Source: Eremomyces bilateralis CBS 781.70 (taxonomy: Eukaryota; Ascomycota; Dothideomycetes; Eremomycetales; Eremomycetaceae). Taken from it: DNA of 64,000 bases. The translations under genes and the position numbers were made by a program. The DNA lies in the NCBI RefSeq assembly GCF_010015585.1, contig NW_022985085.1:68384-132383 (forward strand). Direction: 5' to 3'. Positions 1 to 64,000 of this stretch are shown in pieces (positions within the stretch are counted from its first letter, which is position 1; each line of letters starts with the position of its first letter). A model generated the notes under the pieces. That model searched no databases and was not told the DNA's origin. It saw only the letters and a program-made list of their open reading frames with translations.

Positions 1-3000
1 CCTGTTGCGGCTGTTGCCAATTCATTGCCATCCATATTCAATAGTGATCGACACTTGCCTCACACATGAATAATAATGCTAGTGATGTTATTCCGCATTT
101 GTTACACAGTGCATGCCGTTAACGCCGTTGCGCTAAACTCCCAGCTGACTCGTCGTATTTACATGGTAGATGCCGCACGACGGTAAGACCATGAGACATG
201 AAAATAATAAGTGCCGCTTCCTTGAATTTACATGACCACTGATCAAGTGAAGCTCTGCTGGGCTGGACTTCGATTCTTGGGGATAGACAGCATCAAGGAA
301 GTACTTGACATTTAGCGCGTGGAAACTTTCAACGGATCATATGATATTGTATCCATCGTCGACCACGAGAGCCGTTGACGTGGAACCGGAGATGAATTTG
401 CCTTTGTTTGGCTAGTGTCCGCTCTTCAATTTACCGATAGAAATATAACGCAACCTAGGATCGTCAATAGTAGGGATAAGAGATGGGTGTTCGATACAAG
501 TTACAAACGCAGCGAAGATAGATTGAGAGGGAGCCCGGGAGAGTGGGAAACGATTCATTCAACAAAGGACCTCAACTATGAGGCAATAAAAATGCATTTG
601 GTAATCGGAACAAGGAAAAGTATTGGAGATGGGCTGAGGCTTGAAGGGAAGAGATTTTGCTGGCATATTCAAACAACTACCAGTATGATGCCGAAGACTT
701 CGCTTTCCGACCCGCTATGGAGAAGCATTGCGAGATTACGACGGGTACTAGACATACGAATGAGCCCTGATATGTTGCCGTGATCCAGTTCCAATTTCAG
801 ACCGAATTTCGAGATCCGCTGGAGGATGGATATTTAACCGTATCTTCTCCATCCTAAGGACATCTTCCGGGTTGAATATTAATGTTGATAGATTGATGTC
901 ACGCGATGGTCTTCCCAGCGGACATGGGATAGACCCAGGACCCTTTCACGATTCGTGAATCGTGGAGCTATGGAGGCTCTTCGGTGCATACTAATGCAAG
1001 GTCCACCGTCCAACTGCCACCGTCGGTCCACGGGCCATCGAGCCATTTTGCGGCAAGGTTCATAGTTCATAAATCATGCACTGTTTATGAAGATCGTCAT
1101 ACTGCACCGATAGTGGAATATTTGACTACCTAACAGATGCACGCAGCATGACAGCATGATTCGGTAATGATCGTCCCTATTGTAGACATTAAGGTGCGCA
1201 ACCTTGAGGTTGGAACCTGCTTGTTGGAAACTTGGAACTGATCCTTACTTTCACGCATTGCGTCAACATTCAAAAAAGATGATAATATGTGGAATAATGT
1301 GGCCCTCTCAGGATCCTGAAAATACGCAATGATGGAGAACTGCAGAACGAGAGCGAGATGCTGAGATCTGAAAGTGACTGGAGTTTGCATTGGGACTCGG
1401 ATGGACCTTCCAGTGGCACATGCTGACGTGCATTGCGAGACAAAGAAGTATAACCATTCCTGTGGGAATTGGGACGATGGGATCCCACGGGCTGTTTATC
1501 GGTTTATCATGAACGAGGCCCAATTCCCTCTCCCACTCAGTGGGATTGAAGATAAAATGCCACCAAGTTTAAAGTTGGTAGAACGCTTGCCGATCGAGGA
1601 GGCTGTCGAAGGCTCGACCGCCTTAATATTCGATTAGCCGTTTCCCAGTTCCCCTCTTCCTATCTGTTATCTTGTGGTGTGAATACCACCTTTCATGATG
1701 ATACGGGGAAATATTTCCATGTATTGTTCGACAGCGGTGTTCAGTAATACCAAGCTCTTACGAATATCGAGCGAGGGCTCATAATGCGGCCTAAGCCGCA
1801 TTCCATCTGAGAGAACGAAAACGATGAGAACGGCCAGGCTTGAGACTGCAAACCCGTGCTCCACTAGTCAATGCCGATTCCGAACCGGGGAATTTTAGCG
1901 TTCGATACGAGTCTGAATATCTCACTAACCTAAGCTAGGTTGGGACGCTCTCGGCTTCAAGGTCTAACCTCTACCCACTACCCAGTAGTCAATACCCAGT
2001 ACTGCGGACCGCCGCCACAGAGTAACCAAAGCGCGGGATGAGGCGAGGTTAGGCGTGTTTCAACAATTTCTGGTTCAATACGAGAGGGCGGGATTCCATG
2101 ATGTTTGTTAGTGGAGGCGCGGATAGCCTCTGTTGGACTCTTCAGGTGAGGTACCCCCAAAGTTCGGAAATAGGTACGGAATAAGCTCAATGGTTTGAGG
2201 GCTTCTCAGCCATTTTAGTTCGGGTGGACGATCGTCTCTGTGACCCTCCGAGATAGAAAGAGTGAATGTTTTCTCGATGCAGATTAGTACTCTCATTCTC
2301 CTTGTCGGTACATGGAACTAATCGCGCTGGCGGGTAAGGTAGGAGGGTTATTGAGTGATAGATCGCCTCCCGAGATACTCCGCAGTTACTCAGTCATGGA
2401 CAATGAGTACCTGTAAGAATATCAATTAGCAAGGCCCTTAATCCTCAGGCGATGGAGCACCAGCAAGGTTCGGGATACGGGATTTCTAATAAAGGTCGCG
2501 ATATCAGTGTTTCTTGCCTCAATAATAGTATTGTCCTAACCCCAGGCCCCATCATATGTGCTTGGCAAGTGGCAATATTCAATTCCGGCCTCCATGGTTA
2601 AGCCCCATAATTATCTCTCCTTCGACTTTCGAGAGTGGTTCTTGGGACGTGGGAACAGCCTAGCACGACTCAGACCCCAGTACTCACAACAGACCAACAG
2701 ACGGACGCTATGGAGCCCCTGAGGAAGTCGAGTTGGCCTTGCGCGGCTTGCAGGGAGAGAGTCTGGCGTGTGTCTGGCGTGCGAAGGCTGCATGAGGCTG
2801 GATCGGAAAAGTTTAGAGCTGCCGCGTTCTGGGATCGAGCACTAGCCACGGAAAAGCCTCATCAACGCCTCCAATGACGGGTTCTTCGATTTCGCTCGCC
2901 AGATTCCACGGAATCCCGAATCACAATTTAGAGCACATTTTTCGGGAGTGATAATGGATGCGACGACTGCAGATGGCGACCTCGCTTACTGCTCTTCCTG

Positions 3001-5022
3001 GGTTGTTCCTCCCACTATCACGGGAAGGATCCCCCGATCTTTCTCGGGCTGAACTCGCTGCTGGTAGCCTGGTGGGAGGACGGGAGCACTGAGCAGACTG
3101 CCGGACGGAACCTGAACAAAAACGAAGGATACTACTAGTTAGTTAAGCCTCTTAATTACTAGTAGTGAAATAGCTGTTCCTCTAATTCTCGTTCCCGTTG
3201 ACCCTGTAAGACGGAATTATCCCCTGTTCTCGTTATGATTGGTGGGGACTCCCATTTTCCCGCTCGCTCCTGTGCCCCTTTCTTCAGCCGTTCGGATTGT
3301 TCCCTCGCTTCCTTCGCATTCTTTCCACGAGACACAACGGTGGTCAAATTCCTTTGGGTCACTAGTGTAGACATGATCCCTCGATTGATTCGATCAAGTT
3401 TTCAGTGAGAGAAGAGGGCTTCATTTGGGGCCATGTCTGAGTGATCACTCGTCAGCGGCTACAGAATGTCATTGTGGGTGACTCGCAATCCACCATCGCA
3501 CTGTATGCAAGGCCAGATCACAATCGGACGCCGATCGTTGGTTGATTTATGGGAAATGTCTCTTCGCAAGCCTGCAATCACAAGCAAGCGACGATCCCTT
3601 CCCCCCATTTTCAACCAGTCACAATGCTGTGCCATGTGGGGGACACCAAATTGGGGCGTGATGGCACGGCGGAACTGAACAACCTTTTCCACACCCCAAA
3701 CGGCGAGCACACACAGGCAAGGGCTGCTCGTGCTCAGTGCGTCGTTCCAAAAGGTGGTCCGATTGCAGCGCCGTATCAAAGTGGCTTTCTCGTCTCCCTG
3801 TTCCCCGACCATCGACATGGTCCACCCTTGATCCCAGCAATGAGACTCTTTTCGCCTTCGAGTCCCCAAGAGTCCGGCCATGGTGGTTTCCGTGTGGACG
3901 AAGTAAGGATAGCTAATACGGAGTAGACCCTACTGAATTGAGTTGGTTGAAGGATAGTGGTAATACGCCGCAAGAGTCTAGGAGTCTGTGCCAGTGGTTT
4001 AAACCGTCCAGACTCCAGAACCCGCTCCTCCCGTGTCTCCTTCAGATATCTGTTCAAGTATTGCGGGCTGTGTCCAGTGTCACCTTTGCCACGCGTTTTG
4101 TGACTCTTTCCATTTACCATTCCATTCTTTCTGGGAAGAATAAACGGGCACCTAGACCTGCATCGAATTGTACCACTGCGTGGTAGTCACTCGTTCCTTT
4201 CCGACTCTCTCCCTCCGCGAGCATAGCGATATCGAAACTCAGTTCCACCAGTGTCAAGATCCTCGCCAAATCTCAAACAACACCTATTCCTCGCTGCCGG
4301 TTCAAGCACCAAACCAGACATCTTGCCACGCGAGATCTGCTCTCTTTTCTAACGGTTACCGGAGAACCTGCCTTCAGTGCATTATACTGCATTCTTCGTT
4401 CACACGACTGAGGTAAGTCCAGTGATCTGCTTGAGTTTCAGGAAAGATTCAGAGTTGAATCCTAGACCGGGACAAGATTGACCCGGTTGCAGTTTGCTCG
4501 ATATAGACTTCCGAAACGAGACTGGTCCCTTGACGGACAGCCGCATTGAAATCACCACACTCCGAGGACCGCAACATCGAGCATCGAGATCGGGGATGCA
4601 ATAGTGTCAACTCCAAGCGTGCGATTGAATGTGCTGAAAAAAGAAGTGCTGGTGATTCGCACTGGGGAATGTTCCTTGCTTCAAGTCCTGTTTGCCTTAA
4701 TTCGCATTCTTGAAGCGTGCATCCCTCCCTGCTAAGGAAGCCACATTCCTCAGCAAATTCTAGAAGTGCGGGATGCCACGGGAAGATTGCTCGGAATAAT
4801 CACAGACTTGCGCCTACAGCCGTCATAATACCAGTAATTCCTATTCGACTTGGACATTTCCCACGAATTCGTGGACCATTGTGAGGCTGAAACGCTGGGT
4901 ATCTTCGACCAACAGAGCACGATTGTCTCGACGGACAGAATTCGACAACGATATCGAAACGAATGCGCGAAATACAATTTCAATCGAACCCCAGATGAAG
5001 GCATAGCGAAGACTTACTGGTC
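1..5022. other. Gene-poor stretch upstream of the Ras GEF
   Basis: I find no gene here that I can support. Open frames are short (up to 140 codons), overlap one another on both strands between about 3.45 and 4.2 kb, and match no family I recognise. Visible small structures are an imperfect hairpin around 3129-3168 with ACTACTAGT/ACTAGTAGT arms, and a near-palindrome around 1924-1942. The last 300-500 bases presumably hold the promoter and leader of the Ras GEF gene. A short frame at 4850-5032 overlaps the GEF start codon and could be an upstream ORF or part of an unrecognised first exon. Confidence 0.5.
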
Positions 5023-8000
5023 ATGGGCTTGACAGCTGAGAATGATGTGCCAATGGCGGCACAGGACGAACCATTTTACACAACCTGGACTGGGTTCGGA
5101 GACTCAATTGCGCTCCCACAAATTGCTCACGATGGAACGACAGAATCGAGCGCCCTAGTGGCGCCTCTCCAGCTCGCAAAGCAGTTGGTGGACATTCCGC
5201 TTCAAGAACAGACAGTCATCATGTCGGCGGCATCATCGATCAAACTGTCCCGGTCGCCATCTATAAGATCGAACGCACAGATATCACCTCCACCCACCCC
5301 AAAACGATCACGAGAATTATTACCCACGCCTCCGCTGCAACCTGAAAAAGAGCCGACTTTCCACAACTATCTCCGTGCTTTTCACCATTTCCATCCCAGC
5401 TCCACGGTCACCTCAGCTGGAGACGAGTCATCGATAACTGTACCCATTAACCTTGGAGACGTAATCCTCGTTCACTCGGTACATCCGAACGGGTGGGCGG
5501 ACGGGACGCTACTAGCCTCGGGGTCAAGAGGATGGCTACCAACGAACTACTGCGAACCATATGACCATCCGTCCATACGGGCATTGTTGAATGCATTGAC
5601 GCAGCTGTGGGACTTGGTCAGGAGCGCGGAAGAGGAGAACGTCATCTCCCTTTCCCGTCCAGACTATGTGCGGGCTATGATTGCCGGAGTGCGGATATTT
5701 TTGGTGAGTGGAAGTCGAGAAGTGGTTGACCCGGCTGAAGGACTAATTCAATCTCATCTAGGACAAGTCAAATTGTTTAAATCGAGAATCGCCGCTTATT
5801 CAGAGCGACGTTGCTTTACGAAGGCTTCGGAAAGGGCTGCTCGGCGATCTGTCCAGTTTTGTGAAAATCTCCAAGAAATTGCAAACGGTCCTGCAAAGGG
5901 AGTGCACCAACGCAGAGGCTTCCGAGGTCCTAGACCAACTGGTCTTGAAAGGTTCCAAAGTCGTTATTCGTGCCGTTCGCTTTCTTGATGTCCGGAGTCA
6001 AGATGTGCCAATTTTACAGCCCGAATTCGACTTCGGGGATCTAGATCTACATCAAGATGGCGCTCGATTACCCACCCCTCCGATCGATAGCGAAACTCAT
6101 TTGGATCGGGTGGAGGAGCCAAACGGGGACACACCCGGCGCCCTTCCGCAACCGTACGATGGAATTGCTGTTGTGCAACAACCCCTTGATCCGGCCGCGC
6201 ATCCTGCAGGTATCGACCAACAAGTTCTCTGTTCCTCAGCTGCTTCACAATCTCCCTCTGATGCATCTTTCCGCCCCAATAATCGTCCGACTTCAATATC
6301 CCGCCCCCTCTCACAAGTTTTCTCCGCAAAACGCTCGTCGGTCGCCCACCGCCTCTCCTACATCAGCAGAACCAGCACCATCCGCCGCCAGAATCTCGCA
6401 TCTGAGCGATTGGGTGCAGCACATGATTTGTTCCTTGGATTTATTGGATCGTTTATCGGACTTCACCTTCAATCTCGCTCATCGACAGAACTCCTGTCCA
6501 TTACCGAGCAATCAGTGAAGGCTTGCCGTCAACTGCTGCTCGTCGTCGAAGAGGTATGGGAGCGCGATGGACGAAGGTCTCCGAGCCTGGGACTGGCACG
6601 GGAATTTATGCATATGAAACTCATCGAGCTAGTACAAGCGACCAAAGACATGTTTGCGCAGACGACCAGTGGCGAAGAAGTGTTCATGCCGGACCAAGGC
6701 AAGCAGTTGGTGACGGCGGCGACGAGCTGCGTTCGTGCAGCAGGCGATTGCGTCGCGAAGACGAGGGCTGTCATCGAACGGATCGGTGATTTTGAGTTCG
6801 AGCGACCCGGTGAAGGACTGTCCGATGCAATTTTCGGCGCATTATCTCCAGATACGACTGCTGGGGTGCAGCAATGCGCCGTGGCGGAAGCACCTCCACT
6901 GCTGGAAAAACCTCTACCAATGCCTCCTCAACCAAAATCTCGACCTCCACCACCACCGCCAATTCAAGGTCTAGAATCCAAACCTCTACCCCAGCCTCCA
7001 GCAGAGTCTCTCTCACTCGAACCGATCCCCCAACCGTCTCTCGTGGAATCGTCCGAAGCGGTTTCATCACTCGGCTCCCGATCGTCGATCCCTCCATTAT
7101 CCCAACTACCTACTCCACATTTCTCTCCGTCCGAGTTCTCCCCGGATAGCACATCCGCAAGCCCAGATCTCAGTTCCAGCAAGCTTTTTGCAAAGTCTGC
7201 ACGCAGTGAGAGCTTGAACACCTCGGGGGGTGAGACCAACAGCACCTACCCCAGCAGCATCCAAGGCGACGCTGCGAGCATCATCTCCCAGACCTCCACA
7301 CGCGCCACCAGCCCGGATCGTAATGTCCATCAAAACGAGGATGGCCGAATGCTCAGCAGCTTTGGAAGCCTCTCTGAAATCCAATCGGCTGCAAGCGACG
7401 ATCTCGTCGAAGCTCAAATCCTTGAGACCACATATGCTCATGAGCTGATTTACAGCAAAGATGGCCAAATCGCTGGGGGGTCGCTACCGGCGCTGGTCGA
7501 GAAGCTGACTACTCACGACTCCACGCCTGACGCCATGTTCGTCACAACCTTCTATCTCACCTTCCGTCTTTTCACCAATCCGATGGACTTTGTCCACGCT
7601 TTGATCGATCGCTTCGATTATATCGGCAATAGCCAGGATATTGGGCTTCCTGTACGCCTTCGCGTGTACAATGTGTTCAAAGGATGGTTGGAGAGCCACT
7701 GGCAAAGTGAGACCGACTCGGCAGCGCTTGGTGTCATCATCGCCTTCGCCACTGGCAAGCTGCATTCGGCACTTCCCGCTGCAGGCCGCCGTCTTGGTGG
7801 GTTGGCATCCAAGGTGACGGAAGTGCATGCAGGCGCCCTCGTGCCTCGCCACGTATCATCGCTAGGCAAGACGAGTACTTCTGTCACCGTCTTCTCCGCA
7901 GTGGACAATCAGATCCCGAACCCCATTACGAGCAAGACGCAGCTCAATGCACTGAGGAATAGCAAGAACGGTGGTCCTCCTTGCAGTATCCTCGACTTCG

Positions 8001-8899
8001 ACCCTATGGAGCTGGCGCGGCAGTTCACTATTATTGAGTCGCGGATCTTCTGCGCCATTGGTCCGGAAGAGCTCCTTGCGTCCGAATGGACTAAAAAGCA
8101 GGATTCAAAGGCAGTGAACGTCCGTGCCATGTCAACCCTGTCGACCGATCTTGCCAACCTGGTTGCCGACACCATTCTGCAACCGGAGGAACCGAAGAAG
8201 CGCGCCGTCATCCTCAAGCAATGGGTGAAGATCGCGCAGAAGTGCCTCGACCTTAATAACTACGATTCTCTCATGGCGATCATCTGCTCGCTCAACTCCT
8301 CCATGGTCCTCCGCCTCAAGAGGACTTGGGATCTCGTCTCACTCAAAACCAAGACTCGCCTCGAGGAGCTCAAAACCATCGTTGACGTTGGCCGCAACTA
8401 TGCCGTGCTCCGCCAGCGTCTCCAGAACCACGTCGCCCCTTGCATCCCCTTTGTGGGCATCTACCTCACCGACCTGACATTCGTCGACGTTGGCAACCAA
8501 ACCACCCGCCAACTCCCCAGCGATGGCTCCGGTCGCGCCGAAACCTCCGTTATAAACTTCGACAAGCACATGAAGACGGCCAAAATCATCGGGCAACTGC
8601 AGCGCTTCCAGGTGCCGTATCGGCTCGCGGCGGTCCCGGAGATGCAAGACTGGATGGAAACCCAGATCCAGCGGGTGCGGAACAGCGACCAGAGCAACGT
8701 CCAGAGTTACTATCGTCGGTCTCTGCTGTTGGAACCAAGGGAGGTCCCGCAGGTCAATCCGCACCCGACCGCGAGTAAGCATTCCGCGACCGGAAGTGTG
8801 AGCAGCACCAGCATGAAAGAAAACAAGGACAAGTTTGATCTCTTCGGGTCTCTGCATCTGAACTTGTCGAGCTCCTCCAAGGAGAAGCTGAGCAACTAA
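5023..8899 (+). CDS. Ras guanine-nucleotide exchange factor, Cdc25 type (SH3 + RasGEF_N + RasGEF)
   Basis: Exons 5023-5703 and 5762-8899 give 1272 residues; the 58-nt intron has a GTGAGT donor and the join is phase 0 (RIFL|DKSN). An SH3 domain lies at about residues 117-180, ending in the GWLPTNY strand typical of SH3. A proline- and serine-rich low-complexity middle follows, then the RasGEF N-terminal module at about 775-855 (TTFYLTFRLF) and the catalytic Cdc25 domain at about 970-1205, with the helical region around LNNYDSLMAIICSLNS and the FVGIYLTDL segment. Such proteins load GTP onto Ras at the plasma membrane and feed the cAMP/PKA pathway controlling germination and growth. Length and domain order match filamentous-fungal Cdc25 homologues. 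The start is the first ATG of the open frame; an additional upstream exon cannot be excluded. Confidence 0.93.
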
Positions 8900-9794
8900 T
8901 ACCGTCAACCCTCCTTTATTCGGTAATTTCTTATCCTACATCCCATTTTCTTTTTGCATTTTCCGGATTTGTATCTCTGATGACTCGGGACGAATATGAC
9001 TTTTCTACTTTACAAGGATACCATTTTCACACAACATTTTGCGACCTTTTATTCTTCACCATATCCTTGACCTTCTCTTTGGGCTTTCCCTTTTCACCGC
9101 GCTTCGGGTGGCGCTTTGTATAAATCCCCTATTTCTATCTCGAAAGCAAATGGATGCCTCCGGCATATGGAAGACTGCTTCGGGCGATCGGGGTAAAACC
9201 AATACCTGGTTCTCTTAGGCCATGGACTGAGAGTCTGTTGTGTGCCATTTCGTGGGCGTCAAGCTTGGATACAAAAGGTCCCTGGGTAGGGAATGGAGCA
9301 AATAGGGAGCACCATGGGCAGCCCCCAACATTATAGCTGGGTGTCTTCATTGTTAGCCACTGCTATGGGGGTAAGAATGGTGACTGTATCATAGACTAAA
9401 GAGCGCTCATTCAAATGCAAAATAATTCGCTAATTAAGATTCCCATTTGAGACTATCATTTGGATATGGATATTATTACACCCAAGAACAATAGGGTTGT
9501 GCTTAACCGTGTAGCCTCATCGTGATGCGCATTCCTTCACTTCCTTTAGAAATTGCATCTCCGCGGACCAGTAACTGGCGTCCTGTAAAGGAGACCCAAT
9601 TCAGACCTTGTTATCGTCGATACCTCAACCGCAATCGCCGATCGCTTTTCTCAATCCCTTTCCCGTGCACTAGACGAACTCGAATCGGAGTTTGAAACTA
9701 CCCAGTGTTCATATATGATGGTCTCACCTCGGCCTCGCTGCCGAAGGAAGGATCATGGATCTTGCAGAGACTCATAAGTCACGCTACGAAATTT
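8900..9794. other. Intergenic region, convergent 3' ends
   Basis: This spacer lies between the Ras GEF and the minus-strand gene at 9795. It is fairly AT-rich just after the GEF stop, as expected for a fungal 3' UTR. Two antisense open frames of 60-71 codons near 9135-9350 are mutual shadows with no recognisable similarity. I see no RNA gene or repeat. Confidence 0.5.
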
Positions 9795-11099
9795 TCACTT
9801 GCCCCATAACTCATACGCTGCCATGTTGAGAGAGGTAGCATCCTTCACGTCGTGGCGTCGATTGAAATGACTGACTGCAGCAGCTTGAATCTTCCGAATT
9901 TCGTGCATCAGAGGAACAATATTCGAGAGACAAAAGAAGAAAAGGGCCGCGTCCTTGGGTGACACTAGAGTATACTCCATAAAGTGCCAATTGCCCCAGT
10001 ACTCTCTAGGAGTATTCGGTCCGTACTCTGGCGGTCCATCGGTGACAACGCAGTCGACTAGAGAGAACCTGCCATCAGCCCAGGGGTCTGGCGACCGTTC
10101 CACTGTTCCGGTTCTGCGATTAAGCAGTCGAGACTGTAAAAGCCACGAATGGTCAAGCATGAGATGACATTGAATTTGAGCGGATCCGAACTTGGATGGG
10201 GCGATGTCACTCCATGGGCCCAATCGGCCGATACGTCTTCGAAGCCCTAAAACGGTCCAAGTCGTAGACTGGATAATATTCAGTGCCTTCTGCGCATCAT
10301 TTGAAGGCTGGGTGGCAGCTACCACCGCATCAATGATGTTAAAACCGCCGTGAGACATTCGCGGAGTGGAGTGTTGGAGGGTTGAGTTCGGTGACCCAAC
10401 CTGGGAAGTGCAGGCTTCGAAAAATGAGTGCAAGTTGTCGTGACGCAACCCTTCGTCGATTTCCTCCTGTTTGGTCCGGTGCTGGCTTGAGGCTGAGTGT
10501 TGCGCTTCTTCTTGGTTTCCAAGTACAGCGAGCACTTCTCGAAAAGAACCTCTTGTATCCGGGAGTGTGAGTACCCTTCTATGGATCTCTTCCAGTCGTT
10601 GTTCGATGGACGCCCCAGGAGACTTAGCCAGTGCTTGAAGGAAGACCCGAAAGATTCCATTTTGTGCAGCGATTCGGTGGCTGAGAAGCTGAATTGGCCT
10701 CGTCGGGAAAACGTATGTGATAGTTCTAGACAGCTGCAGGCCGGAGCTTGAATACTCAACGGCTCGGACCTGGTTCATGATTGTTCTGATATCTTGTAGT
10801 GTATCCTTATAGATGGCTGAGAATATCGTAAAGTCAGCCACCCATTTGGGAGGTATATCGTCCGAGAGTGTTGTAAAGTCGGTCACCCTTTCAGGGGATG
10901 CATCGGCATGGTCGATGGATTGGGCCGTGTTTTTGATCTGAACGAGGCTAGAGTGTAGAGATGTCAGTTTAGTGCCGAGGGTCTGTAGCTCTTCCAGTTC
11001 GCCTTCTTCGACAAGTGACCAAATGCGGACAATGATCCTTGCTGTAAATGTGCAGAGGGACCCAATGGTCAACGTCAACGCTAGTGGATTCGTCGCCAT
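9795..11099 (-). CDS. Protein with fungal STAND-type N-terminal domain, function unknown
   Basis: A single uninterrupted frame of 434 codons starting at an ATG. The N-terminus (MATNPLALTLTIGSLCTFTA...) with a hydrophobic first helix followed by a long helical segment of the ELEELQTLGTKLTSLHSSL type resembles the helical N-terminal domain that opens many fungal STAND/NLR proteins and the related azaphilone-cluster L family. Here no NTPase or repeat domain follows, so it is either a stand-alone adaptor-like protein or a family member that lost its receptor part. The C-terminal half contains several tryptophans and a conserved-looking segment around residues 290-400 that I cannot assign. No introns are needed. 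The function is not known. Confidence 0.7.
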   Translation of the reverse strand: MATNPLALTLTIGSLCTFTARIIVRIWSLVEEGELEELQTLGTKLTSLHSSLVQIKNTAQSIDHADASPERVTDFTTLSDDIPPKWVADFTIFSAIYKDTLQDIRTIMNQVRAVEYSSSGLQLSRTITYVFPTRPIQLLSHRIAAQNGIFRVFLQALAKSPGASIEQRLEEIHRRVLTLPDTRGSFREVLAVLGNQEEAQHSASSQHRTKQEEIDEGLRHDNLHSFFEACTSQVGSPNSTLQHSTPRMSHGGFNIIDAVVAATQPSNDAQKALNIIQSTTWTVLGLRRRIGRLGPWSDIAPSKFGSAQIQCHLMLDHSWLLQSRLLNRRTGTVERSPDPWADGRFSLVDCVVTDGPPEYGPNTPREYWGNWHFMEYTLVSPKDAALFFFCLSNIVPLMHEIRKIQAAAVSHFNRRHDVKDATSLNMAAYELWGK

Positions 11100-13349
11100 T
11101 GAATAGTTGGAAGCGGCGTCAGATTGGGGTTTGAAAAGTGCTAGATATTTCCGGTAGTGATATTCATGTGAGGATGGAAGTTTTGGGCTAACTGAACATT
11201 GCAGTGAAGTACATATATGGCGGGGCAGGGAGGTACATGCCCAAACCAGACACTTCGGTAGAACTGATACGGTACGGTACGGTGTCGGAAGGTACGTACG
11301 GTACGTACGGTACGTACGGTACGTATGGTAGTTGACGGAACTTTGATTAGGAAAAACAGGTCATTAAGAAAGAACGATCTAGCGTGGTTAGGGATAGAAT
11401 GAAAGTTCAGTCCAACCGTAATCTAGAAATCGGCACCTCTAGATAATACCTGTTGGTACACGTACAGACTTTAACTCTGGCTATAGTGAACAAGATTAGT
11501 GAGCTGAAGACATGACTTGGAGGCCACTTGGTCTAGTGTGGATGTGAGTTATCAGCACACCTTGCTAAGCCTGGGGTGACTGGGAGGACTGAATCTCATG
11601 GTCAACTAGTATTCATTTCTCGGTCCGGGGCACAGTGGAACATAAAGGACAGTTGGATAGCCTCACCGTCCATAAATCCATGGACGTAGCACTCACCAAC
11701 GAACAGGTACCGATCACCACCCTTTCTTATGCAGTAGAGCAGCGTCCCACCAAACAAAAGGCACAAAACATCGTCCACTTGTGCCGTTGGGGGACACAGC
11801 GCATACCATCCTTACGCGCGACCAGGGAGGGTTCTCCCTTTATATGAAGGACAATTGCTAAGTCATCTTGTCCGCAGAGGATTCCGCCATAATGCAGCAA
11901 CGGAATTTGACGAGGGTCGAAGATGGATATTCCAAGACGCGAGTTATCAGACTGATAGAGTCGATCTCCGTTCGATCAAGTTCCTGGTTGATACATATAT
12001 GATCCACCCATGATAGTCTGCAAGGCCGATCAAGTTGACGCAGTTCCCTGAGGGCAACAGTTAAGCTTCCTGTTATTTGAGGGCCTTCCGGTCGAGTATG
12101 ATCGTCTTAGACTAGGTCGAACTGCCCCAGATAGGACTGAGCTCGAAGGGGGTAGGGTTCGATAGGCTAAGCGGCACGAGGCATCCTGTTAGCAGATCGG
12201 AAGGCACGTCGGGTGCGAGATATGGGTGTCCCGTTGAAGCAACATCATCCTCTGGAGTATCTGTATACTGGTATTCATCGAAAGCTATAGGCATGGTAAA
12301 TACCAAGACCGTAACGTTCCCTGATTTGGAAATTGGCACCGGGAGATTGTTTAACATTCCCTTCGCTCTTTTGTATTTTTTCTTTCAACCATTAGGTCAT
12401 TCATTTTGCCTAGATCACTTCAGACCAACGTATGCCGCGCCCCCCGATAGTGTAGCTGCTGGCGTCCGCATGACCATTGTTGGATTAGCATTTAGCGGAG
12501 GTCCTCGATGGATATTATGGAGATACGGTCGGGTATTGGCACCCGGATAGTTAATAAGCCACGATACAATAGCTATCAGTCTACCACCGACTCCGAAGCA
12601 TCTCCATATGTAATTACAACTACAATAACAAAGATCGAGACTGAAGATGGGGAGACACTATTGATGGACACAGGCTGAATAATGTTGGATCACTTGCATG
12701 TGATGACTGATGAGCAGTGAGCTCACTGAGCTGAGGAGGGGCTGACTAAGAACGGAATCCGATCACATGCGAACGCCAGTCTTACTGACAGGGGTGTCGT
12801 CTCGTCTCGTCTCCATCTGTGTCGAGTCTCGATCACAGGGCAATGATCACACCAGCATGTCCGCCTCTTCAACTCCCACTTCATCATCAATACTCTTTGT
12901 ACGGCTTGTGTCCTTCCTACGCCTAAATTTTACCAGTTACTACAATATCGTCCTTTCTCCTTTCATATCCATCCTATTCCTGTTTTCAAGTTGGCAATCG
13001 TCTTGAGTCCCCTTCCAGCAGTCCCTAATCCTGTGTCGTGGACTACCCTCTATTCGGCCTCCTGCGGGGCTGTTGCACCCGAGTCGACTTTATATCCCCA
13101 ATTCATTAAGAGGTGGCAGGACACGGTGTAGTAAGAGAGTGCTTGAGTGCTATACAATCTGAGGGGTGCCTCTCGAATTAAACAAAGAAGAAAGAAAGCC
13201 TGTCTATGGACGACTAACCCTCGATTGATTGAGCGACGCACCATTTCCCCTCCTGGGGAACAACCAGACAACCGAGAATACCTTCGAGTCTTGGTTTTCC
13301 ATTTTTATACGACCTCATAATACGAATCGTCTCCTACCAAATCACCACC
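11100..13349. other. Long intergenic region with divergent promoters
   Basis: About 2.2 kb separate two divergently transcribed genes. Open frames of 70-85 codons (11635-11847, 12112-12357, 12293-12550, 12767-13006) overlap or lack any family resemblance, and I do not call them genes. The last 550 bases before the CHY-RING gene are pyrimidine-rich on the plus strand, typical of a fungal promoter and 5' leader. A nonamer tandem repeat sits at 11291-11330. Confidence 0.5.
11291..11330. repeat. Nine-base tandem repeat (GGTACGTAC)n
   Basis: Four head-to-tail copies of GGTACGTAC, the fourth with one change, plus a partial fifth. A looser GGTAC-rich stretch precedes it from about 11267. The unit contains the self-complementary GTAC, so the array can fold back on itself. 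It lies about 190 bp upstream of the minus-strand gene at 9795-11099, in its presumed promoter. Confidence 0.85.
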
Positions 13350-15439
13350 ATGTCCAACATACTACCCTCCCGCCGTCGAAATCCAACACGGTCCTTCAAT
13401 TCTCCTCCACCAGCCTCCACCACGGGCCCAGTCCCCATCCCATCCTCATCCGCCGCCCCTCTCCGTTCCTTGACCTCCGACATCCAATCCCGAAGCACCG
13501 CGGACCTCCCACAATCGCTACCCGAAGACGACGGCATGGCAGCATTGCGCGCCAAGATCCATGCCATTCGCGACTCCGTGGAGTCCAATGACGAAAAGGC
13601 GATGCTCATGCACGAGATCATGACGGAGCGCTGGATGGTGCTGAAATACCCGCATCTGGCCCAGGCACAGTCCCCGGCGTCGGCCGTCGGGGCGCAGGTG
13701 GGCATTGGATCGCCTCCAGCTGTTCTGTCGCCATTGGGTTCGCCCACACCGATTCGAGGCATGCGCTTTGCGGGTTCTGATGCATCGGCTGAGGACCCTA
13801 CCAATCCATACAATGTTTGCGAGAAAGACCTCGAACCGAGCTATCGACCGCGGCGAAATCGATCGGACGCTGATGTGCGAGAGGTTCCAACGGAGCAGGA
13901 AGCCGACAAAGAGGGCCCGGATAGTGAGCCAACACAATTGGGGTGCGCACATTACAAGCGCAACGTCAAGCTTCAGTGCGCTACATGTCAAAAGTGGTAT
14001 CCATGCCGGCATTGCCACAATGACGCGGAACCATCCCATGCGCTGCCCCGGCATTTGACGAAAAACATGCTGTGCATGTTGTGCAAGACGCCCCAACCGG
14101 CGGGAGCCACGTGCATCAACTGCACAGAAACAACGGCGTATCACTACTGTGACATATGTAAACTGTGGGACGACGATGTGGACAAGCCGATCTACCATTG
14201 CGCAGATTGCGGGCTATGCCGACGCGGCGAGGGCCTCGGGAAGGACTTCGTTCACTGCAAGGTAGGAACCGTTGTTTATTTATGTAATGACATGATACTA
14301 ATATGCACTAGGAATGCACTGTCTGCATCCTCATCCAACACTTCCCAACCCACCGCTGTCTTCCCCGCGCCACTGATCGCGACTGTCCCATCTGCTTTAC
14401 TTACATGTTCACCTCCTCCGACAGCATCGTCGCCATGCCCTGCGGCCACTATCTCCACCAGAAATGCTACAACGAGTACATGAAACGGGAATACCGGTGC
14501 CCCATCTGTAAGCGCTCCGCCATCAACATGGAATTAGAGTGGCGGAAGCTAGGCGAAGAGATCGAGAGACAGCCGATGCCCGATGAGTACGACGAACATG
14601 CTCATTCAGACTCCGATTCCGGGTCCGATGAGGATCGAATACCCTCCCGGTACAGGAATCCCGGCTCACGACCTGCTCAACGAAGAGGCCCGCGCATGGC
14701 TGCCGTGCGATGCAACGACTGCGGGTCAAGAAGCGACGTACGATTCCACTGGCTCGGATGCAAGTGCTCGCTGTGCGACTCTTACAACACAGACGAGATC
14801 ACCACCAGTGCTTCCGGGCCCGACATCCCTTCTCCTCCCACGTCACCCCCAGGGCTCACCTCCGGCAGCGAAGCCGGCCCCACCAGTCCCGGCTCCGGCA
14901 GTAGCGACGGCCGCCCCCTCAACGCGAGCGGATACGGCGACGCCGAACCGTGGCGGCCGGTATCGTATCTCCTCTGGCGGCGTAGCCGACGCAACTCGGA
15001 GACGAAAGACGATGAGCCCGGCTCGCGGATCCCGTTTAGCCCGATGGACATCATGCAGCGGTTTTCGCGCTCCTTGCCGCCGATTCGGGACTATATCTCG
15101 GCGGATATGGTGAGGGAGTTGGGGATCGGGGATATGGTGAGGGAGCTGGGGATTCGGGTGGTGCCGAATGGGTCGTTCATGCCTCATTTTGGGTCGGGGA
15201 ATCAGGCGGCTGCGGAGGGGGCGGGTGACGCGAATGGAGCGGAGGGGCTGCGCGAACTAGACTTTTGGGGGGTCGCGGGTAGGTTTCTATCAGGAGATGA
15301 GGATGATGGAGATGATGAGGACGACGAAGAAGGGAGTAGTGAGGAAGAGGAGGAGGATGACGATAACCTCGATCTAGAGGATGAGGGGGAGGCGGATGAA
15401 GAGGAAGACATCGATTTCGAGCTGCTGGGGCATCGGTAG
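13350..15439 (+). CDS. CHY zinc-finger, RING-H2 and zinc-ribbon protein (RCHY1/Pirh2-like E3 ubiquitin ligase)
   Basis: Exons 13350-14261 and 14312-15439 give 679 residues; the 50-nt intron is phase 0 and joins FVHCK to ECTVCI, restoring a cysteine-rich run. A CHY zinc finger and the following CTCHY-type finger span about residues 197-320, beginning with the GCAHYKRN motif. A RING-H2 finger runs from about 331 to 372 (CPICF ... MPCGHYLHQKCY ... CPICK). A short zinc ribbon follows at about 437-463. This order is that of RCHY1/Pirh2 ligases, which attach ubiquitin to regulatory substrates. The fungal version adds a disordered Ser/Pro-rich N-terminus and a strongly acidic Asp/Glu tail from about residue 633. 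A small internal duplication, DMVRELGIGDMVRELGI, lies before the tail. The ATG sits in a CACC context. Substrates are unknown. Confidence 0.93.
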
Positions 15440-15636
15440 CTGAGTGCTTCGGTAAGATGGATATCACGACATTGATGAAGCAACATAGCGCGCGGTTGGG
15501 CAAGGAGCAATTTTTGCATTACTGGAGAGGGGAATTTTCACGATTGATGAACGCTTCTCATTGGCCTTTGCAGGCTAATCATGCATCAATAGGGGTATCA
15601 ACTAAATATTGAGAATCCAATCCGTCATCGGGGACC

Positions 15637-17310
15637 TCACTCCTCTTTCAACCCCTTCTGACCGTTTTGCCGCACGATTTCCCGCCAGTTGGACTTCCAC
15701 ATCCAGCTCTGCGCCCTCTCCAGCCTCCAGTCAAAGCTCCAGATCCCCTTCCAGATCCCATAAATCCCCCCCAACGGCCACGTTTCCAGGATCAAATCCT
15801 TAAAACGCCGGTACGCGCCCCCTGTGTCGGACCGGTTGTTCCGCGACACTTTGTCATACACGGTGGGCAAGCTCGTCGCGGAGTACTTCTCCCGCAACGC
15901 GTCGTACCACTCCGTCGACCGATACATGTCGGCGAATTCCCCCTTCTCGTAATGCGTGTGCGCGTACAGCCATTTCTGGCCCTGCAGCTCGTGCACCTTG
16001 TCCTCCAGCGTGCGGTTGAGCTTGCGGAAATCAAGGTCTTTCCTCCAACCGGTCGTCTCTTCGTGCGGGATTCCCCAGACGCCGACGTTCAGCATGACGC
16101 CCTTGTCGTTGGTGGCGTCGGTCGCCCCCTGCGGTCGGAGAAGGTGCGGGTGGAAGCTGCCGCGCTCGCTGCCCGCGGTGAAGGTGTCGACTTTGACGGG
16201 GCAGAGCCAAAGCGGCCAGATGTTCATGGCGCCGATGTTGTTGGTCTTTTCGGATCCGTTCATCCACTCCAAGAACTCCTCAGCCACCGCGGTGGGGCTG
16301 CCCTGTTTGCCTTGGTGCGCATGATTGAACGGCACGGCGCAGTCCTGGACGATGATGTGTTTGCCCTGTCCGCTGGCGTGGAGCGATCGATACGCCATGC
16401 GCGGCCGTAGGAAATCGTCCAGGAACCAGCGCATGAGGCGATTGAACGGGACGAAGAAGAAGTAACGGAACATGCTTCGGGCCACCCAGAAGGTCCCACG
16501 GTTATATCGGAAGAGATATGAAGGGAGGGTGGTTGCAAATTTGTATGGTTGCGAGGTGGGATCGCTGGTCATCTCTTTGGCATGCAAATAGTACCATGGG
16601 TCATTGGGTCGGACGAATTCAACGAGAGGCATCGACGGAAGAGGCTTGGAGACCATCTTGCCAGTGACCACCACACCGTGCGAATGATTGTACAGGATAC
16701 CATCAACATAGTCTAAATCATTAGCGGCCGGGTCCTTTGACAGCTCGTAGGTCAACTCGATCGCCTCTTTCGAGCTGTTGGTCCGGTGGTATGTCACCTC
16801 GACATATTCCTTGGCTTCTAGCAGGTTCAACTCGACGAGCGTCACAACGCCCAGCGAACCGACGGCCCCCGCCCCGCCTCTAAATAGGTCTTTCCGCTCC
16901 GATTCCGAGACCTTGACCACCTCGCCGTCCGCAAGGACCATCTCCACCCAATTCAGCGTCCGGTCGAAGAATCCGTGGCGGAACGAGCTGGACTCGCCGG
17001 AGGTGCCAGCATACCCGCCGCCCGCGGTAATGCCGGGGAATTCCATCACCACCGGGGGGACCAGTCCGTATTGGAGGGTCGTCTGGACCAGGCGGTCCAT
17101 GGGCACATTGGGCTCAACAAGAGCGGTCCTCGTGTTCCGGTCGACTTTGAGGACATGGTTGAGGCGGCTCATGTCCACATGATTCTCTTTGAGAGACGGT
17201 TTACGGGTGCTGTTAGTCGAGCCATGGTAGATGCGGAAGGGCTCGCCCTTGCTGTATAGGGAGCGAACGCGGGATGCGATCTCCTTGACGGCAAGATCGT
17301 GTGGCTTCAT
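15637..17310 (-). CDS. FAD-linked oxidoreductase of the DHCR24/DIMINUTO family
   Basis: One exon of 557 codons. The N-terminal half is an FAD-binding_4 (PCMH-type) fold: a YHGSTNSTR loop at about residues 28-36, LVEPNVPMDRL at 64-74 and the flavin-binding FPGITAGGGYAGTSGESSS stretch at 91-109, followed by GAVGSLGVVTLVEL. The C-terminal half resembles delta(24)-sterol reductase (DHCR24) and plant DIMINUTO. Members reduce the delta-24 double bond of sterols with NADPH on ER membranes. Ergosterol synthesis does not need that step, so the real substrate in a fungus is uncertain. I see no strong N-terminal membrane anchor like that of the animal enzyme. The gene is convergent with the CHY-RING gene and divergent from eL31. 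Confidence 0.82.
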   Translation of the reverse strand: MKPHDLAVKEIASRVRSLYSKGEPFRIYHGSTNSTRKPSLKENHVDMSRLNHVLKVDRNTRTALVEPNVPMDRLVQTTLQYGLVPPVVMEFPGITAGGGYAGTSGESSSFRHGFFDRTLNWVEMVLADGEVVKVSESERKDLFRGGAGAVGSLGVVTLVELNLLEAKEYVEVTYHRTNSSKEAIELTYELSKDPAANDLDYVDGILYNHSHGVVVTGKMVSKPLPSMPLVEFVRPNDPWYYLHAKEMTSDPTSQPYKFATTLPSYLFRYNRGTFWVARSMFRYFFFVPFNRLMRWFLDDFLRPRMAYRSLHASGQGKHIIVQDCAVPFNHAHQGKQGSPTAVAEEFLEWMNGSEKTNNIGAMNIWPLWLCPVKVDTFTAGSERGSFHPHLLRPQGATDATNDKGVMLNVGVWGIPHEETTGWRKDLDFRKLNRTLEDKVHELQGQKWLYAHTHYEKGEFADMYRSTEWYDALREKYSATSLPTVYDKVSRNNRSDTGGAYRRFKDLILETWPLGGIYGIWKGIWSFDWRLERAQSWMWKSNWREIVRQNGQKGLKEE

Positions 17311-17670
17311 GTCTGACTATGGATTAAGTAATAAATAAATAATAATAATATAGCTTTATTGAGAAATAAAATGAGCGAGCGACTTGGACTTTTTGTAGTT
17401 GTCAACGGAATGTCTTGGTCTTTCGAGATTCTTTGAAGATCGAGGTCGGAATTCCACTATTCCTGGTCGGGACTAGGGCGCCAAGAAATTCAAGCGAGTT
17501 CCGCACAACTCAACCAACACACCCGCTTCACGATTCCTCAGGTCACTTCTCTCTACGACTTCTGTTTATTATACCTCCATTTCCACTCCCGACTTTGTAC
17601 GGCACCTGTACGTTCCGATCTCAAGACACCGAATCTCCAGACACTAACCCCGCGGTCCTTGCAGCTCGCG
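17311..17670. promoter_or_regulatory. Divergent promoter, DHCR24-like gene and eL31
   Basis: This 360-bp spacer separates two divergent start codons. An AT-rich run with repeated TAAATAA/AATAATA units lies at 17326-17352, close to the oxidoreductase start, and pyrimidine-rich tracts precede the ribosomal protein start, a usual feature of highly expressed fungal genes. No specific factor site is clear. Confidence 0.5.
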
Positions 17671-18190
17671 ATGGCGAAGTCGAAAACCACCACCAAGGCC
17701 GCTGGCAAAACCCAGCGCAGCGCCATTGCTGACGTTGTCGCCCGCGAATATACCATCCACCTCCACAAGCGAGTACGTCAATCCATCGCCCCGTTCGGAG
17801 TGGTTGCAATGGCTGCGACGGGAATTGAGAGAGTAGACAGAACTGACCGATGACTAGATCTTCGGCGCCGCATTCAAGAAGAGAGCACCCAAGGCCATCA
17901 AGGAGATCCGGAAATTCGCCGAGCTGGCAATGGTTTGTCTCGGATGGTCCATCCCGTCGGGCATGCGTGGCTAACTATGGGAAAAGGGCACCAAGGACGT
18001 CCGACTCGACCCACAACTGAACAAGAAGGTCTGGGAATCCGGCATCAAGGGTGTCCCATACCGATTACGGGTGCGAATCTCCCGCAAGCGAAACGACGAG
18101 GAGGGCGCACAGGAGCGGCTCTACAGCTACGTCCAGGCCGTCAATGTCAAGAACGCCAAGGGCCTGCAGACGGTTGTGGTGGAAGAGTAA
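17671..18190 (+). CDS. rpl31: 60S ribosomal protein eL31
   Basis: Three exons, 17671-17772, 17858-17932 and 17987-18190, give 126 residues; both introns are phase 0 (85 and 54 nt), the second with a CTAAC branch site. The protein has the family landmarks: KTQRSAIADVVAREYTIHLHKR, then FKKRAPKAIKEIRKFAELAM, GTKDVRLDPQLNKKVW, and GVPYRLRVRISRKRNDEE near the C-terminus. eL31 sits near the peptide exit tunnel of the large subunit and helps dock ribosome-associated factors. Length is as expected. The gene shares a short divergent promoter with the DHCR24-like gene. Confidence 0.97.
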
Positions 18191-18413
18191 AAGCTGATCG
18201 GGTGCGCACGGCGCCGGCATAGGACACCACTGGGCATATTCTGGCGCAATGGGTGGATAATCGTAACGCACAAGACTACGAAGGGATTCGGCGATGGACA
18301 GCGTCTCTCGAGTCGAAAAGAAGCGGAAAGAAGGTCCTCCGATCATGTATTCATGGGATCAAAATATCATTCAATGCTCTAACGACTCCAGTCGGTCGGT
18401 CTAGTTGTTCGGT

Positions 18414-20634
18414 CTATTTGTTCTCGCTATGCTGGTGGCGCTCGTTCAAGCCCTCTACTCCCTTGCCCCATGCACCAGCTTTCTTCCCCCACCGTACAAC
18501 ACCCCATGCATGTTCGACACCAATCTTGGGTGGTGGCTCAACCATCGTGCGAAAAGAGTTTCCGCCGTTCCTAAATACCGCGTCATCTCCCTCTCCAGGT
18601 CGAATCGATGTGTGTTGATAAAGTTCTTTGTTATGCAGTTCGTCTCGTTTAAGTTCCCAGGTCCTCACATCCGCCGCGATCGGCTTCCACCGGCCTACTT
18701 GTTCCGCCTGAGCCCACCATCGCGCGCCACACATTTCCCATAACCTGCTTTCCGCTCGTCGGAAGGCAAACTTCTCGTCTTCCCCCGTGAATTGTCCTAT
18801 GCGAGCGAAGTCCGGGGCCGGACGCTGCGTGCTAGATTCCAGGTCCCCTTCTTTAAACTTCCTTCCTAGTGCTTGACGTAGCAGTCGATTGGGCGGATCA
18901 TCCTCCAGCGCATCCGCAGGCAGGGAGGAAGAATCGTATGATGCGACATTCGGCCGGAATGGCGCGGTGGCGTCCTGATAGGCATCCGAAAAGGATTCTG
19001 CATGGATTGCGTCGGCTTCGGGTTCGTCCATGCTATCCTCTGGCGCTCTCCCGCCCCTCTTTGTCCCCGACAGAGCACGGTTTGAGCCTCTAACTCGGCC
19101 GACTCCAGCATCTTGACTGGCGCGCTCGGTCGGGAAAAACAAGTCGTCGACCGCAGCCTCCGCCGTCATCATGAGGCGGCATCGGCATTCATACATAGCG
19201 TCGATCAGGGTGATGAATCGTCGAGCTTCGTTCCGCCGTCGATTCGTCAGCACAGGAGCATCCATCAGCACCACCGTTTTAAAGGCCGATGCGATGCTGA
19301 TGTAGTCCGCCGGTCCCAAGCTCGCCTCACAAAGCTCTTCGAACGTTGCGAAGAGGGTGGAGGAAGGCTCGTGGGTCTTTGGGAACATCAGAGTGCGTCC
19401 AAACACTGAAAGAGACTTTGGCTTTAGGTTGGAGTCGTCCGAGATTGATTTCCCGATCCACTTCTGTAGTTTGCTTCGTACCATGACATCGTCGTACGAA
19501 CCGACCCCAATCAAGTAGAACTCTGGTAGTTGAACGTTAGCATTTCCTGAGCCACCCATTGGTTCGTGAGGCTTCTTTAACCCCGAATCGGAATCGGCAA
19601 CAGCAGTGGACGCCAGCTGTACACTATCTCTTCGTCTGTAGTCCTTTTTACTATCCACCTGCCAGTCATCGCATCTTGCATTCAGGAGTTCCAGGAAGTT
19701 AGCGAACTCGCCCCGCCCACCATCTCGAACGGCTGTATGCCTAGGTCTTGCACGTAACCCGAAACGCCATTTGATGGAGTCTAACCGGCTAGGGGGGAGA
19801 CCGAACTGGATGCCCGCCGCCTTTGCCAGTTCTTCCGGCATGCGATTGCTGGTTGCAATCAACACGCCACCTAGCTGGAAGAAGCTCGTCATAAGGTTCG
19901 CCATAATCTTCGACGAAGCCCGATCGGGCAGCTGAAACTCGTCGAGGAAGAGAATCGGAGAGGTGGAGATGAGGTCCTTGGCGACGCGAAGCAACGAATG
20001 TTCGTCCTGAAGAAGACTGCGCCCTGCCACCATGCTTGTGCCTACACGCTCATGACGGATCCTCTCCAGCTTTGACACGGTCTCCAACATAAACGTGCTA
20101 AAATGCCACCTTCTCTTCTTATTGCTCGGGAGGCAGTCGGCAAACAGGTCGATAAGCATACTCTTCCCGGTGCCCACTTCGCCATGAAGCAGCAGGCCTT
20201 TCGGGGAATCGATGTGCATCGCCGATTCATGGTCAGTAAGCACTCGGGTTAGGGCCATCGTATCCCTTTGCTCTTTCTGGGCGATAAGTGATTGCCAAAC
20301 TCCCTGAGCTCCCACCGATCGGGCTCGTCGAGGCGTCCCGTTGCCATTTTCATTCTCAATTACTCGGCTTAATTGACTGAGTCGAGCACTATACGAAGCC
20401 GTCGGCTCATAATTTATTAAACGGTCATAGAGCTTTTGCAAATGGATCGCTGTTTTGAAAGCGTTTAGCTATATATGCCTCGACAATGCTACTAACTCGT
20501 CTCGTCGTCAGTGACGTACCTAATCTATATTGGGCCGGATCAGGCAAGATCCTTTTGGTGGCAACCAGACTTTGGTAGAGTACCAGGGGATTGGTGATAG
20601 CCAATTCCCGTGAAACAGGCGGGAAAGGCGACAT
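18414..20634 (-). CDS. afg1: AFG1-like mitochondrial AAA-type ATPase
   Basis: Exons, in transcript order, are 20634-20520 and 20449-18414, giving 716 residues. The 70-nt intron splits an Ala codon and joins DPAQYRL to AIHLQKLYDRL, matching the family N-terminus. Walker A GEVGTGKS is at about residues 128-135 and Walker B ILFLDEFQ at about 204-211, followed by the sensor-like VLIATSNRMPEEL. AFG1/LACE1 proteins act at the inner mitochondrial membrane in turnover of nuclear-encoded respiratory-chain subunits. The first 38 residues carry only a few basic residues, so a stronger targeting sequence could lie in an unrecognised upstream exon. Compared with yeast AFG1 the protein is longer, with a Ser/Pro-rich insertion in the middle and an extended C-terminal part. 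It is tandem with the TRAPP subunit gene upstream. Confidence 0.94.
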
Positions 20635-20878
20635 TTCAGGATTTCGAATGAAAGATTGAACTGTATCGATTCCAGTCCATGAGGTGTAACCGGGTATACT
20701 CGGCCAATCCTCGGAAATGCTCCCATCCCCTGTACTTCACTCTGAGTGATCCATATCGTGAAACCGTCTTTCATATCTGGCGCAAATCCTTTTATGGTCG
20801 ATACTCTGGACTGTTGAGTAGCGGTAGGCAAAGAGGATGGCTTCGTGTACAATAGTGACTCGTCAACCATAAATGGCT

Positions 20879-21518
20879 CTACAGACTTGTGACCCCTGGT
20901 GCCCATTTCTCTCCAATCCTCCTCACTTCGCTAATGAACTTCTCACTCGTGATCTGGCTTGATTCAAACGACTGCTCAGACTTGTTTGGCAGAACTGAGT
21001 GTTGGTCAGGGTCGTAAAAAGGATTCCTCAACAGCCCAATATAAGCCGTCTGTAGGGCTCGGAATGCCTGAAAATCGCGACATTAGCCGTTCTATAGCGC
21101 AAATCAACCCAGACTAGAACTCACAGGCTTTAAATCTGCATCCCGTAACCCAACTGCGCCTGGATTCTTTCCAGTTGATGGGGTCGCTCCACCCTCCATA
21201 TCCACGACGATGACGAATTTGACTCCCGTACTGGTGACCCAACCATACATTGCGAGACGCTCGTCAACTGCTTGAAGGAGTCCAAAATCTTGCTCGGCTG
21301 TCCGGTAAGGCATTCGAGCCTCGAAAATATCTAAACAGGACGATAATAAAAACGAGAATTCCAGAGCTGGGCGTTTGCCTGGCGGAAAGAGAGATATGTG
21401 AAGCGGATTATTCTAGAATGACAAGTTTAAAACCCGACCGCCAAAGATTATTCGGGGATGGGTTTACCTTTCTTCCTATGACTCCAATACATGCTATTGC
21501 TGGAGATCGTCCCGCCAT
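20879..21518 (-). CDS. TRAPP complex subunit TRAPPC2L/Tca17 (sedlin-like)
   Basis: Exons in transcript order are 21518-21468, 21412-21125 and 21067-20879, giving 175 residues; both introns (55 and 57 nt) are phase 0. The product opens with MAGRSPAIACIGVIGRKNNP, carries ERLAMYGWVTSTGVKFVIVV and GLRDADLKPAF, and continues into ALQTAYIGLLRNPFYDP, which together are diagnostic for the longin-fold sedlin/TRAPPC2L family. Tca17/TRAPPC2L stabilises TRAPP complexes that activate Rab GTPases for Golgi and endosomal trafficking. It lies 373 bp from the divergent complex I gene and upstream of AFG1 on the same strand. The first exon is only 17 codons, easily missed by automatic models. Confidence 0.93.
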
Positions 21519-21892
21519 TGTTGATTAAGGAGAGATATCCCGGAGGCTCGCTCGGCACAAGAGAGGGAGGTATGATTGTTTCGCACTACATTCAGCGTCA
21601 CATCACAGACAGTATTGAATAAGGACAATGTTGGGTTATTAAGGGCCAGTTCGTAGAATGTGAGCAGCTTCAGTCCGATATCTGCAATCGTGAAGCCAAA
21701 AGATGGAAGCTGGGTTGCTAGCTAATACGACGTTCTGATTGGCTCCTTGCGCTTCGAAAGTAAAGAATGGTCCGTGCACATTTCGGTTGTTCATCACCAG
21801 CTTCGACATCGCCGTATCTGACCCCTCAAGCTTGCCACCGTCGTCCTCGCCGCCATTCCTTCTAAGCGTTTCGCTTTTTATTTCTCTCGATA
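21519..21892. promoter_or_regulatory. Divergent promoter, TRAPPC2L and complex I PSST subunit
   Basis: This 374-bp spacer lies between two divergent ATGs and must hold both promoters and leaders. No unambiguous TATA box or factor site stands out. Confidence 0.45.
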
Positions 21893-22763
21893 ATGTCGGT
21901 GACAATGCTCTCGACGGCGAGGTCAACCGCGTCAATGGCGCTTCGCGGTTTGTGACCCAGCAGTGGTTGTGAGAATGCCTTTCTAATACCACAACAGCCA
22001 AGCCATCAACAGCGATGATTCTGCCGAGAGCCTTTCCGATAGCATCGATATCGACATCTTCTTCGAAAGGCGCTGCCCCTACAACCGGGTCCCCCGGTCT
22101 GGTTAAGGGAAATCCGCCTCCTCCACCGGCTATGAAGAAGATGAAGGGGGGCGACAACGTGCCTCTGCCGACTCAAGAAGGGACGAAGGGGGCTGTTCAA
22201 TATGCCCTGTATGTTTCTCCAGTACATTCCCACGCCGAAGCAAACCACTGACGCTAGCCACACAGGACGACGCTTGACCAAGTCGCCAATTGGGCCCGAC
22301 AGAGTTCGTTATGGCCCATGACCTTCGGTCTCGCATGCTGCGCCATCGAGATGATGCATCTCTCCACACCACGATACGATCAGGATCGATTAGGAATCAT
22401 TTTCCGCGCTTCGCCACGACAGTCGGACGTCATGATTGTTGCCGGGACATTAACGAACAAGATGGCTCCCGCCTTGAGAACCGTCTACGATCAGATGCCG
22501 GAGCCCCGATGGGTGATATCAATGGGCAGCTGTGCTAATGGTGGCGGCTACTATCATTACAGCTACAGTGTGACTAGAGGATGTGACAGGGTCGTGCCAG
22601 TTGACATTTATGTCCCTGGATGCCCCCCGACATCCGAGGCGCTGATGTACGGCATCTTCCAACTGCAAAAGAAGGTATGCTATCCCCTTGGAGATCGTTT
22701 GATCAGAGCTAATTCTCCTAGATGCGACACACAAAGATCACCCGGATGTGGTACAGGAAGTAA
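21893..22763 (+). CDS. NADH:ubiquinone oxidoreductase 20 kDa (PSST/NDUFS7) subunit, mitochondrial
   Basis: Four exons, 21893-21947, 21998-22208, 22266-22674 and 22722-22763, give 238 residues. The first two introns split codons for Ala and Leu and the third is phase 0; the last exon encodes only [13 protein letters not shown]. The N-terminus ([18 protein letters not shown]) is rich in Ser, Ala and Arg without acids, a mitochondrial presequence. The mature part contains [31 protein letters not shown] and [15 protein letters not shown], supplying the four cysteines that bind iron-sulfur cluster N2, the last electron donor to ubiquinone. A short exon-2 segment rich in Pro and Gly between presequence and core is poorly conserved in such proteins. 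It is divergent from TRAPPC2L and convergent with RPS23. Confidence 0.96.
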
Positions 22764-22982
22764 AGCTGTTCGTGCGGTTCATGCATCGGCGTTTGGCAGA
22801 CGGTGGAAGATTGTACATATCCCCTGAATCAATCGCGTTGGAACGTGCGAATCCAATGAAATTGGTATCTCGAATTGATCCGATGTTTTGGGGCCACTAT
22901 AAGTGATGCAAGTGATGCACTATGCTAAGCCAGAGCCCATACCCCGTGTACGCCATTCTCTGATGTGTCGTCCCATCCTCGT

Positions 22983-23488
22983 TTATGACCGCGGCTTTTC
23001 CTTCTTCTCCTTCCACAGTGCGGACAAGCCAACACCCGAAACCTTGACAACCTTGAAGCGCACACCGGGAATATCACCCTTTGCCTTACCCTTGCGACCG
23101 AAACCGGCCAGGAGGACCTCGTCGTTCTCGTCGACAAAGTTCAAGCAACCGTCATTGGGAACTTTCGAAACGTTAGCATTTTATCCCATCGGAGAATCGG
23201 TCACTCCGAGGAGCGCGGGGCGGACTCACCGAAAGCAGTGACTTTCTTGCCGTTCTTGATCAGCTGAACACGCACGCACTTTCGGATGGCGGAGTTAGGC
23301 TGTTTCGCTTCGACACCGACTTTCTCGAGGACGATTCCCTTGGCGTGTGAAGAGCCGCCGAACGGAGAGGACTTGTAGGCAGTTCCGAGGGCACGCTTCT
23401 TGTAGGACAGATCGGCCCATCGTTGATCGCGACGGTGGTTCTTGAGTTTGCGGGCGGCGTTAAGACCGGCCGGCTTGCCTTTACCCAT
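22983..23488 (-). CDS. rps23: 40S ribosomal protein uS12 (RPS23)
   Basis: Exons 23488-23230 and 23161-22983 give 145 residues, exactly the eukaryotic length. The 68-nt intron splits a Val codon and restores [16 protein letters not shown]. The decoding-centre loop is present ([15 protein letters not shown]), including the proline known in yeast and mammals to be hydroxylated. The C-terminus ends in [12 protein letters not shown]. uS12 sits at the decoding site and controls translational accuracy. A second, 5'-UTR intron probably lies at 23494-23557. Confidence 0.97.
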
Positions 23489-23493
23489 GATTG

Positions 23494-23557
23494 CTAGATG
23501 TCAAATCAGTCACTGTTCGATCCTTCCATTGAAAATTAGCACGGCTATGGCACTCAC
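23494..23557 (-). other. Probable 5'-UTR intron of RPS23
   Basis: Read on the minus strand, a GTGAGT donor at 23557 and a CATCTAG acceptor ending at 23494 bound a 64-nt segment just five bases before the start codon. Introns hugging the start codon are common in fungal ribosomal protein genes. This is inferred from splice signals only. Confidence 0.6.
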
Positions 23558-23698
23558 CGATAGAAACTGGTTAATATCGCAACGGCGGCTTGTTGATGAA
23601 GGGCTGATGTCGTGGTGGTGCTGTGAGGTAGAATTCGATGTGGGATTTCGGAGTGGTGGGTGGGTCCTGCAGGAAAAACGCTGCTCCGAAGACCCCAA

Positions 23699-23724
23699 TG
23701 TCACGTGAAATATTATGTCACGTG
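23699..23724. promoter_or_regulatory. Twin TGTCACGTG boxes upstream of RPS23
   Basis: The 9-mer TGTCACGTG occurs at 23699-23707 and again at 23716-23724, a 17-bp spacing. Each contains the CACGTG E-box bound by bHLH factors such as Cbf1. They lie about 140 bp upstream of the inferred RPS23 leader. Cbf1 is used at ribosomal protein promoters in some yeasts; a role here is inference. Confidence 0.5.
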
Positions 23725-24007
23725 CACATCGATCATCAACACTGGAGTCGAAACCGATCACTCAGCGAAATTACTTACAGTGAGATACTTCCTTTCAGTC
23801 CCATGTAATCCCTTTGCAGCCTTGCTATGTAATTGCCAAAGATGCTTTGTAATTGCCCGTACGGACATGCAAGAATCAATTTGTCTGGGGGAATTTGAAA
23901 AATTGTACTCCGTAACACCCGGGTCGTCGACTCGTCGTACATGACCAACCTCTGCATCAAAGCTCCAAGTTAAGAGGATACTTCGCCATTGCTTAAACTC
24001 GGTAGCA

Positions 24008-24856
24008 ATGTCATCAGGCAAGGCGCCGCTAGGGCGTACTCCGTCTCAGAGACTTCCAGCACCCTCATTGTTCGTTGGCCCTCCATCGAGAAATGCATCA
24101 GCGACGTCCCTTTTGTCACCACAAGTCACAGCATCTGGACGCGTTCCCTTAATACGGCAGAGGTCCCATACTGCTACGAGAAAGGGTGCACCTGGAGGAG
24201 GGGAAGCTGAAGCCGGCCCGAGTACTTTGCAAAAAGCTTACCCGAGAAGACAAGATCCGGAAGCGCATCTTGAGCAGCGGCGAAATGAGCGCACCGATGC
24301 AGCGTGGGCAGAACTGCAGAATACGCTGGAAGAGGTGGAACTGTGTGCTATGAATGAAACGCACATCTTCGGTCCGAACCACGCCAAAGCCTTGGATGAC
24401 TTGAGGACCGCACAGTTGGCCTTGGCGCAAGCATGGGCGAAAGGGGAGATCGAAGATGAGAGCGAGGCTACGACGAAAGACACCTCGGGGAATGTTCCGG
24501 AATGTTCCAATGCCCTTGACCAAGAGGCGGATCGCAAAGGAGCAGGTCCTTCCCAGGAGAAAGACGCCGGGAGAAACAGGAGTAGTTCAGTGAAGAGCGC
24601 GGCAAGCGGAAAGAGTCAGCTGGAGGAAGAAACCGAAAATGACATCCTCCTTGCGCGGAAGAGACGAGAAGCGAATGACCGCCACTTCAAGAAGGTCAAT
24701 ACTGGTGTCTTGGATGTCGTGGCTAAGCTCGGGGAGGTTTCAAAGGCAATGAAGGAGGTTGAGATCGAGAGTCGCGAGATCTGGGGGGAAGGAGAGAGTC
24801 TCGACATGAATTCAGTGAACGCTAGTGAGAGAGAGGCCTACCGCAAACCATCCTGA
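24008..24856 (+). CDS. Uncharacterised protein with C-terminal coiled coil
   Basis: One exon of 282 codons from an ATG. I do not recognise the family. The first 90 residues are Ser/Pro/Arg-rich and likely disordered. A helical segment follows at about 98-148 (AWAELQNTLEEVELCAMNE...). A charged linker rich in Glu, Lys and Ser spans about 148-205. A predicted coiled coil closes the protein at about 212-262 (ARKRREANDRHFKKVNTGV..., LGEVSKAMKEVEIESREIW). The good coding character and heptad-like pattern argue for a real gene. The layout would suit a small subunit of a kinetochore, tethering or lysosome-related complex, but nothing in the sequence decides this. Confidence 0.7.
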   Translation: MSSGKAPLGRTPSQRLPAPSLFVGPPSRNASATSLLSPQVTASGRVPLIRQRSHTATRKGAPGGGEAEAGPSTLQKAYPRRQDPEAHLEQRRNERTDAAWAELQNTLEEVELCAMNETHIFGPNHAKALDDLRTAQLALAQAWAKGEIEDESEATTKDTSGNVPECSNALDQEADRKGAGPSQEKDAGRNRSSSVKSAASGKSQLEEETENDILLARKRREANDRHFKKVNTGVLDVVAKLGEVSKAMKEVEIESREIWGEGESLDMNSVNASEREAYRKPS

Positions 24857-26077
24857 GGGATCATCAACCAGATTGGAGCGACTGCACTACATATTCGATG
24901 TGGCAGATGTTCCGGACACGACTATTGGTGCTACGATCGCACGTGTCACATCATCGGCAGGACGACATATTCTATCGATCCAGGCTGTCGTGAAAATACA
25001 AAGTATCGACCGATGCGAGGCGACTTGCATCGACAGTCTCAGTCTTCTACTTTCATCCTGGCAAGCGGCGACAGAAACCATTCGGTGTGAGAAGAGCTGC
25101 GCTTGTGTCACTCGAGATCCTGATCTCGAGCCCTTCGCTCCGTATTGCACGAGACGACCCAGAGCAGGGTCGGCTGCCCGTATTTCTAAGAATACCTATT
25201 TCAATAAACGTGATTGAAGGCAGTCGATAGGGAGAGTCTTCAATGCACGGAGGTTATCAATGCAACTAATTGTGTATAAATACTGACATCACACGGTCAC
25301 GGCTAGAACTCGCCTCTCTGGCCAGCATTTGAGTGTGCGTCGTAGCATTTTATCCGTCAGTTGCAGTATACATACCTTACTCCACGACGCCAGTGTAGAA
25401 GCGAATCCTACATTGCATAGTCCTGGTTCTAGACTGGAGCGGAAGGCTTTACATAGCTGTTCGGCGAACAAGAAGCACAACTCATAGTCGCTATTTATAC
25501 CCCAACCGTCATCGTCCCAGGCTACCAGTGCATAAGCTCGAGAAACCGCTTCGGAGTTCGATACGAAGGAGAGAATTTCAAGACAAAACTGCATGATGGA
25601 CGTGGAAATTCTCTATCTAGTTCGAAATATTGGCATCCATGATTTCCTGTGGCTGGCTGTAACATTCTCCATTCCGCCTAGTGTTGAGCGGACGTTGACA
25701 TTTGTTCGAGGTCTTGGTCGTGAGACATACTGGGGCATTGGCTGCTGTCAACAAGGATGCACATGATATGCCACCTAAATTTAGCGCATTCCAAGGCAAT
25801 CTGGCTTTTTCGACGTCGGCTTGCATTATTGGGCTTCTGCTGTAGGGGAGGGGGACTCCATTTACGAGAATTCGATAAACTCCCGCAAGGGGTCGATGGC
25901 CTGGATCTCTTCCGTCCGGTTGCTGCAGAGTAGTTAGTATCATGATCCTTGACCTTTCTGTCATGCGATATTAGATCTCTACGTAATGGCTGTAGGTCCA
26001 TTTCTCGGTATATTAAAGGGATTGAGTATGAAATATAATCTCCACTGCCACCCTCAACTTCCGTCACTCGTTACAAC
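24857..26077. other. Intergenic region
   Basis: About 1.2 kb without a gene I can support. Open frames here (24825-25217 plus, 25289-25594 minus, 25678-26067 minus) show no recognisable domain. The final 100 bases carry a TATTAAAG motif about 60 bp before the secreted-protein start and are probably its promoter. Confidence 0.45.
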
Positions 26078-27136
26078 ATGAAGACAGACACTATCCTGAC
26101 GTTCGCTGTCACAATCGCCACTGCGGTGGCAGATCTTCCTCTACCAAGCCTGACATCTTCTCCCCCTCCGCCGCCACAATGGACAATTCCGTGCTCGATG
26201 GGCGGATCATGTCCGTCCCCATTTACATGCACACCGACAATGCCATCGCCGAGTAGCGGTCCCTGGGGCGGGCTGTGCGTCTCGTTCCCGACCCCGACCC
26301 CCTCGTCCAGCTCGCCCGATCCACCGCAATGGACGGTTGCATGCACAGGAGGGGCCGGCGGAGATTCCTGTCCGCCTCCGTTGGTATGCAAGCAAACACT
26401 GAAGGCTCCGCCCGGGGCGACGGTATTTGGCGGGGTGTGCTATACAGTGGAGCCGACACCGACGCCCTCGTCCTCACCGCCGCCACCGCAATGGACGGTT
26501 CCGTGTACGATGGGCGGATACTGTCCACCGCCGCTGACGTGTACCCCGACGATGCCGGCACCAACGGGTGGTCCATGGGGCGGGTTGTGCTTCTCCGCGC
26601 CAACGCCACCGCCCTCCTCGTCCTCGCCGCCACCACCGCAATGGACAGTCCCATGTACGATGGGGGGATACTGCCCATCGCAAATGACATGCACGCCGAC
26701 GATGGTACCCCCTACAAGCGGCCCATGGGGCGGCCTTTGCATCACGACGCTCGTCCCATCGAGTCTTGCGCCCTGCACAATGAGCCGGCCTTCTCCGGCG
26801 TGCCCGACCGGCTCGACGTGCACGCCGACGATGGTGTGCACCAGCGGTCGTCCGTGTGGGGGGTTATGCCTCTCCACGCCGACTCCCCCGAGTTCGAGTG
26901 CGCCGCTAAGTTCTACGCCGTTGAAACGGTGCCGAGGGGGGAGGTTTAAAGAAGACTGCGAGGAAGGGCAGATCTGTACGGAGATACGGGGGTCAAAGGA
27001 CAAGAAGTTTTGCGTCGACACGTGCGGAGGGTTCGTTGGCAAGCAGTGCCCGGGGGGAAGGAGGTGTGTCGACCTGCCAGGGGACGGTTGTGATCCGAAG
27101 AGAGGCGGTGCCGACTGCCGCGGCATCTGTGTGTAG
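26078..27136 (+). CDS. Secreted cysteine-rich tandem-repeat protein
   Basis: One exon, 352 codons. A hydrophobic signal peptide covers about the first 18 residues (MKTDTILTFAVTIATAVA). Five modules of about 45-50 residues follow between residues 30 and 280. The best copies read PPPPQWTVPCTMGGYCP..TCTPTM...GGPWGGLC, each with four cysteines, separated by Pro/Thr/Ser-rich linkers suited to O-glycosylation. The C-terminal 70 residues form a different cysteine-rich module ending in CPGGRRCVDLPGDGCDP and GGADCRGICV, a motif I know from many small secreted proteins of Aspergillus and Penicillium. No enzyme domain is present. Likely a cell-wall or extracellular protein; carbohydrate or host-surface binding is conjecture. 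The DNA repeats suggest copy number can vary between strains. Confidence 0.85.
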   Translation: MKTDTILTFAVTIATAVADLPLPSLTSSPPPPPQWTIPCSMGGSCPSPFTCTPTMPSPSSGPWGGLCVSFPTPTPSSSSPDPPQWTVACTGGAGGDSCPPPLVCKQTLKAPPGATVFGGVCYTVEPTPTPSSSPPPPQWTVPCTMGGYCPPPLTCTPTMPAPTGGPWGGLCFSAPTPPPSSSSPPPPQWTVPCTMGGYCPSQMTCTPTMVPPTSGPWGGLCITTLVPSSLAPCTMSRPSPACPTGSTCTPTMVCTSGRPCGGLCLSTPTPPSSSAPLSSTPLKRCRGGRFKEDCEEGQICTEIRGSKDKKFCVDTCGGFVGKQCPGGRRCVDLPGDGCDPKRGGADCRGICV

Positions 27137-27236
27137 AGAATTCATAAGACCGGTCCTGCAATTCACGGCAACGAAGCAATGATGCGCATCTGGATGAATG
27201 AGATCCATAGTATCAAGGCAATCCAACCATCCCTTC

Positions 27237-29678
27237 TCACTCCCATGCATCTCCCCAACCTTCATCCTCATCGTCTTGCTTCTCCGCTTTCTTCGAAGTG
27301 GGTTTCGGTTGCGGTGCTGGAGTAGGCTTCGATGAAACTACGCTTTTCCTCACAGTACTACCGCCTATGACCGTAGATTTGGTCCCTGTACCCGATCGAG
27401 ACGCGGGCGCCTTTTTAAGCCCTGTAGGCAATGGTTTGGCCTTCTTCGAAGATTTCTGGGCACTGAGCCATCCCGCAAAGTCAGGTTCCCCTTTGTCTTC
27501 GTACGTCGTGATAGTAGCCGATGTCTTCCGCGGAGCTGCGCTGGAAGCGAACATGTCAAAGTCGTCAGCGGTCGTGTCCTTCTTCGTTTCGGTCGGCTCA
27601 TCCTCGAAATCGCCCCAGGCATCCATAGCGTCTTCGTCCACTGAGTTCTGATCTGACGTCGGCGTAGATACCACAGGTGCGTTAAACGGATTGGGTGACC
27701 CGGTTGACGAATGGGATTTCTTCAACTGAGATGGATTTAATCCACGGGCATTAAGGGGATTGGGAGAGGGTTTCCGTGCATCGGCAGGAGGCGGTACTGA
27801 AGATGGCCTGGTACCATTTGGACTCACGCCATTTGGCACCGTTTGCATCTCGCCACTCGCGGTCGTAAGCTTGTTGGTGAATGATGAGATGGCCCAGCCA
27901 GCCCATGAAGACGAGTCAGATTGATCATTCCCGATACGAGGCGTATTTGAGCTGCTAGTACCAGCGGTTGACTGAAGTGCGGTATCAGGTAAGGTCTGAG
28001 CATACTTGCGTATCCTTTGCATGTAAATATCCAGCGTTTTGTTCGCCTGGTCTCGGATCAGCTTCTCCTTATCGACTAAGGAAGGGGATATCGCAGGGAG
28101 GATCTTGGTTGCCCCATCTTCCTCGCTGAACACATCAGATGTTGCGGCCAGTGCCATCAGCGCTGCGTTTCTGGCATGGATGAACGGGTCTCGAAGCGCC
28201 CGAGAAAATGCGGCGACGAGGATTTTCGAGCGGGAACTCGAATTCAGGTTTCGAGCCAGCTTGCCCAAGCATATCGTTGTGTTCGTTCGAATGCCAGGTT
28301 GGTCGTCGTTGGCGGTTTTCGCAAGATATCGGAGCAATTCCCCGTTGACGGTTCGGTCAGATAGTTTTGGCACGATGGTCAGAACTGCTTTGAGCGTCTG
28401 TTCCCGGACAACCGGAGCCACGTCCGTGAATCCAGTCACCATTTGAGGAAATATCTTGTCATTGACAAGCTTCGGAGGCAGGTGGTCGATCATGAAAGGG
28501 AGGTTGTCTAAAAGACAAACCCTCATGGCACGATCTGGGCTTCCGAATAGTCGAACGATAACCGGATTCATTCGCATCTCGTATTCCTCCTCCGAGAGTT
28601 TAGAGCTGATCTTCACCACCATCCCGAAGACCTTCGCACCACCACCCCCGAACTCCACCGATTTTAAAAGTTCGGGGAGAACTTTCATTTTGAAGAATTC
28701 TTCGGGAAAGTCATCGGACAATTCATCGAGCTCGCCCAAGAATTCTTCCCGCTCATCGTCAGACTTCAGCCCCAGGTTTTCGATGGCATCGGTGATGTGA
28801 ATGAGTGGCGTCTGAAAGAACCCGCCGCTCCTCTCCCCTTGGTCCAGAAATTGTCCGACCGTGCTCCGAGTCTTCGGATTCGCGTTGACAAGTCGTCTGT
28901 AGCTCTGCTGCATGCTCGGAGGGACAGCCTTCAACTGGCTCAGCTGCTCTCTTCCATTAAAACTTCCGTTACACACCTCAAAAATCAGGATGCCGAAGTT
29001 GTACGCATCCACGGCGGTGAGCGGATTCTTTTTGATCGCCTCCCATCCGGAGTTCGCGACTTCCGGAGGGCTATATCGCCCGGAGTCGGGGACGAGGCTC
29101 CCAAACGGATATATCACCGCATCGTCTTCTTTCATCGAGCTGAGAATATCGAAGCCGCCGAGCTTCCACTCTCCACTCTCGCCCATGAATATGGACGCGA
29201 CCCGCAACGAACCGTGAACGGATGATGCATCCTCGTTGATGAACTTCACCGTCTTCGCGACGCTGTGAAGACCCCACTTGATCGTTTCCTCGGCAAGGCT
29301 CTTCCTCTTGATGTGCCACGTCAGAGGTACCAGGCGCTCGGTCGCGATGTATATGTATTGCTCCGTCTCGACAGAGTCCAGGACCTTGATTACGCCAGGA
29401 TGTCGTAGCGTTCGGAGTTTACGAGCGGCATTTCGAGCGAGGGGAAGCCGTGACTTGTTGGCTTGCACATCGAAAGACAATATGCTGCACTTGGAACCGT
29501 CTTCCTGCATAATCGGTCAGCATCTCATGATATTCCTCCGCGTAGGAGCGCATACCTTTCTGGTCCCGTTATGTAGCGTCCATATCGAGTCAGAGAGGTC
29601 GACGCGGTCGCCGAAGGAGTAGGGAAATGGAGGCCCTTTGGATATGGCTGAAGCTACTGCCGACTTCAGAAAGTCCAT
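27237..29678 (-). CDS. SCY1-family pseudokinase with HEAT repeats (Cex1/SCYL-like)
   Basis: Exons 29678-29556 and 29504-27237 give 796 residues; the 51-nt phase-0 intron joins LHNGTRK to EDGSKCSILSF. An N-terminal kinase-like fold covers about residues 20-300, but the catalytic signatures are degenerate: the HRD loop reads VHGSL and the DFG position reads GGFD, so it is a pseudokinase. HEAT repeats span about 340-560 (VRLFGSPDRAMRVCLLDNLP, VVREQTLKAVLTIVPKL, PGIRTNTTICLGKLA). The rest is disordered and ends DEGWGDAWE. SCY1 proteins link COPI-coated vesicles to tRNA export; yeast Cex1 takes tRNA from exportin at the nuclear pore. An in-frame ATG lies inside the intron, so one-exon models would misplace the start. 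It is convergent with the secreted-protein gene. Confidence 0.93.
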
Positions 29679-30860
29679 AGCTTCAGTATCGGGTTGGAGC
29701 GGCGCGTTCGATGGATTTTCAGAGGGCAGAACTCAGATTTCCCATATGCCTCCAGTCAAATCGAGGGATCAGGATGGCATTAATATTCGAGCCACGGATG
29801 CATGATTGCATGTGGTAATGTGATCGCGCATGTCTTCGGGTTCAACGTCGAGGGCCCCCTGGCTGCCATTCTGTTGTTGACTGATTGTGGTCCACTAAAC
29901 TTTTGGTTCCAATCTTTTTTGATTGACATCCTGGTTCCTGACTCCTATTATTATTTTATTATTATTTTCCTATAGTTACGGAATACCGTACCCATCATAC
30001 TGAATTTTCCCATTTGTTTGCTTCCCTGCATAATCACCCGAGTATGTATAAATCGCGACTATGCCGCGACCATATTGTTTCTATGGCTTCTGCGTCGCTT
30101 CGACCCGCCCATGGTGCTGTTGGTCTTCCGGGAGAACACGATGCAATATCAACCAGATATTCAGGGGTATTGCCCACCAGCACGTAAGCCTACTTATTTC
30201 CCTACCAAATATTCCGTCAAAGTCTTCTTTCGTCAGTGATGATCACTGGTAAAAGGTCTGACATCTCCGGTTCATTGTACGGCCTCACTGCTGGTATCAA
30301 ACCCGGACGCTCAGAGAATGGTTGATCCGCCTTTGCCGGCCCCTACTCTCCGGTTTCGCCGAGTTGTCGTTGGTGACTATGTCGGCTGAAGAGAAGGAGT
30401 ACATCAACCCGTCACCAATGGAGCTTTCGACTGCTTTTTAGTCGTGTAGCCAATGGCGGTGACGTATACTTGGGTATTGTTCGCACCTCGTCTGCGGCAT
30501 CGCTGGGACAGCCTCTCCGTGACGGCGGCTGTGGTTTGATCTGGTCTAGGGCTCAATGAACCGTGTGAATGAAGGCAAAAAGACACACAAGATCTGAGAC
30601 ATCGCTATCTGCTCCTTGGTTTACAGAAGATATAAGAGGAGAAGAGCGCTAACTGGTTTTGCTAGGGTCCAATACATATATCATGCCTTCTAGAACCAGG
30701 AAGCAAATTCAAGGCGTATTAAACTCTCCATTTCATGCGCTGATGAGAGGTATTTCGATATCATATACTAACATGCTAATAGATCATCTTCGGCTGGGCC
30801 AAGATTCCGTGGAAACCCAAGATTAGAACAACATCAAGGCCTTCTCTCAAAGTGCTCCTA
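29679..30860. other. Intergenic region
   Basis: About 1.2 kb between the SCY1 start and the 3' end of the proton-channel gene. An (ATT)-rich microsatellite-like run lies at 29945-29972. Short open frames at 30018-30252 are unremarkable. A possible tiny spliced ORF near 30684-30828 is discussed among rejected items. Confidence 0.45.
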
Positions 30861-31533
30861 TCAATAGTCCAGCTCTGGTGAAAGAGATGTAAGTTGAGTC
30901 CTTAGTCTATGGTTCTCCTTCTCAAGGACCTCAATCCTGCCATTAAGAACCTCCATCAGCCCCGCAGCGCCCCCGGAAACCTCTTTACCGATCTTATAGA
31001 GTCGCCATAACCTCAGGATGACGGCCAACGAAGCCGCGTCCTTGGTGACGCCGCGAAGAAGGGTATCAACGACCAAATTCCCAATGATCACCGTCGCGTC
31101 AAACACACGGAACCAGGACCGAAAATATTGCGCGCCAAATGCCCAGATCGAGAAAACCAGCTCGGCCATGAATAGGCATGAGAACGCAAAGCTCACGTTC
31201 CCCAACGTGCCCAGGGCATGCGATGCCGCCTTCGACTGGATCCCATTGCAGCGTTGCTCGCAGGTGTAAAGGTTGATCATGTAGCCTACGTGGACACGGT
31301 GAGCTTGAGGTTCCACACATTCTAAAAGGCCTCACACCTGCAAGTATACAGGAACCATCGAGTCCAACCAGCAGGGAAACCAAGCCATGTCCCTTTTTTG
31401 AGTCCAAGGCGTTCTGGGTAGCCTGGCGAGCATTGCGTCTCGGAGAAAAACCGGAGTACCTGCGAAAAGCAAAATAGGACTCTCTTCTTCCAAGCAAGGG
31501 AGCAAACTCGGGGGCCTCAACGTCGGGATTCAT
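30861..31533 (-). CDS. Voltage-gated proton channel (Hv1-like voltage-sensor domain protein)
   Basis: Exons 31533-31338 and 31285-30861 give 206 residues; the 52-nt intron splits a Gly codon (CILA-G-YMINLYTCE). Four membrane segments are visible. S1 carries an Asp (SLLVGLDGSCILAGYMI) at the place of the Hv1 selectivity-filter Asp. S2 carries Glu (CLFMAELVFSIWAF). S3 has FRVFDATVIIGNLVVD. S4 reads VILRLWRLYKIGKEV, giving Arg-Arg-Lys at three-residue spacing against Arg-Arg-Arg in animal Hv1. There is no pore domain. The C-terminus is a coiled coil (LMEVLNGRIEVLEKENHRLRTQL), which in Hv1 makes the dimer. Hv1 channels let protons out of depolarised cells. Fungal homologues are known; their physiological role is little understood. 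Confidence 0.87.
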
Positions 31534-32241
31534 TTAGATGATACTGAATAGTGGAAATGTAATAATATCAAAGTCACACCCGGCTTTCATAATTCAAAAT
31601 GCTCAAGGGAGAAGACGCAGGAGTTTAATAACATGAGTAGCCAGGCAGCTCATGACTTGCCTGGTCATTCAGTCATACACGCTGTCTGTGCTTCCTACCA
31701 TTAATCGACATGAGTATGAAAGAATGATGCAGCTGATGTCTTAAACAGAGAACTCGTGTAAGGCTGCTCATATTGACCTGCTGACCTGGTCTGCCTTCTA
31801 AACTGAGACTGAGACATCGCCACCTCAATCACTCAATGAGCATAAGGCTGTCACGTGACCAATACCGGATATTCTTCGGATTCTAAATGCGACTCTCGAG
31901 GCAATGAATGGATTAGAAGCTTGGGATTGACGCGGAATAACAGTGATCAATATTATCATGGCATATTCTGAGTGAATGGAAACGCACTCCGATGAAACGT
32001 TAGCAAGCTTCCCCAATCCGCCCGGATAAGATAGTTTGGACCCATCAGAGTGGTCGCGTTCCCCCGTCCCACCAGGGTTCTGCACCGCCAACCCGTCCCT
32101 TCGCGGTTCACAGTTCCGCCTTTATTTCACCAACCCAACTCAGCCTTGTCAGGCAACACCTCCACCTACCCGATCACGTCTATTTCCTTCTTTCCCAGCC
32201 TCCACCATCTCCCACCGATCCGCACATCTACATCCTTCACA
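31534..32241. promoter_or_regulatory. Divergent upstream region, proton channel and poly(A)-binding protein
   Basis: This 708-bp spacer separates divergent start codons. A GTCACGTGACC palindrome occurs at about 31850-31861. The last 150 bases before the PABP start are C-rich with ACCC and CCACC blocks, typical of a housekeeping leader. Confidence 0.45.
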
Positions 32242-33263
32242 ATGGCGGACGAAGAGCCCCAGCATAAAGAGCAGCCGCTCGACACGCAAGAGCTCGACAC
32301 GGAACAGCTCGACACCCAAGCCGAAGATGGCCACGACGAGGTGAGTTCGCCCGGCGCTTCTCCGCGCCCTCGGACACCGTCGCTGACTCCCCGCCCTCAG
32401 GAAGATATCGCGGCCATGAAGCAGCGCGTGCAAGAAATGGAAGCGGAAGCGGCCAAGCTTCGCGAGATGCAGGCGTCGCTGGACGCGCAAAACCGAGACC
32501 TGCGCGAGAGCAAGGAGGACATCGACGCGCGCAGCGTGTTCGTGGGGAACGTGGACTACGGCGCGTCGCCCGAGGAGATCCAGGCGCACTTCCAGAGCTG
32601 CGGGCCGATCAACCGGGTCACTATCTTGCTGGATAAGTTCACGGGACATCCAAAGGGGTCAGTCAACGCACCAAGAGTCGGACTTTCTTTCTACACATAA
32701 ACCGCACGTGTTTCTGCCTGTTTTTCAAGACGTTTCTATCGGGGTGTTTTCGACATGGGTGGTCTTGATGGATCTACCCACACCTCCCTCGGTACCTTGT
32801 CTTTGAAGTCATGACCTATAGAATTTGAAGAGAAAGACCCCTCGCTACCTGGCAAGAGTTTGGCAGCAAGAGGCGGAACGCTAATGGGGGCGTTGCAGGT
32901 ATGCGTATGTGGAGTTCACCGAACCGAGCTACGTCACCAACGCTCTGGTGATGAACGAAAGCGTGTTCCGAGAGCGAAATCTCAAGGTATGCCTTTCCAG
33001 CGTTAAGAGTCGGCTGCAATTCTTACCATAAACCGTACAGGTTGTTCCAAAGCGGACAAATCTTCCGGGCCTGACCCGAGGCGGCCGTGGAGGTCGAGGC
33101 GGGCCGCGTGGTGGGCGAGGAGGCTCCAGGGGTGGCTATGGTGCTCCATCGTATCGCGGAGGGTAAGTTTCCTCCCGCCTTTCTTCTGGCAGTGCTTCTG
33201 ACCTAAATCAGTTACAGAGGAGGATCGCGTGGGCGTGGCGGTGGTGGATACCGGCCCTATTAG
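32242..33263 (+). CDS. Nuclear poly(A)-binding protein, PABP2/PABPN1 type
   Basis: Five exons, 32242-32340, 32401-32657, 32899-32986, 33041-33162 and 33212-33263, give 205 residues. A Glu/Asp-rich N-terminus with three DTQ/DTE-type repeats is followed by a coiled coil ([19 protein letters not shown]). One RRM follows, with RNP2 SVFVGNVDY and RNP1 KGYAYVEF, then an RGG-rich tail ending GGGGYRPY. This is the PABPN1 layout; the protein coats nascent poly(A) tails in the nucleus, controls their length and takes part in export. The 241-nt second intron is unusually long for this window and interrupts RNP1. Intron 1 is 60 nt with no in-frame stop, so its retention would add 20 residues. The last intron has two in-frame acceptors six bases apart (TCAG/TTACAG) that would include or skip Tyr-Arg. 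Confidence 0.93.
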
Positions 33264-33648
33264 ACGCCAACGGGCACCGCTGGCATCTCGCTTGTGCACT
33301 TACTTTCGGGAGGGACACTGGGAAAATCGGGTAATGGAGTCTTAAGATTGAATATTGATCGCTCTCGCCTCCGCGGGGACGACCGGAAATGCGCCGCAAG
33401 CGCCGTGGCGTCGAGAAAATGCAGAATTCATTTCATTTCGCTTCCATGATGCACTCGCTCCCTGTGCAGTCAGATTCGTTGAATCCCCTATCCCCGTAAC
33501 TCCATCAGATCCATGCTCGTTCAGATTCTTAGCCGAACGATCCCACCAACTCCTCGTCAGGCTTGATGCCCATAAATCATCTCCTCCAGATCCACCACGA
33601 CGAAACGTCCCCTTTTCATCCCTTAAACCGGCTCGCGGCCCTACCCCA

Positions 33649-34283
33649 TCACGGCGCCGGATTCTCCCTCACCACCTGCTTGATCTTCCGCTCATACGCC
33701 GCCCGATCCTTCTTGAACAGCGTATACGCCTCCGCCTGCGCCGGCGACTCCTGATTCGGTTCGTCCAGCAGCGACTGGATCCCGAGCAGGATCTCCCGGA
33801 TGGTGATCGCCGGCTTCCAGCCCTCGTCTTCGTTCAATATCGACAGGCACACGGTTCCGCTGGGGTATACGTTGGGATGGAAGAGCGGGGGGGTGAATTT
33901 GCCTGGGCGAAGTTAGTCTTGCTCGAACTTGGTTGCGGGGAGCAAACGCACATTTTGGGGGTTTCGTTGGATATTCTTTTGGGGCCGGTTGTTAGCAAAT
34001 CTGGTTGGATGGCGCGAGCGTAGTCATCACTCACCGTCGGGGAACGTCACTTCGAGTTTGAAGAGACCGCTAGCCCAGATGGTCTTGTCCTTCCCGGGGA
34101 TACCGCACTCCCACTTCTTGATGTCGAGCACCCCGTTATTCGTGCGGACGGGTTTGGCGTAGAATCCGAATGGGTGGTCTTTCCTCCATTGCTTCCTGGA
34201 GCGAAGTTAGAGCCATGCGTAAGCAGAATACATAGAAGGACTCCATACCTCTCCTCTTGGAGACGCGCTTGGCTTAACGACAT
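33649..34283 (-). CDS. ubc9: SUMO-conjugating enzyme UBC9
   Basis: Exons in transcript order 34283-34249, 34195-34035, 33975-33952 and 33902-33649 give 157 residues, the exact family length. The E2 fold is complete: [20 protein letters not shown], the UBC9-specific [15 protein letters not shown] insertion, [15 protein letters not shown] with the catalytic cysteine, and the C-terminal helix ending VVRENPAP. It transfers SUMO to lysines in psi-K-x-E sites. All three introns split codons. The third exon is only 24 nt (PTKPPK region). It is divergent from PEX19 and convergent with the poly(A)-binding protein gene. Confidence 0.97.
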
Positions 34284-35114
34284 ATTGCGAACGTGATGAA
34301 GGCAGACGCGCTGATGGGGAACACGAATCGGGCAAGGAAGATTTGTGCGTATTTACTAGCTGGTGATTGGTAAAATGATTGCCCAGAAACCCTTCCTTGG
34401 TTTGTGAGGTGGAAGACTACAGCAAGTTCGGGGTCAAAGTGAAGCGAATGCGACGTTCACACTCAATGGGGTATCGGTCAGATATTGGTGGGAACTGTGG
34501 CCTGAAGTGATATTCAAGTGAGTTTGAAGGCTGCGTAGTGTTTACCGAAGGCGGAGTGAGCGTCCACGATGGAACAATGGTGAGATGAAAGGGTCCTTTG
34601 GTGTTGTTTGCGGGTGGCGGAATTGCTCCAGTCTGATGATCATCCAAGTGAAGTGGTGGTTCACTCTCCCGGTGGCAGGCAGCCTTATACTACGGAACTC
34701 CTCAGACGGCTTTACGCAGAGATGTAACACCTCGAAATGAAACTACGAGCGTTGACTTGTCACTTCAGTGTGAAAAACCAAAGGTACATGAATTTAATAC
34801 AAGATTTCCTGCTATATATACCAGGAAATCTACCAGTATGAGAATTGTACAACCATGATGGTGAACGGTCATGCGCACCAATCAGACGCCTCCCGTCAGT
34901 CCTTCGGGCTCTTCCGTGTAGCGGCACATGAATCGGCAAACCCTCGGTAAGGTCGCCCCACCACGGGCTCTCACGCTGTTGTTAGGCACTTGTGCTGCAC
35001 CTGCACGACACAGGCATGCATGAATCGGATCAGCAGGACAGTATCACAATCTGATATTTGACATCCTCCTCAGTCCTTGCTTTATATACCCATTTCTTCC
35101 TCCCTACTCCCATC
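34284..35114. promoter_or_regulatory. Divergent upstream region, UBC9 and PEX19
   Basis: An 831-bp spacer between divergent starts. A TTTATATACC TATA-like box at about 35079-35089 lies 25-35 bp before the PEX19 ATG. A perfect 10-bp inverted repeat is at 34802-34831. No open frame here is convincing. Confidence 0.5.
34802..34831. repeat. Perfect 10-bp inverted repeat around an AT spacer
   Basis: Arms AGATTTCCTG (34802-34811) and CAGGAAATCT (34822-34831) flank a 10-base spacer, ctatatatac, that contains TATATA. The dyad could be a protein-binding site or a hairpin. It lies about 280 bp upstream of PEX19 and 520 bp upstream of UBC9. Confidence 0.75.
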
Positions 35115-36130
35115 ATGTCGGGCGAAAAGAAGGAGGAAATCCCGCCCAGTGCGCTGGACGCCGCGCCAGACCCCCCCGAAGACGACCTAGACGACCTTGA
35201 TGGTAACCTCACGCTCCCGTGCTAAACACTCCACGCTGACCGAACCGCAGCCGTCCTCGATGAGTTCTCAGCGACGACCTTAGAACCAAAAGACAAGCAC
35301 CCGGACGCCTCAGGCGCCGACAAGTCTATCCCAGCGCCGTCATCAGATATCCCCCCCCCGATCCCCGCCGCCCCGGACTTCGAGAAGGAGCTGCAGGCGG
35401 GCATGGCGGCGCTGCTGGGCGAGCTGGATTCGAACCCAGAGATGCAGAAGGAGATGGAGGCGCTGATGAAGGAGCTGGGCAGCGCGACGGACCTCGGGCT
35501 GACCGAGCCCAGCAACCCGCCACCCGCAGCGTCGGCGGAGGGGAGTAAAGCGACGGAGGACTCGTTTCAGGAGAATATTCGGCGGACGATGGAGCGGATG
35601 CAGGCGTCGGGCGAGCAGGCGGGGGCGGCAGCAGCGGAGTCGAGCCAGCAGAATTTCATGATGGAGATGCTCAAGAACCTGGACGCGGATGGAGAGGGGG
35701 GCTTCGATCCGGCGAACATGAACGACGCAGCGTACACGAAGATGATTTCCGGGCTGATGGAGGAGCTGACGACCAAGGAGATCCTGTACGAGCCGATGAA
35801 GGAGCTGTATGATAAGTATCCCGAATGGATTGAGAAGAATAAGGAGACGGTCGGGAAGGAGGATTTGGCGAGGTATCGGGAGCAGCTGGAGCATGTCACG
35901 GAGATTGTGGGGAGGTTTGAGAGCCCGTCGTATTCGGACACCAACGCGGCTGATAAGGCGTTCATCTCGGAGAAGATGGAGAAGGTGAGTTCGGGATCCC
36001 CTTGGTATGTGATAGCTACTGACCCCTAGCCTAGATGCAAAACGCCGGGTCTCCTCCTGGCGACCTGGTCAACATGAGCGCCGCGCAAGAGGTGCTCGGC
36101 GACATGGACTCCGGATGTCCAACGCAATGA
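35115..36130 (+). CDS. pex19: Peroxin-19, peroxisomal membrane protein import receptor
   Basis: Exons 35115-35202, 35251-35984 and 36035-36130 give 305 residues; introns are 48 and 50 nt, the first splitting an Ala codon after DDLDDLD. The acidic N-terminus (Pex3-binding region) is followed by the helical cargo-binding domain (FEKELQAGMAALLGELDSN, MISGLMEELTTKEILYEPMK, ELYDKYPEWIEKNKE). The C-terminus reads GDMDSGCPTQ, a CaaX box, so the protein should be farnesylated like yeast and human PEX19. PEX19 binds peroxisomal membrane proteins in the cytosol and hands them to PEX3. The last 32 codons, including the CaaX box, are in the third exon and would be lost in unspliced models. Confidence 0.95.
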
Positions 36131-36265
36131 TCTACATGATATTCCCCTTTACGCCTGCATGTGCCAGCCCTTCCTCTCCATAGACCATATCCATGATCCA
36201 GATACCCAACACCGAAAACGCCAAAAGACTGTGAACGCCGAGAATATCCTGATTCCTGTCTTCCT

Positions 36266-36988
36266 TCAACTAGTGTCCATCGCGTCGTGGTGCTCGCCTT
36301 GCGCACGTGGGTCGGAAGAGAACCCGTCACCTGCCATGTCCCGCCAATCATCATCGTCAAGATCGATGTCGATATCTGCGAATTGGTGTCGTTGGGCTTG
36401 AGAGATATCGTTCTTCGGCGCGTCGTCCTCCATCATGCCGATCAACGACTGCATCTCCGCATCCTCCATCTGCTCGATGAAATCCAGTTCTTCCTGTGAA
36501 TGCGACGCCTGTGGCTGACCGTAGAGCGTCTCGTGTTGGACTGGGCTGCTATGCAACGCAAACTCGACGTCATCGTCGTCAATCCCGTCTTCTAAATATT
36601 CCGCGGCGCGCGACTTGGTCGAATCCGATCTCCGCTTCTCGTGCACGAAATCCGAGCGCATGATCTATATCGCCATGTCAGCATCGACGTCTCTATAAGC
36701 TCAGACAACCAGCCTTACATATTCGCATCGCTCAGCCCACCGCTTATCGTCCCGTTTCCTCGCCACATCCCGGAAGAAAATCTCCCGCCGCTTCTTGTTC
36801 AGCGCCTCTGCGCTCTTCAGCACCGGCACCGGCTTGATTGCGCGCTTCGAGTACGGCTGCGGCGCGGGCTTGGCGGACGCACTCATGCTGAACGGAGAGT
36901 GCGGAGGGACATTGGAGGATCGTGGGGAGAGCGGGGAGGGTTTCGCAGGCATGTAGGAGTATGAGGACCAGATAGGGGATGCAAGCAT
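36266..36988 (-). CDS. Uncharacterised protein with basic N-terminal and acidic C-terminal region
   Basis: Exons 36988-36719 and 36664-36266 give 222 residues; the 54-nt phase-0 intron joins RWAERCEY to IMRSDFVHEKRR. I do not recognise the family. The first 60 residues are Ser/Pro-rich. The region 60-105 is strongly basic and helical (LNKKRREIFFRDVARKRDDKRWAERCEY is split here for length only as LNKKRREIFFRD and DDKRWAERCEY). The C-terminal half is acidic, with EELDFIEQMEDAEMQSLIGM and DIDIDLDDDDWRDM, which look like short interaction helices. Nuclear localisation would fit the charge pattern, but this is conjecture. An ATG further upstream in frame (within 36989-37171) or a Met at MSASAKP are alternative starts. 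Confidence 0.72.
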
Positions 36989-37622
36989 TTTGAACTGGTT
37001 AGGTAGGTATGGATATACGGTCAGGGTAAGAAATGGCGCGGTGGTTGTCTGTTGGAGGAGAGGATGAGGTGAGTGAGAGATGGATGGCGCGGTGGAACGC
37101 GATCGGCGGGGCAAAGACGTGACCAGACGCGACCCCATGATCACGCTAAACCCGTTCCGGAACTGCATCAACCACTTGTTCCTCCTAAATCAACGTCACC
37201 ATAGGAGGAATTCTACCATTTCAACGTCAAATCGCTCTGAGGATGGCACTACATGATGATAGTTCCCCTCAATCATATTCCTAAGGGTTATATACTTTTT
37301 TCATTCCAAATCTATCTATTAAGATCTGAAAGCAGCCTCGCCATACAATGACGAGCAGCATGTTATGGGCATGGCCCATGGTTGGCATAGGCTGAGAGCC
37401 TAAGCCTGATCAAGCCTAGCGTAGAGATGGAACCTCATCAAGATTCCTCTGTCATAGTCACCTTATACTCTTCATCTCAATCTAGAATATCTTTGGCTAC
37501 GCGTATGTTGTGTGCATCCAGCTACCGTGCCGTAACACAGCATCCGTATCGGTTTCCGTCTTTCCGATTTGTTCTCGGCGCACAGTCCTCCTAACAAGGA
37601 GGACTTCCTACGTATAACGTAG
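36989..37622. other. Intergenic region up to the Fot1-type element
   Basis: Holds the presumed promoter of the minus-strand gene and AT-rich sequence around 37270-37330. No gene is evident. The 3' end borders the TA target duplication of the transposon at 37623-37624. Confidence 0.45.
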
Positions 37623-37624
37623 TA

Positions 37625-37705
37625 TCCGTGCCCCATGACCCCCCCACAACCTCCGGTTGTTGTGCTCCCACACCAAAAGTCAAACCCACGCCAAAAGTCC
37701 AATTT
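37625..37705 (+). repeat. Left terminal inverted repeat of the Fot1-type element
   Basis: 81 bases matching the reverse complement of 39449-39538 apart from a short gap and a few substitutions. It contains two similar units, CACACCAAAAGTCAAACC and CACGCCAAAAGTCCAA, possible transposase-binding sites. Confidence 0.88.
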
Positions 37706-37735
37706 TACCATCATCTTCAAATCTATACACCAAAC

Positions 37736-39429
37736 ATGTCTAAACGCGTCAAATATTCAGAGGAGACTATACTCTACAGAAAGCACTCAAGAAGGCTACA
37801 GAGCAAAAAAAAGCAGGAAAATCGGTTAACGTTTCAGCGTTAGCGCGTGAGTTCCAAATCAGCCGGCCTGTCCTTCGAGGCCGCCTTGAAGGAAAAACAT
37901 CCTATACCAAACGTTCTTCGTTCGTACAAGCGACTAAACTCGGTCAGCTACAAGAAAAGGCTCTCCTAGCTTGGATCCATCAGCTTGATGAGTGGGGAGC
38001 GCCTCCTACGCCTACAGAAATCGAAGCGTGCGCCAACTCTATACTCCGAAGAAACGCCCTCGATACAACGCAGCCACCTCACGTTAGTAAGAACTGGAAA
38101 TATAAATTTATCAAGCGCCACACCCTTTCGCTTATCGACCAAAAACCAGTCAAAGACGACCGCCTACGCGCTGAGGATCTTGGACATATACAGTATTGGT
38201 TTCAACTCCTTCAGGAGCAGATTCAAGAGCATGGAATTGAGGCCCGGAATATATATAATTTCGACGAAAGTGGCTTCCGCCTTGGTGAAGGGAAGCGCCA
38301 AAAAGTAGTCAGTTTCCGACCGGGGGCAAAACGAGGCAGTCCTAGTACAGAGTCAGGCGAATCGGTTACGGATATCGAGTGTATCGCTGCTGATGGTTTC
38401 GTTCTCCCGCCGTACTTTATCCTAAAGGGCGAGAACCATCTTGAACGATGGTACGAAAACCGGATTCCAGACGATTACCGTATCAATATCTCTAAGACTG
38501 GATGGTCAAACGACCTCATTGCCTTCGATTGGATCCAGCATTTCCATCGGTATACAAGTCACAGAGCTAAGAAGGGGAAACGACTCCTTCTAATGGATAA
38601 CCATACTTCGCATCTTACCTATGAGTTTATTCAATTCTGCGAAAAAGTTGATATTATTCTTGTCCCATTTCCTCCGCATACGACCCATTTCCTTCAGCCG
38701 CTTGATGGGAAGCCGTTTCTTGCGTTAAAACACTACTTCCGGCAGACAAATACGAAGATTTCACGGTGGGGATTCGACGCGGCGGAAAAGGCCTCATTCC
38801 TTACAGAAATGCCCCAGATCCGCCAAAACGCCTTCAAATCGCGTACGATTCGACACGCTTTTAAAGAGAGGGGCCTTTGGCCATGCGATCCTGAGCAGAT
38901 TTTGCCAACCCTTCGGCAACAGGTTGACCAAGAGGCAGAGGAGCTTCACATATTCAATGGCTCGCCTCCACCGTCAAGTATTACGGCAACACCGTGCGTA
39001 TCTCCACCAAATACTATTCGTACGGTACGCCGGAAACAACAGAAGATCATAAATACGCCTGAGGCCCTACTTTCTAGCCGGAAATACCAACGTCGCGTTC
39101 GCCAAGCTACAAACTCATTGATCAAGGCGGTCGAAGAGATCGAGGCGTATAAGGGGTCCGTTTCAGCCACACAACGCCAGCAAACCAAAAAGAGTCGCCG
39201 CCAGGTTAAAACAGGACTTCGCCAGACCGGTGCTTCGTACGTTAGTGAGGCGAAACGCCATATCGAGGCGCGTGGTCAGAAGGAGCGGGAGGCGGTAATT
39301 AGGAAGGCACAGCGGGACTGGCGGCAGGAAAAACAACAGGAAAGTCAGCAGGAACCATCTCCTGCACTCGGTCAACCTACTAGTACGGAGGATCTCGGTT
39401 TTTTTATCGATTTACATCCTGAGTTCTGA
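37736..39429 (+). pseudogene. Fot1/pogo transposase, frame broken near the N-terminus
   Basis: The protein frame is open from 37744 to 39429 without a stop. The natural start ATG at 37736 is in another frame, which fits the family only up to about 37779 (MSKRVKYSEETIL). A one-base shift at about 37779-37780 therefore separates the start from the body, and no ATG occurs in the main frame until 38593. Recognisable parts are a psq-type helix-turn-helix (KALKKATEQKKAGKSVNVSA, then LAREFQISRPVLRGRL), a CENP-B-like helix region, and the DDE catalytic domain: YNFDESGF (Asp at 38263), LLLMDNHTSH (Asp at 38596) and FLQPLD (Asp at 38704), a DD35D spacing. The basic C-terminal tail is present. Apart from the single shift the copy looks whole, so frameshifting or a tiny intron cannot be fully excluded. 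Confidence 0.88.
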
Positions 39430-39448
39430 TATATAGATGATGGTAGTG

Positions 39449-39538
39449 AAATTGGACTTTTGGCGTGGGTTTGACTTTTGGTGTGGGAGCACCAACAACC
39501 GGAGGTTGTGCCGTTGTGGGGCGGTCATGGGGCACGGA
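39449..39538 (-). repeat. Right terminal inverted repeat of the Fot1-type element
   Basis: 90 bases, reverse complement of the left end. It begins with AAATTGGACTTTTGGCGTGG on the plus strand and ends GGGGCACGGA next to the TA duplication. Confidence 0.88.
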
Positions 39539-40389
39539 TAATCATTACCCCCGCGAAATGCGACACGACCCTGTTCGGGCATCGCCATTGGCGTCTGCTT
39601 CACGCTGACGGACCCTAGACTACCGTTGCAACCGTGTCCGTAGTAGGGCCCAATCATTGACCAATAAATAATAATGAATAAAAACCGCTTTTTCTGCAGA
39701 CGCACGACGCGGGGAGAAAAACACATCACGTCATTCCCCCACGTCGTCTGCACCGTGCGACCCTTGCAAGCCATGCAGCCATCAAGCAATTAGGCGTCCC
39801 TTGCCACCAGCCCTGTCGTGGATGCTCGTTCTTCGATTATCAGGTGTCTCGTGTCTAGAATTGAATGCAGATTTGAGCTCGCTTCGGCGGTATACTCAGT
39901 TCCTTGTTTCTTCCTAATTGGCGTGAGAGGTCAGAGGATATCGATGCGTAGTTCGCGTCCAGCCCCACTGTAACCACTGACAGCCCCACTGTGACCACTG
40001 ACCTCACTACTATTATACATCGTATGCGAATAAGGCGACATCGCATGTGAATATGGTGACAACGCCTAAAGAGCTCAAATGGATACCTCAAATGGATACC
40101 TCAAATGCTTGGTGGTAGTGCTCCGAGCAGACATGTTCCTGCTAGCTCGACACTCCGCCATTGTCTAGGCCCCGTCGACCTACTTTGTATAAAATATGTA
40201 TTCTGTGGTGGCGCTAAGCCAATATGAGTCCAGCTAATATTGTCCACCGCTGGGCCTCCCCAGAGAACATCACCAGCAAAGGGCGTTGTTCAGGTGGAGC
40301 CCGCAATAGCGCCGAATTGATCACTCCTGGGTCCTGACGATTCAGCAAGCCAAGTGACCCCAGCTCAAAGCTCTTTGTCGACCATCTCT

Positions 40390-40404
40390 TCCCTACGAGA
40401 TATA
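40390..40404. repeat. Target-site duplication of the truncated LINE, left copy
   Basis: TCCCTACGAGATATA, identical to 40832-40846. Confidence 0.85.
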
Positions 40405-40831
40405 ATAATAATAAGAATCAATTTAACGTACTATCTGGATCCCTTTCGGGTCTATGAGCACGGCATTCTATCTGGTCTGCCGCGGGCAAAAGTTTCCCCG
40501 TAGCCCTGAGGCTGCGGGTACATAAAATCCCGCCTCCTCCCTTTAGTAGACTATCTCAACCGTTTATCATCTATCCGTACGAGTCGGTGTTTCCGCCTAC
40601 GCGGAGAACTTATTCTGGCACGTCGTGGAGGAACTGGAACGGTTTCCAGTCCTCTATTACCTCCTCCTCAACTTCCTTGGCCACCCGGTATTGCTCTAGG
40701 CCTCCCGCATCGATCAGCCACCTTGCTGCGTGACGCACCTTGTCCCTGTCATGCAATATCCTCTTAAAGTCCGTTGTTCCAGCTCGTTGGAGGAGCGCGA
40801 TCCTCTGGTCGGTCCGCTGCGGGCAAAATGC
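40405..40831 (-). mobile_element. 5'-truncated LINE (non-LTR retrotransposon) with 15-bp target duplication
   Basis: The 15-mer TCCCTACGAGATATA occurs at 40390-40404 and again at 40832-40846, a target-site duplication. Between them, on the minus strand, is the last coding part of a LINE: QRIALLQRAGTTDFKRIL, HDRDKVRHAARWLIDAGGLE and KPFQFLHDVPE up to a stop at about 40608. This resembles the C-terminus of fungal Tad1/I-type LINE polyproteins. A 3' UTR of about 200 bases follows, ending in a TTA-repeat tail next to the lower-coordinate duplication. Severe 5' truncation and a simple-repeat tail are hallmarks of target-primed reverse transcription. The well-preserved duplication argues for a fairly young event. 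Confidence 0.82.
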
Positions 40832-40846
40832 TCCCTACGAGATATA
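40832..40846. repeat. Target-site duplication of the truncated LINE, right copy
   Basis: TCCCTACGAGATATA, identical to 40390-40404. Confidence 0.85.
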
Positions 40847-41788
40847 GGGAAATGACTTCAGAGATATACGAATAATGAAAATATTTATTCGTACGAATAT
40901 TAATAAGCGGAAATTCTAAATTTAACTATTCGTATTCAACTACGAATGTTCGAGTCCACCCCTAATAGATATCAAATCACAACTAAAGCTGGTCGAAAGT
41001 AACTTTTCTGAGTTGAATGCAAGGCCAAAAGAGTGAGGTCCTTGCTTACTTAAATACATGAGGTCCTCCTCCTGGGAGCACTTGGAGAGAGAGATTCCTG
41101 TCCTTGTTAGGCCTCTAATTAGTTGAGGCCCATGTGGGGGCGATTATAATGTGTGCAACCGTCTTAGAGTGACACAGTCTGGATGCGCAAGGTCTGCGAT
41201 TACCAAGTTCCATTAATCTAAACTGAAGAGAGAGAAGGAAGAAATCTCCTAGCGCCTCTGCGCGCGAGATATCGACTCTTCTCTCTGCTATCCTAACACA
41301 GCTCCTTAACACAGCTCCGTCCTAACACACAGCTCCTACATGACTATCTCCTTGATGCCATCCACTAGCCACATCCCTGTGGCGTCAGCCATACTCAAGG
41401 GCCCAGGCCACAGGCCTAGGACCATAACATAGAGTCCTATTACCATCCGGCCCATCCTGTGACAGGGGCTCCCAGTGTCTCCTGCTGTGCTTGGCAGAGT
41501 CCTTTTGGGAGGGCCCATTTTGGCAGGGTCTCATTTATTAGGTGTCTCAAAACCCTATAAGTTAACAAATGTTGCAATGCATTTACTCCCACTGAAGACG
41601 CAAAACCTAAAACTTGTGGAGACCGGCATAATGTGGAAAGAAATTCCAGATTAGCTACTAGGAAGAAGTGAGCAAGGCTGCATTGGGCGATATAAAAAGA
41701 GACTAAGAAAAGAGAGCTCTATATAATTCAACTACAACAGAAATTATGAGGATATAGGAGAACAAGATTACTGAGCGAAATCCAGGCC

Positions 41789-43502
41789 CTATAAGTTCCT
41801 AAAATTGTGAACTGTATGATATTTTGGCCTAATAATGGTTCGCGAGATGTCATCGGCAAGCAAACTAGCTCTCCGCACGCCCATGACGGAGCCAATGTGA
41901 CGGAGGACTTCCGTTGCCCAGGATCTCTCGTTATAAAGGTTTAGAGGTTCTTGGGCGACCACGAGCAGTGGCCATATGAGGGTGGTGGAACCTATATGAA
42001 TATATTAATGAATAGTGAAGAATAAAACGGAACGACCAAGAGAGCTTACGAGGTTTTCCCAGGAAGTTAGGAGCAGAAATGCAAATCTCGACAGACAATT
42101 CTTGGATAAGTGATAGTAAAAAGTATTCCTGGGAACGACTAGCCGTATCGTAAGGAGGCTGATGGTCAAAGATGATTCTATTGACAAGTATCCGCTGGGT
42201 TCGCCAGTTATTCCAGACCTGGGCAATATAAGGACTGCTGTAGACGTGTTGTTTGCCTCCAAAATATGACCCGGCAGGAATATCATGAGCATCCACAGTA
42301 GCATACGCCCAAACGGGAGGAAGGCTTGCCCTCCAGCTTTTAAGGTCGTTGTCCATTTGTATTGCTACATCGAGTATGGCGTCGTGGTCTGTCATATCAC
42401 CATTCTTGATCGCTGCCCGGAGATCGAGCAGTCGGTACGATATATCTATCATTTGGCCCGGCTTAACCGTCATGCGGGGTTTGCCCCTGATGCTGCCTCG
42501 AAAATCTTGGTGTAGCTCGCGTAAAGCTTGCGGAGGGGCGAGGTCTTGCTGCAAACAGGCATATAGCTGTGATTATGTTAGCCTGCATATATCGGAGACT
42601 TGAAAATGGTCTTACAAGTTGGGACCGAAATTGCGCAAACAGTTGCTCCCCACGCTCATGGTTGAATTGTTCTTGGCCGCGGAGTTGAAGCAGTGCCGTT
42701 GCACCATCGAGGTGAGCAGACCAGGAGTGATAGAGATCCCAATCCTCAAAGGTAATGAACTTGTAACGTGTGAGCAATGGCTTGCTAGATCTAGAAGCTA
42801 AGCGTTACCTCGAAAATTCCCAAATTGATCACCGTGACTAATGTCGCATCCGAGACAGATTCGTGTGGATTGTTCAAGGCTTGCTTTGTAGCAGCTAAAG
42901 CCTCAACGTATCTTTCTTTAGCTTTGGAAGCAATCTCCGGGGCATAATTTACGTTGGATATTCCTGCCATGCCAGTGGCCTCGATGACTGCCCGGAACGC
43001 ATAATTTGGCTGATTTTGGTTGTACATCTTGGCAAGCCAGCTGAAAAAGTCCGAAGATAAAGGAGGCTCATCACAGGTGTATTTGGCAAAGAAGAAGTTT
43101 GCGGCCATTTCAATAATGGGCAGGGGAAGAACTCGGGGTACTCTAGGAGAGTCGGCAGTTGTTGCGCCATCCGAGCCATTGGACTGTAATTGGACAGTTG
43201 GGACGGCATTGTGCACTATAAGTGGTGCTCGCTGTTCTAATGGGGCATTATCATCATAAGTCTTGCGAACTCTCTTGATGATCCTTAAAGATTCGTCCCT
43301 GAACATGACATCGTTTAGGTTCCGGAACCCTGGACACGGCGTCTTTGCTTTCTCGCATTTCAAGCATCCGGGCCTGCGTTGGTCACACTGCGAGCACAGA
43401 TTAGACAAGCCCCATAGATTGCTTGGGCCGAAAAACACATGCCTTGATCTTGCGCTGGCGACAGCGCTGGCAACCTTTGCTCAGGGCGCCATAATAGACC
43501 AT
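41789..43502 (-). CDS. Zn2Cys6 binuclear-cluster transcription factor
   Basis: Five exons in transcript order, 43502-43443, 43387-42809, 42759-42616, 42566-42050 and 41991-41789, give 500 residues. The N-terminal Gal4-type finger has six cysteines at residues 11, 14, 21, 27, 30 and 37 (C-x2-C-x6-C-x5-C-x2-C-x6-C), from KGCQRCRQRKIKCDQ to TPCPGF. The first intron falls inside the finger and uses a GC donor (AAG|GCATGT), a non-canonical GC-AG intron. The rest is the helical fungal_trans_2-type regulatory domain (VIEATGMAGISNV, HSWSAHLDGATALLQLRG). Many such proteins with this exon layout regulate local metabolic genes. The nearest candidate is the divergent methyltransferase 400 bp away. The frame is whole. 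Confidence 0.92.
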
Positions 43503-43909
43503 GCCGATGGAGTAGCTAGCAAGTAGTTTATACACCCTTCCACTAGCGGTTCCTTAGACACTCTCCTCGATGATACCTGCTTAGATCAAGGATTCAGCGA
43601 TCGAGAGCAGCGAGACCAGAAAATAGCGGTGTCAAGCCAAAGGAAGTACCGTAGCGAAGGGGATACTTTAGCAGAGCAACGCCGTCAACGTTCGCGCTCG
43701 TGGCCTGTTTTGGGACTAGCGTCATCTGGCATGACTCCTCTGCCGGAAGGTTAAATACCTTCGTAGTCCATCATTTCTGTAGTTAAAAGATCTAATTCTA
43801 TGGTAAACTACTTCCTATCCTTCTCTCTCCCTTTTCTCAACTACACCTTTTATCCCATTCTAACCACATCTAATTCTCACGTGACGCCGCCCGTCCGCAC
43901 CCGACGACG
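43503..43909. promoter_or_regulatory. Divergent promoter, Zn2Cys6 factor and methyltransferase
   Basis: A 407-bp spacer between divergent starts. A pyrimidine-rich leader with TTCTCTCTCCCTTTTCTC precedes the methyltransferase. A CGG...CCG-type Gal4-family site is not obvious. Confidence 0.45.
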
Positions 43910-44848
43910 ATGGCCGCTGTCGCCCCCGCGGAAAAAACGTTCCGCTCCTTCACACCTGCGGAAGCCTCCGCCTACGCCCAGTACCGGATGGACTATCACC
44001 CAACCTTATACAACACCATCCTCGCGCGTCACACCTCCACCGGTGGGCAGCTCAGGACGATTCTAGATGTCGGCTGCGGGCCCGGCACTGCCGTACGTAT
44101 GCTGGCTACCCGCTTCCAGCAAGCCACGGGGCTGGACCCATCTGAGGGTATGATCGCGGGCGCAACCAAGATCGGGGGGACGACGGGATCTGGCGCGGAC
44201 ATCACGTTCGTAGTGGGCAGCGCTGAGGAGTTGCCCGAAGTGCGGGATGCCAGTGTCGACCTGCTTACGGCAGCGACAGCAGCGCATTGGTTCGACATGC
44301 CTGCATTCTGGGCGCGCGCGGCACAGGTCCTCAAGCCGGGGGGTAGCGTGGCGCTGTGGACGAGCGGGGACACGGCAATCGATGATTCCGTACCCAACGC
44401 GGCGGCGATGCAGGCGGCCCTGGATGCGCTTCGGGTGGAACATCTGGAGCCGTACATGCTACGGGGGAACTGGCTTGTCCAGGACCTATATGCAGATCTT
44501 CCGCTGCCGTGGGGAGTGGAGCCGGCTGTTGCGGGGTTTCATGAGGAGTCGTTTCTTCGCCAGGAGTGGGGAACCGGTGCGGAGGGTGCATTACCCAGGG
44601 ATGAGTTTTTTGCAATTGGCGCGCCTGAGGTGGATATGCATACACTGGAGGCGGTGCTAGGAACTGCGAGTCCAGTTGCGAGGTGGAGGGAGGCGAATAA
44701 AGACAAGGTCGACACAGAGAGGGATGTCGTGAGGAAGATGAGGAGGGAGGTTGAGCGGTTGTTGCATGAAGGCGGCATTGAGAAGGGCAAAGAGTTTATC
44801 AAAGGAGGATCTTCCGGCGTACTGTTATTTGTGAAGAAGGTGGCCTGA
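43910..44848 (+). CDS. SAM-dependent methyltransferase, class I (trans-aconitate methyltransferase-like)
   Basis: One exon, 312 codons. The substrate-cap segment (FRSFTPAEASAYAQYRMDYH) is followed by SAM-binding motif I ILDVGCGPGT at about residues 51-60, the acidic motif II TGLDPSEGMI, and the post-I segments ITFVVGSAEELP and VDLLTAATAAHWFDMPAFW with LKPGGSVALW. This is the layout of small-molecule carboxyl methyltransferases of the trans-aconitate (Tam/TMT1) type. The substrate cannot be read from sequence. The divergent partner is a Zn2Cys6 regulator, which could control it. No secondary-metabolite backbone gene is nearby. Confidence 0.87.
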   Translation: MAAVAPAEKTFRSFTPAEASAYAQYRMDYHPTLYNTILARHTSTGGQLRTILDVGCGPGTAVRMLATRFQQATGLDPSEGMIAGATKIGGTTGSGADITFVVGSAEELPEVRDASVDLLTAATAAHWFDMPAFWARAAQVLKPGGSVALWTSGDTAIDDSVPNAAAMQAALDALRVEHLEPYMLRGNWLVQDLYADLPLPWGVEPAVAGFHEESFLRQEWGTGAEGALPRDEFFAIGAPEVDMHTLEAVLGTASPVARWREANKDKVDTERDVVRKMRREVERLLHEGGIEKGKEFIKGGSSGVLLFVKKVA

Positions 44849-45649
44849 TTGTGTAAAGGAGAACGCATTCGGGGATAGAATAGTAGGACTCTTGAAAGAA
44901 ACGATTTGTTCTGTGGTAGTATCTCGCGGACAAACATTATATTCGCATGTGATGGTCCTGAAGAGCATCTCTGTAAGATATAAATACCTGATGCGAGCAT
45001 GGAGCTGATATGGCTAGCTAAATCAAGTATTCCAACCGCGTGACTCAAAACACCACCGAGCAGAATGTTGACAAGACAGGACATGACATAAACACTAATG
45101 CATAATCTACCTTGAATCCTTCTGGGCCCAAGTATGTGGAAATTGAGCGAGCAAAGATAAGGAGACCTCATTCGCAGCAGACAGGAGCTGAGAAAACATC
45201 AAGCTAGAATACCTACCGTAAGGCATACAATTCGGTTCTCTGCTACCTTGGCCCCTGTTGTGGCTTGTCGCATTACGCGTGGGTGATTATTAGTTAAGAG
45301 AGCAGGTTCGCTGCTTAAGCACGCATGTGGTGAGCTAGCGTAATACAAATGGTGTGCCTCTTGCGATTCGTAAGGGAATATCAGATTCTGTATTGTTGCG
45401 CACTGCGGTTATGACGAGATTGATCCTTAAGGAATTAGAGAGAGAGAGATTCATACGCCCGTTATCCATATGTCACAGAATATCTGTGTTTCTTGGCGTT
45501 TCCGCACGGCTTCATTCCATATTCGATTCTATCCCTATTCTTTCCCTCTTCAGGGAATAGATCACCATTGTAAACCATATCCCCTTGGCCGTCGCAGTGC
45601 ACAAACGACCGGGATCTGACTGGGATTTGACCCTCGACCAACTGATTCC
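44849..45649. other. Intergenic region before the decayed pogo copy
   Basis: About 800 bp with no gene that I can support. It may contain the lost 5' end of the following transposon relic; no inverted-repeat partner for its 3' flank could be found by eye. A GAGAGAGAGA run lies at 45436-45449. Confidence 0.4.
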
Positions 45650-47043
45650 CTCTGCAAAAGTTGGCTACAGCTCAAAAACTATGCCAACGCCTTACACCGG
45701 AGTAAGAGACCTTTCTAGTCGATTGGATACTCGAGAATAACGCCCAGGGACTTCCTCCTTCCCACGCACGGGTACGTGAAATGGCCTCTCGAGTCTTCCG
45801 TCTCCAAGGCGACTCTCCACCCTTGGGAAGAACTGGGTGCCGCGCTTTCTACACCGCAATCCACGCGTTGCAACATGTGTAGGACGTAGTCTTGATGTTA
45901 CTAGACGTCAGGCTACAACGCAAGGTGCAGTTGACGGATTCTATGCGTATTTCCAGCAAGTCCAACAAAAGTACGATATCCACCTCTCTGATACCTGGAA
46001 TATAGATGAGGTCGGTGTAGGACTCGGTATATGCGCTAATTCTACAGTTATCACAGACTCGCAGAAGTCAACAGCCTATATCACTAGTCCTGTAGACGGC
46101 GAATGGATTAGTATCATCGAAACCGTCTCTAAGACCGGGCAGTCTCTCCGACCTACCATTATCCAGAAAGGCATGTCAATCCAGGCCTCCTGGTTCCCGG
46201 ATGCCCCTCCAGACTTCCATTATACAGTCTCCGAGAACGGCTGGACCTCAAATCAACTCGCATTAATCTTGCTTCGTACAGTATTCCTACCTGAAACCGC
46301 CGTTCAAGGGCGATACCGGATTCTCCTACTCGATGGACACGGAAGCCACGCAACGGTCGATTCTCTTTACGAATGCAGGATCAACGATGTTATTGCGGTC
46401 TTCCTACCTGCGCATACCTCGCATATCCTACAGCCCCTCGATCTCGCCTGTTTTTCGCCTCTGAAACGCTTCTACAAGAGCCTTATCCGCTAGAACGCAC
46501 AAGATTCATTGTCCTATACGCAGAGGCGCGCCGGAAACGCCTGACCGTCCGGACAATCAGGTCAGGGTGGAAGGCTGCAGGTCTAATGACGTGGGACCGT
46601 CAAAGGGCCTAAATAACCGCTTCGTTGCTCCGCCTGCGCCTGCTGAAAATCCACCCTCAAACGAACCATCAAGAACGCCTCCACAGACCCCAAGATCAGT
46701 CCATCCAGTTCTCCAGACCACGCCGTACAAGCCAAAACAGGTTCAGACTGCATTACGTGTCCTTAGCAGGAATATACGCGTCACAGAGACGACGAGGGCG
46801 TATATTAAGAAGGCAGGCAAGGCGATCGGAGTGCTACAGACGCGTCAGGCCGCATCAGATCTCAAAATGGAAACGCAAGAAGAAGGTACGGGGAGTTCTA
46901 AACCAACTGTTTGCACAGGTTCGAGAGATCAAGATCGCATAGAGGTAGTAAGGGGTCTGAAGGAAGACTACCAAAGGAGGCATCCCGTTTCAGAGGCCCA
47001 ATCAACGTCAGAGACTCTTCAAACGATGTCTTTCGAATCCTAG
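45650..47043 (+). pseudogene. Decayed pogo-family transposase (DD35D)
   Basis: The longest open part (45837-46493) contains the catalytic region: WNIDEVGVGLG with the first Asp, ILLLDGHGSHATVDSLYECR with the second, and HILQPLDLACFSPLKRFYKS with the third, spaced 35 residues as in pogo/Tan1-type elements. The N-terminal helix-turn-helix part (SHARVREMASRVFRLQGDSP in another frame around 45750-45825) and the C-terminal part (LYAEARRKRLTVRTIRSGWK around 46515-46575 and the following tail) lie in other frames, so at least three shifts break the gene. It differs strongly from the Fot1-type copy at 37.6 kb and is clearly a separate, older family. No terminal inverted repeats or TA duplication could be identified. 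Confidence 0.82.
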
Positions 47044-47161
47044 AAAAACATTCTACATAGTACTGTGTAACGACAATCGTCTACACTCTCTTAACTCGGG
47101 ACTTTGTAAAGCATTAGAATCGGTAGGTCTGTTATCGAGCATAGCTATACGATAGAATCAA

Positions 47162-50100
47162 TCAAAAAAACAAACCTCCTTTGCAATGATGCGCACAGCC
47201 GAAAGGCGCTCTCATTGATTCCCTATCATGGCGAACACACTGTCTTTTGCCCCTCGCTTGCTCTGCTCCCTCAGAACAAGCTCTAACGGAACATGCTCTA
47301 TCTTCTCTGAGACGAGCCCAACGAGCGCATCCCACGCATCGATCTTCATAGCAGGATCGCAGAAATTGTATCAGTTTATACCCAATGCGCAAGAAGGCAT
47401 GTCGGCGGATTTCTGGTGTTCGCCTCTGGTGTTCGTACAATTCCCACCACCTGTCTGTGAGTCGGAGACATTCCTCAAAGGCCAATTTTGCTTCAGCATC
47501 GTCAAAGAGCCGACGAATTTGTTTGGCTTCGCATTGCTCTTTTATATTTATGTAAAAATCCTGTGCTCTTGGATCTTCTTTTTGTTCTTCCGCAGTACAC
47601 CTCAAGCACTCTTCGCAAAGGCTCATGGCTTCTTTGGCGTCATTTTCCTTTAGCGCTTGCCGAGCAACGGCTTGCAGATAAGTGGACTTGACTTCATAGA
47701 AGGCCTGTCTCGATACGCTTGGAAACGTGCATCCTCTCCAACGTTTCTCCATGTCCGCATAAAGCTTGGAGCTCTGCGTAATATTGCCATTGGCAGTTGC
47801 GTTTTGTAAGGCAGAGTAGGCATGCTCCCAGTGTTTTCTCTCTGTGTAGGTGATAAAATCGCCGACATCGACCTTTGAGATTTTTGAAATAGAATCAACA
47901 ATGGCCCTCGCTACATCGAAGTCTGCGTTTGACAGTGCCAAGTACCAATCAACTGTAAGCTTGTGGAGCACACGCTGTTGGAGTAGAGCTTCTCGGAATT
48001 TGGGAAGAAAATTAGAATCGTTTAGGAGATCTTGCAGATATTCTTCCTTTTCCACGAGGCCTTCCAAACTATCCAGCTTTTTAAAACAAAGATCAAAGTC
48101 TTTAACCTCGAATGCAGCTTTGATCTCAAGGAGAAGCGAAGCAAAGGCCTCGGAACAGTTGCACAAACACCAAAACCACTTGGGATCTTGCGCTTTTCCA
48201 CCATACTTTCTCATGATGTATATGAACCGGTCTCTGCTGATTGGAGTTGGGTAAGCAGTGTCGCCATCATTCTCTCTCAGCGTTTTGTAGTGTATCAGCG
48301 CCAAGTGAGTCTGCTCCGGAAAGAGATCAGTCATTGATTCAGCTAGGCTTGTAGCTAGATCAAGAGCGCTCTGAATGCCACCGGTGTCAGACGGAAAAAG
48401 TGTTGACGCTATTTGAAATGCCGATTTCTGCTTTTGTATTTTCTTTTTCAAGTCGGCAACGAGTGGTGGTGCATCGGAAATGAATGAGGATTTCTGAATA
48501 ATTTTTTCAACAGCTGCAACATGTTCAAGTGCCTCGCTGAACAAGAACATGTGAGCTGCGGTTGTAATCAGATTTCCGTGGGACACAACGGCTTCGTACC
48601 AGTTTCCAGTATCAATTGCATCTTCCAATGTGCCTTGCATTTGAATGCGCTGGCGGTATCCACTAAGTGTTTCGAGGTCCAGGTTTAGCAAGGAGTATTG
48701 ACTTGCTCTTTCAAGTTCACCAGAGTCTGGAAAGAATTCCTCTGCTATTGAAAACCATTGTGCGACTTTGATACTGCGATCTTGCATGATCTTCAGCGTC
48801 TCATTGTTCGCACAAGGTGAGTGAGTCCGTACATGATTCTGAATGCAATTGCTCATTTCGGTCAATATGCACTGGAGTTTTCCAATAGCAGAGTGAATCT
48901 TGTCGGACGATGAGCGATCAGAATCCTGATACTCGGCCTGTGGAGCCTTTGTCAAAGTTGTAAAAAGCCATCCATCTGATCCACTTGAAGTCAAGGAAGA
49001 CGGCTTATCATGCACGCAGGTCTCGTCCCGGCTGAGTTGGTGGCGTAGCTGCTCGTTGTATCTAACGACTGCATGCCGAATCTTCTCAGCCTCTTCCTTA
49101 TGATCAAGATCGGAAAGAACAAGGAGGTATGAGGACAGGAAAAGTACCAGCTGTAGTTCAGCCAGACAGTGTATTTGCCTTCTCTGGCAAGTTGCCAATC
49201 TTAAAGCTAATTCACAACTTAAGCTTGTTATCTCTAGTATCTTGCTTTTCAAGGATTGATCACGACCTAAGTTAGAGGAGCAACAGAAGAATAATAGAAC
49301 GCTGAAGAACCAGCCATGTCGCGTCCCCCATTTTGGAAGTTGGTTGAGTTGGATGGTGTTAAGCAATTCAACGAACTTGAGCATAAAGAAGGACCTATCT
49401 GCGATGGTTCCGCTCAAGCTGAAATGCCAGATATAGACGGAAAACAGTCGCTGAGGCCACTGGTCCACTGTAATACGTGGTCTTTCGGAAACACAAGAGT
49501 TTATACAAGTGAGGAGGTTCGCTTTGCCGCGTTCGAGCTGTTGATATAGAGGTGCGGTAACCGTGTGATAGAGGTCCATGTCAAATCGAGAAACATACAA
49601 GTCCTCAATGGTGCTGCGGACCCAGTGGTTTCGTTCCCGGTCGCCAATGTCCTTGAATAATCCGTTCGTACCAGTCTGACCGAGTCCTAGTAATACCCAC
49701 GCTCGGGCCTGTACTGTGAAACTCGGATGTATCATTGAGATCCATTCGTCATCATCCATGCGCAAATATCCTTGATCGGATGCAAGGCGTATGATACGTT
49801 TGGCTTGTGATTTGTACTCAATGTAATTTTCAATCTGTTTCGCAGGCTTGATGTCTTTGCCAGCAAACAAAATAGACAAGTGAACGAGAGCCTTTGGCGA
49901 TGGAGCTTCGTGCCAATATTGGCCAAGAAGGAGCAGGAAAGTAAATTCCCGCCTCGGCAACTGTAAGGAAAGATGACGGAGCTCTTGAGCCATAACTGAA
50001 GATTTGAAGAATGCTGATTCATATTCACAACGCGAGGTAACGAGACCGGCGTGGAGGCGCTCGTAAAGTTGTCCCCACGGCACCCTTAAAATCGATTGTC

Positions 50101-52378
50101 CTCGAAGTATTTCTTTGATTGAAGCTGGAATTCCTTTGAATAAATCGACCACTTGTTCCAAGCTGTTGAAATCTTCATGTGTCCAACAGTCAATATCCTC
50201 ACCCGCTTCGCGAAGAATCCGTTCCGCAAGTTCAATGGCGTCGACCATTTCAAGACCTTGAAGTTCGTAGCACGGTGTATCTTGCTTTTGGCCGATGTAC
50301 ATTTCGAGCCAGTTGGTCTCAGAACACCTAGCGGAACAAATAACATAATTTCTTTTGTTCTCGCTAGGAGCCATGAAATATGAAAGCAACGAGTTGAGAA
50401 ACGAATGATGTTCGAAACGTTGTGTCTTGACTTGATGATCTGACACGCTTGATGGATGGCCAATTCTGAGTGCTGTAGCTGACCCATCCAGGATGATGAG
50501 TGTATTGAAAGAGGGGAGGATATTCATAATAATTTGTTGCACAGTGCTCTCGTCATATGAATTCACTGACAGGGAGGTGATAGTCCAAAGCCGTGGTTCG
50601 TAGATTTTGGCATCGGCATTGAATAGTTGTCGAAGAACCGAGACGCTGAGTTCTTCTCGAGACCCGTACTGCATTGTTTTGAAGTCAATTATGATGCTGA
50701 CGTCAATGAAAGCAGTTGATTTCCATATGTCGCATGCGTATTGTAGAAATGCAGTCTTTCCAACGCCAACTGGCCCTTCGAGGTATATCCGGCCTTTCTC
50801 CAATAGTTTCGTTTCTAATCGGAGAAGGTCAAACTCTCTTCCTGTTATTGTTGGTTTATCCAAATTCTTGAGACTTTCATCAATGTCCATAAAGGTCTGG
50901 GGGGTCTCAAGGAGTGTTTCAGTAGTGACCAAATTGGGCGTCGAGAGGATGAAATCGCAACTAGCGGAATATACCACAGGCACGAACCAGTCCATATGGG
51001 TTCTCGTAAGCCCAAATCTTGCAGGGCGGCTGGAATGTATGCGAAGCATACGTCGTGAAATAGCAGCGGCGCGAGTAAAAGACATTCCACCTATGAAAAG
51101 TTCATGGTAGAAAGAGCCCAAGAATATCTCTGCTGCTCCGCTTGAAACCTTGAACGACATGGCAAGTACATTCCGAACGCCATGCGTGTAAAAAACCTTG
51201 GCAATATTCCCATCGTCTCCGCAATTAGCTCTGGCAGATTCGCAGGCATTGAGAACGACATAGGGGATCTTGTATTGACTCAGTGTTCTCGCCACCATAT
51301 GAGCTGCTATGGGCGTGGTACATTCTAACTCGGGGTGACTGAAGTAAAGGATTCCAAATTTCGACGCTTTGCCAATCCGCGTGCCAACTCTGCCATGGAG
51401 GTCGAAATGAACGATGTGATAGTAATTCGCACCATGGATATCTTGAGACCGTTGCAAATGCTGCTTGAAAGATGTAAAAGTTCCGGGTCGCACGACTTCT
51501 ACATTCAAACGCAGATTGTTTGCCTTGCTCTTCGACATGCTCTTCAATATTTGCTGAACTCTGATTAGAACACCAGACGCGAGGGACGGATTTACATCGT
51601 TGTAGAAGTTCGCATTTTTCGAAGTGTGCCTTGCTACCACTAGGAGTATGTTGATCGACATGCATTTGACAACACCTGGTTCGCAGGAAGGTGGTTGAAT
51701 AGGCGATAGTTGTACGGTAGAAGACTCGGGAAAAGAACGAGTGACGACAACATCCAGTTGATCATTCCACGTCGCTGGGACCTCTAGTAATTCCCAGTGC
51801 AACTGGTGTATCGTACTTTCATGTTTGTCGAAGATACACGCCTCGTCGAGGATCTCGATCAACACGGTGCGGTGGGTACTTCCTTGAGGAAATTGAGCGA
51901 CGATTGTTTGAAGATGTAGCTGCTTGGAGAGATATGCAGCGTAGCTGCCAAGGAGATATTCAGCATCCTTCGCGAGGTCGACTGAAAAGGGCGATCGGCT
52001 AGTGAATTCCTCGAGGTACCAACGGCAAAAGGTCTTCTGTTCTTGCTTGAGAGGATCCTCAAGTAACGCGTTTTGCACCACTCTTTTCTCGTCCAAGAAC
52101 ACGTCAATAGTCCAGCTAGAGGTCGCTTCTCCGAGACTACCAGCTGTTCGTGCCACAATCCTCAATTTTATAGGAGGCGAAGTGGAAGCCATGTTTCTCC
52201 ATGTGAAGGTGGGATTTATTGTCGTGTAAGTCTCTTCAATAGAAAGAGTAGGTTGAGGTAACAGAAGTTGTCCGTTCTCACCAGATACGGACGAGGATGA
52301 TAGATATGGAATCTCAGTGCCTGATGAAACAGGCCCATGCCAGATGAAACAGGCCCATGCCAGATGAAACAGGCCCAT
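47162..52378 (-). CDS. CHAT-protease / P-loop NTPase receptor-like protein (NLR-like)
   Basis: A single uninterrupted frame of 1738 codons. Residues 193-201 (LHWELLEVP) open a CHAT (caspase-like) domain running to about 475. The expected catalytic dyad is visible: His328 in IVHFDLHG and Cys379 in VVLNACESA. A P-loop NTPase follows at about 505-760, with Walker A GPVGVGKT at 535-542 and Walker B LIILDG at 627-632. The remaining 950 residues are helical and TPR-like (KENDAKEAMSLCEECLRCTA near the C-terminus). Protease-NTPase-repeat architecture is that of NLR-like receptors. In fungi such CHAT or subtilisin proteases are encoded beside gasdermin genes and cleave them. The start is ambiguous: the first 62 residues run through a 20-bp tandem repeat, and Met63 (MASTSPPIKLRIV, ATG at 52192) is the more likely start. 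The gasdermin-like gene is divergent and close by. Confidence 0.88.
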   Translation of the reverse strand: MGLFHLAWACFIWHGPVSSGTEIPYLSSSSVSGENGQLLLPQPTLSIEETYTTINPTFTWRNMASTSPPIKLRIVARTAGSLGEATSSWTIDVFLDEKRVVQNALLEDPLKQEQKTFCRWYLEEFTSRSPFSVDLAKDAEYLLGSYAAYLSKQLHLQTIVAQFPQGSTHRTVLIEILDEACIFDKHESTIHQLHWELLEVPATWNDQLDVVVTRSFPESSTVQLSPIQPPSCEPGVVKCMSINILLVVARHTSKNANFYNDVNPSLASGVLIRVQQILKSMSKSKANNLRLNVEVVRPGTFTSFKQHLQRSQDIHGANYYHIVHFDLHGRVGTRIGKASKFGILYFSHPELECTTPIAAHMVARTLSQYKIPYVVLNACESARANCGDDGNIAKVFYTHGVRNVLAMSFKVSSGAAEIFLGSFYHELFIGGMSFTRAAAISRRMLRIHSSRPARFGLTRTHMDWFVPVVYSASCDFILSTPNLVTTETLLETPQTFMDIDESLKNLDKPTITGREFDLLRLETKLLEKGRIYLEGPVGVGKTAFLQYACDIWKSTAFIDVSIIIDFKTMQYGSREELSVSVLRQLFNADAKIYEPRLWTITSLSVNSYDESTVQQIIMNILPSFNTLIILDGSATALRIGHPSSVSDHQVKTQRFEHHSFLNSLLSYFMAPSENKRNYVICSARCSETNWLEMYIGQKQDTPCYELQGLEMVDAIELAERILREAGEDIDCWTHEDFNSLEQVVDLFKGIPASIKEILRGQSILRVPWGQLYERLHAGLVTSRCEYESAFFKSSVMAQELRHLSLQLPRREFTFLLLLGQYWHEAPSPKALVHLSILFAGKDIKPAKQIENYIEYKSQAKRIIRLASDQGYLRMDDDEWISMIHPSFTVQARAWVLLGLGQTGTNGLFKDIGDRERNHWVRSTIEDLYVSRFDMDLYHTVTAPLYQQLERGKANLLTCINSCVSERPRITVDQWPQRLFSVYIWHFSLSGTIADRSFFMLKFVELLNTIQLNQLPKWGTRHGWFFSVLLFFCCSSNLGRDQSLKSKILEITSLSCELALRLATCQRRQIHCLAELQLVLFLSSYLLVLSDLDHKEEAEKIRHAVVRYNEQLRHQLSRDETCVHDKPSSLTSSGSDGWLFTTLTKAPQAEYQDSDRSSSDKIHSAIGKLQCILTEMSNCIQNHVRTHSPCANNETLKIMQDRSIKVAQWFSIAEEFFPDSGELERASQYSLLNLDLETLSGYRQRIQMQGTLEDAIDTGNWYEAVVSHGNLITTAAHMFLFSEALEHVAAVEKIIQKSSFISDAPPLVADLKKKIQKQKSAFQIASTLFPSDTGGIQSALDLATSLAESMTDLFPEQTHLALIHYKTLRENDGDTAYPTPISRDRFIYIMRKYGGKAQDPKWFWCLCNCSEAFASLLLEIKAAFEVKDFDLCFKKLDSLEGLVEKEEYLQDLLNDSNFLPKFREALLQQRVLHKLTVDWYLALSNADFDVARAIVDSISKISKVDVGDFITYTERKHWEHAYSALQNATANGNITQSSKLYADMEKRWRGCTFPSVSRQAFYEVKSTYLQAVARQALKENDAKEAMSLCEECLRCTAEEQKEDPRAQDFYINIKEQCEAKQIRRLFDDAEAKLAFEECLRLTDRWWELYEHQRRTPEIRRHAFLRIGYKLIQFLRSCYEDRCVGCARWARLREDRACSVRACSEGAEQARGKRQCVRHDRESMRAPFGCAHHCKGGLFF

Positions 52379-52573
52379 GGCAGTCTTCCTGGCCGATATG
52401 TCAGGTCTATTGCCCTAACACAGCGACAACAGAGGGCAATATAAATAACGCAATCACCCCTTGGGACTAACAAGGTCTCAACACTTTAGAGACCTGCAGC
52501 ATTTCCTTCTTACTTCGGGCCCCACTCGGTTCCAAACAAGGCTCAGGTCTCCTGCGATATCAGTTTCAGCCGC
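52193..52573. promoter_or_regulatory. Shared divergent promoter of the CHAT receptor and the gasdermin-like gene
   Basis: If the receptor starts at Met63, 381 bp separate the two start codons and must drive both, suggesting co-expression. It contains a three-copy 20-bp tandem repeat at 52323-52382. No clear TATA box is present. Confidence 0.55.
52323..52382. repeat. Three-copy 20-bp tandem repeat between the divergent pair
   Basis: Three head-to-tail copies of gatgaaacaggcccatgcca, the third with one change (C to G). Each carries CCCAT, so on the minus strand each offers an ATG. Translated there they give MGLFHLA-, WACFIWHG- like residues in different frames because 20 is not a multiple of three. 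Copy-number change would therefore alter the upstream start codons of the receptor. Confidence 0.92.
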
Positions 52574-53539
52574 ATGGTCCTCCCAGAAAGGGAAGAAATC
52601 AAGATGGCAGGGAAACGATACTTTATTCTGGAAGAAACAATCGCCGCAACAGAGATCGAGAGTATGATGGGTCGTGTTGTTATCTCGAAGACGCTGCCAC
52701 TCAACAAGTTTGCGCCATTCCCTGCCATGTCTCCCAATGAACCTTCCCACAACACCAACGATATCATACCTTCAATTCTTCCGAGTCCTTCGCTATCCTT
52801 AAACAGAAAAGAATTCTTTTCTGCCGTTCGAGGACACGAACTTCACGTGGCACTAAGTGCTATTCTTGCCGCGGATATTAAGAGCACGCGAGAGGGCTCG
52901 GCAACGTTAGACAGCCAACAAGTAAAGCGATATACGCTTGACAATCCAGAGCAATACTTCCGTGCTCTTTTACAAAACGAACTGTACAGTCGGGACATGC
53001 GCACTATTCTCGAAGCTAGTAGTACGAAGCGAGGATACTTTGTCACCGGGTTTCTCACCACTACGGAAACCACCTGGAATAGAGAGACTAACCGGTCGAA
53101 GAAAGGAGGCTTCTCAACTTCTCTCCCTGTTTCGCAATTGACAGGATTGCCTCTCCCAGTAATTTCCGACTTAAGAGTGGGATCCGCGCATGAGAGCACC
53201 ACCCAGCATGGGCAAGATATGAGTGTGCCTGCAGAAGAGATCTTTGCAATGTCCTACTCAATTGTCAAACTGGAATACAATTTCAAGCTTTCACTTGCCA
53301 ACCCTATCATAAAAACACCTGTCTTTGGGCCTCCAAAGAGAGCAAAAGCGCGGCATCTTGCTTTGAGTCAAGAGAGTGATGAGGAGATTGAGGATGGCTC
53401 AGATGACGATGATAACAAACACAATAACGGACATGTAGCTTGCAAATGGCCCCGAGGCTCTACTATCAAATTTATCTGGGACAATGGCGACGAGCTTCTG
53501 GGCGATATTCCGGGAACCAGTTTTCTCTTGAATCGGTAG
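52574..53539 (+). CDS. Gasdermin-like pore-forming protein (putative)
   Basis: A single exon of 321 codons; Met11 (MAGKRYFILEE, 52604) is an alternative start. The core at about residues 155-240 reads YFVTGFLTTTETTW, then a basic, Gly-rich KKGGFSTSLPVS, then a polar strand region and SVPAEEIFAMSYSIVKLEYNF. This alternation matches the membrane-inserting beta strands of gasdermin N-terminal domains (compare YVVTEVL... and VTIPSGSTLAFRV... of vertebrate gasdermins). An acidic, disordered linker follows (residues 265-285, SQESDEEIEDGSDDDD) and then a 35-residue tail. Fungal gasdermins such as HET-Q1 have this size and lose a short C-terminal piece on cleavage by a clustered protease, after which they permeabilise the plasma membrane. 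The divergent CHAT receptor gene supports the call. No intron is needed and the frame is whole. Similarity is by pattern only. Confidence 0.6.
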   Translation: MVLPEREEIKMAGKRYFILEETIAATEIESMMGRVVISKTLPLNKFAPFPAMSPNEPSHNTNDIIPSILPSPSLSLNRKEFFSAVRGHELHVALSAILAADIKSTREGSATLDSQQVKRYTLDNPEQYFRALLQNELYSRDMRTILEASSTKRGYFVTGFLTTTETTWNRETNRSKKGGFSTSLPVSQLTGLPLPVISDLRVGSAHESTTQHGQDMSVPAEEIFAMSYSIVKLEYNFKLSLANPIIKTPVFGPPKRAKARHLALSQESDEEIEDGSDDDDNKHNNGHVACKWPRGSTIKFIWDNGDELLGDIPGTSFLLNR

Positions 53540-55004
53540 CTTCCTTTGATCTCAAGGAGAGGGAGGGAAACGGCACTGATGTATCATTGTTCCTCTGGAT
53601 CCTTATCAAGTCTATAGTATTTCATCACGTACGGTGTCATAAAGAACCATCGCTCAGGTGACTTCTGTAATGATACGAAACCCTCACAGACAGGTAATCT
53701 GAAGAACGGGTTCATTCGTGATATCGAAGCTATGGAAGAAGGGAAGAAACGGTGCATCTTACGATGCAGGTAAAACTATCTATACTGGTGGTCACGTGAC
53801 CACGCCCACCAGAGCCATTTTGTAACAGCTTCCATGGTAAGGGCGGGCCCGCAAAGCCCAACTGTACGCGTCCACGTCGCTACGGGTGGAAACGTCGTTA
53901 GAGAAGAGTTCTCTGATGATGGCCAAGTACAGTGGCGATGAAAGAGACGCGTGCGCCGCGCGCAGGTCGCTGGCGATGACCGTAGTGTCCCTACAGTACC
54001 ACCGCCAACGCGACCGTGTCTACTGCCTCCGTCTAGACGCGGTGTCCTTTCATGAAGGGAGGCTCATCAAGGGAAACTGGGATACGAAAACCACCCGATG
54101 GTGACCTATCTAGCTCGTAGCTAGATCCTGAAGCTTGACTTATCATCAGGTGGATGAGGACGCGTCCTAGGTCTCCAACAGGACACACTTGGGCTCGCAC
54201 CTACTCTGGGACTATGCATACGCGTAGCGAGGGTTTGGGACAATCCTGATCTAAAGAACTCGTTAAGGCTAACTTCTATAGATCTGGGCGAACTTTGTTA
54301 AGGCCGGAGGGCCTCCTCGCAACGGGAGCACTTGTTAAGGCCTCCCTATCGAAACTTGTTAATGCCACAACGACACGATCTTACCGGGTGAGCGATTTAG
54401 CGAACATGATAGCTTACAGAAATGGAGTTACAGGCCAATTCGGTGGAGAGGAATCACAGGGTAAGCTCCTGGTGGAGGCTCGAGGGAGACACAGACCAGT
54501 CGCCTAGATCGATACAATGGGAGAATCACGGGCCAGCTTAAGAGATGGAGGACGCGAGTCTGGTTAGTAGGATAAGGTGGTGGATGTCGCCCGGCGTGGG
54601 ACATCTACGCGGCCACAGCACAGCAGCAGCCATACGATATTTCCGGCTACCTTATCCTGCAAGACACGGTCGGCCCATCAGAGGGAGACCTCTATGGGCA
54701 ACGCGAAACGGCTATATTTATAGCTGCGGGGCGTAGTGCGTGGTAGCCACTGCTGGCTCCGAGGACCTCACCCTTTTAATGGGCTCTGACCCTCCGTGAA
54801 CCTGAGAGCCGGCGGGATCAATCCCTGGCTGGAGAGACTACCACGTAGCTCGAGAGAACGCATGCGCATGTCTGGACACAGAGAAACAGGACTAGTCGCT
54901 AGGATAGAACGCTGGTGATATATGCTTAAGGAGCAAACAGGCGTTACACAGGCAGGAACCCTTTTGGGCGGGGGGCGACTGGATAAGCAGAGGCTTAGAC
55001 AACC
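53540..55004. other. Intergenic region with LINE neighbourhood
   Basis: No supportable gene. A perfect palindrome GGTCACGTGACC lies at about 53791-53802. Open frames of 63-73 codons (53886-54104, 54295-54507, 54545-54736) show no family resemblance. Part of this stretch may be 5' sequence of the LINE relic that follows. Confidence 0.4.
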
Positions 55005-55565
55005 GTGGCAGGTGTCTGGATAAGCAGACAGATGATACCTGCTATTGTATATAAACGCAATATAATGACCTGCCCGGAGGCCGCCTGCAACTGGATCCTT
55101 CAATTCTGTGTCGACCGGAAGGCGTCGATCATTGTCAACGGAAGCGAATCAGCAGTCTACAGCATCCAGCACGCAGGACTACCGCAAGGCTCCCCTCTAA
55201 GCCCAACCCTTTTCCTTTTCTACCACTCAGATCTCGTCCAGAGCAAACATACTGATCGCGGATGGTCGCTAGCATTCGTGGACGACTACTCTGCATGGGT
55301 AGTCGGGCCAAATGAGCGCGAGAACGCAAGGAAGGTCCAGGCGGTTATCATTCCGAAGGTCGAACGATGGAGCTGTACTAGCAGAGCTACCTTCGAGCCG
55401 AGCAAGACCCAATACATCCACTTTACAAGGCTCAAGAAAACGACCGCTTATAAGACCTCAGACCTTACCTTCGCTGGCCAATCGAATACCGCCCAATAAG
55501 AAATCAAAGTCCCAGGGGTTACGCTAAATCAGAAGCTCTCCTTCCACTTGGCACGTCTGGTATGA
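55005..55565 (+). mobile_element. LINE reverse-transcriptase fragment (Tad1/I-type)
   Basis: The frame 55005-55499 encodes a reverse-transcriptase palm: GLPQGSPLSPTLFLFYHSDL and the catalytic FVDDYSAWVVG (F-x-DD in place of YADD). It is followed by SKTQYIHFTRLKK and, past one in-frame stop at 55497, by EIKVPGVTLNQKLSFHLARL in the same frame. Upstream endonuclease and downstream RNase H parts are missing. It is an old, internally truncated piece of a non-LTR retrotransposon, related in type to the truncated copy at 40.4 kb, but it covers a different part of the protein, so they cannot be compared directly. Confidence 0.85.
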
Positions 55566-55644
55566 CGAGATTAGAAATCGAGCTGCGGGGAAATTATCCG
55601 TTTTGGTTTAGCCTCGCTATTTCCGGTTTAGCGCCGCCAAGCTC

Positions 55645-56736
55645 TCACGTAGAGTTTTGCCGTGGCCTCTGTCGACTTTTAGATGCGCCATGTACTGTAA
55701 CTTGAGCTGCCAGGCGATTGAATAACTCAAACTCCATCCTTTCAGCAGCCTTCGAGCCACTTAGTATATCGCCAACTATGTCGGAGCCAGGAGGGAAGTC
55801 ATGCTCAAAGGAAGGCTCGCCAGCACCTCTCATATTTGCTAGAACAGCCTGCCTGAAATGCCATCGCAGCAGTTGATCAATTGGCCGTTGAGGATTATCA
55901 AGTAGCTGTCGGTCGAGATGCTTGCCGGCAAGACCTTTTCCATCAAGGTCAAAGAACATAATCTTATAATCATCCTGGAATAGTGTTAGTTAGCCAGAAT
56001 ACAGCTACAAGAGTATATAACATACATACGTCTGGATTAATAGAGAGGATGTAGTTGTCAAAGAGTTGGTGTACGCCAGAATTAAGTAATAACCCGTTTT
56101 GTACTGAGTTGATTGCTCCGCCATCGTCTGGTTGAATAGTAATCCAGCGGTCGTAGCCATGATCTTTCCAATGACCTTCGTAAGCTATTGGAAATATATG
56201 TGCGGCCTCAAAGCTGTCCCAGCGGTCGAATTGCGCCGCGACTGCTACCTCTCCAGATATAACGCACCGACGATCTCGTGAGCGTACAGCATCGCGGAAA
56301 CAATGGGTACGAGTTCCAGTAGAAACAGATATCGTACGGACTAGCCACGACTCGTTGTTGACCGCGAAAGAACCTATATTCGGAGTAAAGATTAGCCTGG
56401 GTATGATAAGATGGCTGTACACTTACCAGCGGCATGAATGTAGTAATTCCCCGGCCAAAGTGGATCATCAGTCCTTTGGATCTTGGTGCCTTCTTCGTTT
56501 TGTAGTTCGAAAGCAGTTGTGAACAAGACGAGAATCTCCACCATCGAGTAGAAGTTGGCATTCGTGACGCCATTCGTAAGAATTAGACCACCGAGAACAG
56601 TAGTGCGGTCGCTGGCATCGTAGATATGAACGTCGCGACCTAGTGACCGATTGCGTGAAGGCATTATAGAACTTTGCGGCGGATTCAGAGGATCGGGGGT
56701 TCTGGAGGGTGTCGCGGACGTTTTCGGAGACGACAT
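55645..56736 (-). CDS. HNH_2 domain protein
   Basis: Exons in transcript order 56736-56427, 56373-56030 and 55974-55645 give 327 residues; introns are 53 and 55 nt, both with TAG or CAG acceptors, the first splitting a Gly codon (YIHAAG|SFAVNNE). The N-terminal third is Ser/Pro-rich and then forms a strand-rich region (RSLGRDVHIYDASDRTTVLG). A fungal HNH_2 nuclease-type domain follows: RDRRCVISGEVA, FEAAHIFPIAYEGHW with the first His, and NSVQNGLLLNSGVHQLFDNY with the Asn and last His. These proteins are widespread in fungal accessory regions; whether they cut DNA is unknown. A second, distinct HNH_2 gene lies 1.7 kb away, on the other strand. Confidence 0.88.
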
Positions 56737-58452
56737 AGTGGGTGCTTAAGATGTTAGACGTCGCATAAGGACAGCAGGTGGCAGGTGCAAGCTTCAAGTT
56801 ATAATTGGCAAGAGGGTTGTTCATGAAAGGTGAAAAGTGCAAGAGCTCGAAATAACAGTTCAAACTGAAGCTTAAGACTTCAAACAAGTGAGAGGTTCCC
56901 GGTCACGTAGGTCTCAGCTGAGGGAAAATAACCCGCAAACCCCCCTCAAGGGACCTGCGAAATTCCAGGACATTTTCCCTACAGATTTATATGTGCCGGA
57001 GAATGGCCTAAAGATGACAATATCCCTCCTTCTTGGGTAATAGCGGGCCGCTTGCTTCCCGTGCCACTATCTAGACAACGATGAAGCATTATATTAACTG
57101 TGCCGATGGGTTCGGAGAGCTAACCTCCATCAATAATGCTAACTGCAGATGACACGCCTACCATGGTCGCTGCGCTCAAAACATGATTTGTCGGTTGTCC
57201 TGTGTGTAGGCGGGACTAGAAAGGACACCTGCTGTGGTGGTCGATACGATTGTTCATTGGCATTGAAATCAACGAGGACATCTTGCGACAAGTTGCCCGG
57301 GTTCTGTTTCGTGAGGCTAGTACGGTAATGCTGGATTACGATAAAAGGCTATTTGGGTTAAGGAGCCTGATTGGGCTCGGTCAGCATGGGATGAGGAGCC
57401 CATTTATGTGAAAGGCCAGTTCGGGACGATGGCCAGTTTGACCCAGCCACAAGTTCTTGCCTCTTATATATACGGAATGCCCCGAGAAATGGCTATGCTT
57501 TTTATTATTCTTCTACTCTTGTCTAGCGGCAAATCGTAGTGTTGCGCAAAGGGAATGGAACTTGGTTGGTGAGAGGGTTTAACCCATGAGAACAACTTGC
57601 TGGGTATGCTCGCCTAGGTTGATCCCTTATGCATCTATTCGGGTCGATCTAGCATCAAGAACCTCAGAAATCTGCGGTCATTCATTTCCTTCAGCAGCTT
57701 GACCAAGACCCCTGGGCATGGAACAAATTTTAGCCGGTATCTAATAATATATTTCTTGGTTAAGTAGCAATCAATTAACACAGCTTTCTACCTACTGAAT
57801 TGCCGCCCTTTGCCTCGCCTTGCCTGTTTTCGAATCGATACGACCACTTATCCCTGCTTTGAAACTGCGCAAGAGCCAATTACGAGTTCTGGAATTGGAT
57901 CGTCCTGACACTATATCTTCCTTAGCAACGTTGGACGAGTGGCGGATGGACTCTGACGACGCAAGTTCAGGAGATTTTGATATAGACGAAGACTATGTAT
58001 CTGGACGGAGGAACGAAAGACATGAAGACCAGATTCGATCAAGACTTGCAAAGAACCTTGAGTGCTGCCAAGGTAATGTGTATTGCTATCGTTTACGTGA
58101 GAAACGCTCAGCTCTGGTAGTACTGTGTCTCTCCCTTAATTACCAAGTAAGGTCTTGTTGAATTTCTGGCTAAGAGACTCGGAGTGGAAGTACGGACACG
58201 TACGTAGAGGGCTAGAGGCAAGCTATTGGAATGTCTTCATTGGTTAATCATGTCATGTCTGGCCTTAGTCAGCGCACCCAATGGGAAGTGACCGCGGTGA
58301 GTAGTTAATCCGGATCTGAAACTTACCATCAGCCTCTCTGCCGCCGCAACACCGCTACGCCGCTCTAACCATTCACTCCACACAACGATACATGAAGAAT
58401 GTGACAGTGTCAATACTTGCAGGCAAGCATCTTGCATGCCTAGTCGGTCATA
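56737..58452. other. Region between the two HNH_2 genes, with direct-repeat copy A
   Basis: Holds the divergent promoters of the HNH_2 genes and direct-repeat copy A (57248-57626). An open frame at 57820-58161 (113 codons, containing WRMDSDDASSGDFDIDEDYV) has coding-like character but no family match; it could be a relic. No RNA gene is seen. Confidence 0.45.
57248..57626 (+). repeat. Direct repeat copy A
   Basis: Two blocks (57248-57330 and 57356-57626) match 59919-60001 and 61012-61300 at clearly diverged but obvious identity. Shared marks are GATTGTTCATTGGCATTGAA, GGAGCCTGATTGGGCTCGGT, CGGAATGCCCCGAGAAATGG and CGCCTAGGTTGATCCC. In copy B the unit runs straight into the HET-type gene relic, so the unit is probably the upstream part of that gene family; in copy A no HET sequence follows beyond about five codons. 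Confidence 0.8.
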
Positions 58453-59737
58453 ATGGCGCACCCACTTCGCCGGCACCGTTCATCCCTGGAAGGAGTTATC
58501 GTTCCTTTGTCGCAACCTTTGAAGCCTGAGGACCGTGACCTTGCGATTCCAATTTTCGACAAGATTATTCTGCACTTTGAGCCTTCTCAGGCAACGGACA
58601 GCAGCTACAAACCAGTCACTCTTATCAGACTCATGAAAAACGAGATTTCTGAAAAAGACGAATTCTTGAGCTTCTTTTTATCTTTTATCCAGCAAGACCT
58701 GCTTGGGGAAAGTGATAGAAGAACCGGTCTTGATCGAGTCTTATCACACCTTACTAGCTTTTCTAGCTGGTCAGCTGAAGAGAAAAACGCTTTAAGTGGA
58801 AGTCTTGTTGCATTCGCCAAGTATTTGGTAGACAATTTCTTCTTACCCCGTAAGTATCTAGACTACGCGGGATCTAAAACACTGACAGTTCTTAGTAAGA
58901 GCGTTGGCAGGTAAAACTCCTCAACCTACTCCAGCTCTTTCTCGAACTAAAACGCCCGAAATCGCCATCGGCACCCCTCAACGTGTCTCGAACCTGCGAA
59001 AAGCCTGCCTTATTCGTGACCGCTACCGATGTGTCATTACTCGGAAATTCGACGCCCAAGAAGGCCAGAATCGATATAAAGAGCATGGACGTGATGTGAA
59101 AGACGATGATGGCAACTCACTACTTCCAGAACGTGATACTATGACGTTTTTGGAAGTCGCTCACATAATACCTCACTCTCTCAAGTCACTTACTGGTGAA
59201 GGAGGTGAATGGAGACTTGTAAGTAGGCATATTATGGCCAATCATTCATCCATATCTGACAATATTTAGGCAGATCCAAAGCAAATTGCTCACAGAATCC
59301 TAACAATGTTCAACCCCGGCGCTATCCACCTAATTGATGGCGTTGATATTGACCGACCGATGAACGCGTTGACCCTAACACACGACCTTCATCGGCTATT
59401 CGGTAACTTTGAAATTGCGTTTGAACCGGTTGGTTCCCACCCGCATACATACCGAATTGACTACGTAGATCCAGACCGCATGGGTCGGGTTGAAAGGCTC
59501 CCTGTCACTGTTAGCCTTTTTCTTACACCTGATCAAAGTATAGAACCGCCTTCTCCTTATCTCCTCAGGGTTCATAGTGCTATCGGACGCATCCTTCATC
59601 TTAGCGCCGCCGGTGGTTATATTGATAACTTTCTTCGGGATCTAGAGGAGATGAAGGGTAGTGAAGTGATGCTAAACGGATCCACACGTCTCGATGACTA
59701 TGTTTGGTTTAGGTTTAGGGAGATGTGTGTTTATTAG
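58453..59737 (+). CDS. HNH_2 domain protein
   Basis: Exons 58453-58849, 58896-59218 and 59270-59737 give 395 residues; introns are 46 and 51 nt, with GTAAGT donors in both. A helical N-terminal region (about 1-132, LIRLMKNEISEKDEFLSFFL) is followed by a linker and the HNH_2 domain at about 165-300: LIRDRYRCVITRKFD, MTFLEVAHIIPHSL with the first His, and NALTLTHDLHRLFGNFEIAF with the Asn and final His. The C-terminal 90 residues are helical and less conserved. The gene is bracketed by direct-repeat copies A and B, as if a segment carrying it had been captured between them. Nuclease activity and biological role are unproven. Confidence 0.9.
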
Positions 59738-60121
59738 AATAATAATGAATGGAAGATGGTACTAAATGCTCGATTTGTGACTTTTGAGGTGAGCTGCCTA
59801 GCGTGCTCGCACTTTTATCTAATATTCGTGTTGACTTTACGATGATGTAATCTCAATATGAAGGAAAAGATTGTGTAGTCCTAATAAGGCTTAGTCTGGG
59901 AGTAATGGGCAGCGATAGGATTGTTCATTGGCATTGAAACCAACAGGGGCATCTTGTGACAAGTTGCCTGGGCCTGTTTCGTGAGTCTGGTATTCCGTAC
60001 GCTCTACGGTACTCCGTACTGGACTGCGATTGTTATGGTTATGGCGGATGCATCAATAGGGGCATCCTGCCTTGATGCCTCAGGCATATATGGTCAGGTG
60101 ACCACCTCATCTGTATCTAAG
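59738..60121. other. Intergenic, start of direct-repeat copy B
   Basis: 3' flank of the HNH_2 gene, then block 1 of direct-repeat copy B from 59919. TACTCCGTAC-type motifs occur at 59996-60020. No gene is visible. Confidence 0.45.
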
Positions 60122-61300
60122 TTACCTCAGGCTCTCAGGCCCTTCAGTGGGACGCAAAGGCGCTAACCCAAAATGGGTCACCCACACGAAGGGCCTGAGA
60201 CAAATTTGAAATTTTTTGGTGGCGTTGACGTTCGTGGCATGCAAATTGCCCCTCCAAGCTCCGCTGCGAACTCGTCTCGAAATCGACATCAAGTCAAAGT
60301 ACGAAGCCAAACAGCGCGTCCAAGTCGGCAACCAAACATATTCCTAAATCCCCGATCTCATTAGGCGAGGTGGCTAAGTAGTCATGAAGAATCCTGAGAC
60401 CTGAGTAATAGTAGTAGGTTGCAGCATTGATATTGGAGATGCGAGAACTATTTAATAACTAACAGCGAACCTTAAGGACGGAAGAGAGTGAGTTCCTTCT
60501 GCCTATTGATTCGTATATGCTTGCTGAACTGACGTAGAACTCTTGGACAGCCGATCTCTGAATATGGTTTCTAAAGGATCTTCTTCTTCGACTGTAGCAG
60601 AAAATGGCGCATCTGCTCCATCTTCATTGTTACCGCCTCCAACATCGAAGGCAAGGACTCGCGATCAGGGGGGCGCGGTAGTTTGTGTAGCAGAATGGTC
60701 GATAGCTGGGATCCATAGCTCCGAATTCCAAATTTTTGAGATAGAATTGGTCTATATTGCGCGTAGAATCATTCCATGAAGCTGATGATGTTGACCTGAA
60801 TGCTCACCAATTTGCATGCCACGAACGTCAACGCCACCAAAAAATTTCAAATTTGTCTCAGGCCCTTCGTGTGGGTGACCCATTTTGGGTTAGCGCCTTT
60901 GCGTCCCACTGAAGGGCCTGAGAGCCTGAGGTAATATCTAAGCTCTAATACGTCACCTCCATAGTAATCTACATCTTCTCCTAACTATCTGTCTTTGCAA
61001 CAGCGATAAATGGTTAAGGAGCCTGATTGGGCTCGGTCAGCATGGGGAGCGGAGCCCATTTAGGCCAGAGGCCTGTTTGGGACGACGGCTAGATTGACTC
61101 GACCACAAGTTATAACTAGCCTTTTATATATATCTATACGGAATGCCCCGAGAAATGGCTATGCTTTTATTATTTTTCTACTTTTGTCTGGCGGCAAATC
61201 GTAGTATTGCGCAAAGGGAATGGAGCTCGGTTGGTGAGGGGGTCCCAGGGGTTTAACCCTTCAGGAGAACGTACTGAGTATGTTCGCCTAGGTTGATCCC
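59919..61300 (+). repeat. Direct repeat copy B, interrupted by an 813-bp element
   Basis: Block 1 (59919-60001) and block 2 (61012-61300) match copy A at 57248-57626. Between them lie about 110 bases absent from copy A, the 813-bp inverted-repeat element (60122-60934) and about 75 more bases. Block 2 has a TATATATATC stretch followed by a short hydrophobic ORF start (MAMLLLFFYFCLAANRS) and ends at the putative acceptor CGCCTAG before HET-like coding sequence. Confidence 0.78.
60122..60934. mobile_element. Non-autonomous DNA element with perfect 127-bp inverted repeats and 8-bp target duplication
   Basis: Ends are TTACCTCAGGCTCTCAGGCC (60122 on) and its exact reverse complement ending at 60934. 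The inverted repeats (60122-60248 and 60808-60934) look identical over all 127 bases. The 8-mer TATCTAAG flanks both sides (60114-60121 and 60935-60942), a target duplication. An 8-bp duplication fits hAT-like or Mutator-like transposons; the long inverted repeats favour a MULE-type non-autonomous element. The 560-bp interior has only short frames (for example 60543-60779, 78 codons, no recognised transposase). Identity of the ends implies a very recent insertion or active family. Confidence 0.88.
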
Positions 61301-63785
61301 ATCTGCATCGACAAGTCAAGTAGCGCCGAGCTCACGGAGGCTATCAACTCTATGTTTCGCTGGTACCGGGATGCAGCAAAATGCTATGTGTATCTCTGAC
61401 GTTTCAACAGGAAAGCACACCCGGTCTTCAGAGGTCCTATGGGAATCGGCGTTTAGACAGAGTCGATGGTTCACCAGAGGCTGGACACTACAAGAGATTC
61501 TTGCTCCGCGATCGGTCGAGTTTTTCTCCCGAGACGGCAAGCGACTTGGTGATAAAGAGTCGTTAGAACAGCAAATTCATAAGATCACTGGGATTGCAAT
61601 TGACGCACTTCGAGGACATGTGTCTCAATTCAGCGACAATGAGCGAATGTCATGGGCAGAAAAGCGAGAGACCACGAAGGAAGAGGATCAAGCATATTGC
61701 CTCATGGGAATCTTTGACGTCTCCCTACCAGTCACCTATGGCGAGAGGAAAAGAAAAGCACTCGAACGGCTTCGAGAGGCGATCGATAAGCGTTCAGGCA
61801 ATATGCGAGGTAATTCAACCGCCGAATTTTTTAGTTAGCTGGCTAATCTGCGAAGTGGAATGGAACGACAAGGAACTAGAATGTATGCAAGCCCTGCGTA
61901 ATTCAGCTTCCGACTACGAGCAGTTCAAAGACAGGAACGATAGCCGACTTAGAGATACCTGCCGATGGGTTCTCCGTCATGACAATTTCCGAAACTGGAA
62001 AGACAGCAGCTCCTCAAGTCTTCTTTGGATATCTGCGGATCCTGGATGCGGAAAATCTGTTTTCTCAAAATCTCTTGCCGACGACCTCAAACACACGGAC
62101 GGTCACACAACTTGTTACTTCTTCTTCAAAGACGACGACGACGTACAGAAAAGTGCAGTTACAGCGCTTGCGGCACTACTCCACCAGTTCTTTCGGCAGA
62201 AACCAGCACTTATCAAACACGCTATGTTGGATTTCACCGCTAATGGAGATAAACTTTCTCAATCATTTCATATACTCTGGAGTATTCTAATAAAGATAGT
62301 GGCTGATCGGAATGCCGGAGAAGTCTTTTGTGTCTTAGATGCCCTCGACGAATGCGCAGAAGCAGGGCAGTATCAGATTATTAACGCTCTCAGTTCATTC
62401 TACCAGCAAGCAAGCTCTAGAAACAATACATCTCGACTTAAAATATGTATCACTAGTCGTCCTTACCCAGACATCGAACGGCGCTTTACTGATCTTACTT
62501 CTAACTTTCCTACGATTCGGCTACACGGTGAGCAGGAATCAGATGAAATCAGTCGTGAGATCGACCTAGTCATCAAATGGAGAGTATCTCAACTCGGATC
62601 TGAGCTCAAGCTCAATAATTCAGAATAGTCAAATCTCGAAACAGAGCTGTTAAAGATGAACCACCGAACATACCTCTGGTTAACACTCATTTTCGATATC
62701 ATTCGCAAAATGATTCGACCGACAAGTCGGAAACTGAAGGCAGTTATTAGTGACCTTCCGTCTACAGTTAATGAAGCATACGAAGCGATTCTTGCAAAAA
62801 TCGAGGATGATCGACCACAAGCACGGAAATTGTTCTCCATCGTTGTTGGAGCAACCAGGCCTCTTACGCTGAGGGAAATGAACATCGCTCTAGCTATAGA
62901 AGACCGTCATCGCTCCTATAACGACCTTGAACCTGATCTTGACTATGAAGAGAGGTTTAAAGCGTCGGTGAGACACCTCTGCGGGCTCTTTGTGACTGTT
63001 GTGGATCAAAAGGTCTATCTGATCCATCAGACTGCAAAAGAATTCCTTCTCGCGAAAAGTGAGGCCGCTACTATTGGATGGAAACATTCTCGTGTTCCAA
63101 CGGATTCTGAGACCCTTATGGCCAGAGCATGCCTTATATATCTTTCATTCACTAAATTTGATGGAGCGACAGATCAGATCTCTGCAGCAGTCAAACACGG
63201 CTACTTAGATTATGCGGCAGGTTTTTGGGCTGCCCACTGTCGAAAAGTGCAGCATAGTGCAGCCGAGCAAATGTCGGACTTGGTTTTCCGAGTCTGCGCT
63301 ACACGATCCCAGCGGTTCAAGACTTGGTTCGATGTGTACTGGCGGATGGCTCACCAGTGGCAGTCCAATCACAGTTCACAAGCATTTTGATGGTAGAGTC
63401 ATATTTTGGGCACGAGGGTATCGTCAAGCTACTGCTCGAGGCCAAGGCCGACGCCGACTCGAAGGATGAGTACTACGGCGGGGCGCCGCTATGGTGGGCG
63501 GCCGAGAACGGGCATGAGGGTATCGTCAAGCTGCTGCTTGAGGCCAAGGCCGACGTCGACCCGAAGGATAACGACGGTCTGACGCCGCTGTCGGGGCCGG
63601 CAGCAAACGGTCACGAAGGTATCGTCAAGCTGCTGCTCGAGGCCATGGCCGATGTCGACTCGAAGGATAGCGACGATGTGACGCCGCTGTCGGGGGCGGC
63701 CGCAAACGGGCACGAGGGTGTCGTGAAGCTGCTGGAGTCCTTCAGCGGTATATCATTTGCAGCCTCCTCCCCACCCACTACCTAA
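61292..63785 (+). pseudogene. Broken HET - NACHT - ankyrin (NLR-like) gene
   Basis: Three parts of a fungal NLR are readable in order. The second half of a HET domain is at about 61292-61800 (CIDKSSSAELTEAINSMFRW, FTRGWTLQEILAPRSVEFFS, ASWESLTSP equivalents in the GIFDVSLPVTYGERKRKALE segment). A NACHT NTPase is at about 61870-62620, with P-loop SADPGCGKS near 62031 and Walker B VFCVLDALDECAEA. A helical linker (62656-63390) and about four ankyrin repeats (63405-63745) follow. The usual first exon of the HET domain is not found upstream, where direct-repeat copy B sits instead. The reading frame is interrupted about three times and the ankyrin array is short, so I read it as a fossil of an incompatibility-type receptor. 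Confidence 0.85.
63405..63745 (+). repeat. Ankyrin-coding tandem repeats, unit about 99-102 bp
   Basis: Four copies of a unit encoding GHEGIVKLLLEAKADVDSKD with PLSGAAAN between helices. DNA-level similarity between neighbours is high, suggesting recent duplication or homogenisation, as known for repeat domains of fungal NLRs. Confidence 0.88.
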
Positions 63786-64000
63786 AGTCATCCACGCTCT
63801 ATATATCCTGTATAATATTGACAAGAACTGCTATTGCTTTGAAATCAATATGCTGTAACTTCCATGCTGCTCTCGAATTGGTAATAATCGTTGGTTTGAT
63901 GTACCACGTGGTGTACCCAATTGACAGCCAAATGCCTTTCGTTGCCACCATATACTTTGCATTTTAACAACGTTCTTTTGAGATCAGCATTAGCTCAATC
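63786..64000. other. 3' flank of the NLR relic
   Basis: 215 bases to the window edge, AT-rich, with no gene or repeat that I can identify. Confidence 0.5.

What the first reader, a model, noticed from the sequence alone, without database searches (positions are those of the whole stretch)
47162..53539. Divergent CHAT-NLR and gasdermin-like gene pair: a candidate two-gene cell-death module
A 1738-codon protease-NTPase-repeat receptor and a 321-codon gasdermin-like protein are transcribed head to head from a spacer of under 400 bp. Seen: CHAT His/Cys motifs, Walker A/B, and a gasdermin-like strand pattern followed by an acidic linker and short tail. Known: fungal gasdermins (HET-Q1 with its partner HET-Q2) are activated by proteolytic removal of a short C-terminal piece, and gasdermin genes are often clustered with subtilisin or CHAT protease genes, some NLR-like. 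Inferred: the receptor senses a non-self cue, its CHAT domain cuts the partner, and the freed domain permeabilises the membrane. The whole frames and shared promoter suggest it is functional.
Basis: partly seen in the sequence, partly recalled or inferred. Interest (0 to 1): 0.92.

Follow-up and report, generated by a model that had tools for sequence, protein, structure and literature searches.

The report
Fungal CHAT receptor beside gasdermin candidate
A fungal gene for a large caspase-like receptor lies head to head with a small gene that may encode a pore-forming cell-death protein, an arrangement already described in fungi, and the pore-former's identity could not be proven here.

Summary
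The pair is real, but its key part is unproven. The 1738-codon minus-strand ORF has a sound CHAT protease domain (Pfam E 1.5e-12, His and Cys motifs in place) and a P-loop that matches NACHT below its cut-off; no C-terminal repeat family was found. Codon scores put its likely start at Met63 (spacer about 381 bp) and hint at a change of reading frame near 47390, so "whole frames" is only partly right. The 321-codon ORF 52574-53539 has a modest coding signal, a basic core, an acidic linker and a 38-residue tail, but matches no family above a cut-off, and both single-sequence AlphaFold models failed (pLDDT 32). It aligns along the human gasdermin-D pore domain better than shuffles in some settings, not against GSDME or a recalled GSDMA; profile tests are near chance. 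These tests lack power: animal gasdermin queries list no fungal gasdermin either. CHAT-NLR plus gasdermin two-gene clusters are published (dozens, PMC10197012). Best reading: another member of that known kind, with the gasdermin step inferred. Interest modest.

The parts
47162..52378 (-). Listed ORF of the CHAT receptor, 1738 codons; likely start Met63 at 52192; last roughly 70 codons doubtful
51023..51679 (-). CHAT caspase-like protease domain (residues 234-452), with HFDLHG and NACES motifs
   Evidence: Pfam PF12770 E 1.5e-12; motif positions
50207..50788 (-). P-loop NTPase, NACHT-like (residues 531-724)
   Evidence: PF05729 E 0.014, below cut-off; P-loop and Walker-B-like motif
47390..49531 (-). 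Long C-terminal part without any recognised repeat family, presumed sensor
   Evidence: no repeat family; sensor role is inference
47212..47390 (-). Stretch where the coding signal may move to the adjacent frame (unmodelled intron or frame change)
   Evidence: frame scores; sequence
52193..52573 (.). Divergent spacer between the likely start codons, 381 bp; presumed shared promoter region
   Evidence: shared regulation is inference
52318..52383 (.). Tandem repeat, 20-bp unit, 3.3 copies
   Evidence: also D1
52574..53539 (+). Small ORF, 321 codons (or 311 from the second Met at 52604): gasdermin candidate
   Evidence: no family above a cut-off
53342..53422 (+). Residues 257-283, net charge -7: acidic linker candidate
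53423..53536 (+). 38-residue tail (4.2 kDa), candidate inhibitory piece
   Evidence: role is inference

Best explanation
A fungal two-gene pyroptosis-like cell-death unit. Shown: a CHAT cysteine-protease domain joined to a P-loop region and a long C-terminal part, divergently next to a small ORF with a modest coding signal, a basic core, an acidic linker and a short tail. Inferred: the small protein is a fungal gasdermin held inactive by its tail; when the receptor senses a non-self or stress cue and oligomerises through its NTPase, its CHAT domain cuts the linker, and the freed core makes membrane pores that kill the cell or hyphal compartment.
For: CHAT domain and both motifs. P-loop. Divergent neighbour with a modest coding signal. 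Core residues 11-256 have pI 9.0, the linker net charge -7, the tail 4.2 kDa, close to the ~5 kDa lost by HET-Q1 (PMC12881547 section 20). Local alignment to the human GSDMD pore domain, whose letters matched a PDB chain over 242 residues, runs along nearly the whole domain; with BLOSUM45 0 of 1000 shuffles were as good in each of two gap settings, with BLOSUM62 85 and 2 of 1000. hhalign's best stretch with the full-domain profile falls in the corresponding helix and strand. Published context: ~80% of fungal gasdermin genes cluster with protease genes, ~19% with CHAT genes, and the receptors include dozens of CHAT NLRs or NLR-like proteins (PMC10197012 section 15); a TPR-bearing CHAT protease activates its clustered gasdermin in P. 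anserina (PMC12881547 section 20).
Against: No family above a cut-off in four libraries; three PDB searches with it or its pieces gave only chance hits. In end-gap-free alignment shuffles were as good in 312 to 977 of 1000 for GSDME, 99 to 666 for a recalled GSDMA, 11 to 353 for mouse GSDMD; the GSDMA3 segment gave 186 to 755 of 1000. Profile tests are near chance: hhalign 7 of 150 shuffles and 1 of 48 decoy ORFs as good, hmmsearch rank 14 of 1580 reported; short-segment profiles were worse, and the best stretch lay in the tail, not at the expected place. One of 45 decoy ORFs scored 157 against 162. NACHT below cut-off; no repeats found.
Confidence: 0.65

Rival explanations
1. The small protein is the receptor's cleaved partner but belongs to another effector family, not gasdermin; the CHAT domain releases its core from an acidic linker and tail, and it acts on membranes or otherwise.
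For: No family or structure match; gasdermin tests near chance except for human and, borderline, mouse GSDMD.
Against: Colinear alignment to human GSDMD, the published frequency of gasdermins beside CHAT receptors, fitting length and tail size.
Confidence: 0.2
2. The two genes are unrelated neighbours: a CHAT receptor and a fungus-specific gene that happen to be divergent.
For: Mobile-element fragments on both sides suggest a rearranged region; linkage in relatives could not be tested.
Against: Close divergent spacing of about 381 bp and the published clustering of such receptors with effectors.
Confidence: 0.1
3. The unit is decaying: the receptor's end has lost its frame and the pair no longer works.
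For: The coding signal seems to change frame near 47390; an NLR-type receptor split over several frames lies at 61278-63785.
Against: The frame stays open for about 1600 codons before that point, a small intron could explain the change, and the small ORF is uninterrupted.
Confidence: 0.05

Closest known systems
Fungal gasdermin / CHAT-NLR two-gene clusters (Q2L receptors; Clave et al. 2022 as told in PMC10197012 and PMC12881547)
   Same: CHAT protease domain joined to an NLR-like protein, gene next to a small candidate pore-former with a short tail
   Different: Gasdermin identity of the small protein not shown; NACHT match sub-threshold; no known repeat found in the C-terminal part
HET-Q1 / HET-Q2 of Podospora anserina
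   Same: Small protein of similar size (278 aa for HET-Q1) with a C-terminal piece about the size of the one removed
   Different: HET-Q2 is a 388-residue S8 serine protease, not a CHAT-NLR, and the two genes are idiomorphs
RCD-1 of Neurospora crassa
   Same: Fungal gasdermin of 244-257 aa with a patch of positive charge needed for membrane affinity
   Different: Not controlled by cleavage; no sequence match from our protein
Bacterial gasdermins with clustered proteases
   Same: Two-gene protease plus pore-former logic
   Different: Bacterial; no match of our protein alone to them

Membership tests
CHAT protease | CHAT domain over the curated score | tested here: met
   PF12770, 48 bits against 24
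CHAT protease | His (HG) and Cys (ACxS) catalytic motifs; motif forms recalled | tested here: met
   HFDLHG at 324, NACES at 377
Fungal NLR | NACHT or NB-ARC domain | tested here: inconclusive
   NACHT E 0.014, 15.7 bits against 26.7; P-loop present
Fungal NLR | C-terminal superstructure repeats (ANK, TPR or WD40) | tested here: inconclusive
   none found by Pfam; diverged helical repeats could be missed
Fungal gasdermin | gasdermin pore-forming fold or profile match | tested here: inconclusive
   no family match; models at pLDDT 32; mixed pairwise results; tests lack power
Fungal gasdermin | short C-terminal inhibitory piece removed by cleavage | tested here: inconclusive
   acidic linker and 4.2-kDa tail present; cleavage not testable
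Fungal gasdermin | gene beside a protease gene (about 80% of cases; usual, not obligatory) | tested here: met
   divergent CHAT gene about 381 bp away
Fungal gasdermin | pore formation and cell death | not testable with these tools
   needs expression

The most novel reading that the evidence does not exclude
The small protein is a new family of CHAT-released effector, not a gasdermin, so that caspase-like NLRs in fungi would control more than one kind of executioner.
Probability: 0.2. Interest if true: 0.55.

Novelty: new member of a known kind. Interest (0 to 1): 0.3.

Why it matters
If the pair works as inferred it is a compact natural analogue of the mammalian inflammasome: receptor, caspase-like protease and pore-former in two neighbouring genes. 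That idea is already in print for fungi (PMC10197012 section 15), so this locus adds an example and a test case rather than a new principle. What such receptors sense is named as an open question (PMC12881547).

Tried and rejected
Relatives. Small protein in viral contigs (9 stretches matched a pattern, none confirmed) and in genome contigs (33 stretches, none confirmed); receptor in viral contigs (no stretch matched); a C-terminal motif in viral contigs (0 stretches); a mid-protein motif in viral contigs (3 stretches) and genome contigs (8 stretches). tblastn of both proteins against L001-L013 and the rest of the window gave nothing better than E 0.41; that match lies antisense in a 714-codon bacterial ORF, so chance. 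These collections are viral or prokaryotic, so absence means little.

Structure: two single-sequence AlphaFold jobs, pLDDT 32.1 and 31.7. No fold search was run on them, because such models give meaningless matches.

Gasdermin family PF04598 in 3 prokaryote genomes: 1 of 3 with a match, E 0.849 and below cut-off, and one of 14 controls (E. coli) also rang below cut-off; in 395 genomes of one phylum 0 of 395, and 0 of 14 controls rang. Uninformative.

A gasdermin-like strand pattern seen by eye: short-segment tests in 24 combinations ranged from 1 to 755 of 1000 shuffles as good; a segment profile put the small protein at rank 326 of 1090 reported, 2260 sequences given. Rejected as proof.

Rfam: 0 matches at gathering score; ARAGORN: 0 genes. 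RIP-type dinucleotide ratios over 40-64 kb: nothing marked over the pair, judged by thresholds that are recalled.

Full report
What is there. Two divergent ORFs lie at the stated places: 1738 codons on the minus strand (47162-52378) and 321 codons on the plus strand (52574-53539). The window looks fungal by content: HET-like, NACHT and ankyrin-like receptor pieces, pogo-like transposase, Pex19 and other eukaryotic genes. The species is unknown and no genome is held.

The receptor. Pfam finds CHAT at residues 234-452 (E 1.5e-12, 48 bits against 24) and NACHT at 531-724 below its cut-off (E 0.014, 15.7 against 26.7). The motifs HFDLHG (324) and NACES (377), a P-loop (535) and a Walker-B-like LIILDG (627) are in order; that the HG histidine and the ACxS cysteine are the catalytic pair is recalled knowledge of the family. 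PADLOC gives weak matches to SAVED_CHAT (E 0.00042) and BovA (E 0.0026) inside the CHAT domain. NCBIfam gives two matches below cut-off. PDB sequences gave no relevant match.

Gene ends. A codon score trained on the ORF's own middle (codons 101-1560) is flat over the first 62 codons, which include a 20-bp tandem repeat, and rises after Met63 at 52192. From 47480 on the listed frame scores about zero, and one 40-codon window in the next frame, at 47360, scores 0.19. The likely spacer is 381 bp.

The small protein. Scored with the receptor's codon table, its frame is mostly positive (up to 0.23) with dips to about zero, and the other two frames are mostly negative with stops. It has a basic core (pI 9.0 for residues 11-256), a linker of net charge -7 and a 38-residue, 4.2-kDa tail. 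Pfam, PADLOC and PHROGs list nothing; NCBIfam lists one match at E 0.17, below cut-off. PDB searches with the whole protein or its pieces gave only weak hits (E 0.47 or worse) such as actin and CsgC. AlphaFold without relatives failed twice.

Is it a gasdermin? Against the human GSDMD pore domain (letters identical to a PDB chain), local alignment of the small protein was equalled by 85, 2, 0 and 0 of 1000 shuffles under four scoring schemes; against mouse GSDMD by 595, 75, 91 and 23 of 1000; against 45 decoy ORFs of the window it ranked first, 162 against 157. End-gap-free alignment of the core: human GSDMD 1, 1, 35 and 36 of 1000; mouse 11, 32, 353 and 351; a recalled, unchecked GSDMA 99, 119, 665 and 666; GSDME 312, 401, 967 and 977. 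The known pairs GSDME-GSDMD and GSDME-recalled GSDMA gave 0 of 500 each under one scheme. A four-sequence full-domain profile gave rank 14 of 1580 reported by hmmsearch (3049 sequences given: 3000 shuffles, 48 decoys and our protein), and hhalign 7 of 150 shuffles and 1 of 48 decoys as good, although its best stretch is at the corresponding helix and strand. Short-segment profiles did worse: rank 326 of 1090 reported and 18 of 200 shuffles as good, with the best stretch in the tail. The 24 short-segment pairwise tests ranged from 1 to 755 of 1000. Schemes were tried in turn and not corrected for number, so I treat this as a hint only.

Power of these tests. Phmmer with the GSDMD and GSDME pore domains lists animal gasdermins but, at E up to 10, nothing named as a fungal or bacterial gasdermin. 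A profile of four animal sequences plus our protein lists bacterial gasdermins at E 0.0024 and 0.0029 but no fungal one; no search was left for the same profile without our protein, so its share is unknown. That RCD-1 chains are in this PDB copy is assumed from the entry codes 8JYY and 8JYZ and from the neighbouring entries 8jyv and 8jyw being listed. On that assumption a true fungal gasdermin could fail these sequence tests.

What is known. Read as passages or sections: about 80% of fungal gasdermin genes cluster with protease genes, about 19% with CHAT genes; dozens of the receptors are NLRs or NLR-like proteins with a CHAT domain, called contracted pyroptotic-like pathways (PMC10197012, section 15 and passages). 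A second review gives about 17% CHAT among the receptors and 278 residues for HET-Q1 (PMC10989679, passages). A TPR-bearing CHAT protease activates its clustered gasdermin in P. anserina, and HET-Q1 loses about 5 kDa (PMC12881547, section 20 and passages). NLRs with N-terminal CHAT lie beside gasdermin genes (PMC9815663, passages). Of PMC11760362 only the outline and abstract were seen. The primary paper (Clave et al. 2022) is not held and was not read.

Verdict. The arrangement and the protease half fit this known kind; the gasdermin half is likely by context (I put about 0.7 on it) but unproven. The mechanism is inferred throughout. As a finding it is a new member of a known kind.

Noticed in passing
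window 61278-63785 (+): HET-like (E 0.0016, below cut-off), NPHP3_N (E 1.6e-44) and GPIID_WHD domains followed by near-identical repeats that read as ankyrin by eye (99-bp unit, 3.3 copies, 84% matches): an NLR-type receptor split over several frames. Pfam was not run on the repeat part (one search failed).
   Followed up: partly
window 37744-39429 (+) and 45780-46493 (+): Pogo-like transposase with DDE_1 and Tc5-type DNA-binding domains, and a second partial DDE_1 copy beyond the receptor's 3' end.
   Followed up: partly
window 55005-55499 (+): Reverse transcriptase fragment (RVT_1 E 4.9e-09) on the other side of the pair.
   Followed up: no
window 55970-56422 (-): HNH_2 endonuclease domain ORF, E 7.3e-16.
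   Followed up: no
window 27237-29516 (-): Kinase-like domain joined to HEAT repeats, SCYL-like by recalled knowledge.
   Followed up: no
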